NCBI RefSeq assembly: GCF_022811925.1
Contig: NZ_CP065511.1
Span: forward strand, 1,047,501-1,111,500
DNA length: 64,000 bases
From: Cytobacillus oceanisediminis
GTDB lineage: Bacteria > Bacillota > Bacilli > Bacillales > Cytobacillaceae
Direction: 5' to 3'
Shown here: positions 1 through 64,000 of the stretch, piece after piece
How positions within the stretch are numbered: position 1 is the stretch's first letter
How the letters are laid out: each line of letters begins with the position of its first letter
The notes under the pieces: generated by a model
Seen by the model: only the letters and a program-made list of their open reading frames with translations
Database searches by the model: none
Told to the model about the DNA's origin: nothing
Position numbers and translations under genes: made by a program

Positions 1-597
1 TTTTATAAACTGATGAAGAAAATGGGCGTAGATCTTGTCTATAATCATGCTGATTTCCGCCTGATGAGCAAGCGTGCCTTGGAAGAGCTGCAGCGCTATG
101 AGGAAACCAATCTGTTTTTACGCGGAATTGTGCCCTTATTGGGCTATAAAACGGCCAATGTTTACTATGACCGAAAAGAGCGGCTTGCCGGAGAAACGAA
201 GTATCCGCTGAAAAAAATGCTGGCCTTTTCCTTTGAGGGTATTACTTCTTTTTCCGTGACGCCAATCCGGATGGTATTGGCATTGGGGATCGGATCTTTT
301 TTTATCAGCTTTCTATTTGGCCTCTACTTTCTAGGTTTGCGCTATTTTGGCGAAACGGAAACCGGCTGGACATCGTTAATCGCCTCGATCTGGATGTTGG
401 GGGGGCTTCAGCTGACAGCCATTGGTCTGGTGGGGGAATATATCGGGAAAATCTATAAAGAGACAAAACGCAGACCTAAGTTTTCGATTGAAGTAGATGC
501 GTTTAATTTACCGATTTCCCGCCATTTGATTACGGACGGAGACCATGATGATGAGTTCGCGGACATTCATTTTGGAACATTATCTGAAACGAACTGA
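1..597 (+). CDS. Glycosyltransferase family 2, GtrB/DPM1-like (3' part)
   Basis: The reading frame is open from base 1, so this is the last 198 residues of a gene that starts before the window. The end of a GT2 catalytic domain is visible, with the RGIVPLLGY and AGETKYPLKK stretches typical of bactoprenol-linked glycosyltransferases. Two predicted membrane spans and a short basic tail (KETKRRPKF) follow. Such enzymes move a sugar from a nucleotide donor to undecaprenyl phosphate on the cytoplasmic face of the membrane. The next gene overlaps its end by about 50 bp and encodes a GtrA protein, the usual flippase-like partner. The sugar cannot be told from this fragment. Confidence 0.88.
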   Translation, partial: FYKLMKKMGVDLVYNHADFRLMSKRALEELQRYEETNLFLRGIVPLLGYKTANVYYDRKERLAGETKYPLKKMLAFSFEGITSFSVTPIRMVLALGIGSFFISFLFGLYFLGLRYFGETETGWTSLIASIWMLGGLQLTAIGLVGEYIGKIYKETKRRPKFSIEVDAFNLPISRHLITDGDHDDEFADIHFGTLSETN

Positions 598-988
598 TAC
601 TTTTATTCGATTTTTGCTTGTGGGAACAGTGAATACAATTGTCGGGCTATCCATGATATTTATGCTGCTGGATTTGGCGGGGCTGTCGTATTGGACTGCT
701 ACATTTCTGGGAAACAGTACGGGGGCAGCGGTCAGCTATTTCCTGAACAGATCGTTCACCTTCAGGAGCAGGGCCCGCATTCAAAGCAGTGCTGTGCGCT
801 TCATATTCATTCTGTTTTTTAGCTATATTCTTTCTTATTCCATAAGCGGCATGGCTGCAGAATTTATCCAGACTTTCACCCTTCTTGGGCATGATGTATC
901 ACCTGAAGAGCTTGCGGTTCTTTTGGGAGCGGGCATTTACACATCAACTAACTATATCGGGCAAAAATACCTCGTTTTTACTAAATAG
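545..988 (+). CDS. GtrA family membrane protein
   Basis: A 147-residue protein with four predicted membrane helices and the GtrA signature pattern: FLLVGTVNTIVG in helix 1, then NSTGAAVSYFLNRSFTF, and NYIGQKYLVF at the end. GtrA proteins are thought to help translocate undecaprenyl-phosphate-linked sugars made by a GtrB-type enzyme. The gene overlaps the upstream glycosyltransferase, so the two are probably translationally coupled. Three ATG codons lie in a row at 545, 548 and 551; the GGAG just upstream is better spaced for the second or third. A strong terminator follows about 55 bp downstream. Confidence 0.88.
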   Translation: MMMSSRTFILEHYLKRTDTFIRFLLVGTVNTIVGLSMIFMLLDLAGLSYWTATFLGNSTGAAVSYFLNRSFTFRSRARIQSSAVRFIFILFFSYILSYSISGMAAEFIQTFTLLGHDVSPEELAVLLGAGIYTSTNYIGQKYLVFTK

Positions 989-1042
989 TGAAATATGAAC
1001 TGCCAACAGAGCAGGTTTTTAGGGGAAGTTCACGGGGGAGCC

Positions 1043-1083
1043 AAATTAGTCTCACTTATTAAAGGTGAGACTAATTTTATTTA
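1043..1083 (+). terminator. Terminator of the glycosyltransferase-gtrA operon
   Basis: The perfect arms AATTAGTCTCAC and GTGAGACTAATT flank a 9-nt loop and are followed by TTTATT, a typical Rho-independent terminator. Confidence 0.85.
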
Positions 1084-1118
1084 CAGTAAATCCTGTCTGC
1101 ATTTTTCTGTTTCTTCAC

Positions 1119-1652
1119 TCATTCATTTACAAGAAAGTTATGGCAAAATAGGAGACTTTCTTTTAATTCATTACTAACCCTTTCTGAATCGTAGGCGCAA
1201 ACAGACAGGAGTTTTGTTTTGGCAACGATTAGATCAGCTTCTTTTTCAGATACCGATAATTTTTTATTGACTTCAGGTTCATCACGCCATTCGACATGAG
1301 CCCAGCTCCGGACAGCTAAATCCCGTTCTGAATAACCTTCAATTAAGTTTGGGAGATAATCGAAAATAGAATTAACGCTAAAGTCCCCCTTGGCATAATA
1401 GAAGTCATAATTATTGACGAACATTACTTTTTCCAGGCAGTTATTATTCAACTTCTCTGTGAGTCTTTTCTTAATCAATGGAGTCATTCGGTCATTTTCT
1501 ACAATGATGGAGTATTCATTTTGTTCTAAGCCGGAAATAACAAATTCAATGACATTCGAAATATACTGGTCCTGATTCTTGAAAAAATTTAATACATGTC
1601 CCTTAGTAAGGCCGTGAATTTCATGGACTTCTTTTACATGTATACTTTCCAA
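1119..1652 (-). CDS. MEDS domain protein (DcmR-like sensory domain)
   Basis: A 177-residue soluble protein covering one MEDS domain, the RecA-like fold first noted in DcmR and in some anti-sigma or kinase partners. It has the family layout: an opening HGLTKGHVLNFFKNQDQY, IVENDRMTPLIKKRL in the middle, and an R-SWAHVEWRDE stretch around residue 115. The start is TTG at 1652, preceded by GGGGTG with 5-nt spacing. No output domain is fused, so it may act as a stand-alone sensor; B. subtilis relatives have no settled role. It converges on the GtrA operon. Confidence 0.7.
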   Translation of the reverse strand: MESIHVKEVHEIHGLTKGHVLNFFKNQDQYISNVIEFVISGLEQNEYSIIVENDRMTPLIKKRLTEKLNNNCLEKVMFVNNYDFYYAKGDFSVNSIFDYLPNLIEGYSERDLAVRSWAHVEWRDEPEVNKKLSVSEKEADLIVAKTKLLSVCAYDSERVSNELKESLLFCHNFLVNE

Positions 1653-1846
1653 ATTTGCACCCCATTGGATTCTGACATTTTATGCCTGCAAATTCAGTTT
1701 ATCATACTTTGATATTGAAATGGGTTCACCAGCGAAAGAAGAAATCCCTCTTTCTAAAGCCCTGTTGAAGGATTGTAAATAAAATGCAATAGTGTTAACC
1801 TGAAACGACATAGTGTTTTTCCTATGTAAAAAGGAGCGAATACACT

Positions 1847-1999
1847 ATGCTTAGTAAGGAAGAAAACTTACTATTCATTAGAGAACTTGGACGTTTGCAG
1901 GCTGATTTTGAGAACTGCAGCGATGATCAAGTATGCAACAGCATTCATCAGGATATTCTTTTACTTCTTAAGGCGCTATCAATGACTGCTATGAAATAG
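1847..1999 (+). CDS. Small hypothetical protein, 50 residues
   Basis: A short reading frame starting with ATG at 1847, preceded by AAGGAG at the right distance and ended by TAG at 1999. The product begins MLSKEENLLFIRELGRL and is probably all helical, with two cysteines near residues 24 and 30. The stop codon sits inside the 3' arm of a Rho-independent terminator, so the transcript is very compact. I do not recognise the family. The size and helical character recall small regulators such as Spo0E-like proteins, but their SQELD motif is absent. The ribosome site and terminator make a real gene likely. Confidence 0.65.
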   Translation: MLSKEENLLFIRELGRLQADFENCSDDQVCNSIHQDILLLLKALSMTAMK

Positions 2000-2010
2000 C
2001 AGTTTTTTTA
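1985..2010 (+). terminator. Terminator overlapping a stop codon
   Basis: Arms CTGCTAT and ATAGCAG with a GAA loop are followed by TTTTTTT. The TAG stop of the 50-residue protein is part of the 3' arm. Confidence 0.85.
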
Positions 2011-2088
2011 TGCTTAATATTCGAAGTTTGTGCATGCTTTTATTTGAGGAATAGAGAAATGATGTTTTCCTTTATATGTTTTCTTGCA

Positions 2089-2225
2089 TATAATTCTGAA
2101 AAATGTTAATCTAAATAAGAATTATTTTTGTTCGGTGTAAAGGATAGTTTGAGTAAAACTTTACGTCTTGATGATCACTGAGAGCAAGGATAGTAACACA
2201 ATGTGTGTTTATACGCACAAGGAGG
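2089..2225 (+). promoter_or_regulatory. cspC promoter and long leader with a hairpin at the ribosome site
   Basis: A TATAAT box lies at 2089-2094, with a weak TTTCCT -35 element 17 bp upstream. This leaves a leader of about 130 nt before the cspC start, as is usual for cold shock genes. TGTGTG (2202-2207) can pair with CGCACA (2214-2219), placing a small hairpin directly against the AAGGAGG ribosome site at 2219-2225. Temperature-dependent folding is an inference from this layout. Confidence 0.5.
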
Positions 2226-2233
2226 CAACAAAA

Positions 2234-2434
2234 ATGGAAAATGGTAAAGTAAAATGGTTTAACAGTGAAAAAGGCTTCGGATTCATCGAACGCGAAGGTG
2301 GAGAAGACGTATTCGTTCATTTCTCAGCTATCCAAGGCGAAGGTTATAAATCTTTAGAAGAAGGTCAAGAAGTGACTTTCGATGTTGAGCAAGGTCAGCG
2401 TGGAGCTCAAGCAGCTAACGTGCGTAAAGCTTAA
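2234..2434 (+). CDS. cspC: Cold shock protein CspC-like
   Basis: A 66-residue protein spanning one cold shock domain. It carries both RNA-binding motifs, KGFGFI (RNP1) and VFVHF (RNP2), and lacks a tail. Compared from memory, the FIERE and [14 protein letters not shown] stretches are closest to B. subtilis CspC. These proteins bind single-stranded RNA or DNA and act as RNA chaperones in the cytoplasm. The start is the ATG after AAGGAGG; the frame also runs open upstream from 2168, but that part lies in the leader. It is a single-gene unit with its own terminator. Confidence 0.93.
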
Positions 2435-2455
2435 ATTTTAAAACCAAACTCAGGG

Positions 2456-2481
2456 CAGGCTCTTAATGGGCCTGTTTTTTT
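2456..2481 (+). terminator. cspC terminator
   Basis: Arms CAGGC and GCCTG with a 9-nt loop are followed by seven T residues. Confidence 0.8.
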
Positions 2482-2495
2482 GTGAAAATAAGGAA

Positions 2496-2517
2496 CCCTG
2501 CTCACGAATGAGCAGGG
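2496..2517 (-). terminator. Hairpin after the MerR regulator gene
   Basis: Perfect 8-bp arms CCCTGCTC and GAGCAGGG flank a 6-nt loop. On the minus strand the hairpin is followed by TTCCTTATTTT. It may end the regulator transcript, though the T run is interrupted. Confidence 0.5.
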
Positions 2518-2608
2518 CACATGTACACAGTAAATCAAATGGTAAACAAAGTGTATCATATTATTGTGAATTTTCCTAACAGCTTTTGAATAAAGAATCA
2601 CGGAAATC

Positions 2609-3436
2609 CTATCCCCGGGCAACCTGCATCATAATTTTAGTGACAAAATGCTCCTTATCATTCTGTACAACGGTATCATAAATGTACTCTTCAAAAACAT
2701 GCTCCCCTAAGGTTAAATGCAGCCTTTCCATCTCTGAGAAAAATCGCTTATATGTATGGCTGATGGTTTTTTCGCTCCCAACATGATAGCCGATGAGAAA
2801 ATCACCTTTTACGGCCCGAAAATACGGATGTCCTTCCTTTGGATTGGGCTGCTCGATATACAAATAGCTGTAATTGGAGTATTCCCCCTTCAGCATCTGC
2901 TCCCGCTTCGTTATAGATCCAATCGGATACCCTGAGTCAAGCTGTGAGATCTGCAATTCATTAATAAAATCCGAGATGACCTCCACAAATTCTTCATCGG
3001 ATATATTTTGGATGTTCCTGCTTAGATAGAGGGTTGCTTCCGGCAATGGCTGAAGCGTAATCCTATTAAAATCAAGTTGAGAAGCTTCTTCCATTAATCC
3101 AATTTTGGCCTCGATCATTTTCTCCTTCATTTCGATTTCCTGCCGCTTTTTTACAATCTCTTCTTTTTTCCGGTACATAATGGACAAAAAGCTTTCGGGC
3201 GATTTATTTTGCATGTACTGCTGAATATCGTTAAGAGACATGCCAAGATCCTTTAATAAATCAATCACAAAAAATAACTCTAATTGGTGAATGGAATAAT
3301 AGCGGTATCCTTTTTCGTTTTTCTTTACCGGGGACAAAATCCCAATCTGATCGTAATAAAAGATAGTCTGCTTATTAACCTTGCAAAGCTTTGCGAATTC
3401 ACCTGTCGTTAAATATTTTCCATCTTTTTTACTCAT
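2609..3436 (-). CDS. MerR family regulator, BltR/BmrR type
   Basis: A 275-residue regulator. Residues 8-77 form a MerR winged helix (TTGEFAKLCKVNKQTIFYYDQIG ... GYRYYS), about residues 78-120 a coiled coil, and 125-275 a GyrI-like effector-binding domain of the BmrR class. It is divergent from a Bmr-like multidrug pump, and the shared region holds a MerR-type promoter. By sequence character it resembles BltR more than BmrR. It is expected to sense hydrophobic or cationic drugs and to activate the pump by untwisting its promoter. Confidence 0.85.
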   Translation of the reverse strand: MSKKDGKYLTTGEFAKLCKVNKQTIFYYDQIGILSPVKKNEKGYRYYSIHQLELFFVIDLLKDLGMSLNDIQQYMQNKSPESFLSIMYRKKEEIVKKRQEIEMKEKMIEAKIGLMEEASQLDFNRITLQPLPEATLYLSRNIQNISDEEFVEVISDFINELQISQLDSGYPIGSITKREQMLKGEYSNYSYLYIEQPNPKEGHPYFRAVKGDFLIGYHVGSEKTISHTYKRFFSEMERLHLTLGEHVFEEYIYDTVVQNDKEHFVTKIMMQVARG

Positions 3437-3453
3437 TTTTTACATCACTGCCC

Positions 3454-3484
3454 TTGACTATATAGTTACTATATACACTAGGAT
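3454..3484 (+). promoter_or_regulatory. MerR-type promoter of the efflux pump gene
   Basis: TTGACT (-35, 3454-3459) and TAGGAT (-10, 3479-3484) are separated by 19 bp instead of 17. The spacer holds the inverted repeat TATATAG-TTA-CTATATA. An over-long spacer with a palindrome between the boxes is the hallmark of promoters activated by MerR proteins that distort DNA. Confidence 0.8.
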
Positions 3485-3536
3485 AAAACGTATAAATAAA
3501 TCAAGTTTTGACTGTTTTGTAAGGAGCATGATATAG

Positions 3537-4724
3537 ATGAAGACACAAAAAATCACATTGGGATTATTATTAACAAATTTATTCATAGCCTTTTTGGGAA
3601 TTGGACTGGTCATTCCTGTTCTGCCTACATTGATGAATGAATTGGGCATAACGGGCACAACCATCGGGTATTTAACAGCCGCTTTTGCATTGGCCCAGCT
3701 GATTGTTTCCCCGTTTGCAGGGAGAGCAGCCGATAAATGGGGCAGGAAGATCATGATTGTCACGGGCCTATTTATTTTCGGCTTATCAGAATTTTTATTC
3801 GGGATCGGCAAAGAGATCGAGCTGCTGTTCGTTTCCCGGATCTTAGGCGGAATTAGTGCGGCCTTTATTATGCCGGCCGTAACAGCCTTTATCGCAGATA
3901 TTACGACGACGGATACCCGTCCAAAGGCACTCGGATATATGTCAGCAGCCATCAGTACCGGATTTATTATCGGCCCTGGCATCGGCGGATTTTTAGCGGA
4001 GTTTGGAACGCGCGTGCCATTCTTCTTTGCGGGAGCACTCGGCGCACTTGCAGGAGTCCTTTCCATGATTTTATTAACTGAGCCAGAGCGCAGTGAAGAA
4101 GAAAATCAAGAAGGGGCCACAGATGGCAAGAGCGGCTTCAGACGCATAACAGAGCCAAAGTATCTCCTGGCCTTTATTCTGATCTTTATTGCGTCATTCG
4201 GGCTGGCCGCATTTGAATCATTCTTTAGCTTATTTGTGGATCACAAATTTGCCTTTAAACCATCAGATATCGCCATTGTGATCACAGGCGGAGCCATTTT
4301 CGGAGCCGTATCGCAAATCCTCCTGTTTGACCGCATGACCCGCATTTGGGGCGAAATCAAACTGATCCGCTACAGTTTAATATTATCTGGCCTGCTTGTG
4401 TTCTTAATGACTGTTGTTCATTCCTACTTCGCGATTTTACTTGTAACCTTCATTGTGTTCGTAGGGTTCGACTTATTCCGTCCGGCTGTCACTTCCTATC
4501 TTTCCAACATCGCAGGCAATGAACAAGGCTTCGTGGGCGGCATGAACTCGATGTTTACTAGCCTCGCGAATATCAGCGGCCCTATTATAGGGGGGATGCT
4601 GTTTGATATCGATATTAACTATCCTTATTATTTTGCGACGGTCATCCTGGCAGTGGGGATTGGTTTAACGCTGGTATGGAAAAAGCCTGCTGAGAAGGCA
4701 TCCAAAGTGGTGAAAGCAGTATAG
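3537..4724 (+). CDS. bmr: Multidrug efflux MFS transporter, Bmr-like
   Basis: A 395-residue, 12-helix major facilitator. Motif A is seen at about residues 60-75 (GRAADKWGRK), and the antiporter motif C region at about 140-155 (ISTGFIIGPGIGGFLAE). The sequence follows B. subtilis Bmr closely from memory, including LLTNLFIAFLGIGLVIPV at the start and GGMNSMFTS near residue 340. Bmr exports cationic dyes and fluoroquinolones in exchange for protons. The gene is divergent from a MerR regulator and has a 19-bp-spacer promoter. B. subtilis bmr instead lies beside bmrR in the same direction, so this arrangement resembles the blt locus. Confidence 0.9.
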   Translation: MKTQKITLGLLLTNLFIAFLGIGLVIPVLPTLMNELGITGTTIGYLTAAFALAQLIVSPFAGRAADKWGRKIMIVTGLFIFGLSEFLFGIGKEIELLFVSRILGGISAAFIMPAVTAFIADITTTDTRPKALGYMSAAISTGFIIGPGIGGFLAEFGTRVPFFFAGALGALAGVLSMILLTEPERSEEENQEGATDGKSGFRRITEPKYLLAFILIFIASFGLAAFESFFSLFVDHKFAFKPSDIAIVITGGAIFGAVSQILLFDRMTRIWGEIKLIRYSLILSGLLVFLMTVVHSYFAILLVTFIVFVGFDLFRPAVTSYLSNIAGNEQGFVGGMNSMFTSLANISGPIIGGMLFDIDINYPYYFATVILAVGIGLTLVWKKPAEKASKVVKAV

Positions 4725-4813
4725 AAGCTAATTAAAATACACATTCCACAAAAAAATAGAGTGCAGGATATAATAAAAGAAGTATTAATTACCTGAAAGA
4801 GAGTTGATTTATT

Positions 4814-5257
4814 GTGGATACTCAAATAACTGCGAAATTTAAAATAAATAAGCCGGCTAATGAGGTGTTTGAAGCCATAGTAGACCCAGTTAAAATCGGT
4901 CATTTCTGGTTCTCATCGAGTTCCGAAAGATGGGAGCAAGGCAAGTCCATTACAGTGAAATATGATGAATATAACGCAGAAGGCATTTTAAAAGTTTTAA
5001 AAATGGAGGAAAATAAGAAAATCGTGTTTTCATGGGGCGGAGAAACGAATGAAGAAACAGTTGTTGCCATTACACTGAATGAACCGGATCATTTAAGTAC
5101 AATCATTGAGGTGAACGAATCTGGTCTTGACGAAAATGACCCTGAAGTCGTAAGCAAAATGCTGGGACAAAAAGAAGGCTGGATTTATATGCTAACTTGC
5201 CTCAAGGGCTATTTGGAACATGGCATTAGTGATTTGAGAGCGTCATTAATCCATTAA
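4814..5257 (+). CDS. SRPBCC/AHSA1 domain protein
   Basis: A 147-residue protein with a single START-like AHSA1 fold: an N-terminal strand and helix (INKPANEVFEAIVDPVKIGHFWF), a central sheet, and a long C-terminal helix after KEGWIYMLTCLKGYLEHG. It starts with GTG at 4814. Such small proteins often bind hydrophobic ligands or Hsp90-like partners, but the ligand here cannot be inferred. It follows the pump gene by about 90 bp without a clear terminator, so it may be co-transcribed. Confidence 0.75.
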   Translation: MDTQITAKFKINKPANEVFEAIVDPVKIGHFWFSSSSERWEQGKSITVKYDEYNAEGILKVLKMEENKKIVFSWGGETNEETVVAITLNEPDHLSTIIEVNESGLDENDPEVVSKMLGQKEGWIYMLTCLKGYLEHGISDLRASLIH

Positions 5258-5328
5258 TAAGATTTCAACTCTGTTATCGACTATTAACCCAGGCGTAATG
5301 ATTGGAAGGTTCGCATGCATAAAGTAAA

Positions 5329-5357
5329 AAGAGTGAATTAAAGTCTAATTCACTCTT
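5329..5357 (-). terminator. Terminator of the 49-residue minus-strand gene
   Basis: Arms GAGTGAATTA (5331-5340) and TAATTCACTC (5346-5355) pair perfectly. On the minus strand they are followed by TTTTTACTTT. Confidence 0.8.
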
Positions 5358-5364
5358 ACCAGAA

Positions 5365-5514
5365 TTAATTTTTAGCTCCATTATCCGGGTATGGCTGACC
5401 GTACCCTTCTACTTTCCCAGCACGTTCTCTTTCATATTCTGAACCTGCACCTTGACGATTATCAACTGAGGATTTCGCTGCTTGCTTCTCTGACTTGCCG
5501 TTCTGACGTGACAA
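5365..5514 (-). CDS. Small hydrophilic protein, 49 residues
   Basis: The start is TTG at 5514, with a strong GGGAGGTG ribosome site at 5521-5528, and the gene has its own terminator. The product starts MSRQNGKSEKQAAKSS and is rich in charged, glutamine, glycine and serine residues, with no hydrophobic core. It looks like the many minor, disordered proteins found in Bacillus spores, but I cannot assign it to a named Ssp family. The ribosome site and terminator support a real gene. Confidence 0.65.
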   Translation of the reverse strand: MSRQNGKSEKQAAKSSVDNRQGAGSEYERERAGKVEGYGQPYPDNGAKN

Positions 5515-5602
5515 TATCTTCACCTCCCATACACACTTTAGATTGCTTAATAATTGTGAAACTATTCAAGGGGGGAGACAGGAATCAGGAGAGAATGTGC
5601 AA

Positions 5603-5637
5603 AACGCGTTCCTGCAAAAGCAGGAGCGTTTTTTTTT
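5603..5637 (+). terminator. Terminator-like hairpin
   Basis: TCCTGC-AAAA-GCAGGA, extended by AACGC/GCGTT, is followed by a run of T residues. No intact gene precedes it on this strand; it may be a leftover from a lost gene. Confidence 0.6.
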
Positions 5638-5745
5638 GCCAAAGGCGGTTTGAATAAAAAAGGAGAAATAATACAAAAAGGAGAAGTGATTAGGGAAGAA
5701 GGAGTGGTTTTTTTTGGCGGATTTACAAATGGTTGAATTTGATAC

Positions 5746-5774
5746 AAAACTCCTCGAAGGAACGGGGAGTTTTT
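5746..5774 (+). terminator. Terminator-like hairpin before a GNAT pseudogene
   Basis: AAACTCC and GGAGTTT pair around a 10-nt loop and are followed by TTTTT. It lies among decayed genes; the transcript it served is not visible. Confidence 0.45.
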
Positions 5775-5823
5775 GCCTGAGAAGTAAAAAGATTCGCTGG
5801 GATACATAAGCAAAAATAAGTGA

Positions 5824-6476
5824 CTGAACGAAAGGTTCGAGGAAGGACTAAAGTATATCCAGCTATTTGAAGGCAATAAGCAAGCTGGTTTTATTGAATA
5901 CACGGATGCTGCTTTTTCTTCAAGAGTCGTCTACGCAGACAATTATCTGGTCATTCATTGTCTATGGGTAAGCGAAACACTGGAAAAGGATACGGCACTC
6001 AATTGATAAACAGATGTCTGCAGGATGCAAGGAATAATGCTAAGCAGGGTGTCATTGTGGTGACAAATCCCGATACCTCATGGACACCGGGCAAGGACAT
6101 TTTTTTGAAGAATGGATTTCAATTGGCAGATACGGCACCTTTTCAATTCGAGCTGCTTGTGTATCAGTTTGAACAGAGTTCCTCAATGCCTTTCTTTCCA
6201 GCAGATTGGGATGAAAGAATAAGTAAATTCGACGACCTGACAATCATGCGCTCTTTTCAATGCCCATACGTTGACATCGCTGCAGAAAACATAATCACAT
6301 CAGCAAATAAATTAGGCATCCCTCTCAAAATAATCGATTTTAAGCACAGAGAAGAATTAATGGAGTTATCTCCAACTCCTTATGGTGTGTTTTCGGTTAT
6401 TTATAAAAAGAAGCTTATTTCCTTTCATAGACTGACTGTTCATTCGGCAGTGAAGCGGCTGAAGGGAATTATGTAA
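5824..6476 (+). pseudogene. GNAT acetyltransferase remnant (5' truncated, frameshifted)
   Basis: Two frames together make a GNAT protein with a C-terminal YoaP-like domain. The first runs from 5824 and reads LNERFEEGLKYIQLFEGN through to HCLWVS. The second, open from 5958, continues with the acetyl-CoA loop TGKGYGTQL and on to the stop at 6476. The join is near 5974: adding one G to AGCGAAAC would restore V-S-G-N-T-G-K-G. The N-terminal start is also missing, because an in-frame TGA precedes the homology. The gene therefore has at least two lesions and is probably inactive, although a 172-residue frame from 5958 remains open. Confidence 0.75.
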
Positions 6477-6603
6477 AAAGAACATTGTGAGCATCTGTAT
6501 ACAAACAGCTAGGTACCTAAACCTGTTAGCTGGCTAAAAGGCAGGATTTATATGAACAGCAAATAATTGTAAATATAATACAAATTCACAAGGGGATGGA
6601 TAT

Positions 6604-6723
6604 ATGAATAAGCCGTTGCTAAAAGGTGTGGAAGGAATATTTATTCCGGTTAAAGACCCGGAGCTTTCTGCAAAATGGTATAAAGAAATACTTGGATTTC
6701 AGCTTGATTTAATAGTGGCATAA
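6604..6723 (+). pseudogene. Truncated glyoxalase/VOC family fragment
   Basis: A 39-residue frame with a good ribosome site (AAGGGGATGG) reads MNKPLLKGVEGIFIPVKDPE followed by SAKWYKEILGFQLDL, then stops. This is the start of a VOC (glyoxalase/bleomycin-resistance) fold, where the full protein would be about 120 residues. The rest is absent, so it is a deletion remnant in the same decayed patch as the GNAT pseudogene. Confidence 0.7.
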
Positions 6724-6752
6724 TAGATTAATCAGTATTTAAATGGCCATTC

Positions 6753-6778
6753 AAAAAAAGGCTGCCGGTACGGCAGCC
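6753..6778 (-). terminator. Terminator of the Ena-like gene
   Basis: GGCTGCCG and CGGCAGCC pair around a 3-nt loop. On the minus strand the hairpin is followed by seven T residues. Confidence 0.85.
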
Positions 6779-6788
6779 GAAATAGAGG

Positions 6789-7163
6789 CTAAGCTTCAAA
6801 CGTAAAGGTGACTTTATATTTAAATATACCTGTATATTCCTGTCCGCCAGCTAGTGGAAATAAAGCAATTTCTCGAATATCATTAAAAATAAAAGTAGCG
6901 CTGTCTCCTGGTGGGACGTTTAAATTCATGCTTGGCCCGCTGTTGAAAACAATTAAAGCATTGAATCCAACCCCATTTGTGCTTTCAAATGAACCAATCA
7001 TCGTCACGTCTATCTCCGGATCTGCAATAAATACGATATTTCCAGTTGTGCTGCTGGTGCCAGAAACAGGAACACAATTTGAAAAAGTTAAACTTTGATC
7101 ATTTTCAGTAAGGGGGCGTGGAGGGCAATTATCATCACATCCGTTTTTATTAGAACTCATCAT
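6789..7163 (-). CDS. Beta-rich protein, possible endospore appendage (Ena/DUF3992-like) subunit
   Basis: A 124-residue protein with a short cysteine-bearing N-terminal segment (NGCDDNCPPRP, then SNCVPVSG). It is followed by an apparently all-beta domain with V-PPGDSATFIF near residue 85 and a closing EYTGIFKYKVTFTF. This layout (flexible Cys N-terminus, jelly-roll, P-G-x-S turn) resembles the S-Ena endospore appendage subunits of Bacillus cereus, compared from memory. The start at 7163 is set by AGGAGG at 7172-7177; the frame continues upstream but would swallow that ribosome site. A weak CATA-N3-TA box upstream could be a sporulation promoter. The family call is tentative. Confidence 0.5.
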   Translation of the reverse strand: MMSSNKNGCDDNCPPRPLTENDQSLTFSNCVPVSGTSSTTGNIVFIADPEIDVTMIGSFESTNGVGFNALIVFNSGPSMNLNVPPGDSATFIFNDIREIALFPLAGGQEYTGIFKYKVTFTFEA

Positions 7164-7280
7164 TATTATTTCCTCCTTTCTCATAGAGTGTTTTTTACTC
7201 TATTAAGCTATGATAAAAGGGAGAAAACGCTTGGACAAAGATTATGGTATAAAGATACATTTTGCTCTTATATAATTATG

Positions 7281-7300
7281 ATGCTGCTTGCAGCATTTTA
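7281..7300 (+). repeat. Short perfect inverted repeat
   Basis: ATGCTGC-TT-GCAGCAT followed by TTTAAT. It is terminator-like, but no gene is recognised before it. Confidence 0.45.
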
Positions 7301-7360
7301 ATAGGATTAATCGTTAGCTGGCTTTTCAGGTACATATATGCTATGTTGTAAACATATAGT

Positions 7361-7396
7361 AGACCTTTCTTTGTAAACGGGAAAGGTCTGCTTTTT
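7361..7396 (+). terminator. Terminator-like hairpin upstream of the GreA-domain gene
   Basis: AGACCTTTC and GAAAGGTCT pair around an 11-nt loop and are followed by GCTTTTTAT. It sits about 90 bp before the next start codon, so it may be a leader attenuator or end an unrecognised short transcript. Confidence 0.55.
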
Positions 7397-7484
7397 ATAT
7401 ATTCAAAAGAAGGATGGTGCAAGGAAATGACAGTAGAATTGAAGTTTTGCAAGGTGTTTAATCCCAGCAGGGGGGTTATCTACT

Positions 7485-7934
7485 ATGAACCATAGTCTTG
7501 AGGCTCTTACTGAAAAAGAGTACTTTATTAAACAGCTGACGTTTATTGATGAAAATTATCAGGATTTGAATAGCCTTTATGTATCTTCCACTCCGTTAAA
7601 GGAGCGGAAAAACGACTTCCTTAGTATCTATGTAAGCGAAGTGGAGCAATACATTGCACGTTGTAATCAGGTTCCTGCAGAACCGCCTTTGCGAAAAGTG
7701 TTGATTGGAACAAAAGTAACAGTGTTATTAAACGGGGAGGATGACCGGGAGGATTATCATATCTGCCTGCCAGATCAGTCGGACCCTGATAATGGCTGCA
7801 TTTCATTCTTGTCTCCGGTTGGCAGGCAGCTTCTGTTAAAAAATATGGGTGAACAAACCTCCCTGATTATCCCAAGCGGCCAGCTGGATGTGGTAATCGA
7901 AAATATATCGTATTGGGATCAGGAGACAGGTTAA
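7485..7934 (+). CDS. GreA/GreB C-terminal domain protein
   Basis: A 149-residue protein. The N-terminal 65 residues are helical and charged; residues 72-145 match the GreA/GreB C-terminal domain (KVLIGTKVTVLLNGEDDREDYHICLP, ISFLSPVGRQLLLKNMGE). The N-terminal part is not the usual GreA coiled coil, so it is more like Rnk or other RNA polymerase secondary-channel proteins than true GreA. It could modulate RNA polymerase. Ribosome site GCAGGGGGG precedes ATG 7485. A 22-codon frame (7427-7495) overlaps the start, but there is no strong evidence it is translated. Confidence 0.7.
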   Translation: MNHSLEALTEKEYFIKQLTFIDENYQDLNSLYVSSTPLKERKNDFLSIYVSEVEQYIARCNQVPAEPPLRKVLIGTKVTVLLNGEDDREDYHICLPDQSDPDNGCISFLSPVGRQLLLKNMGEQTSLIIPSGQLDVVIENISYWDQETG

Positions 7935-7955
7935 CATATTTTTACTTGGAGCAGA

Positions 7956-7981
7956 GGGACAGAAGACTGTCCCCCTGTCCC
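7956..7981. repeat. GGGACAG/CTGTCCC inverted repeat element
   Basis: GGGACAG and CTGTCCC flank a 12-nt loop. Similar GGGACAG-type snippets are scattered between genes in Bacillus genomes, from memory. No function is evident. Confidence 0.45.
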
Positions 7982-8012
7982 ACCAGGCGGAAAAAGCTTG
8001 CGGTTCAAATAA

Positions 8013-8047
8013 TTGACTTCCTAAACTGTAACTTATAGTATTACAGT
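8013..8047 (+). promoter_or_regulatory. Promoter and operator of the flavin oxidoreductase gene
   Basis: TTGACT (8013-8018) and TAGTAT (8036-8041) are 17 bp apart. An inverted repeat with arms ACTGTAA (8025-8031) and TTACAGT (8041-8047) covers the -10 box, so a dimeric repressor could block it. MarR/DUF24 regulators such as YodB control related reductases in B. subtilis; the actual regulator is not in view. Confidence 0.6.
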
Positions 8048-8121
8048 ATAGTTTCGCTGTCAGTTTATTTTGCGTAAACATTAAACAAACTAGGTTTGAA
8101 CGAAAAAAAGGAGTGATTTAC

Positions 8122-9243
8122 ATGAATCCAAGCTATAAACCGCTATTAGAATCTCTTCAGTTAAAAAATAATGTGGAGTTAAAAAACAGAGTGGTCCTGG
8201 CTCCGATGACCAATTTCTCTTCCCATCCGGATGGAACGGTGTCAGATGCCGAGATCGATTATTACGTACGCCGCTCCAAAGGGGCCGGAATGGTGATTAC
8301 GGCCTGTACAAATGTGACAGCCAACGGAAAGGGATTTCATGGTGAATTCGGCGGCGATCACGATGGGATGATTCCAAGTCTTTCGAGGCTGGCAGCCAGC
8401 ATTAAAGAGCAGGGTGCCAAAGCGATTCTCCAGATTTTTCATGGCGGGAGGGAATGCCCTCCAGAGCTTGTTCCAAATGGGGAAACAGTAAGTGCCAGTG
8501 CGGTTGCTTCAGAAGGAAGCGAAAATACGCCAAGGGCACTGACGGAAAAAGAAGTGGAGGACATCATTGCCGCTTTCAGAGAGACCACCCGCCGGGCCAT
8601 CCAGGCAGGCTATGATGGTGTCGAAATTCATGGAGCCAACGGCTATTTAATTCAGCAGTTCTTTTCTCCGCATTCAAATCGCCGTGAGGACCGATTTGGG
8701 GGCAGCCTTGAAAAGCGCATGACGTTCCCGTTAGCTGTGGTAGACGCAGTGCAAAAAGCTGTACAAGAACATGCGAAAGAGCCATTCATTGTCGGTTACC
8801 GTTTTTCGCCTGAAGAGCCGACTGATCCAGGGATTACAATGGAAGATACACTTCAGCTTGTGGATGTCCTATCGGATAAAGGGCTTGACTATCTTCATGT
8901 CTCCCTTATGGAGTTCTGGTCCAAGCCAAGACGCGGGGCTGATGAAGCTAAGCCGAGAATTCAGCATCTTTTAGAAAAAATTAATAATCGCCTGCCGCTT
9001 ATCGGAGTAGGGTCGATCCATACTCCTGATGAAGCTGTAAAAGCACTGGAAACGGGAGTGGCCATGGTTGCTCTTGGCCGGGAACTGATTATGGAGCCGG
9101 ATTGGGTGCAAAAGGTGCAGGAAGGAAAAGAATCTGAAATTGCCACAACTTTATCCAGGAAGGATCAGGAGAAACTGGTTATCCCGGATCCGCTCTGGCA
9201 GGCAATCGTGAACACTCCGGGGTGGTTTCCGGTTGTAGATTAA
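8122..9243 (+). CDS. NADH-dependent flavin oxidoreductase (Old Yellow Enzyme family)
   Basis: A 373-residue TIM-barrel FMN enzyme. Family marks include LKNRVVLAPMTNFSS near the N-terminus, LQIFHGGRE, GYDGVEIHGANGYLIQQFFSP with the catalytic H-x2-N pair, and the FMN phosphate loop VALGRELIMEPDW near residue 315. It resembles B. subtilis YqiG. Such enzymes reduce activated alkenes, quinones or nitro compounds with NADH. ATG 8122 was chosen because AAGGAG ends at 8112; the GTG at 8113 is too close. The gene is monocistronic, has a palindrome over its promoter and a strong terminator, and is probably induced by electrophiles. Confidence 0.88.
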   Translation: MNPSYKPLLESLQLKNNVELKNRVVLAPMTNFSSHPDGTVSDAEIDYYVRRSKGAGMVITACTNVTANGKGFHGEFGGDHDGMIPSLSRLAASIKEQGAKAILQIFHGGRECPPELVPNGETVSASAVASEGSENTPRALTEKEVEDIIAAFRETTRRAIQAGYDGVEIHGANGYLIQQFFSPHSNRREDRFGGSLEKRMTFPLAVVDAVQKAVQEHAKEPFIVGYRFSPEEPTDPGITMEDTLQLVDVLSDKGLDYLHVSLMEFWSKPRRGADEAKPRIQHLLEKINNRLPLIGVGSIHTPDEAVKALETGVAMVALGRELIMEPDWVQKVQEGKESEIATTLSRKDQEKLVIPDPLWQAIVNTPGWFPVVD

Positions 9244-9276
9244 GTGATTGGATGGCAGTACCTTTATGATTATATT

Positions 9277-9321
9277 AAAGGGCAGAAGTGACAGCCTTTA
9301 CTGTCATTTCTGCCCTTTTGT
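9277..9321. terminator. Bidirectional terminator
   Basis: AAAGGGCAGAAGTGACAG pairs with CTGTCATTTCTGCCCTTT, with T runs on both strands. It serves the flavin oxidoreductase from one side and the YtkA-like gene from the other. Confidence 0.88.
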
Positions 9322-9343
9322 TTTCATATTTCTCCATCTTCCT

Positions 9344-9805
9344 TTAATGATGATGCCCCTGCCCGGCTTCCTGCTTGCCTGTTCCTTCTTGCAGGAATTC
9401 CAAGTCGCTTTTCGACAGCTCCCCCACAATAAACTGCTTTTGCGGCATGATCAGGCTATCGCCTTGCTGGGCATGCACTTTTACAAAGTAGAGCCCATCC
9501 TTGTCAAAGTCCTTGCTGATGCTGTAGACGCCCCCGCCCTCATTGACTGCTTCTTCCATCCCATATTGGACAGTGCCGTCCTGCTTCCAAATTTCGAAAT
9601 GAACAAAATCAGCATGATCAGCCGGTTTGCCGTCCTGTGTGAGAGTGGCTTTAATTGTTTCCTGTTCTCCAGCTGTAAAAGTGTCGGGTGTTTGTATTTC
9701 CAGTTTCAGCGGAGTTTCCTGTTTGTAAAGCTCTGCTGCATTCTCATCAAGTGAACATGCACTCAGAAAAGACAGCAGCAGGATCATAAAGATATATTTT
9801 TTCAC
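9344..9805 (-). CDS. YtkA/FixH-like lipoprotein
   Basis: A 153-residue lipoprotein: signal peptide KKYIFMILLLSFLSAC with the lipobox cysteine, then a YtkA-type beta-sandwich (TPDTFTAGEQETIKATLTQDG, ADFVHFEIWKQDG) and a histidine-rich end (GQGHHH). GTG 9805 was chosen as start because GGGGAG lies 9 nt upstream; the frame is open further but lacks a ribosome site. It follows a PepSY membrane protein gene and overlaps or nearly overlaps it. YtkA-like proteins often sit with copper or heme handling genes; the terminal histidines would fit metal binding, which is inference. Confidence 0.78.
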   Translation of the reverse strand: MKKYIFMILLLSFLSACSLDENAAELYKQETPLKLEIQTPDTFTAGEQETIKATLTQDGKPADHADFVHFEIWKQDGTVQYGMEEAVNEGGGVYSISKDFDKDGLYFVKVHAQQGDSLIMPQKQFIVGELSKSDLEFLQEGTGKQEAGQGHHH

Positions 9806-9830
9806 GGCATTAGACTCCCCTATCATAAAC

Positions 9831-11204
9831 TTATGCATTCAGAAACCTCTTCAACGCTGGTATTCTCCGGATTAAGAAAAAGTCAATTATCAAAACAGCG
9901 ATGATCGTTAAGCCGACTAATGGGAAGAGGACTCCCATGGCAATTAACAGAAGGAAGAATCCCTTTGTGTTGTTAAACCCAGCTGTTTTTGGTGCACCCA
10001 TGTCTTTTTTCGGCTTGCGTTTGAGCCACAGATAATAGCCGCTTACCGCCACAAGGATGATGCCAAGGCAGATGAATAAACTGATTAATTGGTTAATCAG
10101 ACCAAATTGTGTCCCCTTATGAAGCGTAATTCCCCACGCGACCATTTTCCCGATCCACCCGTAATGGTCATAGCGGTAATCTGTCAAAACCGCACCTGTA
10201 TACTGATCGACATGCATCGTAATTTCATCCTGCGCTTTGGGCGGGAAGGCTGAAATTGTATACACTCCCAATTTATCCTGTGGAATATAAATTGAATAGC
10301 TAGGATGGACGCCTTCACGTTCTGCAGCAGAAACAACATCATCAATCGAAAGAGGAATAAATCCCTGAAGGTCTGACACAGGCACGTCCAGATTTTCGGC
10401 AGCCCATGGAACATCGGCAATGTCTTTCGTTTGGATGGTTGACTGTGGTCCGCTTCCAACCCAGACACTAGGGGGATATCCTTCCCCGGTATTGGTTGCC
10501 ATCGATTGAAAGTTCGTACCCCAGAATCCGGACCAAGGCAATCCTGTCATGATTAAAAAGAGCATCCCAGCAGTGACCCAGAAGGCAGGTACAGCATGCA
10601 AATCTCTTCTGAATGTTTTTTTTCCTTTATTCAGACGCGGAAAAAGTATACCAGCCATGCCGGGCCTTTTCTTCGGGAACCATAAATACAGCCCCGTTAC
10701 AATCAGCACAACTGCCCAGCAGGCCGCAAGCTCCACGATCCGGTCTCCCAGCGTGCCGGCCATCAGTTCCCCGTGAAACTCTTCAATTTTATCCATAATC
10801 CGCTCTTCGCTGTTTAATTCCCCGAGGGACTCACCTGTATAAGGATTCATAAAAACAGTAAGCGATTCATCGTTATTCACAATGCCGACTTCACTTGAAC
10901 GATTGGCGCTTTCCCCGGGACGGTACACCGTCACTGCTGCATCCGGATAAAGCTTCTTCACTTCTTCAATCTGCTGTGAAGCCGAAATTTTTTCATTCTG
11001 AGGGGTGACTTCATAATAATCCTGATAAAGGACACCCTCGATTTGTGGCTTAAATAAATAGATTGCTCCTGTTACTGCCAGAATAAAAAGAAATGGCGCA
11101 AAAATAATGCCCGCATAAAAATGCCATCTCCAAACCGTTCTGTACAGAGATGTGTTAGTCTGCGGCTGTTTCTGTATATCAGTCGTTTCTTTAACCTTTT
11201 CCAT
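9831..11204 (-). CDS. PepSY-associated TM domain protein
   Basis: A 457-residue membrane protein of the PepSY_TM family. Helix 1 (WRWHFYAGIIFAPFLFILAVTGAIYLF) carries the conserved H-x-Y-G pattern. A PepSY-like extracellular segment, two more helices (ELAACWAVVLIVTGLYLWFPKK and DLHAVPAFWVTAGMLFLIMTGLPWS), a second PepSY segment (about 290-345) and three C-terminal helices follow. ATG 11204 is supported by GAGGAG 9 nt upstream. Relatives act in ferric-siderophore or heme reduction, and conserved histidines in the helices would suit heme. It forms an operon with the YtkA-like lipoprotein. Confidence 0.8.
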   Translation of the reverse strand: MEKVKETTDIQKQPQTNTSLYRTVWRWHFYAGIIFAPFLFILAVTGAIYLFKPQIEGVLYQDYYEVTPQNEKISASQQIEEVKKLYPDAAVTVYRPGESANRSSEVGIVNNDESLTVFMNPYTGESLGELNSEERIMDKIEEFHGELMAGTLGDRIVELAACWAVVLIVTGLYLWFPKKRPGMAGILFPRLNKGKKTFRRDLHAVPAFWVTAGMLFLIMTGLPWSGFWGTNFQSMATNTGEGYPPSVWVGSGPQSTIQTKDIADVPWAAENLDVPVSDLQGFIPLSIDDVVSAAEREGVHPSYSIYIPQDKLGVYTISAFPPKAQDEITMHVDQYTGAVLTDYRYDHYGWIGKMVAWGITLHKGTQFGLINQLISLFICLGIILVAVSGYYLWLKRKPKKDMGAPKTAGFNNTKGFFLLLIAMGVLFPLVGLTIIAVLIIDFFLIRRIPALKRFLNA

Positions 11205-11380
11205 GTCATCAAAGCTCCTCTTCGTCCATCTTCTTTTCATATCTTAAAAGGGGAATGTGAGAAATGAATGAAGTTTTGAAAAAATTTTTTGGCAAAAAGC
11301 TATCATAACAGCCAGAATACAAGGATTTCTATATATAGTGTTGAATAGTGTCATTAATGAACAGATAAGGGAGTTTTAAG

Positions 11381-11776
11381 ATGATCCATAAACAATTAAA
11401 ATCACAAAAAAGCATAGAGATTCTGGCAAAGGTAAGGGAGATTGCCATTGGTTTTCCTGAAACCGCCGAACAGGTTGATAAATTTGGACATACTTCATTT
11501 CGGGTGAAAGATAAACCTTTTATTATTTTGGGAGAAAACGAAGAGGGCATTCCGTCCATTGCCATGAAAACATCAAAAGAAACGCAGGAGTTTTTATTGC
11601 AGGGAGGCAGCCGTTTTTTCAAGACCCCCTATATCGGGCAGCATGGCTGGACCTCCATTCTAGGTGATCATGAACTAGAGTTTAATGAGGTAGAAGGCTT
11701 GATAAAAGAAGCTTATTTGCGGACAGCCCCTAAATCTATCCTGAAAAGCTTGAAAATAGGGGGGAGTCAATCCTAG
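11381..11776 (+). CDS. MmcQ/YjbR family protein
   Basis: A 131-residue protein with the YjbR fold: EIAIGFPETAEQVDKFGHTSFRVKDKPFIIL at the front, then GG-RFFKTPYIGQHGWTSIL and a C-terminal EVEGLIKEAYLRTAPK. YjbR proteins have a cyclic-di-GMP-effector-like or double-wing fold proposed to bind DNA, with no established cell role. Its start lies about 180 bp from the divergent PepSY gene. No close partner gene is seen. Confidence 0.78.
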   Translation: MIHKQLKSQKSIEILAKVREIAIGFPETAEQVDKFGHTSFRVKDKPFIILGENEEGIPSIAMKTSKETQEFLLQGGSRFFKTPYIGQHGWTSILGDHELEFNEVEGLIKEAYLRTAPKSILKSLKIGGSQS

Positions 11777-11810
11777 AAGCATGAAAACCAGACAAATCGT
11801 CCGGGTTCAG

Positions 11811-11915
11811 TTAAAGGAAAAGGGCAGTCAATCCGCCTATTAATAAAAGGATGGTACTTGATAGAATGGCGATTTTACCTGTGCGGTCTGATTTATGAAA
11901 AAGTCGAATAAACAT
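11811..11915 (-). CDS. Small single-helix membrane protein, 34 residues
   Basis: A short frame beginning MFIRLFHKSDRTGKI and ending in a hydrophobic stretch (AILSSTILLLIGGLTALFL) that would make one membrane span. ATG 11915 is preceded by GAGGTG with 6-nt spacing. The product is not recognised. The codon pattern and ribosome site are consistent with a real small membrane protein, but at this size chance cannot be excluded. Confidence 0.5.
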   Translation of the reverse strand: MFIRLFHKSDRTGKIAILSSTILLLIGGLTALFL

Positions 11916-11981
11916 TCTCCACACCTCGCTTTTTAGTCAGTTATAGTATAGTACGATTTGGGATTGAAAAGGATTCATGAC

Positions 11982-12014
11982 ATGCTGAGAGAAAGATTCT
12001 CTGGGCATTTTTTT
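11982..12014 (+). terminator. Terminator-like hairpin
   Basis: GAGAGAA and TTCTC pair inside ATGC/GCAT ends, followed by seven T residues. It is about 200 bp past the YjbR-family gene and may be its terminator. The rest of the 11.9-12.2 kb gap shows nothing else certain. Confidence 0.5.
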
Positions 12015-12185
12015 GTGGAAGCAGGCATCCATTTTCTCTTTCTGAGCGAATTCCATTAATCCTATTTTTCATTTTCCAAAATGGATAGGGGGATTCTAGT
12101 TTGATACCCAAGCTTGCAACTGCCCTGTGAATATAATGAAATGATCATCATGAAGAAACCAAATAGAAGATACAGGGGAGATTAT

Positions 12186-13735
12186 ATGGAAGAAAAGAAA
12201 ATTTACTATGATAAGGAAAAAGGCTGCTTAATAGCACCTAAAACTGGGTGGAAGCGAATGAAGGCAGCCTTTTGCATCCGTCTTGTGTCTGCTGCTTCTC
12301 AACTGCTCGTGCCGCCAAAAGAACATCCATGCAATGGAGATGAACAGCTTCCCGGGAAAATAGGCAGCTACACCAAGGGACTTCCCCATAATTCTCTTGG
12401 AGAAGTTGTATCCGAGGCGTATGACCAGTATATGGAAGCTTTAAGTTCGGAAATCCAGAGGATTTTGAATCAATCCCAATGGGAGGGAAGGTTAGGCTTT
12501 CAAATCCACAGGCTTCCTATGTGTATGATTTAATTGGACCGGATTGCCATCAATTGAAACTGTCCAAGCCTCCAGCATTCAGCAGCGCATGGGAGGCGGG
12601 AGAAATGGCAGAGTTATACTGGCAGGCACTTACCAGGGATATTCCTTTCTGGGCTTATGAAAGTGATCTCCTTATTGCCGAGGCTGCTGGTGAACTATCA
12701 AGATTTTCTGATTTTCGCGGACCGGAAGTTAACGGAAAGGTCACTCCTGAAACATTGTTCCGCAGTGAGTTTCCAGGTAATCTTACAGGTCCCTATATTT
12801 CACAGTTGCTGTGGAAGGACATTCCATTTGGTTCTGCAGACATTCCCCAGAAATACCGCACCACTTTGGCTGGGTCTGATCATATGACATCTTATGAAGA
12901 ATGGCTGGATATACAAAATGGCTCATCACCCCGAGAACCGATAAAAGATCCGGTGCCCCGCTATATCCGCAACGGGCGTGACTTAGGTGAGTATGTACAT
13001 TATGATTTTTCATTTCAATGTCCGCTATCGGCCTGTTTAATTTTGCTTAGTTATGGGCCCGATGCTCTCGACACGAACAACCCTTATCTTAAGTCGGCTA
13101 CCCAGGGAGGTTTCATTACCTTCGGAGCTGCTCATATATTGGACATGGTCACAAAAGCAGGGAGGATGGCACTGGAAGCTGCCTGGTTCCAAAAGTTCCT
13201 CGTCCACCGCAGACTCCGGCCAGAAGAATTTGGCGGGCGTGTTCATAACCATATGAATGGATCGGCTAAATACCCGATCCACTCAGAACTCCTTGAATCC
13301 AGCGTCCTTACTCAGGTTTACAGCAGATATGGCTCTTATCTTCTGCCTATGGCATATCCGGAAGGCTGTCCGACCCATCCAGCCTATCCTGCCGGCCATG
13401 CATGCATAGCCGGTGCAGGGGTTACGATCCTTAAAGCATTTTTCAACGAATCATTTGTGATTCCGGATCCGGTGGAAGCATGTTTGGATGGACTCTCGCT
13501 GCTTCCTTATCCGGGGGCACCTCTGACAGCAGGAGGGGAGCTTAATAAGCTTGGTGTGAATATTTCCCTGGGCAGAGACACAGCAGGTGTTCATTGGCGT
13601 TCTGATGGCATAGAAGGGCTAAAGCTTGGTGAAGCAGTGGCCATTGGGCTCCTGCGGGATTACAGCTCATCCTTTAATGAGCATTTTAACGGTTTTACGC
13701 TAACCAAATTTAATGGAACGAAAGTAATAATTTAA
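12186..13735 (+). pseudogene. Vanadium-dependent haloperoxidase-like (PAP2 superfamily), frameshifted
   Basis: Two overlapping frames make one protein of about 515 residues. The first (from ATG 12186, ribosome site AGGGGAG) ends out of frame at 12533. The second carries PRYIRNGRDLGEYVHYDF, then HPAYPAGHACIAGAG with the catalytic-type histidine, and GVHWRSDGIEGLKLGE. These match the vanadate-binding site of algal and bacterial vanadium bromoperoxidases. Restoring one G in the GGGAGGGAAGG run near 12485 would join W-E-G to K-V-R-L-S. It is either a real one-base loss or a sequencing error in a homopolymer. If intact, it would use peroxide to oxidise halide. Confidence 0.75.
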
Positions 13736-13795
13736 TAAGCTTTAGAGATGTTTGTGCGAACCTGAGCACTATGAGTTTTGTAAAAGGAAAAAAAT

Positions 13796-13846
13796 AAGAT
13801 CTCAATAACAGTCCTGTTTCAGCGTCTGTTTTTGAGGTCTTCTTTT
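13796..13846 (+). terminator. Terminator after the haloperoxidase-like gene
   Basis: AGATCTCAATAACAG pairs with CTGTTTTTGAGGTCT and is followed by TCTTTTATTT. The 52-bp repeat array begins right after it. Confidence 0.75.
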
Positions 13847-13865
13847 ATTTGATGGTTCTCCAGGA

Positions 13866-14690
13866 TTTCATCTGCCGCAGTCCGATTAGCCGGTGGATTC
13901 GGACAGAATCGCCCGAATTTCATCTAAAAATGTCCGAAAAACCGCTGGATTCGGACAGAGTCACCCGGATTTCATCAAAAACTGTCCGAATAACCGCTGG
14001 ATTCGGACAGGATCACCCGGTTTTCATCAAAAACTGTCCGAAAAACCGCTGGATTCGGACAGGATCACCCGGTTTTCACCAAAAACTGTCCGAATAACCA
14101 CTGGATTCGGACAGGATCACCCGGATTTCATCAAAAACTGTCCGAATAACCGCTGGATTCGGACAGAGTCACCCGCTTTTCATCAAAAACTGTCCGAATA
14201 ACCACTGGATTCGGACAGGATCACCCGGTTTTCATCAAAAACTTCCGAATAACCGCTGGATTCGGACAGGATCACCCGGTTTTCATCAAAAACTGTCCGA
14301 AAAACCGCTGGATTCGGACAGGATCACCCGGTTTTCATCAAAAACAGTCCGAATAACCACTGGATTCGGACAGGATCACCCAGTTTTCATCAAAAACAAT
14401 CCGAATAACCACTGGATTCGGACAGAGTCACCCGGTTTTCATCAAAAACAGTCCGAATAACCACTGGATACGGACAGAATCACCCGAATTTCATCTAAAA
14501 ATGTCCGAAAAACCGCTGGATTCGGACAGGATCACCCGGATTTCATCAAAAACAGTCCGAATAACCATTGGATTCGGACAGAGTCACCCGGATTTCATCA
14601 ACAACTGTCCGAATAACCGCCAGGTTCGATCATTTGCTCTCGGATTTCATCTGAAACAGTCTGAAAAGCCACAGGGTTCGGACATTTTCT
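13866..14690. repeat. Tandem array A: 16 units of 52 bp with an internal inverted repeat
   Basis: The motif TTCGGACAG (or a near variant) begins at 13898, 13950, 14002, 14054, 14106, 14158, 14210, 14261, 14313, 14365, 14417, 14469, 14521, 14573, 14625 and 14677, so the step is 52 bp with a single 51-bp step. Each unit contains CTGTCCGAA, an 11-nt loop of the form TAACCGCTGGA, then TTCGGACAG, which can fold as a hairpin. The remainder reads like RATCACCCGG then TTTTCATCAAAAA. End units are more diverged, as expected for tandem arrays. 52 is not a multiple of three and no frame has a ribosome site, so it is non-coding. Confidence 0.95.
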
Positions 14691-14769
14691 CCTAGACCTC
14701 AACTACTCCTGGCCGAAAACCTATGCAGTCATAAGAAAATTTTTTCGAAAAATCCCCTTTGACATTTTC

Positions 14770-14797
14770 CTGACACATTGGGCCTTTAAAGTATGAC
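14770..14797 (+). promoter_or_regulatory. Candidate promoter of the htrA operon
   Basis: CTGACA (14770-14775) and TATGAC (14792-14797) are 16 bp apart, about 60 bp before the htrA start. No CssR-type box was identified with confidence. Confidence 0.4.
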
Positions 14798-14856
14798 TTG
14801 TAAGGCAAACGAAAACTAATTCAAATTCAAAATAGATAAGAAGGAAGTGTTCAATC

Positions 14857-16056
14857 ATGACAGAGTTTAACGAAGAAAGCAGAACGGAAAACCGGGCGGT
14901 GAAAAAGCCGGTATGGAAAGGGTTTCTGTCAACCGTGGCGGCTGGTGTGCTGGGTTCGGCGCTTACGCTGACAGTGGTTCCGTATTTCCAGGAAGATACG
15001 CCGCAGGCAACCGTTCCAGAAGAAACTGGACAAGCTGAAAGCTCATCCAATCTCAATGTGACGCCGGTATCTTCTTCATCCAATTCCCTGGCGGATACAA
15101 TTGAGCAGGCATCGAAAGCGATTGTCGGCGTAGTGAATATGCAGCAGCAAAACAATAATCCGTTCAGCCAGTCGAGTGAAGCTTCAGAAAGCGGTACGGG
15201 TTCAGGGGTTATTTTTAAAAAGACAGACGATGCGGCATACATTGTGACTAATAACCATGTGATTGAAAATGCCAGCGAAATTCAGGTGACGCTGCATGAT
15301 GGCGAGAAGGCAACAGCAGAATTGGTAGGAACCGATGCACTGACAGATATTGCGGTGCTGAAAATCAAAGGAGATGTAGACGCTGCAGCCATGACGTTTG
15401 GCGATTCTTCCAAGCTGAGAGCAGGTGATCAGGTGCTGGCGATCGGCAATCCGCTTGGCCTGGATTTATCCAGAACGGTTACACAGGGCATTGTGAGCGC
15501 AGTGGACCGCTCGATTGAAGTGAGCACTTCTGCAGGGGAATGGAACATAAATGTCATTCAGACAGATGCAGCGATTAATCCCGGCAACAGCGGAGGTGCC
15601 CTTATGAATACAGCCGGCCAGCTGGTCGGGATCAACAGCCTGAAGATTGCGGACAGCGGGGTGGAAGGTCTTGGGTTTGCCATCCCAAGCAATGAAGTGA
15701 AAACACTGATTGATCAGCTGATTGAAAATGGACAAGTGGTCCGCCCGTATCTTGGCGTTGGCCTGGCAAGCTTTGACGAAGTGCCGCCTCAATATTTGCG
15801 CAATCTTCCTGATGGCGTAACTAGCGGGGCGATTGTAGCAAACATAGATCCGGATTCCGCTGCAGCTAAAGCAGGATTGCAGGCAGAGGACATTCTCGTC
15901 AGCATTGGCGGAAAGCAAATCACGAATTCCGGAGATTTGCGCAAGCATTTATACAGCGATTTTTCGATTGGCGATAAGGTGAAAATCGAATTTTATCGCG
16001 GGGGCGAATTGAAAACAGCTGAAGTCACGCTGACAAGCAATCAGAAAGCGAATTAG
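14857..16056 (+). CDS. htrA: HtrA/DegP-like membrane-anchored serine protease
   Basis: A 399-residue protease: short cytoplasmic N-terminus, one membrane helix (about residues 24-44), a serine- and glutamine-rich linker, a trypsin-like domain and one C-terminal PDZ domain (about 290-395). The catalytic triad is visible as H in NNHVIEN, D in LTDIAVLK and S in NPGNSGGAL. It degrades or refolds misfolded secreted proteins at the outer face of the membrane, like B. subtilis HtrA, HtrB and YyxA. It leads a compact operon with a parvulin foldase and an ABC transporter, with gaps of 14, 13 and 14 bp, which supports a shared envelope quality-control role. Confidence 0.92.
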   Translation: MTEFNEESRTENRAVKKPVWKGFLSTVAAGVLGSALTLTVVPYFQEDTPQATVPEETGQAESSSNLNVTPVSSSSNSLADTIEQASKAIVGVVNMQQQNNNPFSQSSEASESGTGSGVIFKKTDDAAYIVTNNHVIENASEIQVTLHDGEKATAELVGTDALTDIAVLKIKGDVDAAAMTFGDSSKLRAGDQVLAIGNPLGLDLSRTVTQGIVSAVDRSIEVSTSAGEWNINVIQTDAAINPGNSGGALMNTAGQLVGINSLKIADSGVEGLGFAIPSNEVKTLIDQLIENGQVVRPYLGVGLASFDEVPPQYLRNLPDGVTSGAIVANIDPDSAAAKAGLQAEDILVSIGGKQITNSGDLRKHLYSDFSIGDKVKIEFYRGGELKTAEVTLTSNQKAN

Positions 16057-16070
16057 GAGAGGGGAACAGG

Positions 16071-16946
16071 ATGAAGAATAAGAAAGTTTTCTATTGGATT
16101 TTAGGTAGTTTATTAACAATCGGGGCAGCTGCAGCCATCTTTTTCACTATACAAGATGATGCTGCTGCGACCGTAAACGGAGAAAAAATCAGCAAGGATG
16201 AGCTGCATGAGCGTCTCGTTGACCAGTACGGGCAGGAGCTTCTGGATTCGCTGATCACCGAGAAAGTGATTGATCAGGAAGCGAAGAAAGAAAATGTGAA
16301 AGTGACACAGGAAGAAATTGATGAGGAAAAGGCAGTATATGCGGAGTCATACGGCGGTGAGGATGCTTTAAAGCAGACGCTCGAATCAAGCGGCCTGACG
16401 ATGGCCGATTTTGAGGAAGATATCGAATCCTACCTGGCAACGAAGAAGCTGCTCGAACCAAGGATTGAAATTTCGGAAGAAGATATGAAAGCCTATTTTG
16501 ATGAAAACAAAGACAGCTTTGCCCAGGAGGAACAGGTTTCGGCTAGCCATATTTTAGTAGAAGATGAGAAGGCGGCAAAAGAAGTCATTGAGAAGCTGAA
16601 TGATGGCGGGGACTTCGCAGAGCTGGCGGCTGAATACTCGACAGATGAAAGCAACAAAGATGCGGGCGGTGACCTCGGCTTTTTCGGAAAAGGAGACATG
16701 GCTGCAGAATTTGAAGAGGTCGCCTTTGCACTCGAGCCGGGAAAAATCAGCGAGCCCGTAAAAACCGAATATGGCTATCATGTCATCAAAGTAGCAGAAA
16801 AGCAGGAAGCCAAAGAAGCAGTCTATGAGGATGTGAAGGAGGATATTAAAAATACCTTATTCGAAACAGAGATGCAGACCGAGTACACCGCATGGCTGGA
16901 AGAGAAATTTGAAGAATATGAGATTAAGAACTATTTAGAGGGCTGA
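16071..16946 (+). CDS. Parvulin-type peptidyl-prolyl isomerase (PrsA/SurA-like)
   Basis: A 291-residue protein with an N-terminal membrane helix (VFYWILGSLLTIGAAAAIFF), a SurA_N-like helical chaperone part (about 35-150) and a parvulin domain (about 155-245) with QVSASHILVEDEKAAKEV, STDES-KDAGGDLGFFGKG and YGYHVIKV. There is no lipobox cysteine, so unlike B. subtilis PrsA it is anchored by the helix, more like YacD. It speeds folding of exported proteins outside the membrane. It lies 14 bp after the HtrA gene, joining foldase and protease in one transcript. Confidence 0.88.
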   Translation: MKNKKVFYWILGSLLTIGAAAAIFFTIQDDAAATVNGEKISKDELHERLVDQYGQELLDSLITEKVIDQEAKKENVKVTQEEIDEEKAVYAESYGGEDALKQTLESSGLTMADFEEDIESYLATKKLLEPRIEISEEDMKAYFDENKDSFAQEEQVSASHILVEDEKAAKEVIEKLNDGGDFAELAAEYSTDESNKDAGGDLGFFGKGDMAAEFEEVAFALEPGKISEPVKTEYGYHVIKVAEKQEAKEAVYEDVKEDIKNTLFETEMQTEYTAWLEEKFEEYEIKNYLEG

Positions 16947-16959
16947 GGGGAATCTTGAG

Positions 16960-18420
16960 ATGAATTTTTTAAAACGAGCGTTTTTAAGCGTGAAGGCCCG
17001 AAAAGGGAAAAGCATTCTGCAGATCTTCGTATTTACCGTGATTTGTGTATTAGTGCTGGCAGGACTGTCGATCCAGACAGCTGCCGAAAAGTCGGGTGAT
17101 CTCGCCCGCCAAAAGCTGGGGGCAGATGTCACCCTGCAGGCTGATATGGAAAAACTGAGAGAGCAGGCGATGTCCGGGCAGCAGAGCGGGGGGGAGCGGG
17201 TACGTTTCCAGTCAGTGCCTGTCCCGCTTGATGCAGCAGAGGAACTGGCTTCTTATGACCAGATTAAAGGCTATAATTTTTACTCATCCAACACTGGGCT
17301 GGCCTCCGATTTTGAGGCGATTGAAAGCGAGTCGGCTGCCTCAGACACATCTGATGAAAGCAGTGAAGGGCAGGAGCCTGGGAGGGGCATGCCGGGTGGA
17401 ATGATGCAGGGGGATGTGAGCCTGCAGGGGGTTGCATTTACAGACTCGGTTGCGGAGTTTATGGATGGAACCTCCTCGATTGTTGAAGGAACCGGGATCA
17501 CAGAAGAGCATATCGGAAAAAATGTCACGCTGATTGAACAGACATTGGCGGAAGAAAACGAGCTGGCTGTTGGAGACAAGATTACCGTCACAAACCCGCG
17601 TGATGAGACCGCTGTAATGGAGCTTGAAGTGATCGGAATCTATCAAACAGCTTCTGCCGGATCTGATCAGGCAATGGATTTTACAGCACTGAATCCTTAT
17701 AACAAGCTGTATGTTCCATACACTGCTGCTGCAGCACTAAAAGGTGCTGACTATGAAAATACGATCGATAGCGCTATCTACTACATAGATGATCCAGCTG
17801 ATATGCAGAGCTTTATCGATCAGGCAAAAGCAGAGAGCAGCATCGATTTCGAAACGTTCAAGCTTGATGCCGATGACCAGCTTTATCAGCAGATGGTCGG
17901 CCCGATTGAGAATGTAGCCGGATTTTCGAAAAATATTGTGTACCTGGTATCCATTGCCGGAGCGATCATATTGGGTCTGATCGTCATGATGTCGATCCGT
18001 GAGCGGAAGTATGAAATGGGCGTCCTGCTGGCGATCGGGGAAAAAAGGTGGAAGCTCGCAGGCCAGTTTATAGCGGAAATTTTAGTCGTGGCTGTATTAT
18101 CGCTCGGCATTGCCACAGCGAGCGGCAATGTGGTGGCGAGTCAGCTTGGCGACCAGCTCCTGAATCAGGAACTGGCTTCAGCGGAACAGACGGATACACC
18201 GGAATCCTTCAGAGGAAGAGGCATGGGCGGCTTCGGACCGGGAATGATGCAGGCTCAGGAATCAGTGGAGACAGTAGATGAAATGGATGTCCAGGTGACA
18301 GGAGAGGATCTTGGCTTCCTTGCGCTAATTGGCCTGGTAATCGCAGCATTGTCGGCATTACTGCCTTCGTTATCCGTATTACGCCTTCAGCCAAAAGCCA
18401 TTCTAAGCAAGCAGGATTAA
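16960..18420 (+). CDS. MacB/FtsX-type ABC transporter permease
   Basis: A 486-residue permease with one N-terminal helix (about 20-40), a large extracellular domain (about 45-310) and three C-terminal helices (about 325-350, 365-395, 450-480). That is the FtsX/MacB layout for mechanotransmission or export rather than import. Two glycine- and methionine-rich loops are unusual: PGRGMPGGMM near residue 145 and GRGMGGFGPGMM near 415. Its ATPase follows 14 bp later. Placement after htrA and the parvulin suggests a role in envelope stress, lipoprotein or peptide handling. Confidence 0.82.
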   Translation: MNFLKRAFLSVKARKGKSILQIFVFTVICVLVLAGLSIQTAAEKSGDLARQKLGADVTLQADMEKLREQAMSGQQSGGERVRFQSVPVPLDAAEELASYDQIKGYNFYSSNTGLASDFEAIESESAASDTSDESSEGQEPGRGMPGGMMQGDVSLQGVAFTDSVAEFMDGTSSIVEGTGITEEHIGKNVTLIEQTLAEENELAVGDKITVTNPRDETAVMELEVIGIYQTASAGSDQAMDFTALNPYNKLYVPYTAAAALKGADYENTIDSAIYYIDDPADMQSFIDQAKAESSIDFETFKLDADDQLYQQMVGPIENVAGFSKNIVYLVSIAGAIILGLIVMMSIRERKYEMGVLLAIGEKRWKLAGQFIAEILVVAVLSLGIATASGNVVASQLGDQLLNQELASAEQTDTPESFRGRGMGGFGPGMMQAQESVETVDEMDVQVTGEDLGFLALIGLVIAALSALLPSLSVLRLQPKAILSKQD

Positions 18421-18434
18421 AAGGAGATGGAAAA

Positions 18435-19133
18435 ATGAGTTCATTGCTGGAATTCAAAAATATCAGCTACTGGTATAAACACGAAAATAAAAAACATGAT
18501 ATCTTGAAAAATATTAATGTGAGTTTTGAAAAAGGGAATTTTTACAGCATAATCGGGCCGTCCGGATCCGGGAAAACGACATTCCTTGCTCTGGCCAGTG
18601 CCCTGGATGTTCCGAAAGAAGGAGAAGTCCTTTACGAAGGAAAGGATATCCGAAAAATCGGGCTGACGCGGTTCCGGAACAAATTTGTCTCGATTGTCTT
18701 TCAATCTTATAATCTGCTTCCTTATATGACGGCCCTGCAGAATGTATTGACAGCGATGGAAATTACGGGGTCTTCTGCGAAAAATAAAAAGGCGATTGCT
18801 GTGGAGATGCTGAAGCGGGTCGGGATTTCTGAAATCCAGGCCCGGCAAAAAGTGCTTACTTTAAGCGGCGGCCAGCAGCAACGTGTGTCCATTGCCCGGG
18901 CATTGTGCTGTGACGCCGAGCTGATTGTGGCGGACGAGCCGACCGGCAACCTGGATGAAGATACCGCCAAGGAGATTGTTGGGCTTTTACGGGCTCTGGC
19001 CCATGAAGAAGGGAAATGCGTGATCGTCGTTACGCATGACCCCGACATTGCGAGAGATTCGGATGTGGTTGTGAAGATTTCGAAAGGGAGTATTACGGTT
19101 ACATCGAATGAACCCAAGCTGGTTTCGAATTGA
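18435..19133 (+). CDS. ABC transporter ATP-binding protein (MacB/LolD type)
   Basis: A 232-residue ATPase with Walker A GPSGSGKTT (about residues 41-49), the Q-loop VFQSYNLLPY, signature LSGGQQQR, Walker B LIVADEPTGNLD and the H-loop VVTHD. Its class pairs with FtsX-type permeases, and the gene directly before encodes one. It closes the htrA-parvulin-ABC operon; a strong terminator follows the stop by a few bases. A MacB-like pair powers export or conformational work at the membrane; the cargo is unknown. Confidence 0.9.
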   Translation: MSSLLEFKNISYWYKHENKKHDILKNINVSFEKGNFYSIIGPSGSGKTTFLALASALDVPKEGEVLYEGKDIRKIGLTRFRNKFVSIVFQSYNLLPYMTALQNVLTAMEITGSSAKNKKAIAVEMLKRVGISEIQARQKVLTLSGGQQQRVSIARALCCDAELIVADEPTGNLDEDTAKEIVGLLRALAHEEGKCVIVVTHDPDIARDSDVVVKISKGSITVTSNEPKLVSN

Positions 19134-19134
19134 A

Positions 19135-19173
19135 AAAAGGTGCCTTTTCCTGGGGGAGGAGGCACCTTTTTTT
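19135..19173 (+). terminator. Terminator of the htrA-ABC operon
   Basis: AAAGGTGCC and GGCACCTTT pair around a 16-nt loop, followed by a T run. Confidence 0.85.
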
Positions 19174-19289
19174 GAAATTTATAACAGACGGTGGAATGGG
19201 AAATGGCACATATAATTGAATAGTGGCACATAATTGAACCATAAAATGAAAAAGGGGCAGGCAAATCATTAAAAGTGGCACATAAATCT

Positions 19290-19907
19290 TTATTCGTACA
19301 GCCCGCCCGTATACATGCTCGTCAAATTAACAATCACGTCATCCATCTGATACTTCTCCTCATTCATCACAAGCTCCCACATGAACATCTCATTTGAATA
19401 AAACCAGCCTCTCGCGGTAAGGGCCGGATCGAGGTGCTCTTTGGCAAGCTTTTGCGCCTGTGCGTAGCGGATATCGACTGAAATCCGCTCGATGAAGCGT
19501 TCACGAATTCCGTACCATTTTTCCTCTATCTCAGGTGAGACGCCGATTGCCTCTTTTACGACCTTCATCATGTCCCGCTCGTCCAAAGCCAGCTGCAGAA
19601 ACAGCCTGACCTGCTTCTTAATATTTTCATAGGCCTCTTCTTTGGCCTGCGGCTTAAAGGGCATCTCTGCCACTTCGTAAAATTGGTTCATGAGATCTTC
19701 CATTAAAGTAATGAAAAGCTCATCTTTATTTTTAAAATAGACGTACGCCGTGCCGTAGCCTGTTTTTGCTTTTTTGATTACTTGGGAGATGGTTGCTTTT
19801 TGGAAGCCGTTTTCGAGAAAAACTTCTTTTCCGGCCTGGAGAAGCTTTTGGCGTGTTTTCAGGGCCTGCTGCTGCCTTGCCGGCAATTGATCGATCGGGT
19901 TCGTCAT
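19290..19907 (-). CDS. TetR family regulator, probably of the kyn genes
   Basis: A TetR protein of 205 residues from ATG 19907 (ribosome site GAAGGA). The frame also opens at 19928 but with no ribosome site. Residues about 12-58 form the HTH domain (KTRQKLLQAGKEVFLENGFQKATISQVIKKAKTG-GTAYVYFKNKDEL). The rest is an all-helical ligand domain rich in aromatic and methionine residues. It is divergent from kynU, and a perfect 17-bp palindrome overlaps the kynU promoter, so it very likely represses tryptophan degradation and responds to tryptophan or kynurenine. The ligand is inferred. Confidence 0.85.
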   Translation of the reverse strand: MTNPIDQLPARQQQALKTRQKLLQAGKEVFLENGFQKATISQVIKKAKTGYGTAYVYFKNKDELFITLMEDLMNQFYEVAEMPFKPQAKEEAYENIKKQVRLFLQLALDERDMMKVVKEAIGVSPEIEEKWYGIRERFIERISVDIRYAQAQKLAKEHLDPALTARGWFYSNEMFMWELVMNEEKYQMDDVIVNLTSMYTGGLYE

Positions 19908-19956
19908 TTCTTTCATTCCTTCGTTCATTTTCTGACAACTATACTGACATTATATC

Positions 19957-19986
19957 ATTGACATAGTGTCAATCAAACAATATAAT
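19957..19986 (+). promoter_or_regulatory. kynU promoter with overlapping TetR operator
   Basis: TTGACA (19958-19963), a 17-bp spacer and TATAAT (19981-19986) make a full consensus sigma-A promoter. ATTGACA-TAG-TGTCAAT (19957-19973) is a perfect palindrome over the -35 box, well placed for repression by the neighbouring TetR protein. Confidence 0.85.
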
Positions 19987-20024
19987 TTTCGTAAATAATA
20001 AATATTCTGAAAGGTTGGAAATCA

Positions 20025-21293
20025 ATGGATATTACACGAGAGTATGCAATCGGAATGGATGCACGGAATGATCTGTCCTACCGGGAAGAGTTTTATATAA
20101 AAGAAGATGGAATTTATCTGGATGGCAATTCACTTGGATTGCTTTCAAAACGTGCGGAAAAGTCACTCCTCGAACTGCTGGATTCCTGGAAGCACCATGC
20201 TATTGACGGCTGGACAGAAGGGGACAATCCCTGGTTCTATCTTTCTGAAAAACTCGGAAAAGAATTGGCGCCAATCGTGGGGGCAAATCCGGAGGAAGTG
20301 ATTGTAAGCGGTTCCACAACCGTTAATCTGCACCAGCTTGTCTCGACTTTTTATAAGCCGGAAGGAAAAAGAACGAAGATACTGGCAGATGAACTGAATT
20401 TTCCAAGTGATATTTATGCGCTGCAAAGCCAGGTTAAGCTGAAGGGCTATGATCCTGAAGAGCATCTTGTCCAGGTGAAAAGCGCGGATGGCCATACTCT
20501 GAGGGAAGAAGACATTGTCGCGGCGATGACAGATGAAATCGCGCTGATTGTCCTGCCGGGTGTTTTATACCGAAGCGGCCAGGTGCTGGATATCGAGTAT
20601 CTGACTGCAGAAGCACATAAGCGCGGGATTGAGATTGGCTTTGATCTATGTCATTCGGTTGGATCTGTCCCGCATTCTCTGAGTGATTGGGATGTGGATT
20701 TCGCGTTCTGGTGCAACTATAAGCATCTGAATGGGGGACCAGGCTCGACGGGCGGATTGTTTGTGAACAAGCGCCATTTTGGCCAGGTCCCGGGACTAGC
20801 CGGCTGGTTCAGCTCCCGCAAGGATAAGCAGTTTGATATGGAACATGTGCTGACAGCAGCAGAAGATGCAGGCGCATATCAGATTGGAACTCCGAATATC
20901 TTTAGCATGGCGCCAATTATTGGGTCACTCAGCACGTTTAATGAAGTCGGCATGGAAAGAATCCGTGAAAAATCCCTTAAACTGACGGGCTATATGATTG
21001 AGCTGATTCAGCATGAGCTTGACGGACACGGATTTATCCTGCGCAACCCGCTTGATGAAAAGAAGCGCGGCGGCCATATTTATCTGGAGCACCCGGAAGC
21101 AGCAAGGATTTGCAAGGCGCTGAAGTCTGAGGGAGTCATTCCGGATTTCCGTGCGCCAAACGGAATCCGCCTGGCGCCGGTTGCTTTGTATAACACATTT
21201 GAAGAAGTGTGGAAAACGGTGCAAATTTTAAAAGGCATCATGGAAGAGGAAAAATACAAACAATATGAAAATAAGCGGGGAGTCGTAGCATGA
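20025..21293 (+). CDS. kynU: Kynureninase
   Basis: A 422-residue PLP enzyme of aminotransferase class V. Clear marks are [11 protein letters not shown] at the substrate site, [21 protein letters not shown] with the PLP-ring aspartate, and [12 protein letters not shown] with the Schiff-base lysine. It cleaves kynurenine to anthranilate and alanine in the cytoplasm. It is the first gene of a kyn set; kynB overlaps its stop (ATGA), kynA and an NSS transporter follow. Length matches other bacterial kynureninases (about 420-430). Confidence 0.95.
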
Positions 21294-21919
21294 TGAAAAA
21301 AGGCTGGATTGATATTTCACAGCCGCTCACCAGCGGCATCGCCCACTGGCCAGGTGATACGCCATTCAGCTATGAAACGGCTTTTACAAAAGAACAAACC
21401 GGCTCTGTCAATATTGGCCGGATTACGACCAGCCTGCATACCGGAACACATGTCGATGCGCCGTTCCATTTTAATGATGAAGGCGAAAAGATCTTGGACC
21501 TGGACATCGAGCTGTATATCGGACCGGCGCGGGTAATTGATGTATCTGCCTATGAAACGGTGGATTCGGAAGTTCTGAACGGATTTGATCTCGAAGGCGT
21601 GGAACGTGTCCTGCTTAGGACCGCGGTTCCGAATGATCCGGAAGTGTTTCCGAATCGGATCCCTGAACTGACAGCGGATATGGCAGATTACCTCGGCAGT
21701 AAAGGCGTGCGCCTGCTCGGAGTGGATGTGCCATCTGTCGATGCGCTCGACAGCAAAGAGATGGAAACACACCATGCGTTATATCGAAATGGCATTCATA
21801 TTTTGGAAAATATCATGCTGGATGAGGTAGAAGAAGGAAATTATGAGCTAATTGCCCTGCCGCTCCCGATAAAAGACGGAGACGGCAGCCCGGTGCGGGC
21901 GGTTATTCGGCCGATTTAG
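21290..21919 (+). CDS. kynB: Kynurenine formamidase (arylformamidase)
   Basis: A 209-residue cyclase-family hydrolase. The signature [12 protein letters not shown] supplies the metal ligands, with [18 protein letters not shown] in the second half of the site. It hydrolyses N-formylkynurenine to kynurenine and formate. Translation is coupled to kynU by a 4-bp overlap. The gene's last codons (RPI, spelled with CGGCCGAT) already carry the motif of the repeat array that fills the gap to kynA. Confidence 0.95.
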
Positions 21920-22280
21920 GCGGGATAACGGCCAAAATAGCCTAATTAACTGCCGAACGGCCAGGTTTATCGGCCAAACGCTATATTTCTGCCTTGCAGG
22001 AACCGCAGCAGCCAGCAGAGATAGCCTTTACCGGCCGATTTGAAGGAAATACCGGCCAAACTGGTACATTTACCGGCCAATTTCAATAAAATACCGGCCA
22101 AACTGCAGGATTTACGGGCCAAATGAAGTTCGGCCGCAACCAGCAGCAGGTCTATCGGCCAAAAAAGTAACATATCGGTCAAAATTTTAATTTATCGGCC
22201 AATCACATAACAATATCGGTCAGATTTTCAATATATCGGTCACTTTCCAGATATATCGGTCAGTCGCTGATATACCGGGC
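21906..22280. repeat. Periodic array B: CGGCC / TATCGGTCA motif every 20-21 bp
   Basis: Motif starts were read at 22029, 22050, 22071, 22092, 22113, about 22129, 22153, 22173, 22193, 22214, 22234, 22254 and 22273. Fainter copies occur back to 21906, inside the last codons of kynB. The 5' part is TACCGGCCA-like, the 3' part TATCGGTCA-like, and the final copy is ATACCGGGCC. The 11-12 bases between motifs vary but are A+T-rich. No open frame with a ribosome site crosses it. It lies between kynB and kynA, where no separate kynA promoter is obvious. Confidence 0.92.
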
Positions 22281-22335
22281 CTCAGAACCAGGCCGAATCG
22301 AGAACGACAAGAACCAATACCAAGGAGGAACCCAC

Positions 22336-23190
22336 ATGAGCAACGAAAAACACCAGGACGTAAACGCGACAACCTCTGAAAAGAGCATCCATACAGATTT
22401 CACCAACAACATGACATACGGTGAATATCTTCAGCTCGACAAAATCCTATCCGCTCAAAACAGGCTTTCCGGCCATCATGATGAGATGCTGTTCATCGTC
22501 ATACACCAGGTGAGTGAGCTGTGGATGAAGCTGATTCTTCATGAAATGGGCGCAGCCATCGAATCGATTGAAAACAATGATTTATCCACAGCACAGAAGC
22601 GATTGGCACGCGTTTCGAAGACGCAATCGCAAATTATTCAGGCATGGGATGTGCTGTCCACATTGACGCCGTCCGAGTATATGGAGTTCCGCGATTCACT
22701 CGGCCAGGCATCTGGCTTCCAATCCTACCAGTATCGTATGGTAGAATTTGCGTTAGGCTACAAAACCGAGCATGTTCTGAAAATCTATCAAAAAGATCCG
22801 GAGCTTCATGCGAAATTAACCGAAGCGTTCGAAAAGCCTGGCCTATACGATGTAGCCATCCGCGCGCTTCACAAAGCTGGCCTGCCGGTTGATGAAGACA
22901 TTCTGAACAGAGATGTAACCAGAACATACAAAGAAAATGATTCTGTCCGCGCAGCCTGGATGACGGTGTATAAAAATCCTGAAAAGTACTGGGAGTTATA
23001 CGAGCTTGCAGAAAAACTTGTGGATATCGAAGATTGGCTCCAGCAGTGGCGCTTCCGCCATATGAAAACGGTGGAACGGATCATCGGCTTCAAGATGGGC
23101 ACAGGCGGTTCCTCCGGTGTCGGCTATTTGAAAAAAGTATTGGATCAGCGCTTCTTCCCTGAACTTTGGGATATCCGCACAGAGCTGTAA
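22336..23190 (+). CDS. kynA: Tryptophan 2,3-dioxygenase
   Basis: A 284-residue all-helical heme dioxygenase. Family marks: [37 protein letters not shown] (substrate-site histidine), [14 protein letters not shown] [15 protein letters not shown], and [14 protein letters not shown] with the proximal heme histidine, then [11 protein letters not shown]. It opens the indole ring of tryptophan to give N-formylkynurenine, the first step of the pathway served by kynB and kynU. Ribosome site AAGGAGG precedes ATG 22336. It is probably read through from the kynU promoter across the repeat array. Confidence 0.95.
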
Positions 23191-23268
23191 TCTGCGCCTT
23201 AAAGGAAAGTCCGGGCCCGCCATTTTAAAAACGGGCCCCTACATAAAAATAGAGAACAGGGGGGTACT

Positions 23269-24612
23269 ATGAGTACAAATCGAGAGCAATGGTCATCTAA
23301 ATTCGGCTTTATCATGTCCTCAGCGGGTGCCGCGATTGGCCTGGGAGCGATCTGGAAGTTCCCGTATGTAGCCGGAACGAGCGGCGGCGGCGCTTTTTTG
23401 CTGATGTTTATCGCATTTACGATTCTGATTGGTCTTCCGATGCTCATTTCAGAATTTATTATCGGGCGGGGCGCACAGAAAGAAGCAGTGTCTGCTTATT
23501 ATAAACTGGCGCCAAAAAGCCCGTGGACCATTACCGGCAAGCTTGGCGTTGTCGGCTGCTTCCTGCTGCTGAGTTTTTATTCGGTTGTTGGAGGCTGGGT
23601 GCTGATTTATACAGTCCTGTCAATTGGCGGCAAAATCATCACGCCAGGTGCAGCCTATCCGGAACTGTTTGGCATGATCACTTCCACGCCAAGCTGGACT
23701 CTAATGGGACTGGCAGCTTTTCTGCTTATTAACATTGTGGTTATCACATTCGGAATCCAAAACGGGATTGAAGCTGCAAGCAAATATATGATGCCGCTAT
23801 TATTCATCTTTTTTATCGTGCTTGTGGTACGCGCACTGACGCTTGATGGAGCGATGGAAGGAGTCAAGTTCTTCCTGAACCCGGACTTCAGCAAAATCAC
23901 AGGGGAATCGGCCCTATATGCATTGGGACAGTCTTTCTTTGCATTGGCAGTCGGCTTCTCATGCATGGTCACTTACAGCTCGTATCTGGACAAAAAAGTC
24001 AGCATCCCAAATTCAGCGGGCTCTGTTGTCATCATGAACATCATAATTTCCGTTTTGGCAGGATTGGCGATTTTTCCGGTTGTGTTTGCATTCGGATTTG
24101 AACCAACGGAAGGCCCGGGACTTTTGTTCATGGTCCTGCCGGCCGTCTTTTCACAGATCCCATTAGGAGAAATGTTCCTGGCGATCTTCCTGCTGCTTTT
24201 CTTATTTGCCACTTTAACATCATCGTTCAGCATGCTTGAGATCATCGTTTCTGCATTCATCGAGAACGGAAAGCATTCCCGGAAAAAGATCTCCTGGATC
24301 TCCGGAATTGTCATGTTTGCCGCCGGGATTCCTGCTGCGCTGTCGTTCAGCCTGCTTGGGGACTTCAACATTTTCGGGAAAAATATCTTTGATGCGACCG
24401 ACTACCTGGTCAGCAACATCCTGCTCCCTCTAGGCTGCCTGCTGATTGCCCTGTTTATATCTTTTAGAATGGACAAACAGCTTGTAAAAGAGGAATTTCT
24501 GCTTGGCAGCAATCTTTCGCCAGCTATGTACACAGCCTGGAGCATCCTGATGAAAGTATTGGTTCCTGCTACGATTGTTGTTGTGTTTATCAGCACATCC
24601 GGAATTTTTTAA
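23269..24612 (+). CDS. Sodium-dependent NSS/SNF family transporter
   Basis: A 447-residue transporter with 11-12 helices of the LeuT fold. The N-terminus carries the unwound helix 1 signature GAAIGLGAIWKFPY with the sodium and amino-acid contacts, followed by GGGAFLLMF and IGLPMLISEF. Bacterial NSS proteins such as TnaT import tryptophan with sodium. Placed directly after kynA, it probably feeds tryptophan into the kyn pathway. A terminator follows, so the kyn unit ends here. Confidence 0.88.
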   Translation: MSTNREQWSSKFGFIMSSAGAAIGLGAIWKFPYVAGTSGGGAFLLMFIAFTILIGLPMLISEFIIGRGAQKEAVSAYYKLAPKSPWTITGKLGVVGCFLLLSFYSVVGGWVLIYTVLSIGGKIITPGAAYPELFGMITSTPSWTLMGLAAFLLINIVVITFGIQNGIEAASKYMMPLLFIFFIVLVVRALTLDGAMEGVKFFLNPDFSKITGESALYALGQSFFALAVGFSCMVTYSSYLDKKVSIPNSAGSVVIMNIIISVLAGLAIFPVVFAFGFEPTEGPGLLFMVLPAVFSQIPLGEMFLAIFLLLFLFATLTSSFSMLEIIVSAFIENGKHSRKKISWISGIVMFAAGIPAALSFSLLGDFNIFGKNIFDATDYLVSNILLPLGCLLIALFISFRMDKQLVKEEFLLGSNLSPAMYTAWSILMKVLVPATIVVVFISTSGIF

Positions 24613-24642
24613 AAAGAAGCGCCAATTCCGGCGCTTCTTTTT
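24613..24642 (+). terminator. Terminator of the kyn locus
   Basis: GAAGCGCC and GGCGCTTC pair around a 6-nt loop, then TTTTT. Confidence 0.88.
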
Positions 24643-24800
24643 CGTTATAAAAAAATCAAATTAAAGGTTTAAGGGTAAATTAGAAAGGGTATAAAAAGTT
24701 AGGGGTCTGGAAGCATGATGATATCTTCCATATTTAAGTTCAAGAGAAGGACTTTTCGAGATAAAAACGAAAGTGTATAGTATATAAAACAAAGGGGCGT

Positions 24801-25646
24801 ATGCTTAAAATGGAAGCAACTTACAAGGAAACCAAGGATATAGCAGGGTTTATTGTCGCAAATCGTGAGAATTTTCAGCGAAAATTATTATCCGAGGCTG
24901 TGAATGTAGCCTCTAAAATCAATGAAATCCTCCAGAGAGGCAATATCGATCTTTTAAAAAATGCCGAGAAATTGGCTTTATATGTGGCCGAAAATAAAGA
25001 AGAAGAGCTGATTGCTTTTGCCAGACAGGAAGGCGTTGCCTGGGCGGAGCATTCCCTGACGCTGTCATTTAAGCTGGAATGGGTACAGGCCATCCGGCGC
25101 ACTTTGTGGTACTTTTTATACCAGTTTGACAAAATCAAAGGGCAACAGACCGTGGGTGAGGACTTCTATAATATGGAAAAGGAAGTCAATGATCATGTTG
25201 ACCAATTTTTGAATAACTTCTTCATCAGCTACTCTGATTATAAAGATGAAATGCTTAAGTCACAGCGCAACCTGGTTGAGCATTTGTCGGTGCCGATTAT
25301 TCCGGTCAGCACTTCTGTGGCCGTACTGCCGCTGATTGGCATGATTGATTCCTACCGGATTCAGACGATTGAAGAGAAGGTTCTGATGGATATCTCATCC
25401 ATTAAAATCCAGACCTTGATCATGGATCTTTCCGGAATTGCCGATATGGAAATCGACGTCATTGTTCACTTCAAAAAGATCCTGAGCGGCATCAAAATGA
25501 TGGGATGTGATGCGGTCCTTACAGGCCTGCGTGCTGAACTTGTCCGAAAAATGATCCATGCCGGCGTATCATTCGAAAATCAGGCGGAAACAAAGGGAAC
25601 AATGCAGCAGACATTAAAAGAATATCTAGTGAATGAATCGAAATAA
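24801..25646 (+). CDS. RsbR-type stressosome protein (STAS domain)
   Basis: A 281-residue RsbR paralogue. The N-terminal 150 residues are helical and globin-like, followed by a linker and a STAS domain (about 165-280) beginning LSVPIIPVSTSVAVLPLIG. Phosphorylation-site regions are recognisable as MDLSGIADME and TGLRAEL. RsbR proteins form the stressosome with RsbS and RsbT and pass environmental signals to sigma-B. The closest B. subtilis type is probably RsbRD/YqhA by size and tone; this is not certain. It is a single gene with its own terminator. A second STAS protein lies at 47.9 kb. Confidence 0.85.
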   Translation: MLKMEATYKETKDIAGFIVANRENFQRKLLSEAVNVASKINEILQRGNIDLLKNAEKLALYVAENKEEELIAFARQEGVAWAEHSLTLSFKLEWVQAIRRTLWYFLYQFDKIKGQQTVGEDFYNMEKEVNDHVDQFLNNFFISYSDYKDEMLKSQRNLVEHLSVPIIPVSTSVAVLPLIGMIDSYRIQTIEEKVLMDISSIKIQTLIMDLSGIADMEIDVIVHFKKILSGIKMMGCDAVLTGLRAELVRKMIHAGVSFENQAETKGTMQQTLKEYLVNESK

Positions 25647-25660
25647 ATACTACATATAAC

Positions 25661-25703
25661 AATGCCTGGTGCTGTCCAATTTGGATGGCGGCAGGCATTT
25701 TTT
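25661..25703 (+). terminator. Terminator of the RsbR-type gene
   Basis: AATGCCTG and CAGGCATT pair around a loop of about 23 nt, followed by TTTTT. Confidence 0.8.
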
Positions 25704-25719
25704 AGCGGAGGAATCCAGC

Positions 25720-26307
25720 ATGAAAAAATTTGATGAAATGCTCAGCATCCATACAAGCGGCGACCAAATAGGATTCCATAAATCTTTCCACTACCACCGC
25801 TACGAGCCCACTCCATATCACGGCCTGGAAAAACTGTTCAGCGAATACGGGCTAGAAAGCAGTGACCGCCTGGTGGATTTCGGCTGCGGCAAAGGCCGGC
25901 TGCCATTTTATATTCACCATACATTTCGGGCATCTGCTGCCGGTGTTGAGATGAGTGAGGACTTTTACCGTGAGGCACTGGAAAACCTGCGGACTTACAA
26001 AGGAGAAAAAGGCAGAATCAGCTTTCATTGCATCCTGGCTCAGGATTATGAAATAACACCGCAGGACAGCCACTTTTACTTTTTCAATCCGTTTTCGGTG
26101 CAGATTTTCATGAAAGTCGTCAACAGCATCCTGCGCTCAGCAGAAGGGAACCCGCGTACAATGGACATCATTTTATATTACCCCTCAGAAGATTATATTT
26201 TTTATCTGGAAAACAGCACCCCATTTGAGCTGATAAAAGAGGTGGTCCTCGAGGGCAATGAAAATGAGCGTTTTTTGGTCTATCGGTTCAATCAAACGTT
26301 TGATTGA
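25720..26307 (+). CDS. Class I SAM-dependent methyltransferase
   Basis: A 195-residue protein. The SAM-binding motif I is VDFGCGKGRLPFYI (about residues 48-61), with GVEMSEDFY as the acidic loop and DSHFYFFNPFS at the motif IV position. There is no fused domain that hints at the substrate. ATG 25720 is set by GGAGG 7 nt upstream; the frame is open further but that part overlaps the previous terminator. It is a single gene, ended by a C/G-rich hairpin. Confidence 0.8.
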   Translation: MKKFDEMLSIHTSGDQIGFHKSFHYHRYEPTPYHGLEKLFSEYGLESSDRLVDFGCGKGRLPFYIHHTFRASAAGVEMSEDFYREALENLRTYKGEKGRISFHCILAQDYEITPQDSHFYFFNPFSVQIFMKVVNSILRSAEGNPRTMDIILYYPSEDYIFYLENSTPFELIKEVVLEGNENERFLVYRFNQTFD

Positions 26308-26310
26308 AAG

Positions 26311-26345
26311 ACCCCCCAGCCATATTGGGTGGGGGAATTCCTTTT
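26311..26345 (+). terminator. GC-rich hairpin after the methyltransferase gene
   Basis: ACCCCCCA and TGGGTGGGG pair around a short loop; the T run after it (CCTTTT) is weak. It lies between two convergent genes. Confidence 0.55.
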
Positions 26346-26577
26346 ATCGCACAGGTCTTGATTCCGGCTCTCTTTCATATTCGCGGCTTGGTTTAAAGAG
26401 GAGACCTAGATTGATCAATCCGGCAATTCCCACTAAACCATAGACTATTCTTGATAAAACTGCATCCTGTCCTCCGAATAAGCTGGCAACTAAATCAAAT
26501 TGGAAAAATCCAATCAGCCCCCAATTGATGGATCCAATGATCGTCAGTACAAGTGCAATGCGCTGGAAACCGTTCAT
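26344..26577 (-). CDS. DUF378 family small membrane protein
   Basis: A 77-residue protein with two membrane helices: LVLTIIGSINWGLIGFF and IVYGLVGIAGLINLGLLF. The GSINWGLIG motif defines DUF378 (B. subtilis YuzA). Function unknown. A GAGGAGG ribosome site precedes the ATG. Upstream is a 10-bp perfect hairpin and, before that, a good sigma-B-like promoter, so it may belong to the general stress regulon. Confidence 0.85.
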   Translation of the reverse strand: MNGFQRIALVLTIIGSINWGLIGFFQFDLVASLFGGQDAVLSRIVYGLVGIAGLINLGLLFKPSREYEREPESRPVR

Positions 26578-26617
26578 GTTCTTGTCCTCCTCGATTTAAT
26601 TAATTATCCAGGGTGCT

Positions 26618-26659
26618 GCATCGGGGCATACCGTCACAGCCTTAGCCCCGATGCTTTTT
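26618..26659 (+). terminator. Strong hairpin in the leader of the DUF378 gene
   Basis: GCATCGGGGC (26618-26627) and GCCCCGATGC (26645-26654) pair perfectly around 17 nt. TTTTT follows on the plus strand only, so it looks like a plus-strand terminator. Yet no plus-strand gene precedes it closely, and on the minus strand it lies in the leader of the DUF378 gene. It may be a leader structure instead. Confidence 0.5.
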
Positions 26660-26678
26660 CCTGCTGTATAGTAGGAGG

Positions 26679-26703
26679 TTACCCGGATAATGGAGGGGCA
26701 AAC
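26679..26703 (-). promoter_or_regulatory. Sigma-B-like promoter of the DUF378 gene
   Basis: Read on the minus strand, GTTTGC, 13 bp and GGGTAA match the general stress sigma-B consensus (GTTTAA-N12-15-GGGWAW) with one or two differences. It is about 100 bp before the start codon. Confidence 0.5.
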
Positions 26704-26736
26704 AATTTTCAGAGAGTTGGAGGGGAAAGAATATGA

Positions 26737-26764
26737 AAAGGGTGCCCCCGTGAGGGCACCCTTT
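26737..26764 (-). terminator. Hairpin, likely htpX terminator
   Basis: AAAGGGTGCCC and GGGCACCCTTT pair perfectly around 6 nt. It lies downstream of htpX on the minus strand and is followed there by TTCATATTCTTT. Confidence 0.6.
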
Positions 26765-26772
26765 CCCATGTC

Positions 26773-26832
26773 TAGCGCAAGCAGCCTACCCCCTCGAGGT
26801 GTCGGGGGTGGACAAGGCGCTTGCGCTTTTAT
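26773..26832. repeat. Bacillus REP-like extragenic hairpin element
   Basis: AGCGCAAGC (start about 26775) and GCTTGCGCT (end about 26828) frame a GC-rich centre containing CCCCCTCGAGGTGTCGGGGG. Elements with TCTAGCNNNAGC, CCCCTCGAGG and GGCGCTTGCGCTTTT are scattered in many Bacillaceae genomes, from memory. This looks like a short form. Confidence 0.65.
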
Positions 26833-26834
26833 GT

Positions 26835-27716
26835 TTACTTCGCACTCAAACGTCTAATACGCTCATCCAAATCGGGATGTGTCGAGAACAGGGAAGCTTT
26901 GCTTCTGTTATTAATTTTCAAAGTGGAGATCGCTGTCTGTTCTTCACCCTTAATGCGGCTTGAGTAGGCCTTCAGCATCTGCAGGGCATGTGTCATTTTG
27001 TCTTTGCCGGCAAGGTCAGCTCCTCCGCGGTCCGCATGGAACTCGCGGTGGCGTGAGTAAGCGAAGACCACAAGGCTTCCAAGGATTGAAAAGGCGATTT
27101 GGAACACGATTACAGCTATAAAGTGTACAATCGGCGCCATTTCTTCTCTGACAAAACGGGATGCCACCCAGGCTGCAATTCGTGCAAGGAAGACAACGAA
27201 TGTGTTGACAACCCCCTGGAGAAGGGTCATGGTGACCATGTCTCCGTTGGCAATATGGGCGACTTCATGGGCGATGACACCTTCAATTGCATCGTCATCC
27301 ATTTCCTGCAGCAATCCAGTTGAAACCGCCACAAGAGAGCGTTTTTTCGTAGGACCTGTTGCAAATGCGTTCACTTCAGGGGAATGGTAGATTCCCACTT
27401 CAGGCATATGTGTTAAGCCTGCTGCTCTTGATAGGCGGTGAACTTTTTCCACGATGTCGCGTTCAGCTGCTGAAAGGGCACCATTTGGATCCAGTACCTG
27501 GACATTCATCATTCTCTTGGCCATCCAGCGGGACATCCACAGAGAAATGAATGAGCCCGTGAAACCAATCACGGCACTGACAACAAGCAATGCGCCGAAA
27601 TCAATGCCGCCCTGGGCATTGATGTAATTACCTCCGCCAATCAGCGAGAAAATAATACTGATCGTCAATAGAACAAGCACGTTCGTCAATAAAAAGTAAA
27701 AAATACGTTTACCCAT
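26835..27716 (-). CDS. htpX: Membrane zinc metalloprotease HtpX
   Basis: A 293-residue M48 protease with two N-terminal helices, the zinc motif HEVAH (about residue 140) and a downstream glutamate in [11 protein letters not shown] (about 222). Two further hydrophobic stretches lie between them. HtpX degrades damaged membrane proteins from the cytoplasmic side and works alongside FtsH. The ribosome site GGTGAGG is near the ATG. It is a single gene. The length is typical (about 290). Confidence 0.95.
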
Positions 27717-27891
27717 TTCCTCACCCTTTAATCTATTTTGAGTTCATATGAACTTGTCATCTGACTATATAATATAATTTTTCAATTAAAATGACAAGTA
27801 AAAACTAGGCGGTAATGAAATAGACGTTGACTGTTATCATTGAAACCATTAGGATGAAAGCATCGAAAAGAGAACGCAGGGGCTGATTATC

Positions 27892-28623
27892 TTGGAATTA
27901 TTCCAGCTATCGAGGAAAAGCATGGCTGATTTCCTTCTGTCGCTGAAGGGGGAAGGAGGGCATTCGCCCAAACAAATCCTCCAGCAGGCATGGGCGGCCG
28001 CCCATGAAAAGAAGGGAATATCAACGGAGGCTTTTCTGGATACCAAAATGCCGGCCATATTTGAAAAATTGCTGCGGGCAGATTTGCAGAAAATCGGCTT
28101 TTCCCTCAATGAAATTGTTGCGCTGGGAAACCAGATCGAATTTACCCATCTATCTTCGACTGCTGTGCAAAACTGGGTGAAGCGGGATGTGAAGGACCTG
28201 ATTGGCAGTCCGCAGCTCGGCAAGAAATATTCGGCCGACCAGGCTGCCATGCTTTTTATCGTGGAGGATCTGAAAGCGACGCTTGACTTCAATTCGATCC
28301 GAAAAATTCTTGCTCTCCTTTTTAATGATCTGGATGACCGCACAGACGACCTGATTGAGCCGATTCCTTTTTATTCTGCTTACGCGGCCATTTTTGAAAA
28401 AGCCCATCAGCACAATGGTGCCGGGAAAAGCATGTACGATCAGACAGAACAATGCATCAAAAAAGAAGCATTGAAAACATTGGAGAGTTTTCAGGATTTT
28501 ACTGATCAGCAGAAAGACATCGTTTCCAATATTCTTGTAACGGCTTCAATGACGGTTTTATCGGCCTACTACAAGTCGCTGACAAAGAAATATGTAACAG
28601 CTACCTTATTTTTAAATGGGTAA
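27892..28623 (+). CDS. DUF1836 family protein
   Basis: A 243-residue protein starting at TTG 27892 (AGGGG upstream). The segment at about residues 80-150 (THLSSTAVQNWVKRDV then KKYSADQAAMLFIVEDLKATLDFNSIRKIL) follows the DUF1836 pattern, which resembles a MerR-like helix-turn-helix. The C-terminal half is helical, without a known domain. DNA binding is plausible but unproven. It is a single gene between htpX and a Fur-box region, with its own terminator. Confidence 0.72.
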   Translation: MELFQLSRKSMADFLLSLKGEGGHSPKQILQQAWAAAHEKKGISTEAFLDTKMPAIFEKLLRADLQKIGFSLNEIVALGNQIEFTHLSSTAVQNWVKRDVKDLIGSPQLGKKYSADQAAMLFIVEDLKATLDFNSIRKILALLFNDLDDRTDDLIEPIPFYSAYAAIFEKAHQHNGAGKSMYDQTEQCIKKEALKTLESFQDFTDQQKDIVSNILVTASMTVLSAYYKSLTKKYVTATLFLNG

Positions 28624-28633
28624 GTCCGGAAAG

Positions 28634-28661
28634 CATCGCCACTAGAGGGCGATGTTTTTTT
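28634..28661 (+). terminator. Terminator of the DUF1836 gene
   Basis: CATCGCC and GGCGATG pair around a 7-nt loop, then seven T residues. Confidence 0.85.
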
Positions 28662-28674
28662 ATGCTCTTGTTTT

Positions 28675-28693
28675 GATAATGATTATCATTATT
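28675..28693 (+). promoter_or_regulatory. Fur box
   Basis: GATAATGATTATCATTATT matches the 19-bp Fur consensus at all but the last base. It precedes a short broken reading frame, with a ribosome site (AGGAG) and a terminator downstream. Confidence 0.88.
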
Positions 28694-28719
28694 AACAGAA
28701 CGAAACAGGAGTGTTAAAG

Positions 28720-28878
28720 ATGAATACAGATTGTTTTACATTAGAAGACCTGATATTCAGGCTGAGATAAATAGAATACATAAAGGAAGTCATGCTGGAC
28801 ATCGCCGAGGGGGAAAACCATATTTCTGTCGTGCCTTCCGCTTTAAGCCGTGCATTGAGATTTGTGCTGAACCCATAA
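28720..28878 (+). pseudogene. Fur-controlled small gene broken by an in-frame stop
   Basis: From ATG 28720 (ribosome site AGGAG) the frame reads MNTDCFTLEDLIFRLR, then TAA at 28768-28770. It then continues in the same frame as IEYIKEVMLDIAEGENHISV and on through SALSRALRFVLNP to TAA at 28876. The second part has protein-like composition. So a protein of about 52 residues, or the tail of a larger deleted one, has been interrupted. The Fur box upstream and terminator downstream suggest an iron-starvation gene that decayed. The family is not recognised. Confidence 0.5.
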
Positions 28879-28887
28879 TAACCCGGA

Positions 28888-28921
28888 AGCCTTAACGGAC
28901 AATGCCGTTAAGGCTTTTTTC
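28888..28921 (+). terminator. Terminator of the Fur-box transcript
   Basis: AGCCTTAACGG and CCGTTAAGGCT pair perfectly around 6 nt, followed by TTTTTT. Confidence 0.88.
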
Positions 28922-28942
28922 ATGTACACTGAAAATAATGCA

Positions 28943-28973
28943 TTGACCGTGTGGTGCACCCCACAGTTTAAGA
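28943..28973 (+). promoter_or_regulatory. MerR-type promoter of a merR-SRPBCC operon
   Basis: TTGACC (28943-28948) and TTAAGA (28968-28973) are 19 bp apart. The spacer carries an imperfect palindrome centred on GTGGTGCACCCCAC. This fits autoregulation by the MerR protein encoded just downstream. Confidence 0.6.
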
Positions 28974-28989
28974 TGTAAGGGAGGAAGCG

Positions 28990-29334
28990 ATGTACAAGAT
29001 TAGCGAGTTTGCGGAAATGACCGGGTTAACGAAGGAAACATTGCGATATTACGCAGAAGTGAAGCTGCTGGAGCCCGCATTTATTGACCCTAATAATAAT
29101 TACCGGTATTACGATGACGGCAGCTACTTTTTGGCTATCCTTTTACTAAAGCTAAGAAGATTAGGCTTCACCATTCAGGAAATGATTTCCGTGATGGAGG
29201 ATGAATCATTCGCCAATCTGGAAGCATTGCTATTGCAAAAAAGAAAGCTGATCAAGAAGCAGATGGAGGAGCTTCAAGGTCAAATAGAGGAAATCGATGC
29301 CTTTTTGGAATCGGGAAAGGAGGAAGAATCGTGA
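28990..29334 (+). CDS. MerR family regulator (short form)
   Basis: A 114-residue regulator: MerR winged helix at residues 1-70 (YKISEFAEMTGLTKETLRYYAEVKLL ... NNYRYYDDGSY) and a dimerising coiled coil. There is no effector domain. A 19-bp-spacer promoter with a palindrome lies upstream. The stop overlaps the GTG start of an SRPBCC protein gene, so the two are co-expressed, and the ligand-binding partner may supply the sensing function. Confidence 0.88.
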   Translation: MYKISEFAEMTGLTKETLRYYAEVKLLEPAFIDPNNNYRYYDDGSYFLAILLLKLRRLGFTIQEMISVMEDESFANLEALLLQKRKLIKKQMEELQGQIEEIDAFLESGKEEES

Positions 29335-29783
29335 TTCAATGGAAAGAAGAAATCATGATTGAAAGAAATATTGAAATGGTGTGGAGTTTGTTTTCCGACC
29401 AGCACATAAAGAAAATCATGCCCAAGGTTGAAGAGCACATCCTGATCGAAAAAAGGGAAAATGAAGCAGGGGCAAAGCACAGGCAAACCTACAGAGAAGG
29501 CAAGCGTCTTGAGACTTATATTGTCGAAACGCTGGCTTATGAGAACTCAGAGGATAAAAAGCATAAGCAGATCCATTTTGTATTGGGAAAGGCCTTTGAA
29601 ATCACCCTCGCATTTACGCTGGTCAAAATCGATGAATCCCACACCAGGTTTATTTATGAAGGGGAAAATAAAGGGGTAAACTTCGTTGGAAGGGCCATGC
29701 TGAAGCTTGGCGGCGATAAAAATAACCTGAAGGTGGTAGAGGAATTCCTGCAGAAGGTTCGCGAGGAAGCAATGAAGCTATAA
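29331..29783 (+). CDS. SRPBCC family protein
   Basis: A 150-residue START-like protein with GTG start overlapping the upstream merR stop by 4 bp. The pattern fits polyketide-cyclase/dehydrase-like folds: IERNIEMVWSLFSDQHIKKIMP at the front, a central sheet, and a closing helix NLKVVEEFLQKVREEAMKL. It may bind a hydrophobic ligand. Coupling to a MerR regulator suggests a small ligand-response unit; the ligand is unknown. Confidence 0.75.
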   Translation: MIQWKEEIMIERNIEMVWSLFSDQHIKKIMPKVEEHILIEKRENEAGAKHRQTYREGKRLETYIVETLAYENSEDKKHKQIHFVLGKAFEITLAFTLVKIDESHTRFIYEGENKGVNFVGRAMLKLGGDKNNLKVVEEFLQKVREEAMKL

Positions 29784-29786
29784 TGG

Positions 29787-29821
29787 AAAACATCGCCGGC
29801 TTAAACCAGCGATGTTTTTTC
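29787..29821. terminator. Terminator between convergent units
   Basis: AACATCGC and GCGATGTT pair around 12 nt and are followed by TTTTCT. It lies between the SRPBCC gene and a convergent ABC permease gene. Confidence 0.8.
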
Positions 29822-29823
29822 TA

Positions 29824-31161
29824 TTATACTTCCCGTCTCATCGCCTTCAGCACATCCACCTGTGTCGCGCGCTTGGCAGGACGCCAGCCGGAGAAGATGG
29901 TGACTGTCAGACAAATCGCCACACTGATCAGTGTCAGGGACCACGGAATGTAGGAAAGCATGAGACCCTCAGGCGGAGCTTCCTCAAACACTCTTTCCAG
30001 CACAAGCGGAAGGGCCAGGTTGACAGCATAGCTGATTCCATAAGCGACAATTGTGCCAAACAGGGCGCCAAGCAGGCCGATATAGCTGCTTTCAAGGACA
30101 AAGATCCGCTTAATCGTCTTCGGATGGGCGCCGATCGCTTTCATGATGCCGATATCGGGGGCGCGCTCCGTAACGGCCATCGTCATTGTATTATAAATGC
30201 CGATGGAAGCAATGATTAAAGCGATGGTTCCGATGAAGAGAAGACCGATTTTTAGAATCGTAAAAACCATATTGATCTGCTTCATCTCGTTTACGATGGA
30301 ATAGACCATATAATTGTCGTCTTTCAATTTGTCATTGATACCTGTGACAGCCTCGACATCTTTAGCGTAAAGGCTGACCGTATCGTAAATCCGGCCAGTA
30401 TCTTCGGGCGTTCCTTCAATCTGCTCCGGGTTTCCGCCAGGTGTGCCGGTGAAAGCTTCGACTTCTTTAAAGATGTCTTCAGAAATGAAGACCGTGCGGA
30501 TCTGCATCCATTCTTTAGAAGGCTTCTTCGTGACCCCGGTTATGGTCAGGGGAATGGACTTTTTGATTTCTTTGCCATCCTCCATTTTGATAACTTCCAT
30601 TTCAATCGTCTTTCCGACTAATTCACCCTTGTAGGCGTATTCTTCTTTTATAGATCCATCCTCATTAAAGGCGTTTTCTCCTTCTTTCGGCTCCAGAGAC
30701 AGAGCATCTGCAAAGGAGGAGCCAACCACCACTTCATTCCCTTTTTCCGGGAGTCTTCCTTCAGAAAGTTCGAATCCTGCCTTCACTTCTTCCGGAAAAT
30801 AGGCCGAAACGGCTTCTGATTGAGCGGAATAATCCTCTGTTTTAAAGCTCGGGCTTTGCTGCAGAGATTGCCTGCGGGTGACTGCTTTTACCCCGGTGAT
30901 TTCTTGAAAATGTTTGATATCTTCATCTTTGATGCCCTGGAAATTTCCTTCGCCCGCTTCCTTGCCGTGAACCTGGATTTCCGTTACGAGGCTGTCTTCC
31001 ATTACATCCTGGATGATCGATTTATGCAGCCCGAATCCGACCGATGCCAGCACAATCAGAAAGGTACATCCAATCGCTGTGGCTAAAATCGTCATAAACA
31101 GCCTTGTTTTATTCTTTTTCATATTTTGCCTTACAAATCTGAATTGATCTTTTAAATTCAT
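29824..31161 (-). CDS. MacB-like ABC transporter permease
   Basis: A 445-residue permease: one N-terminal helix (MTILATAIGCTFLIVLASVGFG), a periplasm-type extracellular domain (about 45-300) and three C-terminal helices, the second beginning at YIGLLGALFGTIVAYGISY. GIMKAIGAHPKTIKRIF before helix 3 is the coupling-helix motif of FtsX-like permeases. Its start overlaps the stop of the ATPase gene upstream by 4 bp. Such pairs often export peptides or lipids or confer peptide-antibiotic resistance; no adjacent two-component system is seen. Confidence 0.85.
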   Translation of the reverse strand: MNLKDQFRFVRQNMKKNKTRLFMTILATAIGCTFLIVLASVGFGLHKSIIQDVMEDSLVTEIQVHGKEAGEGNFQGIKDEDIKHFQEITGVKAVTRRQSLQQSPSFKTEDYSAQSEAVSAYFPEEVKAGFELSEGRLPEKGNEVVVGSSFADALSLEPKEGENAFNEDGSIKEEYAYKGELVGKTIEMEVIKMEDGKEIKKSIPLTITGVTKKPSKEWMQIRTVFISEDIFKEVEAFTGTPGGNPEQIEGTPEDTGRIYDTVSLYAKDVEAVTGINDKLKDDNYMVYSIVNEMKQINMVFTILKIGLLFIGTIALIIASIGIYNTMTMAVTERAPDIGIMKAIGAHPKTIKRIFVLESSYIGLLGALFGTIVAYGISYAVNLALPLVLERVFEEAPPEGLMLSYIPWSLTLISVAICLTVTIFSGWRPAKRATQVDVLKAMRREV

Positions 31162-31847
31162 GCCAACACACCCTCCATAACCCTTCCATCTGTGATTTCA
31201 ATTGTCTTATGGCCGATGGCTGCCACTTTTTCGTCGTGCGTAATAATCAGAAACGTAATGCCCAGATCGCGGTTCAGCTCTTGAATGAACTGCAGCAGCT
31301 CGTTTTCTGTTTCGCTGTCCAGGCTGCCTGTCGGTTCATCCGCCAGAATGAGGGGAGGATTCACGACAAGCGCCCGGGCGATGCTGACGCGCTGCTGCTG
31401 TCCGCCGGAAAGCTCACTTGGATAATGATCCTTATATTCGATGAGTCCTACACGCTTTAACGTCTCTTCCGTCTTCTGCTGTCTTTCCTTTTCAGTCATC
31501 CCTTTGAGAATGAGAGGGAGCTCGACATTCTGGTAAGCCGTCATGCTTGGAATCAGCTGAAAGCTCTGGAAAATGAAACCGAGATTCGCCAGGCGGAAAT
31601 CAGCAAATTTCCCTTCGTTATAATCACTGACCTTCTCGCCATGTATCCACACCTCTCCATGCTTTGGCTTAATAAAACCGCTGATGATATTTAGAAGAGT
31701 CGACTTCCCGGATCCGCTCCTGCCCACAATCGTGACAATCTCGCCTTTTTCCACTGAAAAAGAAACATCCTCCAATACAGGAATAACCGTCTTCTTTTCT
31801 TTTTTGCCAATCTCAAACGCATGGCTTAATTCTCTAACTTCTATCAC
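31158..31847 (-). CDS. ABC transporter ATP-binding protein
   Basis: A 229-residue ATPase with Walker [11 protein letters not shown]-loop [12 protein letters not shown], signature LSGGQQQR, Walker [13 protein letters not shown] and H-loop IITHD. It belongs to the LolD/MacB class and pairs with the permease gene immediately downstream. The start is GTG at 31847, with a GGAAGG ribosome site. No neighbouring regulator or sensor kinase was found. Confidence 0.9.
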
Positions 31848-31929
31848 GCAATAACCTTCCTTCTAAAAAAGTGTCTGCAATCTAGACGTACGAAACAGCA
31901 CTTTCGGCTTCAAAAAAATATAAAATAAT

Positions 31930-31972
31930 TTTTGGTGACAGGCACCGCCCGAATTTTGTCGAATCAATTTCG
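31930..31972. repeat. GGTGACAGGCACC extragenic repeat snippet
   Basis: GGTG-ACAGG-CACC (31934-31946), followed by GAATTTTGTCGAATC and TTTCG. Closely similar snippets occur between genes across many Bacillus genomes, from memory. No function known. Confidence 0.45.
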
Positions 31973-32053
31973 TTCGGTTTGAATATTTTGAATTTTAAAA
32001 GAGATACGGCTAATATGAATAGTAGTGACACTGTAAAAAAGGAGGAAATGCTA

Positions 32054-33280
32054 TTGGAGCAGACACTTATTAAAGCTGATGATTATGTAACACTATGGGG
32101 AATTATTGTGGTTTGGGCCTCGGCAAGCATCTATCTGGAGCAGCGATACAGCTGGGCAGCAAAAATTTCAGGGGCGATTGTTGCCCTGATTGGCGCCATT
32201 ATTCTATCCAATACCGGCATTATTCCGACAGCATCGCCTGTATACGATGCAGTCTGGACTTTTATCATTCCGCTTGCGATCCCATTGCTTCTTTTTCATG
32301 TGAAGATTAAAAGAATCTGGCAGGAAAGCGGCCGGCTGCTGATTATCTTTCTCATCAGCTCCATTGGGACAGTGGCAGGGGTGATCATCAGCTTCTTCTT
32401 GCTGAAAGATCATATACCTGTCCTTGATAAACTGGGCGCGATGCTCAGCGCGTCCTATATTGGCGGCGGAGTAAACTTCGCTGCAATGGCGGCAAAATTC
32501 GAGACGCCTGGAGAAATGGTTTCCGCCGCAGTTGTCGCCGATAATTTAATGATGGCGATTTATTTCGTCGTTTTGATGATGGTACCAGCCATTGGTTTTT
32601 TCCGGCGCCGGTTTAAAACGCCGCATGTAGACCAGGTGGAAAGCGGTAGTATAGGAGAAGAGGGGAAGACACTTGCGGAAAGCTTTTGGAAGAGAAAGGA
32701 CATTTCCTTAAAGGATATCGCGTTATCCGTCGGAACAGCCTTTTTGCTGGTGATTGTTTCTTTTAAAATCGCTGAATTCCTGGACGCAGCCATTCCTTCC
32801 GGGGACGGCGTTTCTTTCTTTATCAATCTCGTAAATGGGCTGTTTGGAGACAAATATCTGATGCTGACCACTCTGACGTTCCTTGCTCTGGCCATGTTTC
32901 CCAAATACTTCGATTCGATTAACGGAAGCCAGGAAATCGGCACATTCCTGATATACCTGTTCTTTGTCGTGATCGGCATTCCGGCATCGATCCCGCTGAT
33001 TATTGAAAATGCCCCGCTGCTGCTGGTATTTGTGTTCATCATCGTTGTGGTGAATTTGGCCGTATCCTTAACAGCAGGCAAACTATTAAAATATGACCTC
33101 GAAGAAATCCTTTTGGCCAGCAATGCCAATGTCGGCGGACCGACCACCGCTGCCGCCATGGCCATCGCCAAAGGCTGGAAGGATCTGATCGGACCGATAC
33201 TCGTTGTCGGAACGCTAGGCTATATCATCGGCAACTATGTCGGAACCGCGCTCGGACTGTGGTTTTCCGGGTTTATGTAA
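32054..33280 (+). CDS. DUF819 family membrane protein (YjcL-like)
   Basis: A membrane protein of about 408 residues with 10 or more helices, matching DUF819/YjcL: SASYIGGGVNFAAMA near residue 145 and SNANVGGPTTAAAMA near 355, an inverted-repeat pair of motifs typical of transporters with internal symmetry. TTG 32054 is preferred because GGAGG lies 8 nt upstream; the frame opens earlier, at 31979, without a ribosome site. Possibly a transporter for an organic anion; substrate unknown. A terminator and then repeat array C follow. Confidence 0.8.
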   Translation: MEQTLIKADDYVTLWGIIVVWASASIYLEQRYSWAAKISGAIVALIGAIILSNTGIIPTASPVYDAVWTFIIPLAIPLLLFHVKIKRIWQESGRLLIIFLISSIGTVAGVIISFFLLKDHIPVLDKLGAMLSASYIGGGVNFAAMAAKFETPGEMVSAAVVADNLMMAIYFVVLMMVPAIGFFRRRFKTPHVDQVESGSIGEEGKTLAESFWKRKDISLKDIALSVGTAFLLVIVSFKIAEFLDAAIPSGDGVSFFINLVNGLFGDKYLMLTTLTFLALAMFPKYFDSINGSQEIGTFLIYLFFVVIGIPASIPLIIENAPLLLVFVFIIVVVNLAVSLTAGKLLKYDLEEILLASNANVGGPTTAAAMAIAKGWKDLIGPILVVGTLGYIIGNYVGTALGLWFSGFM

Positions 33281-33290
33281 AATGGAGGGG

Positions 33291-33318
33291 GCCCGCAATG
33301 GAATTTGCGGGCTTTTCC
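33291..33318 (+). terminator. Terminator of the DUF819 gene
   Basis: GCCCGCAA and TTGCGGGC pair around 6 nt, then TTTTCC. Confidence 0.8.
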
Positions 33319-33329
33319 TATATTGCATG

Positions 33330-33505
33330 CCCGTTATATCGGTTAACATCTCTAGTATTTCGGTCATTTAATGAAAATATCGGTCAGCCTCTCTAGTATT
33401 TCGGTCAATTAATGGATATATCGGTCAAATTTTCACTTTATCGGTCAGCTTTTTATTATTTCGGTCAGATTTCCAATATATCGGTCAGCCGCTGTTATTC
33501 CGGGC
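33330..33505. repeat. Periodic array C: TATCGGTCA / TTTCGGTCA every 20-21 bp
   Basis: Motif starts at 33337, 33358, 33378, 33399, 33419, 33439, 33459 and 33479, so steps are 20 or 21 bp only. Copies alternate between TATCGGTCA and TTTCGGTCA. The last, near 33498, is ATTCCGGGC, the same kind of ending as array B. Intervening bases are A+T-rich and not conserved. No frame with a ribosome site crosses it. It starts about 20 bp after a terminator and lies upstream of a nucleobase permease gene. Confidence 0.94.
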
Positions 33506-33636
33506 TCCAGCTCCTCCTTCTCCTGAATTTCAACCTTTCTTCAAGAAAAATCCAAAGAAATTTTTCACGATTTGTACTATAATAATAGCTGGTTTATTTT
33601 TAGAGTAACGAAATAATAGAAAGCGGTGTTGATACC

Positions 33637-34944
33637 TTGGATAAACGGTTTGGTACCGTAACGATATTTTCTTCTGTTCAATGGCTATTTTTTATTTTTG
33701 CAAATACAGTGATGGTCCCGATTTCAGTTGGAACAGTCTTCGGGCTGCCGGGAGAAACGATTGCGATGATGCTGAGAGCCTCGCTTATCTTTACGGGGCT
33801 GGCGACCATTTTTCAAGGCTGGAAAGGGCATCGTTATCCTCTCATGGAAGGCCACTCCGGCTTGCTGTGGGGAGTCATCTTAAACCTTGGCCTGTCGGCG
33901 TCGTCCCTTGGCATGAGCTATACGGAAATCGGTGGCGGAATTGCGACAGGCGTGCTGCTCGCTTCGGCTGTCACGCTGATTCTCGCAGCCTTTAACGGCA
34001 TCTCTCTGCTAAAATCGATATTCAGCCCGATGGTGATGTCCGTTTACCTGTTCCTATTAACCTTCCAGCTGATTTTCATCTTTTTCAAAGGCATGATGAA
34101 GGTCAGTGAACATGGAACAATTGATGTTCCAATCACCCTTTATTCCTTTGCCCTCGTCATTTTTGTGAGTTTATTAAAATTAAAAGGGAACGCCGTCATC
34201 AGCAATTTTTCTATTTTAATAGGGTTGCTGGCAGGCTGGATCGGCTATGATCTCCTGTTTGCCGGTGAAGCGGTGCAGGGGACAGCGTCTGGAGATGTGA
34301 GCTTTATGCTGTTTCCGCTGGGACAGCCTAACCTCGAAATCGGAATTGTGGCTGTAGCCTTTTTTGCCAGTCTGATGAACCTGAGCAACACAGTCGCTTC
34401 CATCAGTTCCAGTGACCGATTATTTAAAAAAGAATCCGGGAAGCGCGAGTACCGCGGCTCCATTTTTATCACCGCGGTATTCACGGTGATTGGAAGCGGG
34501 TTTGGCCTCGTGCCGTATACGCCGTTTACCTCATCGATCGGATTCCTTCAGAGTACGCGAATATTGATGAGAACACCATTCTTTATTGGGGGTGCGCTGT
34601 TGACGGTCATTGGCCTGATCCCGCACCTAGGTTCATGGCTGGCCGGCATGCCGGTAACAGTCGGGAACGCCGTGCTGTTTGTCGCGTATCTGCAGCTGTT
34701 CGGGACTGCTTTCAACAGCTTAAGCGGAAAAGTGTTTAACTCAGACACCATCTTCCGTTTAGCTGCACCCGTCCTGATCGGCATCAGCTTGATGAATACA
34801 CCGGCCGCGGTGTTCGCGGAATTGCCAGTTCTGATTCAGCCATTCCTATCCAACGGGCTCCTGATGGGCGTCCTGATCTCCATTCTTCTTGAAAAAATGG
34901 TGAACTGGTCTGCGTTCGAACAGCTGGAATTGAAGAATAACTAG
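33637..34944 (+). CDS. Purine/pyrimidine permease (NCS2/UraA family)
   Basis: A 435-residue transporter with about 12-14 helices. NCS2 features include ANTVMVPISVG in helix 1, EGHSGLLWG in helix 3, a helix-8 region FASLMNLSNTVASISSSDRLF and VPYTPFTSSIGF near helix 10. It is probably YwdJ-like, importing a purine or pyrimidine with protons. TTG start at 33637; the ribosome site AGCGGTG is modest. A TATAAT box about 55 bp upstream (near TACTATAATAAT) may be the promoter. The substrate is not fixed by sequence alone. Confidence 0.85.
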   Translation: MDKRFGTVTIFSSVQWLFFIFANTVMVPISVGTVFGLPGETIAMMLRASLIFTGLATIFQGWKGHRYPLMEGHSGLLWGVILNLGLSASSLGMSYTEIGGGIATGVLLASAVTLILAAFNGISLLKSIFSPMVMSVYLFLLTFQLIFIFFKGMMKVSEHGTIDVPITLYSFALVIFVSLLKLKGNAVISNFSILIGLLAGWIGYDLLFAGEAVQGTASGDVSFMLFPLGQPNLEIGIVAVAFFASLMNLSNTVASISSSDRLFKKESGKREYRGSIFITAVFTVIGSGFGLVPYTPFTSSIGFLQSTRILMRTPFFIGGALLTVIGLIPHLGSWLAGMPVTVGNAVLFVAYLQLFGTAFNSLSGKVFNSDTIFRLAAPVLIGISLMNTPAAVFAELPVLIQPFLSNGLLMGVLISILLEKMVNWSAFEQLELKNN

Positions 34945-34945
34945 A

Positions 34946-34974
34946 AAAATCCCCTGATGAAGGGGATTTTTTTA
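34946..34974. terminator. Bidirectional terminator
   Basis: AAAATCCCC and GGGGATTTT pair around 7 nt, with T runs on both strands. It separates the convergent permease and adenylyltransferase-like genes. Confidence 0.85.
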
Positions 34975-35850
34975 ATAGATGTATGATGCATCGGCAGGCA
35001 GGCTGCGGACATGCTTTAAAAAAGCAGTCACACGCTTATCATCTTCAAATGGGTACTCGAAGCCCAGTTTCTCCGCGACCTCGACGGCCGTTTTTCTGAA
35101 AAGGGAGCACATTGTAAAAAGGACTTCCCATATGTGATTAAAATCGGCGTCTGAATAGGTGGCCTCGAACTGCTCCCAATCCTCGGCAGGAAGAAAATCG
35201 GGCAGATACTTGCCGGCTTTGCCTGCGCTCTTTGCAAAATCGGCTGCGATGCCGACCTTCCATTCCAGCATTGTAATCATCACATTGCGGTTGATCTGCT
35301 CATGCATAAACATCGCGTAAGTCAGCTCCCTGCGCCAAAGCCCTTTGCTGATATTCATTGTGATCCACCAAAACTCATTGCAGAGATCCGCAAACTCTTG
35401 AGCATCCGGCTTCCTGATGAGATAATCCCGATCACTGGCTGGCGGCAGGTACCCAATCAGCCCATCCTTATCCAGAAGCAGCACACTCATACTGTCGGGC
35501 TCCAGCAGTTCATCCATCTTTTCAGCCGGAATTAAAGTCAGATCAATCCGGTTCCCGTCCATAAACTGCATCAAATAGTGGAAGCGTCCGCGTCCATCGG
35601 CAGGCGGCAGCACCTTCTCCTCCGGCATCTGCATCATAACCCGCTCGCCAAATACATCCACCCAGCTATGATTACAGATAAAGGACTCCATTTCCCTAAC
35701 TATGTACACAATATCGTAATCCTGAAAAATATCCCTCCTCACATTCGGATTCGCGCGCGAACCATTCAGAATAACCGCGCGCACCCGCTCATCTTCCTTG
35801 GCAGTTGTTAAAATCATATTCATTATCTCGGTTTCGGTTCTTGACTTCAT
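34972..35850 (-). CDS. Aminoglycoside 6-adenylyltransferase-like protein (AadK type)
   Basis: A 292-residue ANT(6)-like nucleotidyltransferase. The catalytic pattern is ILNGSRANPNVRRDIFQDYDIVYIV, with the D-x-D pair in QDYDIV, and a third acidic residue in GNRIDLTLIP (about residue 100). The C-terminal half is helical. B. subtilis AadK has the same length and gives low-level streptomycin resistance. In this context it is a chromosomal, isolated gene with no mobile element near it, so an intrinsic role is more likely than acquired resistance. Confidence 0.85.
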   Translation of the reverse strand: MKSRTETEIMNMILTTAKEDERVRAVILNGSRANPNVRRDIFQDYDIVYIVREMESFICNHSWVDVFGERVMMQMPEEKVLPPADGRGRFHYLMQFMDGNRIDLTLIPAEKMDELLEPDSMSVLLLDKDGLIGYLPPASDRDYLIRKPDAQEFADLCNEFWWITMNISKGLWRRELTYAMFMHEQINRNVMITMLEWKVGIAADFAKSAGKAGKYLPDFLPAEDWEQFEATYSDADFNHIWEVLFTMCSLFRKTAVEVAEKLGFEYPFEDDKRVTAFLKHVRSLPADASYIY

Positions 35851-35893
35851 GTGGCCTCCTGGATCGTTTGGTTATACTATTAAGATACTTTTT

Positions 35894-36016
35894 TTAGGGG
35901 GAAATTCCTGCTATTTTCATCATAAACCTGAAAAAGGCAACAGAGTGGGAGGGATGGTCTCCATAGAGGGTCCATGAAGCCGAAAAAGAAAGCAGAACCA
36001 GAAAAATAGTCGCCAT
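35894..36016 (-). CDS. Small hypothetical membrane protein, 40 residues
   Basis: A short frame from ATG 36016 with GGAGG 4-5 nt upstream, starting MATIFLVLLSFSASWTLYG. One membrane span or signal-like stretch is predicted. It lies just after the terminator of the acyl-CoA ligase gene, so it would need its own promoter. It could equally be a chance frame. Confidence 0.35.
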   Translation of the reverse strand: MATIFLVLLSFSASWTLYGDHPSHSVAFFRFMMKIAGISP

Positions 36017-36031
36017 AAAACCTCCATAAAC

Positions 36032-36068
36032 AAAAAAAGGACCAGGCGCCTTCCTAAGCACCTGATCC
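36032..36068 (-). terminator. Terminator of the acyl-CoA ligase gene
   Basis: On the minus strand ATCAGGTGC and GCGCCTGGT pair around 8 nt and are followed by CCTTTTTTTG. Confidence 0.8.
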
Positions 36069-36076
36069 CCATACAA

Positions 36077-37561
36077 TTATGCATGCACCAATTTCACCTG
36101 CTGCTTCAAAATCTTCCCGCTCGCATTCCGCGGCAGTTCATCCACAAAGGAATAAATCCGAGGACATTTAAACTCAGCCAGATGTTCAGCAGCAAATGCC
36201 CGCAATTCCTCCTCTGAAGCATTTCCCTTCAGCACGACGACAGCTTTGACGGTTTCGCCCCATTCTTCATGCGGCACACCGACTACACAGGATTCCAAAA
36301 CCGCGTCATGCTTCGCGAGTACTTCTTCGATTTCACGCGGATAAATGTTGACGCCGCCCGAAATGATGACATCCTTTTTTCGGTCCACAATGTAAAAGTA
36401 GCCATCCTCATCCCGATAGGCAATGTCCCCGGTATAGAGCCAGCCATCTTTCAATACGGCATTCGTTTCATCCACATTATTATCATATCCCACCATAAGG
36501 CTGTCGCCTGCCAGAAGAATCTCGCCGTATTCATTCGGAGCCGTATCGGTGCCATCCGGACGGACGACCCGGATTTCCATATTAACCGTCGGATTCTTGC
36601 CGATGCTTCCGGCCTTTTCCAGATGCTCTTCCGGATATAATAAAATTCCATTCGGTCCCGCTTCCGTCAGCCCGTATACCTGATAGAAGTTTTCGTTCTG
36701 AAATGCTTTTTTTACATGATGATAGGAGGCCAGTGCCAGCGGGCCGCCGCCATACGCAAAAACACGCATGCTGGATAAATCATAAGAAGCCAAATCCGGA
36801 TCCTTGGCCGCAAGCAAATAGGCGACCGGTGCTGCAAATGAGAAGGTCGTCTTTTCCAGCTGAATCCAGTTCAGGAACCCTTTAGGCGTAAAGTCCCCAA
36901 TCACATGAGTTGCGCCGCAGTAAAACCCGCTCATGAAAAAAGTATTCAATGGAGCAGAGTGGGAGAGAGGCATCAGGGTAAGCATGGAATCACTATGCGA
37001 CAAGCTGAAATTAACCGAAACCGCGGCGGCAATCGCAAGAATGCGTTCATGGTTGAACACAACTCCCTTTGGCATCCCTGTTGTTCCGGATGTAAAAAGA
37101 ATCTCGCAGACATCCCGCGAATCAATTGGCACATCGAGATTGCCGTCAGAAAAATGAGCAGAAGCCTCAACTGATTCCTGTATCGGAAAATGGAAATTCA
37201 AATTCTCTTTTAACGACGTCACCGTTTCAGCAAGCTCATCCTCATACAGAACCCCAGCAGCATTCGCATTTTGAAAAATATCCCCCAATTCCTTCGGTGT
37301 CAAACGGATATTCATCGGCATCGGAATGGCGCCGATCTTCATGCAGGCAAAAAAAGCATAAAAGAAGTACTCATTATTGCGAAACATCACCGCAATCCGG
37401 TCGCCGCGCCGGATACCTTCATCCTGAAGATATCGTGCCAGTTTGTTGCATGTACGGTTCATGTCTACGTATGTAAGGCGGTTTGACGCCGTAATAAAGG
37501 CATCCTTTTCAGGAAACTTCCTTGCGTTTCTCTCCAATACTCCGTGAATCGTTGCTCCCAC
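36077..37561 (-). CDS. Acyl-CoA synthetase (AMP-forming, class I adenylate-forming)
   Basis: A 494-residue enzyme. The ATP motif is LFTSGTTGMPKG (about residue 170), then YGLTEAGPNG and GDIAYRDEDGYFYIVDRKKDVIISGG, and the catalytic lysine lies in NASGKILKQ near the end. It activates a carboxylic acid, probably a fatty or branched acid, to its CoA ester. It lies downstream of a MerR gene on the same strand and divergent from an acyl-CoA dehydrogenase, suggesting a small acid-degradation regulon. Chain-length preference cannot be inferred. Confidence 0.88.
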   Translation of the reverse strand: MGATIHGVLERNARKFPEKDAFITASNRLTYVDMNRTCNKLARYLQDEGIRRGDRIAVMFRNNEYFFYAFFACMKIGAIPMPMNIRLTPKELGDIFQNANAAGVLYEDELAETVTSLKENLNFHFPIQESVEASAHFSDGNLDVPIDSRDVCEILFTSGTTGMPKGVVFNHERILAIAAAVSVNFSLSHSDSMLTLMPLSHSAPLNTFFMSGFYCGATHVIGDFTPKGFLNWIQLEKTTFSFAAPVAYLLAAKDPDLASYDLSSMRVFAYGGGPLALASYHHVKKAFQNENFYQVYGLTEAGPNGILLYPEEHLEKAGSIGKNPTVNMEIRVVRPDGTDTAPNEYGEILLAGDSLMVGYDNNVDETNAVLKDGWLYTGDIAYRDEDGYFYIVDRKKDVIISGGVNIYPREIEEVLAKHDAVLESCVVGVPHEEWGETVKAVVVLKGNASEEELRAFAAEHLAEFKCPRIYSFVDELPRNASGKILKQQVKLVHA

Positions 37562-37591
37562 TTCAATCAGCCCCTTTTAAAATGAATAATT

Positions 37592-37981
37592 TTATGTTTT
37601 CACCCGGCTGTTTTCATACTTTTCTTTGTAAGTCAGAATGTCTTCCCGCAGCATTTGCAGCTGCATGATCTGCTCTTCAATTTCCTTTAGCTTGCTGTCA
37701 GCAAATGCAATAATCCTGCTTTTTTCCGCTTCACCTTCCGGATTTAATTCATAAAGATCAATCATCTCCTTGATTTCCTGAAGGCTGAAGCCGAGCTTTT
37801 TTCCGCGCAGAATCATTTTCAGGCGCCGGCGCTCACGATTCGTATAGCTGCGCTGCTTGGTCAGGCTGTCCCGGTTTTCCGATGTCAGCATACCAATTTC
37901 CTCGTAATAGCGGATCGTTCTTGAGCTGATGTCAAACATCGTTGCAAGCTCGCTAATGGTAAAAACCTTTTCTTCTGTCAT
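37592..37981 (-). CDS. MerR family regulator of acyl-CoA catabolism (LiuR-like)
   Basis: A 129-residue MerR protein: winged helix at residues 6-75 (FTISELATMFDISSRTIRYYEEIGML ... QRSYTNRERRRLKMILRGKKLGFSL), then a coiled coil. It is divergent from the acyl-CoA dehydrogenase gene, and an ACGTTAACGT palindrome lies between. MerR regulators of this type (LiuR and relatives) control branched-chain amino acid and fatty acid breakdown in other bacteria and bind ACGTTAACGT-like sites. The assignment here is by motif and context. Confidence 0.82.
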   Translation of the reverse strand: MTEEKVFTISELATMFDISSRTIRYYEEIGMLTSENRDSLTKQRSYTNRERRRLKMILRGKKLGFSLQEIKEMIDLYELNPEGEAEKSRIIAFADSKLKEIEEQIMQLQMLREDILTYKEKYENSRVKT

Positions 37982-37996
37982 TATGTATCCTCCTAG

Positions 37997-38026
37997 TTGA
38001 CGTTAACGTTAGCTTAGTTTTATAAT
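37997..38026 (+). promoter_or_regulatory. Acyl-CoA dehydrogenase promoter with LiuR-like operator
   Basis: TTGACG (37997-38002) and TATAAT (38021-38026) are 18 bp apart. The perfect palindrome ACGTTAACGT (38000-38009) overlaps the -35 box. Confidence 0.7.
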
Positions 38027-38073
38027 AATTCTGAAAATTATATTTTGTCAATCAAAAAAGGAGTGATTTTTCC

Positions 38074-39687
38074 ATGAATATAACTTCCCAGGACGTTCAG
38101 GCAAGAGGAAAGAATATGTACTCATTTGATGAGTTTTTAGAGAAGCGCAGCAATCTGGACTGGTATAAGGATGATCCATTTTTGCAAAAGGCCTTAAAGA
38201 AATATGCAGGCTCACAATATGAACAGATACATAATGAGCTGCAGCATTTTTCTCCTGCTGTTTCTTCCAAATGGAACACCCTTGCAGAAAGAGCGGCAAG
38301 GCCCGAAGTCCGTCCCTATATGCTTCATTTTGATGCCTTCAATCACCGCATTGACCGTGTCGTCCGTCCAATGGAAACACATCAGCTTGAGAAAGAAGTG
38401 TTCGGTGCAGGGCTTTTTTCAAGCAAAATGCCATCCTGGGAAAGTTTCACAAAGCGGATGCTGATTCATCAGCTGGGAGAAGCTGGTGTCGCCTGCCCGC
38501 TGACATGCACGATTGGATTAATTGCACTCCTCGAACAATATCCGAATGAAGATATTCCAGAGCTGGAACAAATTTTACAGCATACGAAAGAGGGGCTGGA
38601 CGGGGACTTTGCGATCGGTGCCCAATTCATGACGGAAATCCAGGGCGGTTCCGATTTGCCTGCCAATGTGCTTGAGGTCGTTCCGGATGGAAAAAACTAT
38701 CGCCTCTACGGCAATAAATTTTTCTGCTCGGTTGCCCATGCCGACTATTCGGTGGTCACCGCGAAAATTTCCGGCACTGATAAAGTATCGACATTCATCG
38801 TTCCGTCCTGGCTTCCGGGGGATAAAGAAAAAGAAAAACGCAATGGGTATGAAATCAACCGGATCAAGTGGAAAATGGGCACGGCCGAGCTGCCTACAGG
38901 GGAATTCCAGTATAAAGGGGCTCTTGCTTACCCGGTTGGCCCGGCAGGAAAAGGGGTGGCCGTTGCAGTCGGAATCGTCCTGACACTATCCCGCCTTGAA
39001 ATCGGCATTGCCTGTGCAGGCTTCATGCTCCGTGCAGCCCGTGAAGCCAGTCTCTATGGTGATTTCCGGACCGTTTTTGGAAAAAAGGTAAAAGCTTACC
39101 CGCTATCAGCGAGAACGGTGAAGAAAATTGAAAACGCCGCACACCGCACAGCGGCAGGCGCTTTTAAAATCTATGATCAATTCCTGCGCCTTGATCAGCC
39201 GCTGAATGCCGGTATTCCGGTTGATCAGCCGCTTGAACTGAGAAAACAGCTGTTTAACCTGAGGGAGCTTGTGCTGCTGCAGAAAATCTGTGCGACGAAC
39301 GAAGGAGCAGAAGTGCTGCGCGATGCCATTTCCGTCTTTGCAGGCCATGGCGTAATGGAGGAATTCTCCTCACTTCCGCGCATTTTCCGCGATATCGTCG
39401 TCAATGAGCAGTGGGAAGGCCCGCGCAATCTGCTGCTGACACAAATTTACCGCGATATTCATAGAGTGACAGACTGGTATTTGCCAGCTGATTTTGTAGC
39501 GAACGTGCTGGAAGGTGCTTCTCAGGAAACGATTGATCGATTTGCCGAGCAGCTGACTGACCTCCTGCAGCGCCCGGTGTGCGGGGAAGTCAGCGAAGCT
39601 TCCATGGAAGCGGCTGAAGAGTGGGATGTGTTCTGTGATTCCTTTTTTAAAGCGTATCAGAAAATTGCGCTGGAGGAATTGCAGTAA
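38074..39687 (+). CDS. Acyl-CoA dehydrogenase (AidB-like subgroup)
   Basis: A 537-residue flavoenzyme with acyl-CoA dehydrogenase regions in order: QFMTEIQGGSD (about 188) at the flavin and substrate site, a beta domain ending in WKMGTAELPTGEF (about 270), and a helical domain with SRLEIGIACAGFMLRAAREAS and FAGHGVMEE. It is longer than typical enzymes (380-400 residues) and close to the AidB-like family. Divergent from the MerR regulator, with the operator over its promoter. It probably oxidises the CoA ester formed by the neighbouring ligase. Confidence 0.85.
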   Translation: MNITSQDVQARGKNMYSFDEFLEKRSNLDWYKDDPFLQKALKKYAGSQYEQIHNELQHFSPAVSSKWNTLAERAARPEVRPYMLHFDAFNHRIDRVVRPMETHQLEKEVFGAGLFSSKMPSWESFTKRMLIHQLGEAGVACPLTCTIGLIALLEQYPNEDIPELEQILQHTKEGLDGDFAIGAQFMTEIQGGSDLPANVLEVVPDGKNYRLYGNKFFCSVAHADYSVVTAKISGTDKVSTFIVPSWLPGDKEKEKRNGYEINRIKWKMGTAELPTGEFQYKGALAYPVGPAGKGVAVAVGIVLTLSRLEIGIACAGFMLRAAREASLYGDFRTVFGKKVKAYPLSARTVKKIENAAHRTAAGAFKIYDQFLRLDQPLNAGIPVDQPLELRKQLFNLRELVLLQKICATNEGAEVLRDAISVFAGHGVMEEFSSLPRIFRDIVVNEQWEGPRNLLLTQIYRDIHRVTDWYLPADFVANVLEGASQETIDRFAEQLTDLLQRPVCGEVSEASMEAAEEWDVFCDSFFKAYQKIALEELQ

Positions 39688-39694
39688 AAAAGAT

Positions 39695-39724
39695 GCCTGG
39701 CGGAAGCCCGCCAGGCTATTTTAA
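39695..39724 (+). terminator. Terminator of the acyl-CoA dehydrogenase gene
   Basis: GCCTGGCGG and CCGCCAGGC pair around a short loop, then TATTTTAAT. Confidence 0.75.
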
Positions 39725-39744
39725 TAACTTATCCGCGAAACCGC

Positions 39745-40002
39745 TCAATGTTTGATCCGATAGATAACCGATGCCAGCGAATTAGCCAGAAAAAAGATTG
39801 GATTTCCCTGCATGTCCTCATGCAGAACCAGTTCATCCACTCTCATGCTGTCGTACATTTCACCCTGTGTTTTCCCCTTCGCTTTATTTTCGGCTTCTTT
39901 CTTTTTTAAAGCTGCCAAAAAGCGGTATTGCATAGGCAGAATCAGGAGAGAAAACAAAACATATATTCCGAGAATTCCCCAAAAAATCGTTAAAAGCATC
40001 AT
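39745..40002 (-). CDS. DUF3949-like small membrane protein
   Basis: An 85-residue protein with one N-terminal membrane helix (LLTIFWGILGIYVLFSLLILP) and a charged cytoplasmic tail (KKKEAENKAKGKTQGEMYDSM). AGGAGG lies just before the ATG. This architecture matches DUF3949 proteins of Bacillus, from memory. Function unknown. It is convergent with the acyl-CoA dehydrogenase gene. Confidence 0.7.
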   Translation of the reverse strand: MMLLTIFWGILGIYVLFSLLILPMQYRFLAALKKKEAENKAKGKTQGEMYDSMRVDELVLHEDMQGNPIFFLANSLASVIYRIKH

Positions 40003-40055
40003 GTCCCCTCCTAGTTAAATCCATTTTACACCAAATCTTTCGTATGTGTATTTAG

Positions 40056-40067
40056 GAACGTACGTTC
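40056..40067 (+). promoter_or_regulatory. LexA (SOS) box
   Basis: GAACGTACGTTC is a perfect match to the Bacillus LexA core GAAC-N4-GTTC. It lies between the divergent DUF3949-like gene and the 123-residue gene at 40139, about 70 bp before the latter. Confidence 0.65.
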
Positions 40068-40138
40068 TAATATTATGCATAAATCCGCCTCTTCCAAAAT
40101 AAGATGAAGTATCATCCAAGAAAAGAGGCGATCCATAC

Positions 40139-40510
40139 ATGATTACAAAAGAGATGCTGGTCCGTTTTGATGAGCTGAACCGCAGAAAAAAGGATTTGGA
40201 AGCCGAACTCGATAACCTCAAAGACATGTTCCACCAGTATTTCGATACAGCAGTGGGACAGAATGAAAAAGGAGAAGTGAAGATTGATAGCTACAAATTG
40301 CAGAGGCAGATCAGAAGGACAGAAAAATTCGACCCCGCTCCAACTGTCAGCAAACTGGAGGAGCTGAATCTTCTCGACCTGATTCAAAAGCGGCCTGATG
40401 AAGGGAAAATAAAATCTGCTATGGATCTGGGATTGATTAAGGAGGAGGACCTGGAAGGATGCAGAATTTCCAAGACAACTGCAGCTCTCCTGATTAAAAA
40501 GCTGGATTAA
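40139..40510 (+). CDS. Hypothetical protein, possibly SOS-induced
   Basis: A 123-residue soluble protein. Residues 5-45 form a coiled coil (MLVRFDELNRRKKDLEAEL); the rest is charged and includes EKFDPAPTVSKLEELNLLDLI and a C-terminal ISKTTAALLIKKLD. No family is recognised. A LexA box lies about 70 bp upstream, so DNA damage induction is plausible. AAAAGAGGCG is a modest ribosome site. The region around the coiled coil hints at a protein-binding or phage-derived small regulator. Confidence 0.65.
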   Translation: MITKEMLVRFDELNRRKKDLEAELDNLKDMFHQYFDTAVGQNEKGEVKIDSYKLQRQIRRTEKFDPAPTVSKLEELNLLDLIQKRPDEGKIKSAMDLGLIKEEDLEGCRISKTTAALLIKKLD

Positions 40511-40529
40511 TTTTTTTTATGAAAAGTGT

Positions 40530-40560
40530 TTGACCTTCACGCTGCGTAAAGGTGTATCGT
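40530..40560 (+). promoter_or_regulatory. MerR-type promoter of the TipA-like gene
   Basis: TTGACC (40530-40535) and TATCGT (40555-40560) are 19 bp apart. ACCTTCACG-CTG-CGTAAAGGT (40533-40553) is a near-perfect inverted repeat across the spacer. The layout fits autoactivation by the TipA/Mta-like protein that follows. Confidence 0.8.
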
Positions 40561-40607
40561 AATAAACAGAAAGTACTTTCTAACGTCTTTCGAAAGGAGG
40601 CCATCGC

Positions 40608-41369
40608 ATGGAATACACAGTGCAGAAGCTTGCACAGCTGGCTGGGGTCAGCTCGAGGACCCTCAGGTATTATGATGAAATTGGCATTCTTAAGCCAGCA
40701 AGAACCAATTCGTCAGGATACCGGATTTATGGACAGCAGGAAGTTGACAGACTGCAGCAGATTCTGTTTTACAGAGAGCTTGGCATCAGCCTTGATCAGA
40801 TTAAGGAAATTATCACAGCACCCGCTTTCGATGCTGCGGATGCACTGAGGGAGCACCGCGAGAAACTCCTTGAGAAAAGAAAGCAGCTTGATCTGCTTAT
40901 TACGAATGTAGAAAAAACGATAGCGTCAGCAGAAGGGAGAACGACCATGTCAGACAAAGAGAAGTTTGTAGGATTCAAAAAGAAAATGATTGAAGATAAT
41001 GAGGAACAATACGGAAAAGAAATCCGTGAGAAATATGGCGATGAGACGGTTGATAAGTCCAATGCCAAACTCATGAACATGACCCAGGAGGAGTATATGG
41101 CCGTTACCAAATTGTCCGAACAGGTGAACAGCACCTTAGCCCAAGCCATGGAAACGGGCGATCCGGCAGGCGAGCTCGCACAAAGAGCAGCCGATCTGCA
41201 CAAGCAGTGGATCACTTTCTACTGGAGTGAATACAGCAAAGAGGCCCACGCCGGCCTGGCGGAAATGTATGTGGCAGATGAAAGATTTAAAGCCTATTAT
41301 GATAAAATTGGCCCAGGTGCAGCCGAGTTTTTAAGAGATGCGATTAGCATTTATACTGGACAGCAATAG
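40608..41369 (+). CDS. MerR family regulator with TipAS antibiotic-recognition domain
   Basis: A 253-residue protein of the TipAL/Mta class. The MerR domain spans residues 1-70 (YTVQKLAQLAGVSSRTLRYYDEIGIL ... GYRIYGQQEV), then a coiled coil to about 110, and a TipAS domain (about 130-250) rich in helices with GELAQRAADLHKQWITFYW and AHAGLAEMYVADERFKAYYDKIGPGAAEFLRDAI. TipAS domains bind thiopeptides or other drugs. The ribosome site AAAGGAGG precedes ATG 40608. No target transporter is adjacent; Mta in B. subtilis activates distant pump genes. Confidence 0.9.
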   Translation: MEYTVQKLAQLAGVSSRTLRYYDEIGILKPARTNSSGYRIYGQQEVDRLQQILFYRELGISLDQIKEIITAPAFDAADALREHREKLLEKRKQLDLLITNVEKTIASAEGRTTMSDKEKFVGFKKKMIEDNEEQYGKEIREKYGDETVDKSNAKLMNMTQEEYMAVTKLSEQVNSTLAQAMETGDPAGELAQRAADLHKQWITFYWSEYSKEAHAGLAEMYVADERFKAYYDKIGPGAAEFLRDAISIYTGQQ

Positions 41370-41375
41370 GAATGA

Positions 41376-41407
41376 AAGCGGCTGGCTCTGCCAGCTGCTT
41401 CTTTTTG
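41376..41407 (+). terminator. Terminator of the TipA-like gene
   Basis: GGCTGGC and GCCAGCTGC pair around a TCT loop within AAGC/GCTT ends, then CTTTTT. Array F begins right after. Confidence 0.75.
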
Positions 41408-41414
41408 TGAAAAC

Positions 41415-41715
41415 TGTATGCGCCGCTGCTGCTGATTATTGGGTGTTTTGGTTGGCATTGCGCTGTTCTGCAGCATGATTGCGCTGCCAGCCAGGTTAAA
41501 GAGGCCAAAGTCCCCGATAAATGCGCTGCCATACCAGATACGCGCGCCTGCATCCAATAAATGCGCCCACCCGCATCATGATTGCGCCGTCCGCCCAGTT
41601 AATTGAGTCAACATCACCAGTAAATGCGCCATCACGCCAGATATGCGCCGTTTCAATGAACAAATGCGCCAAACAGCAGAATAATTGCGCCCACCAGCAG
41701 AATATTTGCACCTAC
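41415..41715. repeat. Periodic array F: ATTGCGCC / AATGCGCC about every 21 bp
   Basis: TGCGCC or near variants begin at 41419, 41459, 41480, 41522, 41543, 41562, 41583, 41625, 41644, 41665, 41686 and 41707. Steps are 19-21 bp, or about twice that where one copy is too decayed to count. A or T residues precede the core. Because 21 is seven codons, several long frames open through the array on both strands (for example 41521-41778), but none has a ribosome site and the 19- and 20-bp steps break the phase. It begins directly after a terminator. Confidence 0.9.
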
Positions 41716-41836
41716 CCCGCAAACCAATCCCGCAAACCCGCCAATATTTCACTAAAACCATCGGCTTACTGTATGTAACTTCTTCCATGGGGAAAGATGA
41801 GTAACAAGATACCAACTCGTGTGGGCAGGTGATAAA

Positions 41837-42391
41837 TTGAGCCGCATTTCTTCATATAAAGATGAGCAAAACATTAGAGAAAAGCTAAGAGATGTTTCTC
41901 TTGAGCATTGGCTGAAGGAGGATTTGTTCAGCTTTAATTGGTGGCTGCTGCTGGCTGCGAGCATTTTGCCGTTTTTTATTTGGTGGAGGCTCGTGGATAA
42001 GGGGCGGTTCTTTGAAATACTTGCTTTCGGGCTACTCTGTGGGATCATCGCCTGTTTTCTTGATGTTGTGGGAGTGAACTTTCTTTTGTGGGGATATCCG
42101 GATAAGCTGCTACACTTTATTCCGCCATTATTGCCTGCAGATTTTGTGGTGATCCCAATTTCGGGCATGCTGATATATCAGTACTTCAGTACGTGGAAAA
42201 GCTATGCCTTTGCAGCTGTTGGCCTTGGAATCATGTTTGCTTATATCTTTGAACCGTTATTTAGCTTTTTGAATATCTTTGTCCTTATCAATTGGACTCA
42301 CACCTATTCCTTCATCTGTTTTATCCTCTTTTTTCTTGGTGTCCGACTTTTAATGCTGTCCTTAAAGCGTGTGGCTGATAAAATAAAGTAA
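41837..42391 (+). CDS. CBO0543-type membrane protein
   Basis: A 184-residue protein with five predicted helices. The pattern FSFNWWLLLAASILPFFIWWRLVDK, FLDVVGVNFLLWGYPDKLL, LPADFVVIPISGMLIYQYF and EPLFSFLNIFVLINWTHTYSF follows the CBO0543 family of Bacillus and Clostridium membrane proteins, from memory. Function unknown. TTG 41837 is preferred since AGGTGAT lies just upstream; GTG 41819 is an alternative. It is isolated between array F and a cysteine-rich gene. Confidence 0.72.
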   Translation: MSRISSYKDEQNIREKLRDVSLEHWLKEDLFSFNWWLLLAASILPFFIWWRLVDKGRFFEILAFGLLCGIIACFLDVVGVNFLLWGYPDKLLHFIPPLLPADFVVIPISGMLIYQYFSTWKSYAFAAVGLGIMFAYIFEPLFSFLNIFVLINWTHTYSFICFILFFLGVRLLMLSLKRVADKIK

Positions 42392-42424
42392 GCGGTCAGC
42401 AAAGCTGGCCGCTGTTTTACTGGA

Positions 42425-42724
42425 TTAATAGTCATCGCTATGGAAACATTTTTTACAGCAGCAAAAATGCTTGTGTTCAAATGAGCATTTCTTGCAAGAG
42501 CAATGATGAATTTCCGGTGAGCATTTTTTGCAGGAACATCTTTTATGCTCATCAGAGCATTTTTTGCAGGAACATTTTTTATGCTCATCAGAGCATTTTT
42601 TACAGGAACAGTGAGGTTTAAAATCGCTGGTGCATTTCTTGCAGCTGTGATGTTCATGTTTGTCCTTCTTTTTGCAGCAGACTTTCTTCTTGTAATAATA
42701 TTCTTCAACACAATATTGGCACAT
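42425..42724 (-). CDS. Cysteine- and lysine-rich repeat protein
   Basis: A 99-residue protein (ATG 42724, ribosome site AAAGGAG) built from tandem units of about 11 residues of the form CSCKKCSDEHK, four to five copies. It holds 22 cysteines and 11 histidines and almost no hydrophobic residues after the first 15. The repeats are also clear at DNA level (GCATTTTTTGCAGGAACA blocks). It could bind metals or be a cross-linked spore coat or exosporium protein; cysteine-rich coat proteins such as CotX/Y/Z or CotW are only loosely similar. The family is not recognised. Confidence 0.7.
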   Translation of the reverse strand: MCQYCVEEYYYKKKVCCKKKDKHEHHSCKKCTSDFKPHCSCKKCSDEHKKCSCKKCSDEHKRCSCKKCSPEIHHCSCKKCSFEHKHFCCCKKCFHSDDY

Positions 42725-42806
42725 GGGATTCACTCCTTTCTCCTACTAATATATGTGGAAAAAAACAGAAGGAGAGAGCCCTTGTCCATAGTGCTTGAAA
42801 TATCCG

Positions 42807-42834
42807 CAAAAGCCCCCTCAGTTTTTGAGGGGGC
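42807..42834 (-). terminator. Terminator of the RND exporter gene
   Basis: GCCCCCTCA and TGAGGGGGC pair around 5 nt. On the minus strand TTTTGCGG follows. Confidence 0.75.
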
Positions 42835-42843
42835 GGAACTATG

Positions 42844-45800
42844 TTAATTAACGGTCTCCGGAATCACTTTAACATCATTGCTTTTCTTTTTTTGCTTTTT
42901 CTTCAGCCAGCCAAAACGGAGGCTGGACGTAGTGAATAAGCGGTAAACCGCCGGGATTAGCAGCAACGTGATAAAGGTTGCAAACAGCAGGCCCGAAATA
43001 ATGACCGTTGCCATCGGCGCCTGATAGTTGCCGGAAGTTCCCGATGCCAGGGCAAGGGGCAGCATTCCGCCAACCGTTGTCAGGGTTGTCATGAATATCG
43101 GCCGGATCCGGTTTTTGCCTGCTTCCAGAAGTGCCTCTTCAACAGAGAAGCCTTCCAGGCGGAGCTGATTCGTACGGTCGATCAGCAGGATGGCGTTATT
43201 GAGCACAATCCCAATCAGCATCACAATTCCCATTCCTGACATTACGCTAAGCTCCATCTGCGTCAGGAACAAACCGAGAATGACGCCGACGATGGTCATC
43301 GGTATGACAGACATGACAATCAGCGGATGGCCAAGGTGGTTAAATTGGACAGCCATCACGAGGTACACAAGGAAAATCGCAATTGCTAAAACAAACACCA
43401 TATCCATGATTAATTCCTGCTGCTGTTCAAGATCCCCGGCAGCTGCCACACTATAGCCAGCAGGGGCTTCAAAATCATTGATCAGCTTTTGAACATCCCG
43501 GTTCACGGCACCAAGGTCCTTGCCTTCAATATCAGCTGAAATGGAGATGAAGCGCTCCCCGTCATGATGGGAAATTTCATTAGGTGTATCTACACTCTTC
43601 AATTCAATGAAGGAAGATAATGCTTTCTCGCCCTGGGCAGTTGGAACCTTTAAATCCAGCAGATCTGACCTGGAATCTGTTTTCTCAGCCCATTTCAAGG
43701 CAAGCGGCACATTTTCTTCATTCATGGCCATTTCCCCGACAGGCATTTCCATGAACGCCTGCTCAATAAACTGCCTGATTTGCAGCTGGGTTAAGCCTGC
43801 CTTTTCAATCGATTCTTCCTTTAAAACAACAACCTGCTCCTCTGACGTGCGCTCCATCGAGTTGGTCACACCGACGATGCCGTCAATCTTTTCGAGCTCC
43901 TCTGTAAAATCTCTGGTAAGCTTCTGCAGATCTGCAAAATCTTCGCCCATAATATTAACCTGAACCGGTGATCCGCCGCCAGCCGACATCGCACTCTGAA
44001 CATTTTTAACCGGGAGGGTATCAGACAGGCTGCGAAGTTCTTTCATAATGTCTTCATTGACATCTTTTTGCTCTCTTGTAATGTCATCGCCCTTTGTCAT
44101 ATTGATGATCGTATAGAACATGCCGCCGCTGTCCATGACATAATTGGACTCTACATCTTCAATCGATTGCAGTTTCTGATTGATTCCTTGAGCGATGTCT
44201 TCTTTATCTTCAATCGAAATACCCGTTTCCAGGTCAACCATCAGCTCTGTGTACCGGTTAAACATATCGGGCATAATCGTCATCGGAATTTTCGTCACAA
44301 GCGTTAATGAACCGGCAAACATCAGGAAGAAAATCGCAATGACCGCAAAACTGTACCTCTTTTTCCGGATGGTCCAGGCCACAATCCGGCTATAAAGGCG
44401 CATAATCGGCCCTTCTTTGCGCTCCTTCTTCGGCTTGCGGAGCTTCAGCATTTTTCCCGAAAGAGATGGGATCAAAGTAAACGAGACAATAACCGAACTG
44501 ATCAATGTAATGGCTACAACAGCAGACAGCATGATCATGAATGTTCCCACATCGCCGCCAATCAGTCCGATCGGCAGGAATACCACAATCGTAGTGAGCA
44601 TCGAAGCAATAACTGCTGATGAAACCTCTTTCGTTCCTTCTAAAACGGACTCCAGCTTGCCAAGGCCCTGCTCTTTCTTGCGGTAAATGGATTCGATGAT
44701 CACAATTGAAGAATCCACCATCATCCCGATTCCGAGGCCAAGCCCAATCAGGGTCAGGATATTAAAGCTGTAATCAAAAACCCACATCGCCGTAAACGTC
44801 AGCAGGATGGAAGTCGGGATTGACAGGCCGATGATAAAGGTGGCCCTTACATTCCTTAAAAAGATCAGCAGAATGGCAATGGCAATGACGCCGCCGATTA
44901 AAATGTTGCCGGTCACGCCATCAATTGATTCCTGCACATAATCTGCCTGTGCCACCATTTCGTTCAGTTCAAAGCCTTTCACCAGTCCGTCTTCGCGGAT
45001 GTAATTCACTTCATCTCGGACCGCAGCTGCCATTTCAATTTGCGTGGCATCTGCAGCACGGCCAACCTGGACAAAGATGAAATCCTTCGTGCCGTTTTTC
45101 CAGACGAAGGATGAGCTTTCAATCGGCTGAAAATGAACATCTGCAACATCTTTCAGATCAACAAACCCATTTTGTGAGGGGATTTTGATATTCTGTAGAT
45201 CCTCCACATTTTCAAGCTTCGTATTCCAGCGGAGGGAAGGAGAGCCGGCATCGCTGCTGAGTTCTCCCAGTGTGGCTTCGCTGTTAACCTGCTGAATCGC
45301 ACCGATCACAGCTGCAGAATCCAGCCCTTTCTCAGCCAATTTGCTGCGGTCCAATTCAATGATTACCTCGTGCTCCTGAACACCGGCAAGCGATACGTCG
45401 CGGACTTCCGGCAATGCTTCCAGGCGCGGTTCAAGAACCTTTTTGGCAAAAGCGGTCATCTCCTCCATGCTGCCGCCGGATACATCCATATAGAATTCAT
45501 AGCTTTGCGTGGTCCCATACTGTCCCGAAGTGACATCCGTGATCGCGGCATTCTCGCCTTTAGCGGCGGTTGCAGCCGTTTCTACTTCTTTAAAAAGATC
45601 GTCGCCCCGGCCCTGTTCAAATGAAACTTGAAGTGAGCTCCGTCCGATCGCCGATGTGGAGTCAACCGATTCCACTCCATCAATCCCCCTGATTTGCTGC
45701 TCCAGGGGGTTGGTGATCGATCGCTCCACTTCAATAGCTGCCATTTCACCGGCACTGATCTCCACATAAGCGCCATCCATCGTTACCGGCGGCATCAGCT

Positions 45801-45909
45801 CTTTATCCAATTCGATAATGGAAAAGCTGCCAATGGCCAAAATCAGCACCGTCATAAGGGCAACCAAAATCTTTCTCTGCACAATCATTTTTAATAATTT
45901 CATAAACAT
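42844..45909 (-). CDS. RND family efflux transporter (SwrC/AcrB-like)
   Basis: A 1021-residue, 12-helix RND pump with two large extracellular loops. The HAE1-type pattern is visible at FSFNILTLIGLGLGIGMMVDSSIVI (helix 4, with aspartate for proton transfer), then AFMEMPVGEM and GIVLNNAILLIDRTNQLR (helix 10). It resembles B. subtilis SwrC, which exports surfactin. There is no linked membrane-fusion protein or outer-membrane channel, as is usual for Gram-positive RND pumps. Its promoter faces a 52-bp repeat array (array E) and the heme-oxygenase-like operon. Confidence 0.9.
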   Translation of the reverse strand: MFMKLLKMIVQRKILVALMTVLILAIGSFSIIELDKELMPPVTMDGAYVEISAGEMAAIEVERSITNPLEQQIRGIDGVESVDSTSAIGRSSLQVSFEQGRGDDLFKEVETAATAAKGENAAITDVTSGQYGTTQSYEFYMDVSGGSMEEMTAFAKKVLEPRLEALPEVRDVSLAGVQEHEVIIELDRSKLAEKGLDSAAVIGAIQQVNSEATLGELSSDAGSPSLRWNTKLENVEDLQNIKIPSQNGFVDLKDVADVHFQPIESSSFVWKNGTKDFIFVQVGRAADATQIEMAAAVRDEVNYIREDGLVKGFELNEMVAQADYVQESIDGVTGNILIGGVIAIAILLIFLRNVRATFIIGLSIPTSILLTFTAMWVFDYSFNILTLIGLGLGIGMMVDSSIVIIESIYRKKEQGLGKLESVLEGTKEVSSAVIASMLTTIVVFLPIGLIGGDVGTFMIMLSAVVAITLISSVIVSFTLIPSLSGKMLKLRKPKKERKEGPIMRLYSRIVAWTIRKKRYSFAVIAIFFLMFAGSLTLVTKIPMTIMPDMFNRYTELMVDLETGISIEDKEDIAQGINQKLQSIEDVESNYVMDSGGMFYTIINMTKGDDITREQKDVNEDIMKELRSLSDTLPVKNVQSAMSAGGGSPVQVNIMGEDFADLQKLTRDFTEELEKIDGIVGVTNSMERTSEEQVVVLKEESIEKAGLTQLQIRQFIEQAFMEMPVGEMAMNEENVPLALKWAEKTDSRSDLLDLKVPTAQGEKALSSFIELKSVDTPNEISHHDGERFISISADIEGKDLGAVNRDVQKLINDFEAPAGYSVAAAGDLEQQQELIMDMVFVLAIAIFLVYLVMAVQFNHLGHPLIVMSVIPMTIVGVILGLFLTQMELSVMSGMGIVMLIGIVLNNAILLIDRTNQLRLEGFSVEEALLEAGKNRIRPIFMTTLTTVGGMLPLALASGTSGNYQAPMATVIISGLLFATFITLLLIPAVYRLFTTSSLRFGWLKKKQKKKSNDVKVIPETVN

Positions 45910-46189
45910 TCTCCTTACTCCCTAATAGTGAAAATTTGCACCCAAGACCTAATTATACAGAGGGGAATAGGTATTAATAACCACCTTTTCTTTAATTTTC
46001 CAATAAATCGTCCGACCTAATTCGCCAAAATGCGATCTTGTTTGCAGGAAAAACTTAACAATTCTTACAGATACTATCTTAACCGGGAATAACGAGAGTC
46101 ATAACGAGCCAGAGACATATCTTGGCATCGGACTTAAGGCTGAGAAGAAGGGGGACGGGGATTAATGATGAAAAACTTGGAGAGTACGT

Positions 46190-46440
46190 GAAAATGGTAG
46201 TTAATCATCCTGATTAAAGACGAAAAAGTGGAGAGAGGAAGAGAAATGGTAGTTAATCAACCGGATTAAAGACGAAAATGTGGGGCAAGGAGAGAAAATG
46301 GTAGTTAATCAACCGGATTAAAGACGAAAATGTGGGGCAAGGAGAGAAAATGGTAGTTAATCAACCGGATTAAAGACGAAAATATGGGGCGAGGAGAGAA
46401 AATGGTAGTTAATCATCCAAATTAACGACGAAAAATCGGA
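46190..46440. repeat. Tandem array E: 5 units of 52 bp with inverted repeat TTAATC-N-GATTAA
   Basis: GTTAATC begins at 46200, 46252, 46304, 46356 and 46408, a constant 52-bp step. Each unit holds TTAATCAACCGGATTAA or a variant, which can fold as a small hairpin, followed by GACGAAAA, a G-rich block (GTGGGGCAAGGAG) and AAATGGTAG. Three middle units are nearly identical; the first and last are more diverged. 52 is not a multiple of three. The array lies between the divergent RND exporter gene and the B12/STAS operon. The rest of the 45.9-46.6 kb gap shows no gene. Confidence 0.93.
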
Positions 46441-46578
46441 GAATAAATAGAAACAGCAACTATTTATCCAGCAAACAAAAAATCTCATCAATTGCCTATA
46501 ACCCTCCCAAAATGACAATCCAAATCAGTGTGTTATACTTAATAAAGCCAGAAAACTCCCAAAATTGGAGGAGAGTTC

Positions 46579-46884
46579 ATGTACACCGTTTTTTCAACAT
46601 TTGACGTTCCCGATGAAAAGTCGGAAGAAGTCATTCGCATATATAAAAATCGTTCGCGGTCGGTCGACCAGGCGGAGGGGTTTATCGATTTTCTGCTGCT
46701 GCAGAATGATAAGCGCGCCGGTGAACTGACGGTGCAGCTCATCTTTGATACAAAGGAAAACTATTTAAACTGGGTCCGGAGCGAAGATTTTAAGAGAATC
46801 CATGATTTAGAGAAAAAGTATCCGGATCAGGAATTGGCTGCAGTGGTTCCAAAGGTTTCGCAATATAAGGTGGTGGCTAAGTGA
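46579..46884 (+). CDS. Antibiotic biosynthesis monooxygenase domain protein (HmoB/IsdG-like)
   Basis: A 101-residue protein with a single ABM ferredoxin-like fold (VFSTFDVPDEKSEEVIRIYKNRSRSVDQAEGFIDFLLLQND ... YLNWVRSEDFKRIH). The FIDF then W and H pattern fits heme-degrading monooxygenases of the IsdG/Hmo group, though ABM proteins vary. It starts after GGAGGAG and overlaps the next start (GTGA). It leads an operon with a helical protein, a B12-binding protein and a PAS/STAS protein. Heme or tetrapyrrole handling here would fit B12 chemistry, which is inference. Confidence 0.75.
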   Translation: MYTVFSTFDVPDEKSEEVIRIYKNRSRSVDQAEGFIDFLLLQNDKRAGELTVQLIFDTKENYLNWVRSEDFKRIHDLEKKYPDQELAAVVPKVSQYKVVAK

Positions 46885-47246
46885 AATTTGAAAAGATCGT
46901 AAACAGTGTTACCGAAGAAATCTATGAACGCGAGCCTTCCCTGCTGGAGCGGTTTGGCGAACAAGGAAAAGAGAAGTGCCGCGAAGATAACCATCATCAT
47001 ATGAAGCATCTCGAGACAGCTTATGAGCTGAACCAATCTGCTTTTTTCACTGATTATGCCGTCTGGCTTGATGGCATTTTAAAGAAGCATGGGATGAAGA
47101 CCCGGCATCTGATCGACAATTTCGAAATCATTCAGGCTGTGCTGGCTAATGATACAGATTCTGCTGATAAGGCAGAGAAGTTTCATCTTTATCTGGCGGA
47201 AGCCATTGCTGTTTTGAAAGGTGAACCTGTGAAGGGAGGAGTGTAA
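46881..47246 (+). CDS. Helical protein linked to a B12-binding sensor
   Basis: A 121-residue all-helical protein, GTG start overlapping the previous stop by 4 bp. It contains KCREDNHHHMKHLETAYE, then FFTDYAVWLDGILKKHGM and LIDNFEIIQAVL. This pattern (K-C-x-E-D, a histidine cluster, then F-x-D-Y-x-x-W) resembles, from memory, helical domains fused or linked to cobalamin-binding domains in other bacteria; I could not verify this. The next gene, one base after its stop, encodes a B12-binding protein, so a joint function is likely. Confidence 0.65.
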   Translation: MKFEKIVNSVTEEIYEREPSLLERFGEQGKEKCREDNHHHMKHLETAYELNQSAFFTDYAVWLDGILKKHGMKTRHLIDNFEIIQAVLANDTDSADKAEKFHLYLAEAIAVLKGEPVKGGV

Positions 47247-47247
47247 G

Positions 47248-47892
47248 ATGAACCAGGCTGAAACACTCGCTTCACTGCTGCTGGAAGGCAATTCTGCAAA
47301 AGTTTGGGAAAACATTCAAGAGCATCCGCAGCTATCGCGTCTCGAAGTTTATCAAAATTTGATTACACCCGCAATGCAGCATATCGGCTTTTTATGGGAG
47401 ACAAATCAGATCACAGTCGCAGACGAACATTTGGCAACAGCAACATGTGATTTTGTGCTCTCAAAACTCGCTTATCAGCGGGAAAAAAGACAATCAAGCC
47501 AAAAAGCCATGTTTCTCTGCCTGGATGGGGAACAGCATTATATTGGCCTGAAAATGGTCAACAGCCTTTTTGAAGAGCACGGCTGGGAGACGAAATATTT
47601 TGGCCCGAGCCTGCCTTTGGAATATGCGCTGAAAACGGCAAAAGATTGGAAGCCAAGCGTAATCGGACTGTCGGTCAGCATCGTCTATCACCTGCCGAAG
47701 CTGAAGGAATATGCCGAAGCATTTGCTAAACTGCCGCATAAGCCGGCTGTTCTTCTTGGCGGGCGTTTAGCAGGGAAGTATGATCTGCTTCCTTATTGCT
47801 CTGATCATACGGTCATTCTACAGGATTTGCCGGAAACAAAGGAATGGCTGCAAAACTATGAAGCGGGAGGACAGCAAAATGCAATATTTTGA
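47248..47892 (+). CDS. Stand-alone cobalamin-binding sensor, CarH-like B12 domains
   Basis: A 214-residue protein. Residues about 8-80 match the helical B12-binding-2 cap and 85-205 the Rossmann-like B12-binding domain. Key positions: W50 and E60-H61 form the W-x9-EH motif known from the CarH photoreceptor, E95-x-H97-x-x-G100 the lower-ligand motif, S142-x-S144 and GG at 171-172 the nucleotide-loop contacts. The MerR DNA-binding domain of CarH is absent. It should bind adenosylcobalamin and could respond to light by losing the upper ligand. It overlaps the start of a PAS/STAS protein gene, the probable output. Confidence 0.82.
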   Translation: MNQAETLASLLLEGNSAKVWENIQEHPQLSRLEVYQNLITPAMQHIGFLWETNQITVADEHLATATCDFVLSKLAYQREKRQSSQKAMFLCLDGEQHYIGLKMVNSLFEEHGWETKYFGPSLPLEYALKTAKDWKPSVIGLSVSIVYHLPKLKEYAEAFAKLPHKPAVLLGGRLAGKYDLLPYCSDHTVILQDLPETKEWLQNYEAGGQQNAIF

Positions 47893-48664
47893 TCAGCCGC
47901 TTCCGCTTGCGTTTTTAAAAGCTGACAGGAACGGGAAAATAGTTAGCTACTCCACAATAGCATGGGAAAGCTTTGACCTGAGCCAGGGGCATTTAAAAGG
48001 AATCATTGATGAGGAGAGCATTGAAAAGCTGATTCAGTACAGCTGGGAGCCCGGATTGGATCCCGTGAAGCTGGAACTGAACATGAAGACCAGGGAAACA
48101 CAGCTTTCTTTATTTGAGGTTCATATTCAATGGGACAGCGAGGATCATGCCAATATGCTGTTTCTGCCAAAAGACAGCTCGAATGAAGGCTTGATGGATA
48201 AACTGATGCAGCTGCAGCAGCGCCTGTCCTCAACCGACTTTGAACTGCTGGAGAAAAAAGAAGAGCTGGAGCAGGTGCTGATCCGCTTAAACCAGCTGTC
48301 CGGGCCGTTTATTCCGCTGTCGGAAACCCTGTGCCTGATTCCTTTATTCGGCGACATTACACCAGATAAAATAAACGTTATTTCCGAAAGCTGCTTGAAA
48401 GCTGTTTTTGCAGGCGAATATGAAGAAATTCTCTTTGATCTGACAGCGGTTGGGGAGATTGAAGGAAAAGGCATTGAGAAATTCACCCAGCTGATTAAAA
48501 CATTGAACTTCATGACAGGCAGCATTATCAAATTGATCGGCATTAAGCCAAACCTGGCGAAAATGCTGAATAACTATAAGCTGGATGAATGGGTGCAGAT
48601 CGATCAATCCCTGAAGCAGGTTTTAAATGTCTATTTTAATCGGAATGAGTTAGGGGCCTCTTAG
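47879..48664 (+). CDS. PAS-like plus STAS domain protein (RsbR-like)
   Basis: A 261-residue protein. The N-terminal 100 residues look PAS-like (PLPLAFLKADRNGKIVSYSTIAWESF), then a coiled coil (about 115-150) and a STAS domain (about 155-260) opening with LSGPFIPLSETLCLIPLFGDI. The first RsbR phosphosite region is kept (FDLTAVGEIEGKG); at the second, the usual TGIRPE-type threonine is replaced (LIGIKPNLAKML). ATG 47879 has GGGAGG upstream and overlaps the B12 gene by 14 bp. It could plug a B12/light signal into the stressosome; this is inferred from domain and operon context. Confidence 0.8.
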   Translation: MQYFDQPLPLAFLKADRNGKIVSYSTIAWESFDLSQGHLKGIIDEESIEKLIQYSWEPGLDPVKLELNMKTRETQLSLFEVHIQWDSEDHANMLFLPKDSSNEGLMDKLMQLQQRLSSTDFELLEKKEELEQVLIRLNQLSGPFIPLSETLCLIPLFGDITPDKINVISESCLKAVFAGEYEEILFDLTAVGEIEGKGIEKFTQLIKTLNFMTGSIIKLIGIKPNLAKMLNNYKLDEWVQIDQSLKQVLNVYFNRNELGAS

Positions 48665-48678
48665 GAGGTCTTTTTTTG
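48650..48678 (+). terminator. Terminator of the B12/STAS operon
   Basis: GGCCTC and GAGGTC pair closely around the TAG stop region and are followed by seven T residues. Confidence 0.75.
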
Positions 48679-48768
48679 TCAAAACTTCCAAATGCGAAAT
48701 AGTTTGACAATTCCCTTATTTAAAATCATGATAGTAAGTAAAATAATCGGAAGTCGGGGGCAGGAAAA

Positions 48769-49977
48769 ATGGGTTTGCCGAAGGAAAGGCATAGCGGATA
48801 CAGTCAAGAAGTACAGAAGCGTTCGTTCATAAGGGATCTGACAGCGGAAAACATGTCATCGGGAATCATTGCAAGCACGCTGGTTATGACGGGGCCGGCA
48901 CTGATCATTTTACAGGCTGCGTCAGCAGGTGGATTTACTGATCAGCAGACGATTAACTGGATGTTTGCGGTTTATTTTTTCGGGGGTGTCTACAGCATCC
49001 TCCTGCCGCTTCTATATAGGATTCCCATCACAGGAGGGCATTCGATTACTGGAGCGGCCTTTTTGGCGACTGTGACTGCCCAATATTCGTATCCTGAACT
49101 GATAGGCGGGTATGTGATGTCCGGGCTGCTGATTTTTCTGGTCGGCATTTCTGGGCTGTTTACAAAAATCATTGGCTGGGTGCCGAAAGAAGTCATCGCA
49201 TCCATGCTTGGCGGATTGGTTGCCGGCTATGTCGTGAAGCTCGTACCGGCCATTCAGGAAATGCCTGTTGTCGGAGGAGCGGCTTTAATCAGTTTTCTGC
49301 TTTTTACGAGATATGTGAAGAAGTTCCCGCCTGTGCTTGCGGCCGTTGCGATTGCCTTTGCGGTGCTGTATTTGACAGCTGATTTAAATCCGGCTAAAGA
49401 GATTGCCTATTTCCTGCCGTCTATCCAAATGCCGGAATTCAGTTGGATGGGGCTTGTGACGATTGCCCTGCCGCTGGCGATGCTGATACTGAGCAATGAC
49501 GCTGCACCGGGAATCGGGGCCCTCGAAAGTGAGGACTTTAAACCGCCTATTCGTAAAATCGTCTCATCAAGCGGCGTCTTCTCCGTAATCACCAGCTTCT
49601 TTGGCGGCCAGTGTGCCAATATCGCAGGCATGATGAGCGCCATCTGTGCCGGGCCGGATTCAGGCCCAAGGGAGAAAAGGTATATGGGAGCTGTGATTTC
49701 AGGCGCGATTACGATTGTTTTCGGCATATTCGCCTGGAAAATCGTGCCCTTTATCCAGTCGCTTCCACAGGCATTTGTTTCATTGCTCGCCGGGTTCGCC
49801 CTGATTGGCGTCCTACATTCAAGTCTGCAAATGGGCTTCTCCGAAAACCGTTTGCGGTTAAGCGCACTCGCAGCCTTCATCGTCACCCTATCAGGCGTAA
49901 GCTTTCTCCATATCAGCGCACCCGTTTGGGGACTCATCGCCGGGGCGGTATTGGCTCGGACGGTAGAGAGGCAGTGA
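48769..49977 (+). CDS. BenE-type benzoate/proton symporter family protein
   Basis: A 402-residue transporter with about 12 helices. BenE features: SGIIASTLVMTGPALIILQAA at the front, RIPITGGHSITGAAFLATV near residue 85, and LSNDAAPGIGALESEDFKPPIRKIV in the middle, where related families carry substrate-binding residues. BenE imports benzoate, but no benzoate-ring genes are near. Neighbours are a PucR-type regulator, an aldehyde dehydrogenase and a hydroxyacid dehydrogenase, so the substrate may be another small organic acid. Confidence 0.8.
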   Translation: MGLPKERHSGYSQEVQKRSFIRDLTAENMSSGIIASTLVMTGPALIILQAASAGGFTDQQTINWMFAVYFFGGVYSILLPLLYRIPITGGHSITGAAFLATVTAQYSYPELIGGYVMSGLLIFLVGISGLFTKIIGWVPKEVIASMLGGLVAGYVVKLVPAIQEMPVVGGAALISFLLFTRYVKKFPPVLAAVAIAFAVLYLTADLNPAKEIAYFLPSIQMPEFSWMGLVTIALPLAMLILSNDAAPGIGALESEDFKPPIRKIVSSSGVFSVITSFFGGQCANIAGMMSAICAGPDSGPREKRYMGAVISGAITIVFGIFAWKIVPFIQSLPQAFVSLLAGFALIGVLHSSLQMGFSENRLRLSALAAFIVTLSGVSFLHISAPVWGLIAGAVLARTVERQ

Positions 49978-50081
49978 AGTGAATAAGGATAGTTTGGCAG
50001 AAAAATAGATAGTTTGCAGCAATAATAGATTGTAATGTCTTTGAGATAATTTCACCAAACCTATTAGAAAGGAGAACAGCC

Positions 50082-51668
50082 ATGACGATCTTGCAGGACA
50101 AAATCTCAAGCCTCCTGGAAATTAATCGCAGTTTAACCCAGTCTCTTGAACTGGAGGAGATTCTAAAGAGGCTGGTACAAGCTGCCTTTGATTTAGTAGA
50201 CCATGCTGACACGACCATTCTTTACACATTAAAGGAAGATGGATTATTGCATTTTTCCAGCGGGGTTGGGGTGGAAACAGGCTTTATGAGCCAGCTGAAG
50301 TTTGAGCCTGGTGAATCCTTGACGGGGCAGGTTTTTCTGACTAAAAAGGGAGTAATTGCGTCAGGACATGAGTTCAGGGAGCATATGAGCCATATGACTG
50401 AGGCAAATTATCATTACTTTTTTAATGGCGTTTACCAGCGGGATGTGAAAAGCGGAATCGTCGTCCCATTGGTTTATAAGGAGAATTGCATCGGCGTGCT
50501 TGTGGTGGATAACTTCGACAGGGATGTACAGTTTACTGAAGCTGACTTTCAAGTGCTGGAGGTGGTGGCAGACCAGGCGGCTATTGCCATCATGAACTCG
50601 AAGCTTTACGAAGAAGTCAGGCGAAAAAATGAGGAGCTTAGCCAATCTCTTGATATTCACCGGAAATTCACGAAGATTCTGCTGGAGGGAAGGGGGACTT
50701 CGTATATCCTTGATACGATCAGTCATATTTTGAGTACCCCGGTAATCTTTGCAGAGTCAGCAGTTGAGCCATCCCATTCATTTCCGATCATAAATTCCAA
50801 CGAACTTTTCGGATATTTCCTTTTGAATGAGCCAATCGAGCGTTTGACCAATATCCAGAAGGCTGCTCTTGAACACGCTTCAACGGCTTTGTCACTGGAG
50901 TTTGTCAGGCAGAATACGCTTTTTGAAAAAGAGATGCATCTAAGGGAAGAGGCCTTTCATGATTTGATCAATGGCGGACGTCTGAATGCAAGGATTCTGG
51001 AAAAGTTCCGCATGAATGAGAAAAGCAGCATCGCCTGTATGATGGTGGAATGCAAGTCTGGTTTTCTATGGGATGCAGCCTCCATCCTTCAAAAAGAAAA
51101 GCTCATCCGATCGATTGAACAGATCATCATGAAATACTGTGAAACCTCGATCGTTTTTACGAAATCAAACCAAATCATTGCACTTCTGGTGAATGGCCGG
51201 AAAAAGTATGACCAGTCTCTGGCTGATGCTATTCAGAGAAAAGTGAACAGAGCTGTCATAGGTTTGGGCAGAGAGGTTGCTTTGACAGATATGACAGATA
51301 CTTATCAGGAAGCTGCCGAAGCTTTATCATTTGCTAAAAACCATCAGCACAAAACCTTTATCACTTATTCTGAGCTTGGTGCTGAAAGACTGTGGCTCAA
51401 CACCGACCGCAGCTTGCTGAATAAATTTGTCTCCGATAAAATTGGCTCTCTTTTAAAGATGGAGCCAGAATATTTGAAAACGATGCAAATCTTTCTGGCA
51501 CATAATCAAAGCCATAAACAAACAGCAGAAGAGATGCATATCCATCCCAATACCCTGGCATACCGGCTGAAAAAAATTGAGAGCGAACTGCAGCTTGATT
51601 TTTCCCGGAAAGAAGATTGGATTACAGTTGTCCTGGCCTTCCAGGTTTTCGACTTTTTAAACCCTTAA
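50082..51668 (+). CDS. GAF domain PucR/CdaR family transcriptional regulator
   Basis: A 528-residue regulator. An N-terminal GAF domain (about 15-180) is followed by a helix, a middle domain with a PucR-type GGDEF-like region (about 300-440), and a C-terminal helix-turn-helix (about 465-525: FLAHNQSHKQTAEEMHIHPNTLAYRLKKIE). PucR/CdaR proteins activate catabolic genes in response to a metabolite. It lies just before the aldehyde dehydrogenase gene; the palindrome AGAATATTCT in that promoter is a candidate target. Ribosome site AAAGGAG. Confidence 0.85.
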   Translation: MTILQDKISSLLEINRSLTQSLELEEILKRLVQAAFDLVDHADTTILYTLKEDGLLHFSSGVGVETGFMSQLKFEPGESLTGQVFLTKKGVIASGHEFREHMSHMTEANYHYFFNGVYQRDVKSGIVVPLVYKENCIGVLVVDNFDRDVQFTEADFQVLEVVADQAAIAIMNSKLYEEVRRKNEELSQSLDIHRKFTKILLEGRGTSYILDTISHILSTPVIFAESAVEPSHSFPIINSNELFGYFLLNEPIERLTNIQKAALEHASTALSLEFVRQNTLFEKEMHLREEAFHDLINGGRLNARILEKFRMNEKSSIACMMVECKSGFLWDAASILQKEKLIRSIEQIIMKYCETSIVFTKSNQIIALLVNGRKKYDQSLADAIQRKVNRAVIGLGREVALTDMTDTYQEAAEALSFAKNHQHKTFITYSELGAERLWLNTDRSLLNKFVSDKIGSLLKMEPEYLKTMQIFLAHNQSHKQTAEEMHIHPNTLAYRLKKIESELQLDFSRKEDWITVVLAFQVFDFLNP

Positions 51669-51715
51669 TTGGGGATTGCCACAAAGAAGGGAAGGAATAT
51701 TTGTCTATCGGCACG

Positions 51716-51744
51716 TGTACATAGAATATTCTAAATATTATAAT
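51716..51744 (+). promoter_or_regulatory. Promoter of the aldehyde dehydrogenase operon
   Basis: TGTACA (51716-51721) and TATAAT (51739-51744) are 17 bp apart. The palindrome AGAATATTCT (51723-51732) sits in the spacer and may be a regulator site. Confidence 0.6.
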
Positions 51745-51775
51745 AATCTCAACTTAAGCGATAAGGAGAGATTGA

Positions 51776-53272
51776 ATGAGTACAGAGGTTAATAGCCAGA
51801 AAACTGCGGTCAGGAATACTGGTGCAGAAACTTATTACAATTACATTGGCGGGGAATGGGTTCCTTCTGTGACAGGGGAAACGTATCCCAGCTTGAATCC
51901 TGCCCATACAGATGAGGTACTGGGTTACTTTCAGAAATCGAATGCGATTGATGTGCAAAAAGCAATCGAAAGTGCAAAGAGGGCTTTTCCCGAATGGAAA
52001 AATACATCTCCAATCAGCCGGGGGGACATCCTTTTTAAACTGATCTTTCTCATCCAGCAGGAAAAAGAGGAATTAGCAGAAATCATTACGAAGGAAGTCG
52101 GCAAAACGATCGAGGCAGCCCGAAAGGAGGTAGATGCAACGGTTCAGGCTCTGAAGCATTTCAGCGGCGAGGCTAACCGGATCTCAGGAGAAACCGTGCC
52201 TGCGATTGATCCGAAAACCTTTGCCTGCACGATTCAGGAGCCGCTGGGAGTGGTGGCCGTCGTTACGCCATTTAATTTTCCGCTCGGAATCGCCATCTAT
52301 AAAATTGCACCTTCCATGCTGGCGGGAAATACGATCATCTATAAGGCCGCAAGTGACACGTCTTTAATCGCAGTGAAGGTGGTCGAGCTGTTCGAAAAGG
52401 CTGGAATGCCAGCGGGCGTGCTGAATATGATCACGGGCCCGGGCTCTGTCGTGGGAGAAGAGCTTGGAACCAATCCGGAAATTAAGGCAGTCTCGTTTAC
52501 AGGCTCCTCTGATGTCGGCATCCATCTTGGCAAGCTCGTGACAGCCCATGGCGGAAAAATGCAGGCTGAAATGGGCGGGAAGAACGCGACGGTCATTCTG
52601 GAGGATGCCAATCTGGAAGATGCTGTCCAGAGTGTGGTCATCAGCGGATTTTATAATAACGGCCAAAGCTGTACGGGAACCAGCCGCGTGATTGTGCCCC
52701 GGTCCATTTCGCGAAATGTCATTGAGTTATTAGTTGAAAAAGCGAAGCAAGTAAAGGTCGGCAATGGGGTTCGGGAAGGATATGACAACGGCGCGGTTGC
52801 GAATAAGCATCAATTGAATACGTATCTCCATTATGTGAATAGCGCCATCGAAGAAGGAGCTGTGCTTGAATATGGCGGAAAGCAGCTGACAGATGGCGAT
52901 TTGGCGAATGGCTATTTCGTTGCTCCGACTGTTTTCAGTAAAGTTACAAAAGATTTTACAATCGCCCAGGAAGAGATTTTCGGTCCTGTTGTGGCTGTGA
53001 TGGAAGTGGATTCTTACGAAGAGGCGATTGAGCTTGCAAATGATACGGATTTTGGCTTGTCATCCGCCATTTTTACGAATGACCTTCAGAAGGCATTCGA
53101 TTTTGTCCGAAAAATTGAAACAGGGGTCACGCACGTAAATATCCCATCCAATCATTATGAAAACCAGCTCCCGTTTGGCGGCAAAAAGACATCCAGCATC
53201 GGGCCGCGTGAACAGGGCAGTACGGCATTGGATTTCTGGCTTGATACCAAAACAGTTTATATAAAACCTTAA
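51776..53272 (+). CDS. Aldehyde dehydrogenase family protein
   Basis: A 498-residue NAD(P)-dependent enzyme. VVAVVTPFNFPLGIA is at the cofactor site, EMGGKNATVI holds the general-base glutamate, FYNNGQSCTGTSR the catalytic cysteine, and EEIFGPVVAV follows. The best fit is the alpha-ketoglutaric semialdehyde dehydrogenase type (as in B. subtilis YcbD), from memory. It is the first gene of an operon with a hydroxyacid dehydrogenase and two membrane proteins (gaps 11, 26 and an overlap). The true aldehyde is unknown. Confidence 0.88.
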   Translation: MSTEVNSQKTAVRNTGAETYYNYIGGEWVPSVTGETYPSLNPAHTDEVLGYFQKSNAIDVQKAIESAKRAFPEWKNTSPISRGDILFKLIFLIQQEKEELAEIITKEVGKTIEAARKEVDATVQALKHFSGEANRISGETVPAIDPKTFACTIQEPLGVVAVVTPFNFPLGIAIYKIAPSMLAGNTIIYKAASDTSLIAVKVVELFEKAGMPAGVLNMITGPGSVVGEELGTNPEIKAVSFTGSSDVGIHLGKLVTAHGGKMQAEMGGKNATVILEDANLEDAVQSVVISGFYNNGQSCTGTSRVIVPRSISRNVIELLVEKAKQVKVGNGVREGYDNGAVANKHQLNTYLHYVNSAIEEGAVLEYGGKQLTDGDLANGYFVAPTVFSKVTKDFTIAQEEIFGPVVAVMEVDSYEEAIELANDTDFGLSSAIFTNDLQKAFDFVRKIETGVTHVNIPSNHYENQLPFGGKKTSSIGPREQGSTALDFWLDTKTVYIKP

Positions 53273-53283
53273 GGAGGGAGAGG

Positions 53284-54144
53284 ATGAAAAACATTGGCGT
53301 AATTGGCTGCGGGGCCATGGGAAAGGGCATTGTGAAAAATTTAATCAAAAGCGGGTATAAGGTGTATGCTTATGATCCAAGTCAGGATGCACTGGCGAAA
53401 TGCGAGGCGCTGGGGGCCATTCCCCAGCCTTCTCCATACGAGACAGCAAGACAGGCGGATCTAGTAATTTCTTCATTGCCTGGACCAAGTATTGTGAAGG
53501 ATGTTATGATGGGTGGAAGCGGAGTCTTTCCTGCTTTAAAGCCTCACAGTTTTGTGCTGGATATGAGCACCATAGACCCGAAAACAGCCCAGGAATTGAA
53601 TCAGGCTGCAAATGAGCAAGGCATCCATTTTTATGACTGTCCGTTAAGCGGGGGACCAAAGGGTGCTGATGCCGGTACGCTGACCATAATGGTTGGGGGA
53701 GACGATAGATATTTGCCGGACATTCGCCCGGTCCTGGAGAGCGTAGGAAAGGATATCTTTCTGCTCGGTCCTTCAGGATCAGGCCAGGTGGCAAAGCTGT
53801 GCCATAATATGCTGGTTGCACTAACGACTGCAGGCCTGGGGGAGGCTTTTGCAGTGGGGGAGAAAGCAGGTGTCAGCCGGTCTCAGCTGGCGGAAGTCAT
53901 TCAAAGCGGGTCTGCGCATAATCGCGTTCTGACCGTATTCGGTGAAAATATCCTTCAGCATACATACGAGAATGTGCTGTTCAGCCTGGAGCACATGAAT
54001 AAGGATATTCACTTATACAAAGAAACAGCCGAATTTTATAGCGAAGATTCTCCTTTGGGTCAGCTGGTGTGCGATATCTATGAAAAGGCGATGGAGCAAG
54101 GGAAGGGCAAGCTTGATTCTTCCGCCGTGTGCGGATCTATCTAG
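53284..54144 (+). CDS. NAD(P)-dependent beta-hydroxyacid dehydrogenase (tartronate semialdehyde reductase-like)
   Basis: A 286-residue enzyme of the HIBADH family. GVIGCGAMGKGIVKNLI is the dinucleotide motif, DCPLSGGPKGADAGTLTIMVGG (residues about 119-140) the substrate loop, and GSGQVAKLCHNMLVA carries the catalytic lysine. It could reduce tartronate semialdehyde or oxidise 3-hydroxyisobutyrate or glycerate. It follows the aldehyde dehydrogenase by 11 bp, so both likely act on one substrate series. Confidence 0.88.
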   Translation: MKNIGVIGCGAMGKGIVKNLIKSGYKVYAYDPSQDALAKCEALGAIPQPSPYETARQADLVISSLPGPSIVKDVMMGGSGVFPALKPHSFVLDMSTIDPKTAQELNQAANEQGIHFYDCPLSGGPKGADAGTLTIMVGGDDRYLPDIRPVLESVGKDIFLLGPSGSGQVAKLCHNMLVALTTAGLGEAFAVGEKAGVSRSQLAEVIQSGSAHNRVLTVFGENILQHTYENVLFSLEHMNKDIHLYKETAEFYSEDSPLGQLVCDIYEKAMEQGKGKLDSSAVCGSI

Positions 54145-54170
54145 AAATCTTTTAATCTAGGGGGGAAAAC

Positions 54171-54992
54171 ATGAAAAACGAAAAGACAGAAATTTTAAAA
54201 GATTGGCGCTTGCATGCCGTTGTGCTAGTTCTGGTTGCGGCCACCGAAGCGATTGGACAGATCAGCTTTAAAGTAGGCGCAGGGGTTATTCTGCTGCTGC
54301 CTATGCTCTATGCTTTTTTCCTGGGGCTGGGACTTTACTTCACTCCGCTTATTAAGGAAAAACAGGCTAAAAATGCAGAGCCCCTCATCGTGCTTGGGGT
54401 TACTCTTTTAATTGCGAAAATTGGAGTAACGATCGGGCCGCAAATCGAGGCAATCATTGCGGCGGGGCCATCTTTATTGCTGCAGGAACTTGGTAACTTG
54501 GGAACGATCTTATTTGCACTGCCAGTGGCCATTTTTCTTGGTTTTAAAAGAGAAGCCATTGGCATGACCCACTCGATTGGCCGGGAGCCGAACGTCGGGC
54601 TGATTATGAATAAATACGGATTTGATTCGCCAGAAGGCAGAGGAGTAATGGCTATTTATATTTTCGGTACTGTGTTTGGTGCTGCCTTCCTTGGATTGAT
54701 TTCCGGATTCCTGGCCACGATTACGCCGCTCCATCCGCTGTCGTTCGCGATGGCATCGGGGGTGGGAAGCGGCAGCATGATGGCGGCCGCCAGCGGATCG
54801 CTCGTCGCTGCCTTCCCTGAAATGGAGGCGCAGATTGTTGCCTTCGCAGGCGCCAGTAACCTGCTTTCACTTTCTACAGGGCTGTATGCCAGTATTTTCA
54901 TTGGATTGCCTCTTACTGAAAAGCTGTACAGCATCATGATGAAACGCAAAGAGAAAAAGGCTGCGGACAAAGGGGGAGATATCCATGCTTAA
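54171..54992 (+). CDS. DUF3100 family membrane protein
   Basis: A 273-residue protein with seven or eight helices matching DUF3100. The stretches TLLIAKIGVTIGPQI, IGREPNVGLIMNKYG and ASGVGSGSMMAAASGSL are the conserved parts. It overlaps the next gene by 8 bp, which encodes a 150-residue, four-helix protein; the pair looks like a two-part transporter. It sits in the aldehyde/hydroxyacid dehydrogenase operon, suggesting uptake or export of the operon substrate. No member has a settled function to my knowledge. Confidence 0.8.
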   Translation: MKNEKTEILKDWRLHAVVLVLVAATEAIGQISFKVGAGVILLLPMLYAFFLGLGLYFTPLIKEKQAKNAEPLIVLGVTLLIAKIGVTIGPQIEAIIAAGPSLLLQELGNLGTILFALPVAIFLGFKREAIGMTHSIGREPNVGLIMNKYGFDSPEGRGVMAIYIFGTVFGAAFLGLISGFLATITPLHPLSFAMASGVGSGSMMAAASGSLVAAFPEMEAQIVAFAGASNLLSLSTGLYASIFIGLPLTEKLYSIMMKRKEKKAADKGGDIHA

Positions 54993-55437
54993 AAATATAA
55001 CAGAGTGGTTCCTGATTTTAGGCATATTCGGTCTTTCAGCGCTAATCGGAAACTGGGTAGGCTACGATATCCTGCCGTCTGCAGCCATTCCGGGCATGCT
55101 TGTTTTAATTGTCATCAGTGTGCTGGGTCTGATTCTTGAAAAAGTGCTGCCAGGCAATATCCCGAGCGTCGGATATATCGGGATTATCGGAATCATCGTT
55201 TCCATTCCGGGAGTACCGGGATCTGAATATGTTGTCGAGTGGACAACTCAGGTCAATATCCTCGCTCTTGCTACGCCAATTCTGGCTTATGCAGGCATCT
55301 CGATCGGAAAAAACTGGGCTGACTTTTCCAAGCTGGGCTGGAGAAGCATTATTGTCGCAGTTTTCGTGTTCTTCGGAACTTTCATCGGATCTGCAGTAAT
55401 TGCCGAGATTATTTTACGAATGCAGGGGATTATTTAA
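54985..55437 (+). CDS. Small membrane protein paired with DUF3100
   Basis: A 150-residue protein with four predicted helices: ITEWFLILGIFGLSALIGNW, AAIPGMLVLIVISVLGLIL, IPSVGYIGIIGIIVSIP, and a C-terminal pair around ILAYAGISIGKNW and IIVAVFVFFGTFIGSA. It overlaps the DUF3100 gene and is likely its partner subunit. The two halves resemble inverted-topology organic-acid carriers, but this is only from helix pattern. A terminator ends the operon. Confidence 0.75.
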   Translation: MLKNITEWFLILGIFGLSALIGNWVGYDILPSAAIPGMLVLIVISVLGLILEKVLPGNIPSVGYIGIIGIIVSIPGVPGSEYVVEWTTQVNILALATPILAYAGISIGKNWADFSKLGWRSIIVAVFVFFGTFIGSAVIAEIILRMQGII

Positions 55438-55446
55438 TGATTTGCG

Positions 55447-55477
55447 GCCTGGCAGGTTGATATCTGCCGGGCTTTTT
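55447..55477 (+). terminator. Terminator of the DUF3100 operon
   Basis: GCCTGGCAG and CTGCCGGGC pair around 8 nt, followed by TTTTT. Array D starts about 40 bp later. Confidence 0.82.
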
Positions 55478-55509
55478 GCACTGCATCAGTCATTTTTTAG
55501 CACTGCCTC

Positions 55510-55650
55510 AAAATTTATCGGCCACTTTCACAGGTTTATCGGTCAGATTTAAAATATATCGGTTACTTTATTGATATATCGGTCAAAATTCCATTTTATC
55601 GGTCTGTTTTCCGAGATATCGGTCAAGTTTCCAATTTATCGGTCACTTCG
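55510..55650. repeat. Periodic array D: TATCGGTCA every 20 bp
   Basis: TATCGG begins at 55516, 55537, 55557, 55577, 55597, 55617 and 55637: one step of 21 and five of exactly 20 bp. The motif is TATCGGTCA or TATCGGCCA, often preceded by a further T or A; the 11 bases between are A+T-rich and unrelated. It belongs to the same family as arrays B and C. It lies between the DUF3100 operon terminator and the M20 hydrolase gene. Confidence 0.95.
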
Positions 55651-55720
55651 CGCAGAATCAACATTCTAGTAATCTCACAGTGTTAATAGTATCAAAAAAA
55701 ATTAAGAAAGAGTGAAACCC

Positions 55721-57004
55721 ATGAACCTTTATGAACAGTTAATAAAAGATTATGACCAAGAACTGACACACTCAGGTGTAAACGGCGAAAGATTGGCCTC
55801 AAGGCTTGATGAGCTTTCAAGAATAGGCCTCATGGAAAGCGGCGGGGTAACACGCCCAGGCTATTCTGCCGACGAGAAAGAAGCGAAAGAGCTAGTAATC
55901 AAGTGGATGAAAAACGCAGGACTTACCGTTACAGCAGATGGAGCAGGAAACGTTTTTGGAAGACTCGAAGGAAAAACAGAAGGTCCGGCAATCGCTTCCG
56001 GTTCCCATGTTGACAGTGTTCCAAATGGAGGGCATTTCGATGGGCCGTTAGGGGTTCTTTCAGCATTGGAAGTTGCGGAGTCATGGAAAGAAACAGGATA
56101 CATACCGGAGAAGCCGTATGAGGTTGTGATTTTTTCAGATGAAGAGGGTTCGAGATTCAAGAGCAGCTTAACAGGCAGCCGGGCATTTATGGGGCAGCTG
56201 AAGCCGGAAGAAATGGATAGCCTGCGGGATGAAAATGGCAAGTCGTTTCGGGAAGTATTGACCGAATATGGCAGCAGTGCGGAAGAGTGCTTAAAGGCAG
56301 GAAAAAACAGGCGTGAAATTGAAGCCTTTGTGGAAGTCCATATCGAGCAGGGGAAGGTGCTGGAAAGAGAGAATCAGCCAGTTGGAGTGGTAAAAGGCAT
56401 TGCAGGGCCAGCCTCGCTGGAGGTTACCTTTATAGGAGAAGCTGGACATGCAGGAAATACGCCGATGGCTGGACGAAAAGATCCGCTGGTGGCTGCCTCA
56501 TTGTTTGTAGCTGCCATTGAGAATTTTCCAAAGCAGGTCAGTGATACGGCCGTTACGACTGTCGGAAAGCTGAACGTACATCCAAATGGCTTTAATGTCA
56601 TCGCACAGGAAGTAATATTAACAGTGGATATCCGGGATATTTTTGAAGAAACCCGTGATCAGCTGCTTGATCAAATTAAGATCGAAGCGGTGAAAATAGC
56701 AGAGGAACGAAGTATTGACGTGCAAATGAACCTGAATGCCAAAATCAAACCTTTGCCAATTGATGAAAGCCTGCAGGCTGGTATAGCAGAATCCCTTGAG
56801 AAGTTCGATATTAAACCCGTTTACATCCCAAGCGGCGCCGGCCATGACACCATGATCGTCGGAACTGAAATGCCGGCCGCCATGCTGTTCGTCCGCAGCA
56901 GGGATGGCATCAGCCACAATCCGCGGGAATGGACGTCATTAAATGACTGTGTATATGGTGTACATGTTTTGAAAGATTTTGTTGAAGGGCTTATGAAAAA
57001 ATAG
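55721..57004 (+). CDS. M20 family Zn-dependent amidohydrolase (hydantoinase/carbamoylase type)
   Basis: A 427-residue enzyme. The metal-site pieces are SGSHVDSVPNGGHFDGPLGVL, SDEEGSRF and VHIEQGKVLE, with a dimerisation domain in the middle and GAGHDTMIV and SRDGISHNPREW near the end. This is the N-carbamoyl-L-amino-acid hydrolase or allantoate amidohydrolase subgroup. It would hydrolyse a carbamoyl or ureido compound. ATG 55721 is chosen over GTG 55712 because the ribosome site GAAAGAG then has proper spacing. A GNAT gene follows 17 bp later. Confidence 0.88.
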   Translation: MNLYEQLIKDYDQELTHSGVNGERLASRLDELSRIGLMESGGVTRPGYSADEKEAKELVIKWMKNAGLTVTADGAGNVFGRLEGKTEGPAIASGSHVDSVPNGGHFDGPLGVLSALEVAESWKETGYIPEKPYEVVIFSDEEGSRFKSSLTGSRAFMGQLKPEEMDSLRDENGKSFREVLTEYGSSAEECLKAGKNRREIEAFVEVHIEQGKVLERENQPVGVVKGIAGPASLEVTFIGEAGHAGNTPMAGRKDPLVAASLFVAAIENFPKQVSDTAVTTVGKLNVHPNGFNVIAQEVILTVDIRDIFEETRDQLLDQIKIEAVKIAEERSIDVQMNLNAKIKPLPIDESLQAGIAESLEKFDIKPVYIPSGAGHDTMIVGTEMPAAMLFVRSRDGISHNPREWTSLNDCVYGVHVLKDFVEGLMKK

Positions 57005-57021
57005 TAAAAGGGAGCAATCGC

Positions 57022-57519
57022 ATGATCATCCGCCACATAAAACCAGCAGACGCCCAGGCCCTGGCCGACTTGATCAAACAAGTAGAAAACGAATCAGACT
57101 ACATGCTTTTCGAGCCAGGTGAAAGAAAGACCTCAGCCGAGGCACAAAGAAAAAGAATAGAAGCTATACAAAAAGAAGACCAATCGACTATCATCATCTC
57201 GGAAAAAGATAATCAATTGGTCGGCTTCTTAATGGCCATTGGCGGTGCTGCACGGAGAAACCGGCACTCAGCCTATCTCGTTGCAGGCATCCTCAGCGAA
57301 CACAGAGGCCAGGGAATCGGCACAAAGCTGTTTGAAGAGCTTGACTGTTGGGCAAGTAAACACGATATCCACAGGCTGGAACTCACAGTAGTTATCCACA
57401 ATCAGGCCGGTGTCGCCCTCTACAAAAAGGCCGGCTTCCAAGTAGAAGGCACCAAGAAACATTCGCTTATGATAAACGGAGAATTTGTCGATGAATACTA
57501 TATGGGTAAGCTGTTATAA
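57022..57519 (+). CDS. GNAT family N-acetyltransferase
   Basis: A 165-residue acetyltransferase with the GNAT fold. LVAGILSEHRGQGIGTKLFEEL (about residues 89-110) is the acetyl-CoA motif A, and ELTVVIHNQAGVALYKKAGFQVEGTKK motif B. The closest relatives by feel are ribosomal-protein or small-molecule acetyltransferases, but the substrate is open. It is in one unit with the amidohydrolase; a terminator follows immediately. Confidence 0.85.
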   Translation: MIIRHIKPADAQALADLIKQVENESDYMLFEPGERKTSAEAQRKRIEAIQKEDQSTIIISEKDNQLVGFLMAIGGAARRNRHSAYLVAGILSEHRGQGIGTKLFEELDCWASKHDIHRLELTVVIHNQAGVALYKKAGFQVEGTKKHSLMINGEFVDEYYMGKLL

Positions 57520-57520
57520 A

Positions 57521-57560
57521 AGAAAGGCCATTTTCTGAACAGAGAAAATGGTCTTTCTTT
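57521..57560 (+). terminator. Terminator of the amidohydrolase-GNAT unit
   Basis: AGAAAG-CCATTTTCT pairs with AGAAAATGG-CTTTCT around a 6-nt loop, then TTTG. Confidence 0.85.
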
Positions 57561-57691
57561 GTTTGTAACTCTGCCAGGTAAAAACTCCTATTTTCACATT
57601 CGAAAACCCAGAAATATCAAAGGATGAGCCCATTTTATTTTCCGGAATAAAACAAAAAGTCTGAATTTTAATTGAATTCAAAACCTGTAAT

Positions 57692-57712
57692 CTTGTATAC
57701 TTGTAATACAAG
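57692..57712 (+). promoter_or_regulatory. GntR-type operator before the TRAP operon
   Basis: CTTGTAT (57692-57698) and ATACAAG (57706-57712) are perfect inverted arms 7 bp apart, about 43 bp before the TAXI gene start. The FadR-like GntR protein encoded in the operon is the likely binder. Just downstream, AAACGCTTACA resembles half of a CcpA cre site. Confidence 0.55.
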
Positions 57713-57754
57713 TTTGAAAAAACGCTTACATACTTACTAGAAAGGGAGGATTTT

Positions 57755-58771
57755 ATGATTCAGAAAAAGTGGAAGATTATCATATCGGTTCTGACACTTG
57801 TTTTTATTGCCATTGTTGGCGTGCGGACAGCGGCCGAGAACAAGGATAAAAAGTTCGTATCCGTTGCCACCGCTTCAACAGGAGGTACATATTACCCGAT
57901 TGGGGTTGGAATGGCCAATGTATGGAGCAGTCATTTAAAGGGTGAGAAAATCCAGGCGAGCGGCCAGTCTTCAGCCGGCTCCATTGAAAATATAGAACTG
58001 CTTCGTGAAGGGGAAGCACAGCTTGCCATTCTTCAGGGGTTAATTTCGTCCCAGGCCTATGCAGGAGATGGCTCCTTTGAAGGAAAGCGTTATGAGGATC
58101 TGCGCACGATCTCCATGCTCTGGCCAAATGTGGAGCATTTCGTGCTGATGAACAGTAAAATCAACAGTGGAACCATCGACGATATAAAAGGAACACAATT
58201 TTCTGTAGGGCCGCAGGCAAGCGGTACGGAGCAATCCACAGTTGTGATGATGGAAGGCCTTGATCTTACGAAAAAGGATATTTCTCCTGAGTATCTTGGC
58301 TACAGTGACACGGTTTCCGCGATGCGTGACGGGAGATTGGATGGAGGCTCGCTTCCTGCAGGAATCCCGATTTCCGCTGTAACAGATATGTATGCAAGTA
58401 ATGTCAAAGCATCGATTTTAGAAGTAACCGATGAACAGCTGGATGCCATTAATGCAGTATCTGACAGCTGGTACCGCTATGTGATTCCTGGAGGGACATA
58501 TCCTCGCATTGACGAAGATATCAACACCATTGCCCAGCCGAACCTTTTATCCACAACAAAAGAAATGGACGAAGAAACCATCTATATTTTAACCAAAACG
58601 CTCTATGAAAATCTGGATGAAATGTATGAGGTTCATAGCTCTGCCAAGGAAATGACACTGGAAACGGCCCTTGATGGCGTATCCGTGCCATTGCACGCCG
58701 GAGCCTACAGATATTTTAAAGAAGCAGGTCTTGATATACCTGAAAATCTAATTCCGCCGGAAGCGAAATAA
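57755..58771 (+). CDS. TRAP transporter substrate-binding protein, TAXI family
   Basis: A 338-residue extracellular binding protein with an N-terminal helix or uncleaved signal (KIIISVLTLVFIAIVGVRT) and no lipobox. TAXI features include VATASTGGTYYPIGVGMANVWS, the QSSAGSIENIELL loop and DIKGTQFSVGPQASGTEQ. It delivers a small organic acid to the membrane permease encoded next. Ribosome site AAGGGAGG. It opens an operon with a fused permease, a GntR regulator and glycolate oxidase subunits, so glycolate, lactate or a similar hydroxyacid is the probable substrate. Confidence 0.88.
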   Translation: MIQKKWKIIISVLTLVFIAIVGVRTAAENKDKKFVSVATASTGGTYYPIGVGMANVWSSHLKGEKIQASGQSSAGSIENIELLREGEAQLAILQGLISSQAYAGDGSFEGKRYEDLRTISMLWPNVEHFVLMNSKINSGTIDDIKGTQFSVGPQASGTEQSTVVMMEGLDLTKKDISPEYLGYSDTVSAMRDGRLDGGSLPAGIPISAVTDMYASNVKASILEVTDEQLDAINAVSDSWYRYVIPGGTYPRIDEDINTIAQPNLLSTTKEMDEETIYILTKTLYENLDEMYEVHSSAKEMTLETALDGVSVPLHAGAYRYFKEAGLDIPENLIPPEAK

Positions 58772-58784
58772 AGGAGGGAAAACC

Positions 58785-60749
58785 ATGACAAAATCAACAA
58801 GCGAACCCATTGTACAGCCAGCCGATCTGGATAAAGAAGCAGGCGGCGGCATGCGGCTGCTGGAGGGTCCATACAAAAAAGCGGCTGCCATCATTGCTGT
58901 TCTGTTTTCTGTTTTTTCCATTTATTCGAATGGATTATCCAATATTCAAGAGATTTATAGAAACCTGATTTTTCTGGGCATCCTGCTGGTCATGACTTTT
59001 TTCTATTATCCGGCCGGAAAATCTTCCAATCAAAAAAGGTTTACAGCCCCTGATTATGTCTTTGCGGCGCTTGCCATTGCAGGTCTTGGCTACCTGCTCC
59101 TGAATTACACAACGATTCATGTGGACCGCGGCTCCCAGCCGATTATGATTGACTATGTCTTTGGAGCCATTACGATCATCGTCCTCCTTGAAGCTTCAAG
59201 ACGGGCAGTTGGGATCTTTATCCCGATCCTGTGCGGAGGGGCTATTGTATACGCCCTGTTTGGAACCTACTTCCCGTGGATTTTCGGGCATGCCGGCTTT
59301 TCACTGGAACGCCTGCTGTACCGCCTTTATATGACGACTGAGGGCGTGCTGGGATTGACGCTTTCGACGGCATCCACATTCATCGTCATGTTTGTCCTCT
59401 TTGGTGCATTCCTGTCTGTAAGCGGTGCAACCCAGCTTTTCAATGATCTCGCCCTTGCCATTGCAGGCAGAAAGCGCGGAGGCCCTGCCCAAGTAGCGGT
59501 CATCTCCAGTGCACTGACAGGATCATTGAGCGGAAGTGCAGTGGCCAACGTCGCGACAACAGGAGCTTTTACGATTCCATTGATGAAATCCATTGGCCTT
59601 AAGCCCAAGTTTGCCGGTGCCGTGGAAGCGGCTGCTTCAACAGGCGGAATGATTATGCCGCCGATTATGGGCGCTGCCGCCTTCATCATGGCCGGTTTCC
59701 TTGGAATCTCTTATACAACGGTCATCCTGGCAGCGATCATCCCAAGCTTTCTCTACTATATCGCACTGATTTTTGCTATTGATATTGAAGCGAAAAAGCA
59801 AGGCCTAAAAGGCATCAGTAAAGAAAATATCCCGGATGTCGTCCAAATCCTGAAGGAACGCGGTGTCCTGCTTATTCCGATCATCGTTGTCATCACAACA
59901 CTATTAATGGGAAAGACAGCTCTATTTGCCGGATTTGCCGGAATAGGTGCTGTCATTGTGGCGAGCTGGCTGGCAAAGGATAAATCTTCAAGAATCACGA
60001 TTTCTAAAACAATTGAAGCTTTTATTGAAGGCGGAAGAGGGACGATTCAAGTCGGGATTGCCTGTGCCGCCATCGGAATCATCATCTGCGTTGTCACCAT
60101 GACGGGAATTGGATCTACATTAGCTTATAATATTGTCGAATTAACGGGCGGCCAGCTTTGGCTGATTTTAATCGTCGTCATGCTCACTTGCATCGTTTTA
60201 AGTATGGGGCTTCCATCCACAGCTCTTTACATCGTCGTTGCGGTTACGGCAGCTCCTGCACTTGTGGAAGCGGGCGTTAATCCAATCGCTGCACATTTCT
60301 TTGTGTTCTGGTTTGGTGCATTGTCCAACATTACGCCGCCTGTGGCTCTGGCATCATATACCGCAGCAGGACTGGCTGGCGCCAATGCGATGCAGACATC
60401 ATGGGAAGCGCTTAGAATTTCACTTCCGGGTTTTATCATCCCGTTCATGATTGCCTATAACCCTATTATTCTGCTTCAGGCAGCAGAGGGAGAAACGATA
60501 TCCATTTTATCAGTCGCACTAGTGGTCCTCACAAGTACGCTGGGCATTTACGCCCTGGCAAGTTCGCTTGGAAACTACCTGAATGCCAAGCTGACGATTG
60601 TTGAAAGAGTCCTAATGTTTGCAGGGGCTTTAATGCTTATTAAGCCAGGCATGATCACGGATATTGCCGGACTTGGGCTTTGTGTGTTTGCGATTCTCTT
60701 CCACATCATCAGAGTAAAGAAAAACAGTTCTGTCGAAATCACCATATAA
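58785..60749 (+). CDS. TRAP transporter fused permease (DctQM-type)
   Basis: A 654-residue fused permease with about 16-18 helices. The small four-helix subunit is at the front (about 40-165) and the large DctM-like subunit after it. Conserved parts include SGSAVANVATTGAFTIPLMKSIG, AAASTGGMIMPPIMGAAAF (about 285) and LPSTALYIVVAVTAAPALVEAGVNP (about 480). It uses a sodium or proton gradient together with the TAXI binding protein encoded 13 bp upstream. The next gene is a GntR regulator. Confidence 0.9.
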   Translation: MTKSTSEPIVQPADLDKEAGGGMRLLEGPYKKAAAIIAVLFSVFSIYSNGLSNIQEIYRNLIFLGILLVMTFFYYPAGKSSNQKRFTAPDYVFAALAIAGLGYLLLNYTTIHVDRGSQPIMIDYVFGAITIIVLLEASRRAVGIFIPILCGGAIVYALFGTYFPWIFGHAGFSLERLLYRLYMTTEGVLGLTLSTASTFIVMFVLFGAFLSVSGATQLFNDLALAIAGRKRGGPAQVAVISSALTGSLSGSAVANVATTGAFTIPLMKSIGLKPKFAGAVEAAASTGGMIMPPIMGAAAFIMAGFLGISYTTVILAAIIPSFLYYIALIFAIDIEAKKQGLKGISKENIPDVVQILKERGVLLIPIIVVITTLLMGKTALFAGFAGIGAVIVASWLAKDKSSRITISKTIEAFIEGGRGTIQVGIACAAIGIIICVVTMTGIGSTLAYNIVELTGGQLWLILIVVMLTCIVLSMGLPSTALYIVVAVTAAPALVEAGVNPIAAHFFVFWFGALSNITPPVALASYTAAGLAGANAMQTSWEALRISLPGFIIPFMIAYNPIILLQAAEGETISILSVALVVLTSTLGIYALASSLGNYLNAKLTIVERVLMFAGALMLIKPGMITDIAGLGLCVFAILFHIIRVKKNSSVEITI

Positions 60750-60762
60750 GGAGCTAACATCA

Positions 60763-61482
60763 ATGAAAATCGAACGGAAAAAAATCTCGGCCCAGGTGCT
60801 GGATCAGCTGAAGGAAATGATAAAAGAAGGCAAGTTCACGGCAAATGAGCCGATGCCATCCGAGAATGAACTGGCCAAACTGTTTGGCGTCAGCCGTGCG
60901 CCTGTTCGAGAAGCATTGAGCGTATTATCTGCCAGCGGAATTATTGAATCCAGGCAAGGCGGCCGCAGCTTTGTCAAAGAAGTTAATATGGCAGACATGC
61001 TTGGTTCGTTAGCGATTGAATACATTCCCGTGGAACAGGTTTTTGAGCTTCTGGAAATGCGGATGATTATGGAGACACAGGCAGCAGCGATTGCTGCCTT
61101 GCGTCGTGATGAGGCCGACCTGGAAAAAATGAAGCTGGCGCTCGATCAATTTGAAATCACGCTGACGAACCCCGAAGCGGTAGGCGATCTGGCAGACGTT
61201 AATTTTCATAAACACCTGATCGCTGCAACGAAAAATCGTTTCATGATACAGGTAATGGAAAATATCGATGATCTGTACCGAAAAGCGATTGCTTTTTCCC
61301 TTCAGAAGAATGTGGGTCTTCCGGCAAAGCGCGAACAGGTTTATCAGGAGCATATGAGCATTTTTACAGCTATAAAAGAACAGGATGAAGAAAGAGCGGC
61401 AAAGGCGATGCGGGTGCATCTTGAGAATGTTACAAAGAAATTGAAGGTGAACGAAGGGGAAGGAAAGAAGGTGCCGTTGTGA
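60763..61482 (+). CDS. GntR family regulator, FadR/LutR-like
   Basis: A 239-residue regulator: winged HTH at residues 8-75 (SAQVLDQLKEMIKEGKFTANEPMPSENELAKLFGVSRAPVREAL) and an FCD ligand domain (about 95-225) with metal-site histidines (HKHLIAATKNRFM, YQEHMSIFTAIKEQDEERAAKAMRVHL). FCD regulators of this branch (LutR, GlcC-like) respond to lactate, glycolate or similar acids. The stop overlaps the glcD start by 4 bp. A CTTGTAT/ATACAAG palindrome before the operon is its likely site. Confidence 0.87.
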   Translation: MKIERKKISAQVLDQLKEMIKEGKFTANEPMPSENELAKLFGVSRAPVREALSVLSASGIIESRQGGRSFVKEVNMADMLGSLAIEYIPVEQVFELLEMRMIMETQAAAIAALRRDEADLEKMKLALDQFEITLTNPEAVGDLADVNFHKHLIAATKNRFMIQVMENIDDLYRKAIAFSLQKNVGLPAKREQVYQEHMSIFTAIKEQDEERAAKAMRVHLENVTKKLKVNEGEGKKVPL

Positions 61483-62894
61483 TCACCGAACAGATTGTTG
61501 AGAGGCTTAAAAGCATCATGGGATCAGAAAAGCGCATTCTGCTTGAGAAAGCAGACTTGGTCTCATATTCATACGATGGCTCATTTGGAGCCTATATTCC
61601 GGAGATCATCCTGCAGCCAGTTTCGACTGAGGAAGTGGCAGGCATTGTAAAGGTCGCCAATGATATGAAAGTACCAGTCTATCCAAGAGGCAGGGGAACG
61701 AGTCTGAGCGGAGGCCCGCTCCCTGTCCATGGCGGGATGGTCCTTGATTTTTCCAGGTGGACCCAGAAGCTGATCATCGACCCGGAGGATACCGTTGCAA
61801 TTGTATCTCCAGGTGTCATCACTGCTGATATTGACCGTGAGGCACAGCGGCATGGGCTGATGTATCCGCCGGACCCAAGCAGTTCCCATGTTTCCACAAT
61901 TGGAGGGAACCTTGCCGAGAATGCAGGTGGGCCGCGCGGTTTAAAGTACGGGGTTACAAAGGATTATGTGCTGGGGCTTGAGATCGTCACGCCAGAAGGG
62001 GACATTATCCGGACAGGCGGACGGACGGTCAAAAACGTCACAGGCTATGACCTGACGAAGCTGATTGTGGGTTCGGAAGGGACATTGGGCATCATCACAG
62101 AGGCAACTCTTCAGCTGATTCCAAGGCCGCAGGCAACCCAGACGATGATGGTCATATTTGATGATATTATTGATGCCGGAAAAGCGATTTCTGCGGTGCT
62201 AACTTCCGGCATCCTGCCTTCCAAAATGGAAATCATGGATCAGGCTTCCATCCGGGCGGTTGAAGAGTTTCAGCCGATCGGGCTCCCGATTGATGTGGAT
62301 GCCATTATCCTGATTGAGCTTGATGGCCATCCTATCGCTATCAGGGATGAAAGCGAGCAGGTGAAGCAGGTTTGCCTGGAAGTAGGGGCAAGGGAAGCCA
62401 TCATCGCCAGGGATGAGGAATCTGCTGTGAACTTATGGAAAGCGAGGAAGCTCGTTTCACCTGCGATTGTCAGGAAAAAACCAACGAAAATTTCCGAGGA
62501 TGCCACAATTCCAAGAAGCAAGATTCCTGAAATGTTCAGAAGGCTTCAGGAAATCAAAGCAAAATATGAAATCGACTTAGTCGTATTCGGTCATGCTGGC
62601 GACGGAAATCTGCATCCGAATATCATTACCGATAAACAGGACAAAGAAGAAATGAAGCGTGTGGAAAAAGCAGTAGCGGAGATTTTTTCCGCTGCGATTG
62701 AATTGGGAGGAACCCTCTCAGGCGAGCATGGCATCGGAACCATGAAGGCGCCATTTATGGAGATGGAGCTTGGGGAAGCGGGACTGGATATGATGAAACG
62801 AATGAAAACAGCGTGGGATCCGAACAACATTATGAATCCGGGCAAGATTTTTCCCGAGACAAAAGGGCAGAAGCTGGTGTTAGTCCATGACTAG
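61479..62894 (+). CDS. glcD: FAD-linked oxidase, glycolate oxidase subunit GlcD-like
   Basis: A 471-residue FAD enzyme of the vanillyl-alcohol oxidase fold. PVYPRGRGTSLSGGPLPVHGGMV and PPDPSSSHVSTIGGNLAENAGGPRGLKYG mark the FAD site, and VFGHAGDGNLHPNI plus SGEHGIGTMK the C-terminal substrate cap. It oxidises glycolate or D-lactate to glyoxylate or pyruvate and passes electrons to the iron-sulfur subunit encoded next. GTG start overlaps the regulator stop. Confidence 0.9.
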   Translation: MITEQIVERLKSIMGSEKRILLEKADLVSYSYDGSFGAYIPEIILQPVSTEEVAGIVKVANDMKVPVYPRGRGTSLSGGPLPVHGGMVLDFSRWTQKLIIDPEDTVAIVSPGVITADIDREAQRHGLMYPPDPSSSHVSTIGGNLAENAGGPRGLKYGVTKDYVLGLEIVTPEGDIIRTGGRTVKNVTGYDLTKLIVGSEGTLGIITEATLQLIPRPQATQTMMVIFDDIIDAGKAISAVLTSGILPSKMEIMDQASIRAVEEFQPIGLPIDVDAIILIELDGHPIAIRDESEQVKQVCLEVGAREAIIARDEESAVNLWKARKLVSPAIVRKKPTKISEDATIPRSKIPEMFRRLQEIKAKYEIDLVVFGHAGDGNLHPNIITDKQDKEEMKRVEKAVAEIFSAAIELGGTLSGEHGIGTMKAPFMEMELGEAGLDMMKRMKTAWDPNNIMNPGKIFPETKGQKLVLVHD

Positions 62895-64000
62895 CCAGCT
62901 CGCCTATAAAGAAACGTTTGACTGTGTCCAGTGCGGCTATTGTCTCCCGGCCTGCCCCACATATGCCAGCTTGGGGAAGGAAAGGCATTCTCCACGGGGC
63001 CGAATCAATCTTGTGCAAATGGCCGCAGAAGGGAAAATAACCATCGATGAAATAACCGAATCAATGGAGCTCTGCCTTGGCTGCCGTGCCTGTGAAACAG
63101 CCTGCCCAACCAATGTGCAGTATGGAAAAATCCTCGAATCATTTAAGAAAGTAAAAGCTGCCGAAGCACCAGCTCCATTCATAGAGAACATGGCTCTGCA
63201 AAAGGCCTTGCCGAATAAAAAACTGCTGGCAGTCATGAGAGCTTCACTTCGGGCCTATCAAAAAACAGGCATTGATTCGTTTGCCCGCAAAAGCAAGGTG
63301 CTCAGCATTCTTCCCGAACAGCTTCGGGCTTTTGAAGAGATTGCTCCGGCTGTGGAAATGCCAAATAAACAGCTGAGAACAGGCATCCTTCTGCCAGAGC
63401 GCGATCCGAATGCCCGTGTCGCTTTTTTTACAGGCTGTATTATGGATGTGTTTTTTGCCAAAATCAATGACCTCAGCATCAAGCTGCTTCAGCATGCCGG
63501 CTGCGAAGTCACCGTAATCAAGGAACAGACCTGCTGCGGTGCCCTGCAGAACCATAGCGGAGATACGGGAACATCCAGGAAACTGGCGAAGGAAAATATT
63601 GCGGCTTTTGAAAAAGGGAACTTTGATTATGTGGTTAATGCGATTGGCGGCTGCGGTGCGATGCTCGTTGAATATGATCATCTTCTCGCAGATGACCCGG
63701 AATGGGCAGAGCGTGCCAAGGTGTTCGCACAAAAGAATAAGGATGTAAGTGTAATACTGAACAAACTCGGAATCAGTTTCAGCCGGGAACTCTCAGGTGC
63801 TGTGACCTATCAGCCATCCTGCCATCTGTTAAATGTGCAGAAGGTGGCGGATGATCCCGTTCAGCTCCTCGAAAGCATACCTGGCATTACATATATTCCT
63901 CTTCCTAAAGGGGATGTGTGCTGCGGATCGGCCGGAATCTATAATATTGTTCACTATGAAGAGTCCATGGAAATACTCGACGCCAAAATGGAACAAGTCC
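62887..64000 (+). CDS. glcF: Glycolate oxidase iron-sulfur subunit GlcF-like (5' part)
   Basis: The frame runs from ATG 62887 to the window edge with no stop (371 codons seen), so the gene continues outside. It has two 4Fe-4S motifs (CVQCGYCLPACP near residue 15 and CLGCRACETACP near 65) and two CCG-type cysteine domains (TGCIMD ... CCGALQNH, then PSCHLLNVQ and CCGSAG). It should transfer electrons from GlcD to the quinone pool at the membrane. The start overlaps the glcD stop by 8 bp. Confidence 0.9.
   Translation, partial: MTSQLAYKETFDCVQCGYCLPACPTYASLGKERHSPRGRINLVQMAAEGKITIDEITESMELCLGCRACETACPTNVQYGKILESFKKVKAAEAPAPFIENMALQKALPNKKLLAVMRASLRAYQKTGIDSFARKSKVLSILPEQLRAFEEIAPAVEMPNKQLRTGILLPERDPNARVAFFTGCIMDVFFAKINDLSIKLLQHAGCEVTVIKEQTCCGALQNHSGDTGTSRKLAKENIAAFEKGNFDYVVNAIGGCGAMLVEYDHLLADDPEWAERAKVFAQKNKDVSVILNKLGISFSRELSGAVTYQPSCHLLNVQKVADDPVQLLESIPGITYIPLPKGDVCCGSAGIYNIVHYEESMEILDAKMEQV

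Follow-up and report, generated by a model that had tools for sequence, protein, structure and literature searches.

Which signal would an RsbR-like protein carry into the stressosome when its gene overlaps that of a cobalamin-binding protein? Such a pair lies in the window, the whole 64,000-nucleotide stretch analyzed here from a 5.58 Mb Cytobacillus oceanisediminis genome, and the B12 protein it encodes is 97% identical to homologues in C. oceanisediminis 13_TX and Bacillus sp. NTK034. The abstract of a 2016 paper calls the sensory input of Gram-positive stressosomes unidentified (PMC4976288); for one RsbR-like input, the locus provides a set of conserved genes from which a ligand and a signal can be predicted. 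We favor, with moderate confidence, a split B12-plus-bilin light sensor (a split photocobilin) that has its own bilin supply and signals into the stressosome and sigma-B. Computed here are the arrangement of the genes, how far it is conserved, the predicted folds and signature residues, and globin-B12 fusions elsewhere, together with a sigB operon and adenosyltransferase genes in the genome and closeness to rsbT or ytvA in three lineages; heme cleavage, binding of bilin and adenosylcobalamin (AdoCbl), photochemistry, protein contacts, and the sign of the output are inferred. In relatives of Bacillus, the module may provide input to the general stress response. If this reading is correct, B12-bilin photobiology is no longer limited to fused proteins but includes a modular system of separable parts, which gives Bacillus a multi-part green/red input, and provides a function for a family of 121-aa proteins without a Pfam match.

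Organization of the locus

Four genes on the forward strand form a single directional unit starting at position 46579. ORF1 (46579–46884; 101 aa) encodes an ABM-fold protein resembling heme monooxygenases of the IsdG/HmuQ type and is the candidate bilin source. ORF2 (46881–47246; 121 aa) encodes a stand-alone photoglobin, a predicted bilin-binding globin with Cys33-x-Glu-Asp36 and Trp62. The B12 protein (47248–47892; 214 aa) combines a B12-binding_2 helical domain and a cobalamin-binding domain with a CarH/photocobilin signature, and the PAS-STAS protein (47879–48664), with an output of the RsbR/YtvA type, consists of a PAS fold (residues 6–99), a linker helix (99–140), and a STAS domain (about 141–257). 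ORF1 and ORF2 overlap by 4 bp and a single base separates the stop codon of ORF2 from the start of the B12 gene. The 14-bp overlap previously reported between the B12 and PAS-STAS genes is present at 47879–47892, with a likely ATG start at 47879. The first-pass annotation described a two-gene B12/STAS operon; the pair is there, but ORF1 and ORF2 had been overlooked, and their presence upstream changes the nature of the operon.

A candidate operon promoter on the forward strand (46512–46539; ATGACA, 16 nt, TATACT, with an extended −10 TG) matches consensus at 10 of 12 positions, though it is weak alone, as the scan yielded eight sites in total with 5.2 expected. Of 71 stretches preceding the homologous gene, 15 contain TATGTTATACT, TGTTATACT, or a near form, and these 15 are mostly from close relatives. 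No match to a strict sigma-B promoter pattern, with no mismatch allowed, precedes the operon. On the same strand, a candidate intrinsic terminator with a 9-pair stem, 4-nt loop, and T tract (48652–48673) overlaps the end of the PAS-STAS gene; it draws its support from position, the scan having found three terminator-type stems with 2.8 expected. Just upstream of the operon promoter is a tandem array of about five 52-bp units (46159–46443).

The cobalamin protein, the globin, and the heme monooxygenase-like protein

The W50-x9-E60-H61 and E95-x-H97-x-x-G100 motifs that had been pointed out in the B12 protein are both in the 214-aa ORF. B12-binding_2 and B12-binding are the only Pfam domains above cut-offs, and the protein therefore has no HTH, in agreement with the DNA-binding domain having been called missing. 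Among 82 distinct relatives, G47, W50, E60, H61, H97, and G119 do not vary, and P123 is present in 78. All four motifs of the SignatureFinder light-responsive CBD (GxxW, EH, GxxH, and GxxxP; PMC11796333) occur in the window protein; among relatives, only 43 of 82 retain the Gly of GxxH, and 78 of 82 retain the Pro of GxxxP. In that study, the four signature-bearing proteins that were tested responded to green light.

Which known family the B12 protein most resembles was addressed with a profile of 43 sequences (A7) searched against the PDB. Its nearest solved structure is SasPcob (4.6e-23), followed by 8jbs (2.7e-20), 1y80 (3e-15), AbPcob (2.4e-14), 4jgi (1.1e-13), a methionine synthase (3.1e-12), and CarH (4.8e-11), such that 8jbs, 1y80, 4jgi, and the methionine synthase also outrank CarH. 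The NCBIfam CarH model scores 46.2 bits against a cut-off of 400. The earlier label of CarH-like is apt for the cobalamin signature, which is of the CarH type, but the profile is closer to photocobilins than to CarH. Like photocobilins, the protein has a CarH-like B12 domain with W-x-EH and E/DxH motifs. With CarH, a photoreceptor of MerR-B12 architecture, it shares the cobalamin domain and adenosyl-pocket signature, but it differs in having no HTH, no direct DNA output, and Glu rather than His after Trp. Residue 51, which follows Trp50, is Glu in 81 of 82 relatives and Gln in the other one. In light-state CarH, the position next to Trp provides the second His ligand; because Glu is found there, the bis-His light state is not expected in the B12 protein.

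Two other assignments were rejected. A plain CarH-like regulator was dismissed because the protein has no HTH and the host has a separate CarH-like protein (G000:C1:4172553; L127), a 309-aa frame with a MerR-like N terminus by eye. For a corrinoid methyltransferase carrier, NCBIfam gives a lower score than for CarH, contrary to the ranking in the PDB profile search; this assignment was dropped because W50 and E60-H61 are invariant. The genome encodes two PF01923 adenosyltransferases. In the split photocobilin, the B12 protein would carry AdoCbl, with Trp50 and Glu60-His61 holding the adenosyl group. Green light on B12, or red light through the bilin, would break the Co–C bond, and release of the adenosyl group would then change the shape or oligomeric state of the protein.

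ORF2 has no significant match in Pfam or NCBIfam. The best fold matches of its predicted structure are the SasPcob bilin domain and phycobiliproteins, which are tied, but none of the Foldseek matches has an E value as low as 0.001, and hemoglobins are also among the matches listed. Asp36 and Trp62 are spaced 26 residues apart, as are Asp270 and Trp296 of SasPcob, and the residues are paired in the profile alignment with 8j2x. Hence ORF2 has equivalents of the two residues that mark the bilin-binding globin domain of photocobilins and, as judged from sequence, retains residues touching the B12-facing bilin in SasPcob. The CxED motif aligns to C-A-R-D of phycocyanin, and across 73 distinct globins, including ORF2 of the window, 52 have Cys at the phycobiliprotein attachment position, a difference from photocobilins. 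By sequence, ORF2 is nearer to phycocyanin than to photocobilins, and the photocobilin matches alone are not significant. ORF2 would hold the bilin through Asp36 and Trp62, possibly covalently through Cys33, and would dock on the B12 protein.

In photocobilins, both domains are on one polypeptide, whereas in the window they are encoded by separate genes. Beyond the order, the globin profile has matches in 11 sampled genomes, and globin and B12 domains are fused (∼360 aa) in all nine loci read (G422, with a 219-aa frame, and G721, with a 360-aa frame, were left out); several of these loci adjoin a histidine kinase-like gene. Locus L130 has a globin-B12 frame, broken in two, followed by a GGDEF gene. 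The B12 protein probably has its second half in ORF2, the globin encoded just upstream.

ORF1 has an ABM fold (Pfam ABM, 48.3 bits; cut-off 23.1). Its NCBIfam HmuQ score of 44.2 bits is below the cut-off of 130, and its profile matches a hypothetical protein (E 1.3e-4), the heme-degrading monooxygenase 8avh (2.8e-4), and IsdI (1.1e-3) in the PDB. After removal of duplicates and entries under 90 aa, H75 and S6 are conserved in 68 of 68 family members and W65 in 60, the other eight having Tyr. IsdG/HmuQ heme monooxygenases likewise combine an ABM fold with a conserved His and a mostly conserved Trp; ORF1 differs in its subthreshold family score and in Ser6, which pairs with an Asn of 8avh. The active site of IsdG/HmuQ enzymes is Asn-Trp-His, and ORF1 lacks the full triad, having Ser6 in place of Asn. 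Column identity in genus alignments is highest for ORF1, at 91% compared with 69–73% for the others (alignments of 7 to 9 rows that differ from gene to gene). Heme cleavage by ORF1 is plausible, and the enzyme would open heme to a linear tetrapyrrole.

The same components can be read as a cofactor-status sensor that reports AdoCbl, heme, or O2 status to the stressosome and for which photochemistry is incidental. ORF1 would couple heme and O2 to such a sensor, and the same domains could read AdoCbl versus other cobalamin occupancy. A light-sensing B12 protein may already exist in the host because of its separate CarH-like protein with a MerR-like N terminus. We nevertheless consider status sensing rather unlikely given that all 82 relatives have W50, E60, and H61 in the adenosyl pocket, that the four signature-bearing proteins tested in PMC11796333 are green-light responsive, and that, if pigments played no part, the presence of a dedicated bilin-type globin would be difficult to account for.

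Known systems already include photocobilins, photoglobins, and globin-B12-HO gene sets. The photocobilins SasPcob and AbDPcob (PMC10979010) have a CarH-like B12 domain, W-x-EH and ExH motifs, and a bilin-binding globin, but the module here is divided over two genes rather than being one chain, has a heme monooxygenase-like gene alongside, and has a PAS-STAS output. According to PMC10151467, BBAG-2 gene sets also pair a stand-alone bilin-binding globin with a B12-binding protein, in association with heme oxygenase (HO). As described there, the sets are from pre-2 FDBR lineages and Myxococcales and have an RGMC motif and HO, whereas the module here is from Bacillales and has CxED, an ABM-fold (IsdG-type) protein replacing HO, and PAS-STAS output.

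Conservation and gene order

Within the genus, the B12 protein was found in 22 of 36 genomes searched, at 51% identity or more. All four genes are intact in 15 of the 22 loci, and one or more are missing or broken in seven (L021, L030, L031, L033, L034, L035, and L037). At two loci of the genus, the globin is missing but ORF1, B12, and STAS are present. Decaying copies were observed: L033 and L072 have a lone B12 gene with remnants of ORF1 upstream, L030 has the ORF1 start codon followed by a stop codon, and in L055, of the same strain type, ORF1 is cut short.

A scan of one genome per species confirmed 143 loci. Gene order was taken from the best 80 of 143 by similarity, which biases it to close relatives; these loci include members of Cytobacillus, Metabacillus, Mesobacillus, Peribacillus, Halobacillus, Pontibacillus, Planococcus, Bhargavaea, Jeotgalibacillus, and Paenibacillus. 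Sixty-three of these best 80 have the four genes in the order ORF1-ORF2-B12-STAS (62 by script plus L051, whose STAS gene missed the distance cut). Other arrangements among the best 80 are B12-STAS without ORF1-ORF2 (six, with L113 holding the pair in a second cluster nearby; in five, no globin or ORF1 is beside B12-STAS within the stretch examined), a divergent globin plus a PAS-only protein (three), ORF1-B12-STAS without globin (two), no STAS gene after B12 (five), and B12 alone (one). Where ORF1 meets ORF2 in these loci, the genes overlap by 4 bp in 65 of 68 cases; overlaps were derived from the longest open frame and some of those between B12 and STAS are overstated. Linkage of B12 and STAS genes, proposed earlier as a check in related genomes, is thus kept across many genera. 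Contigs titled Pseudomonas sp. ISL-84 (L065) and Chryseobacterium sp. ISL-80 (L085) carry a Bacillus-type module, and their record names are probably wrong.

A less biased view comes from an order-wide sample of 299 genomes, of which 126 have the globin, 140 the B12 protein, and 119 both; the globin occurs in 44 of 117 sampled genera. Of the 126 genomes with the globin, 73 have it no more than 2.5 kb from a B12 gene and 42 have it apart from one; seven have no B12 match at threshold and in four adjacency is undecidable because the place of B12 is not listed. These adjacency counts were made by eye, with G138 taken from L130, and some pairs scored as apart are on different contigs. Neighbors outside these gene families (sigB operon members, rhomboid, acpS, alr, and kinases, as well as CheB/CheR, GGDEF, and ytvA) were likewise named by eye. 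Six split genomes (G062, G045, G040, G191, G201, and G113) have ORF1-ORF2 in one locus and B12 plus a PAS protein in another. Because split genomes keep them as separate loci, ORF1-ORF2 and B12-PAS are two stable pairs, often but not always together.

Separate loci raise the possibility that ORF1-ORF2 is a heme-handling pair, for degradation and carriage of the product, that merely travels with B12-STAS. The 42 of 126 globin-positive genomes in which the globin is away from the B12 gene, the six split genomes, and loci with one pair only are in keeping with such independence. Against it, globin and B12 share a genome in 119 of 126 cases and are adjacent in 73, other Bacillota have them as a fusion, and ORF2 retains the SasPcob residues touching the B12-facing bilin. 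We regard an unrelated heme-handling pair as highly improbable.

The PAS-STAS protein and its proposed connection to the stressosome

The description of the last gene product as a PAS-like plus STAS protein is upheld for STAS by Pfam (29.8 bits; cut-off 22.6) and for PAS by structure prediction only. Pfam gave no PAS match on this protein, and its AlphaFold model has a PAS fold at residues 6–99 (pLDDT 82.6, pTM 0.50). A LOV-type PAS was rejected since the NCRFLQG-type cysteine motif is absent by eye from the window protein; this motif was seen in a gene neighboring L141 and L146. Linker and STAS are nearest to RsbR and YtvA, in line with the RsbR-type output assigned at first, and the protein has the linker helix plus RsbR-type STAS that characterize stressosome proteins of the RsbR/YtvA kind. 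Like these sensors, it has an N-terminal sensory domain, and YtvA also brings light to the stressosome. The PAS-STAS protein differs in that its PAS fold is without the LOV cysteine motif, its predicted chromophores are in separate partner proteins, and the examined Thr positions are not conserved.

The first-pass annotation contrasted LIGIKP with a usual T-G-I-R-P and took this altered second phosphosite region to suggest specialized signaling. LIGIKP is present, and the description of T-G-I-R-P as usual holds in part: RsbRA of the same genome has V-G-I-R-P and other paralogues have T-G-I-R-P. In the STAS family (matches with E of 1e-30 or better; 73 rows including one RsbRA; kinase and PAS-only forms left out), 3 of 72 proteins have Thr at the last position of VVDT, and the T of AQT is not conserved, these positions being unmapped to the published T205/T209. 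Because neither examined Thr position is conserved among STAS relatives, LIGIKP does not look like a single specialized site, and that part of the proposal needs revision.

The PAS domain is not confined to STAS proteins. It is fused to a histidine kinase in L113:1989-3107 and L144:2369-3478, where the gene order is B12, PAS-kinase, ORF1, ORF2. Short PAS-only proteins are encoded in L087, L089, L109, L133, L135, L137, and L143, several by eye near CheB/CheR-like genes, which suggests that PAS-only proteins after the B12 gene are another output branch. Since PAS stays beside the B12 gene while the C-terminal part changes, the signaling contact would be from B12 protein to PAS, with ORF1-ORF2 supplying a second pigment. 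The N-terminal PAS would read the change in the B12 protein and relay it through the linker helix to the STAS domain. This domain would sit in the stressosome next to RsbR and RsbS, presumably in contact with RsbS/RsbT, and would tune RsbT release and sigma-B.

Genomic context is consistent with this route. The genome has a sigB operon. By eye, with three regions read, at least 20 of the 299 sampled genomes, from two families, have the module no more than 12 kb from rsbT, and B12-STAS is beside LOV ytvA and an rsbR paralogue in G201 and G227, of one genus, so that closeness to rsbT or ytvA is found in three lineages. Each family may have inherited its proximity to rsbT as a single arrangement. 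At a threshold of 1e-40, with five genomes having weaker matches counted as negative, RsbT is in 121 of 126 globin-positive versus 109 of 173 globin-negative genomes, an association that is confounded by phylogeny.

Alternatively, the sensor could be a split photocobilin with a STAS protein that has no place in the RsbRST stressosome and instead targets, for example, a different partner-switching kinase or titrates RsbT as a decoy. Neither examined Thr position is conserved, the same PAS domain is also on non-STAS outputs, and five of the 126 globin-positive genomes have no clear RsbT, all of which this alternative would accommodate. Its linker and STAS are nonetheless nearest to RsbR and YtvA, and two families have the module near rsbT while a third has it beside ytvA, making an output elsewhere improbable.

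Among the papers listed in literature searches on photocobilins, photoglobins, the stressosome, and CarH, none showed a Bacillales module of the ORF1-ORF2-B12-STAS kind (a 2022 photoglobin paper may list part of it), and to that extent the earlier claim of an undescribed B12-stressosome arrangement stands. Coupling of B12 to STAS is, however, not wholly undescribed because PMC10979010 proposes, from network data, links of SasPcob to STAS, SpoIIE, and PP2C proteins. Tentatively, and as a possibility only, the parts can be read jointly as a self-sufficient photoreceptor cascade of separate proteins in Firmicutes that provides a green-to-red input to sigma-B. The IsdG-type enzyme would make a bilin, perhaps a nonstandard one, which the free-standing photoglobin would attach through Cys33. 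Light caught by bilin or AdoCbl would break the Co–C bond in the partner protein, and the separate PAS-STAS subunit would carry this single-use switch into the stressosome. Light input to sigma-B would then also depend on B12, heme, and oxygen, and the PAS receiver would be movable onto histidine kinases and other outputs.

Additional STAS genes were observed in this genome. In the window, a perfect sigma-B-type promoter match (GTTTAA-N14-GGGTAT; 24667–24692; 0.01 expected in the window) is ∼110 bp before another RsbR-like STAS gene (24801–25643). Two STAS proteins encoded elsewhere in the genome, of 341 aa (L012; G000:C1:621558) and 343 aa (L014; G000:C1:3798209), have in common a different N-terminal domain, which to us looks like V4R and is perhaps another sensor type for STAS output.
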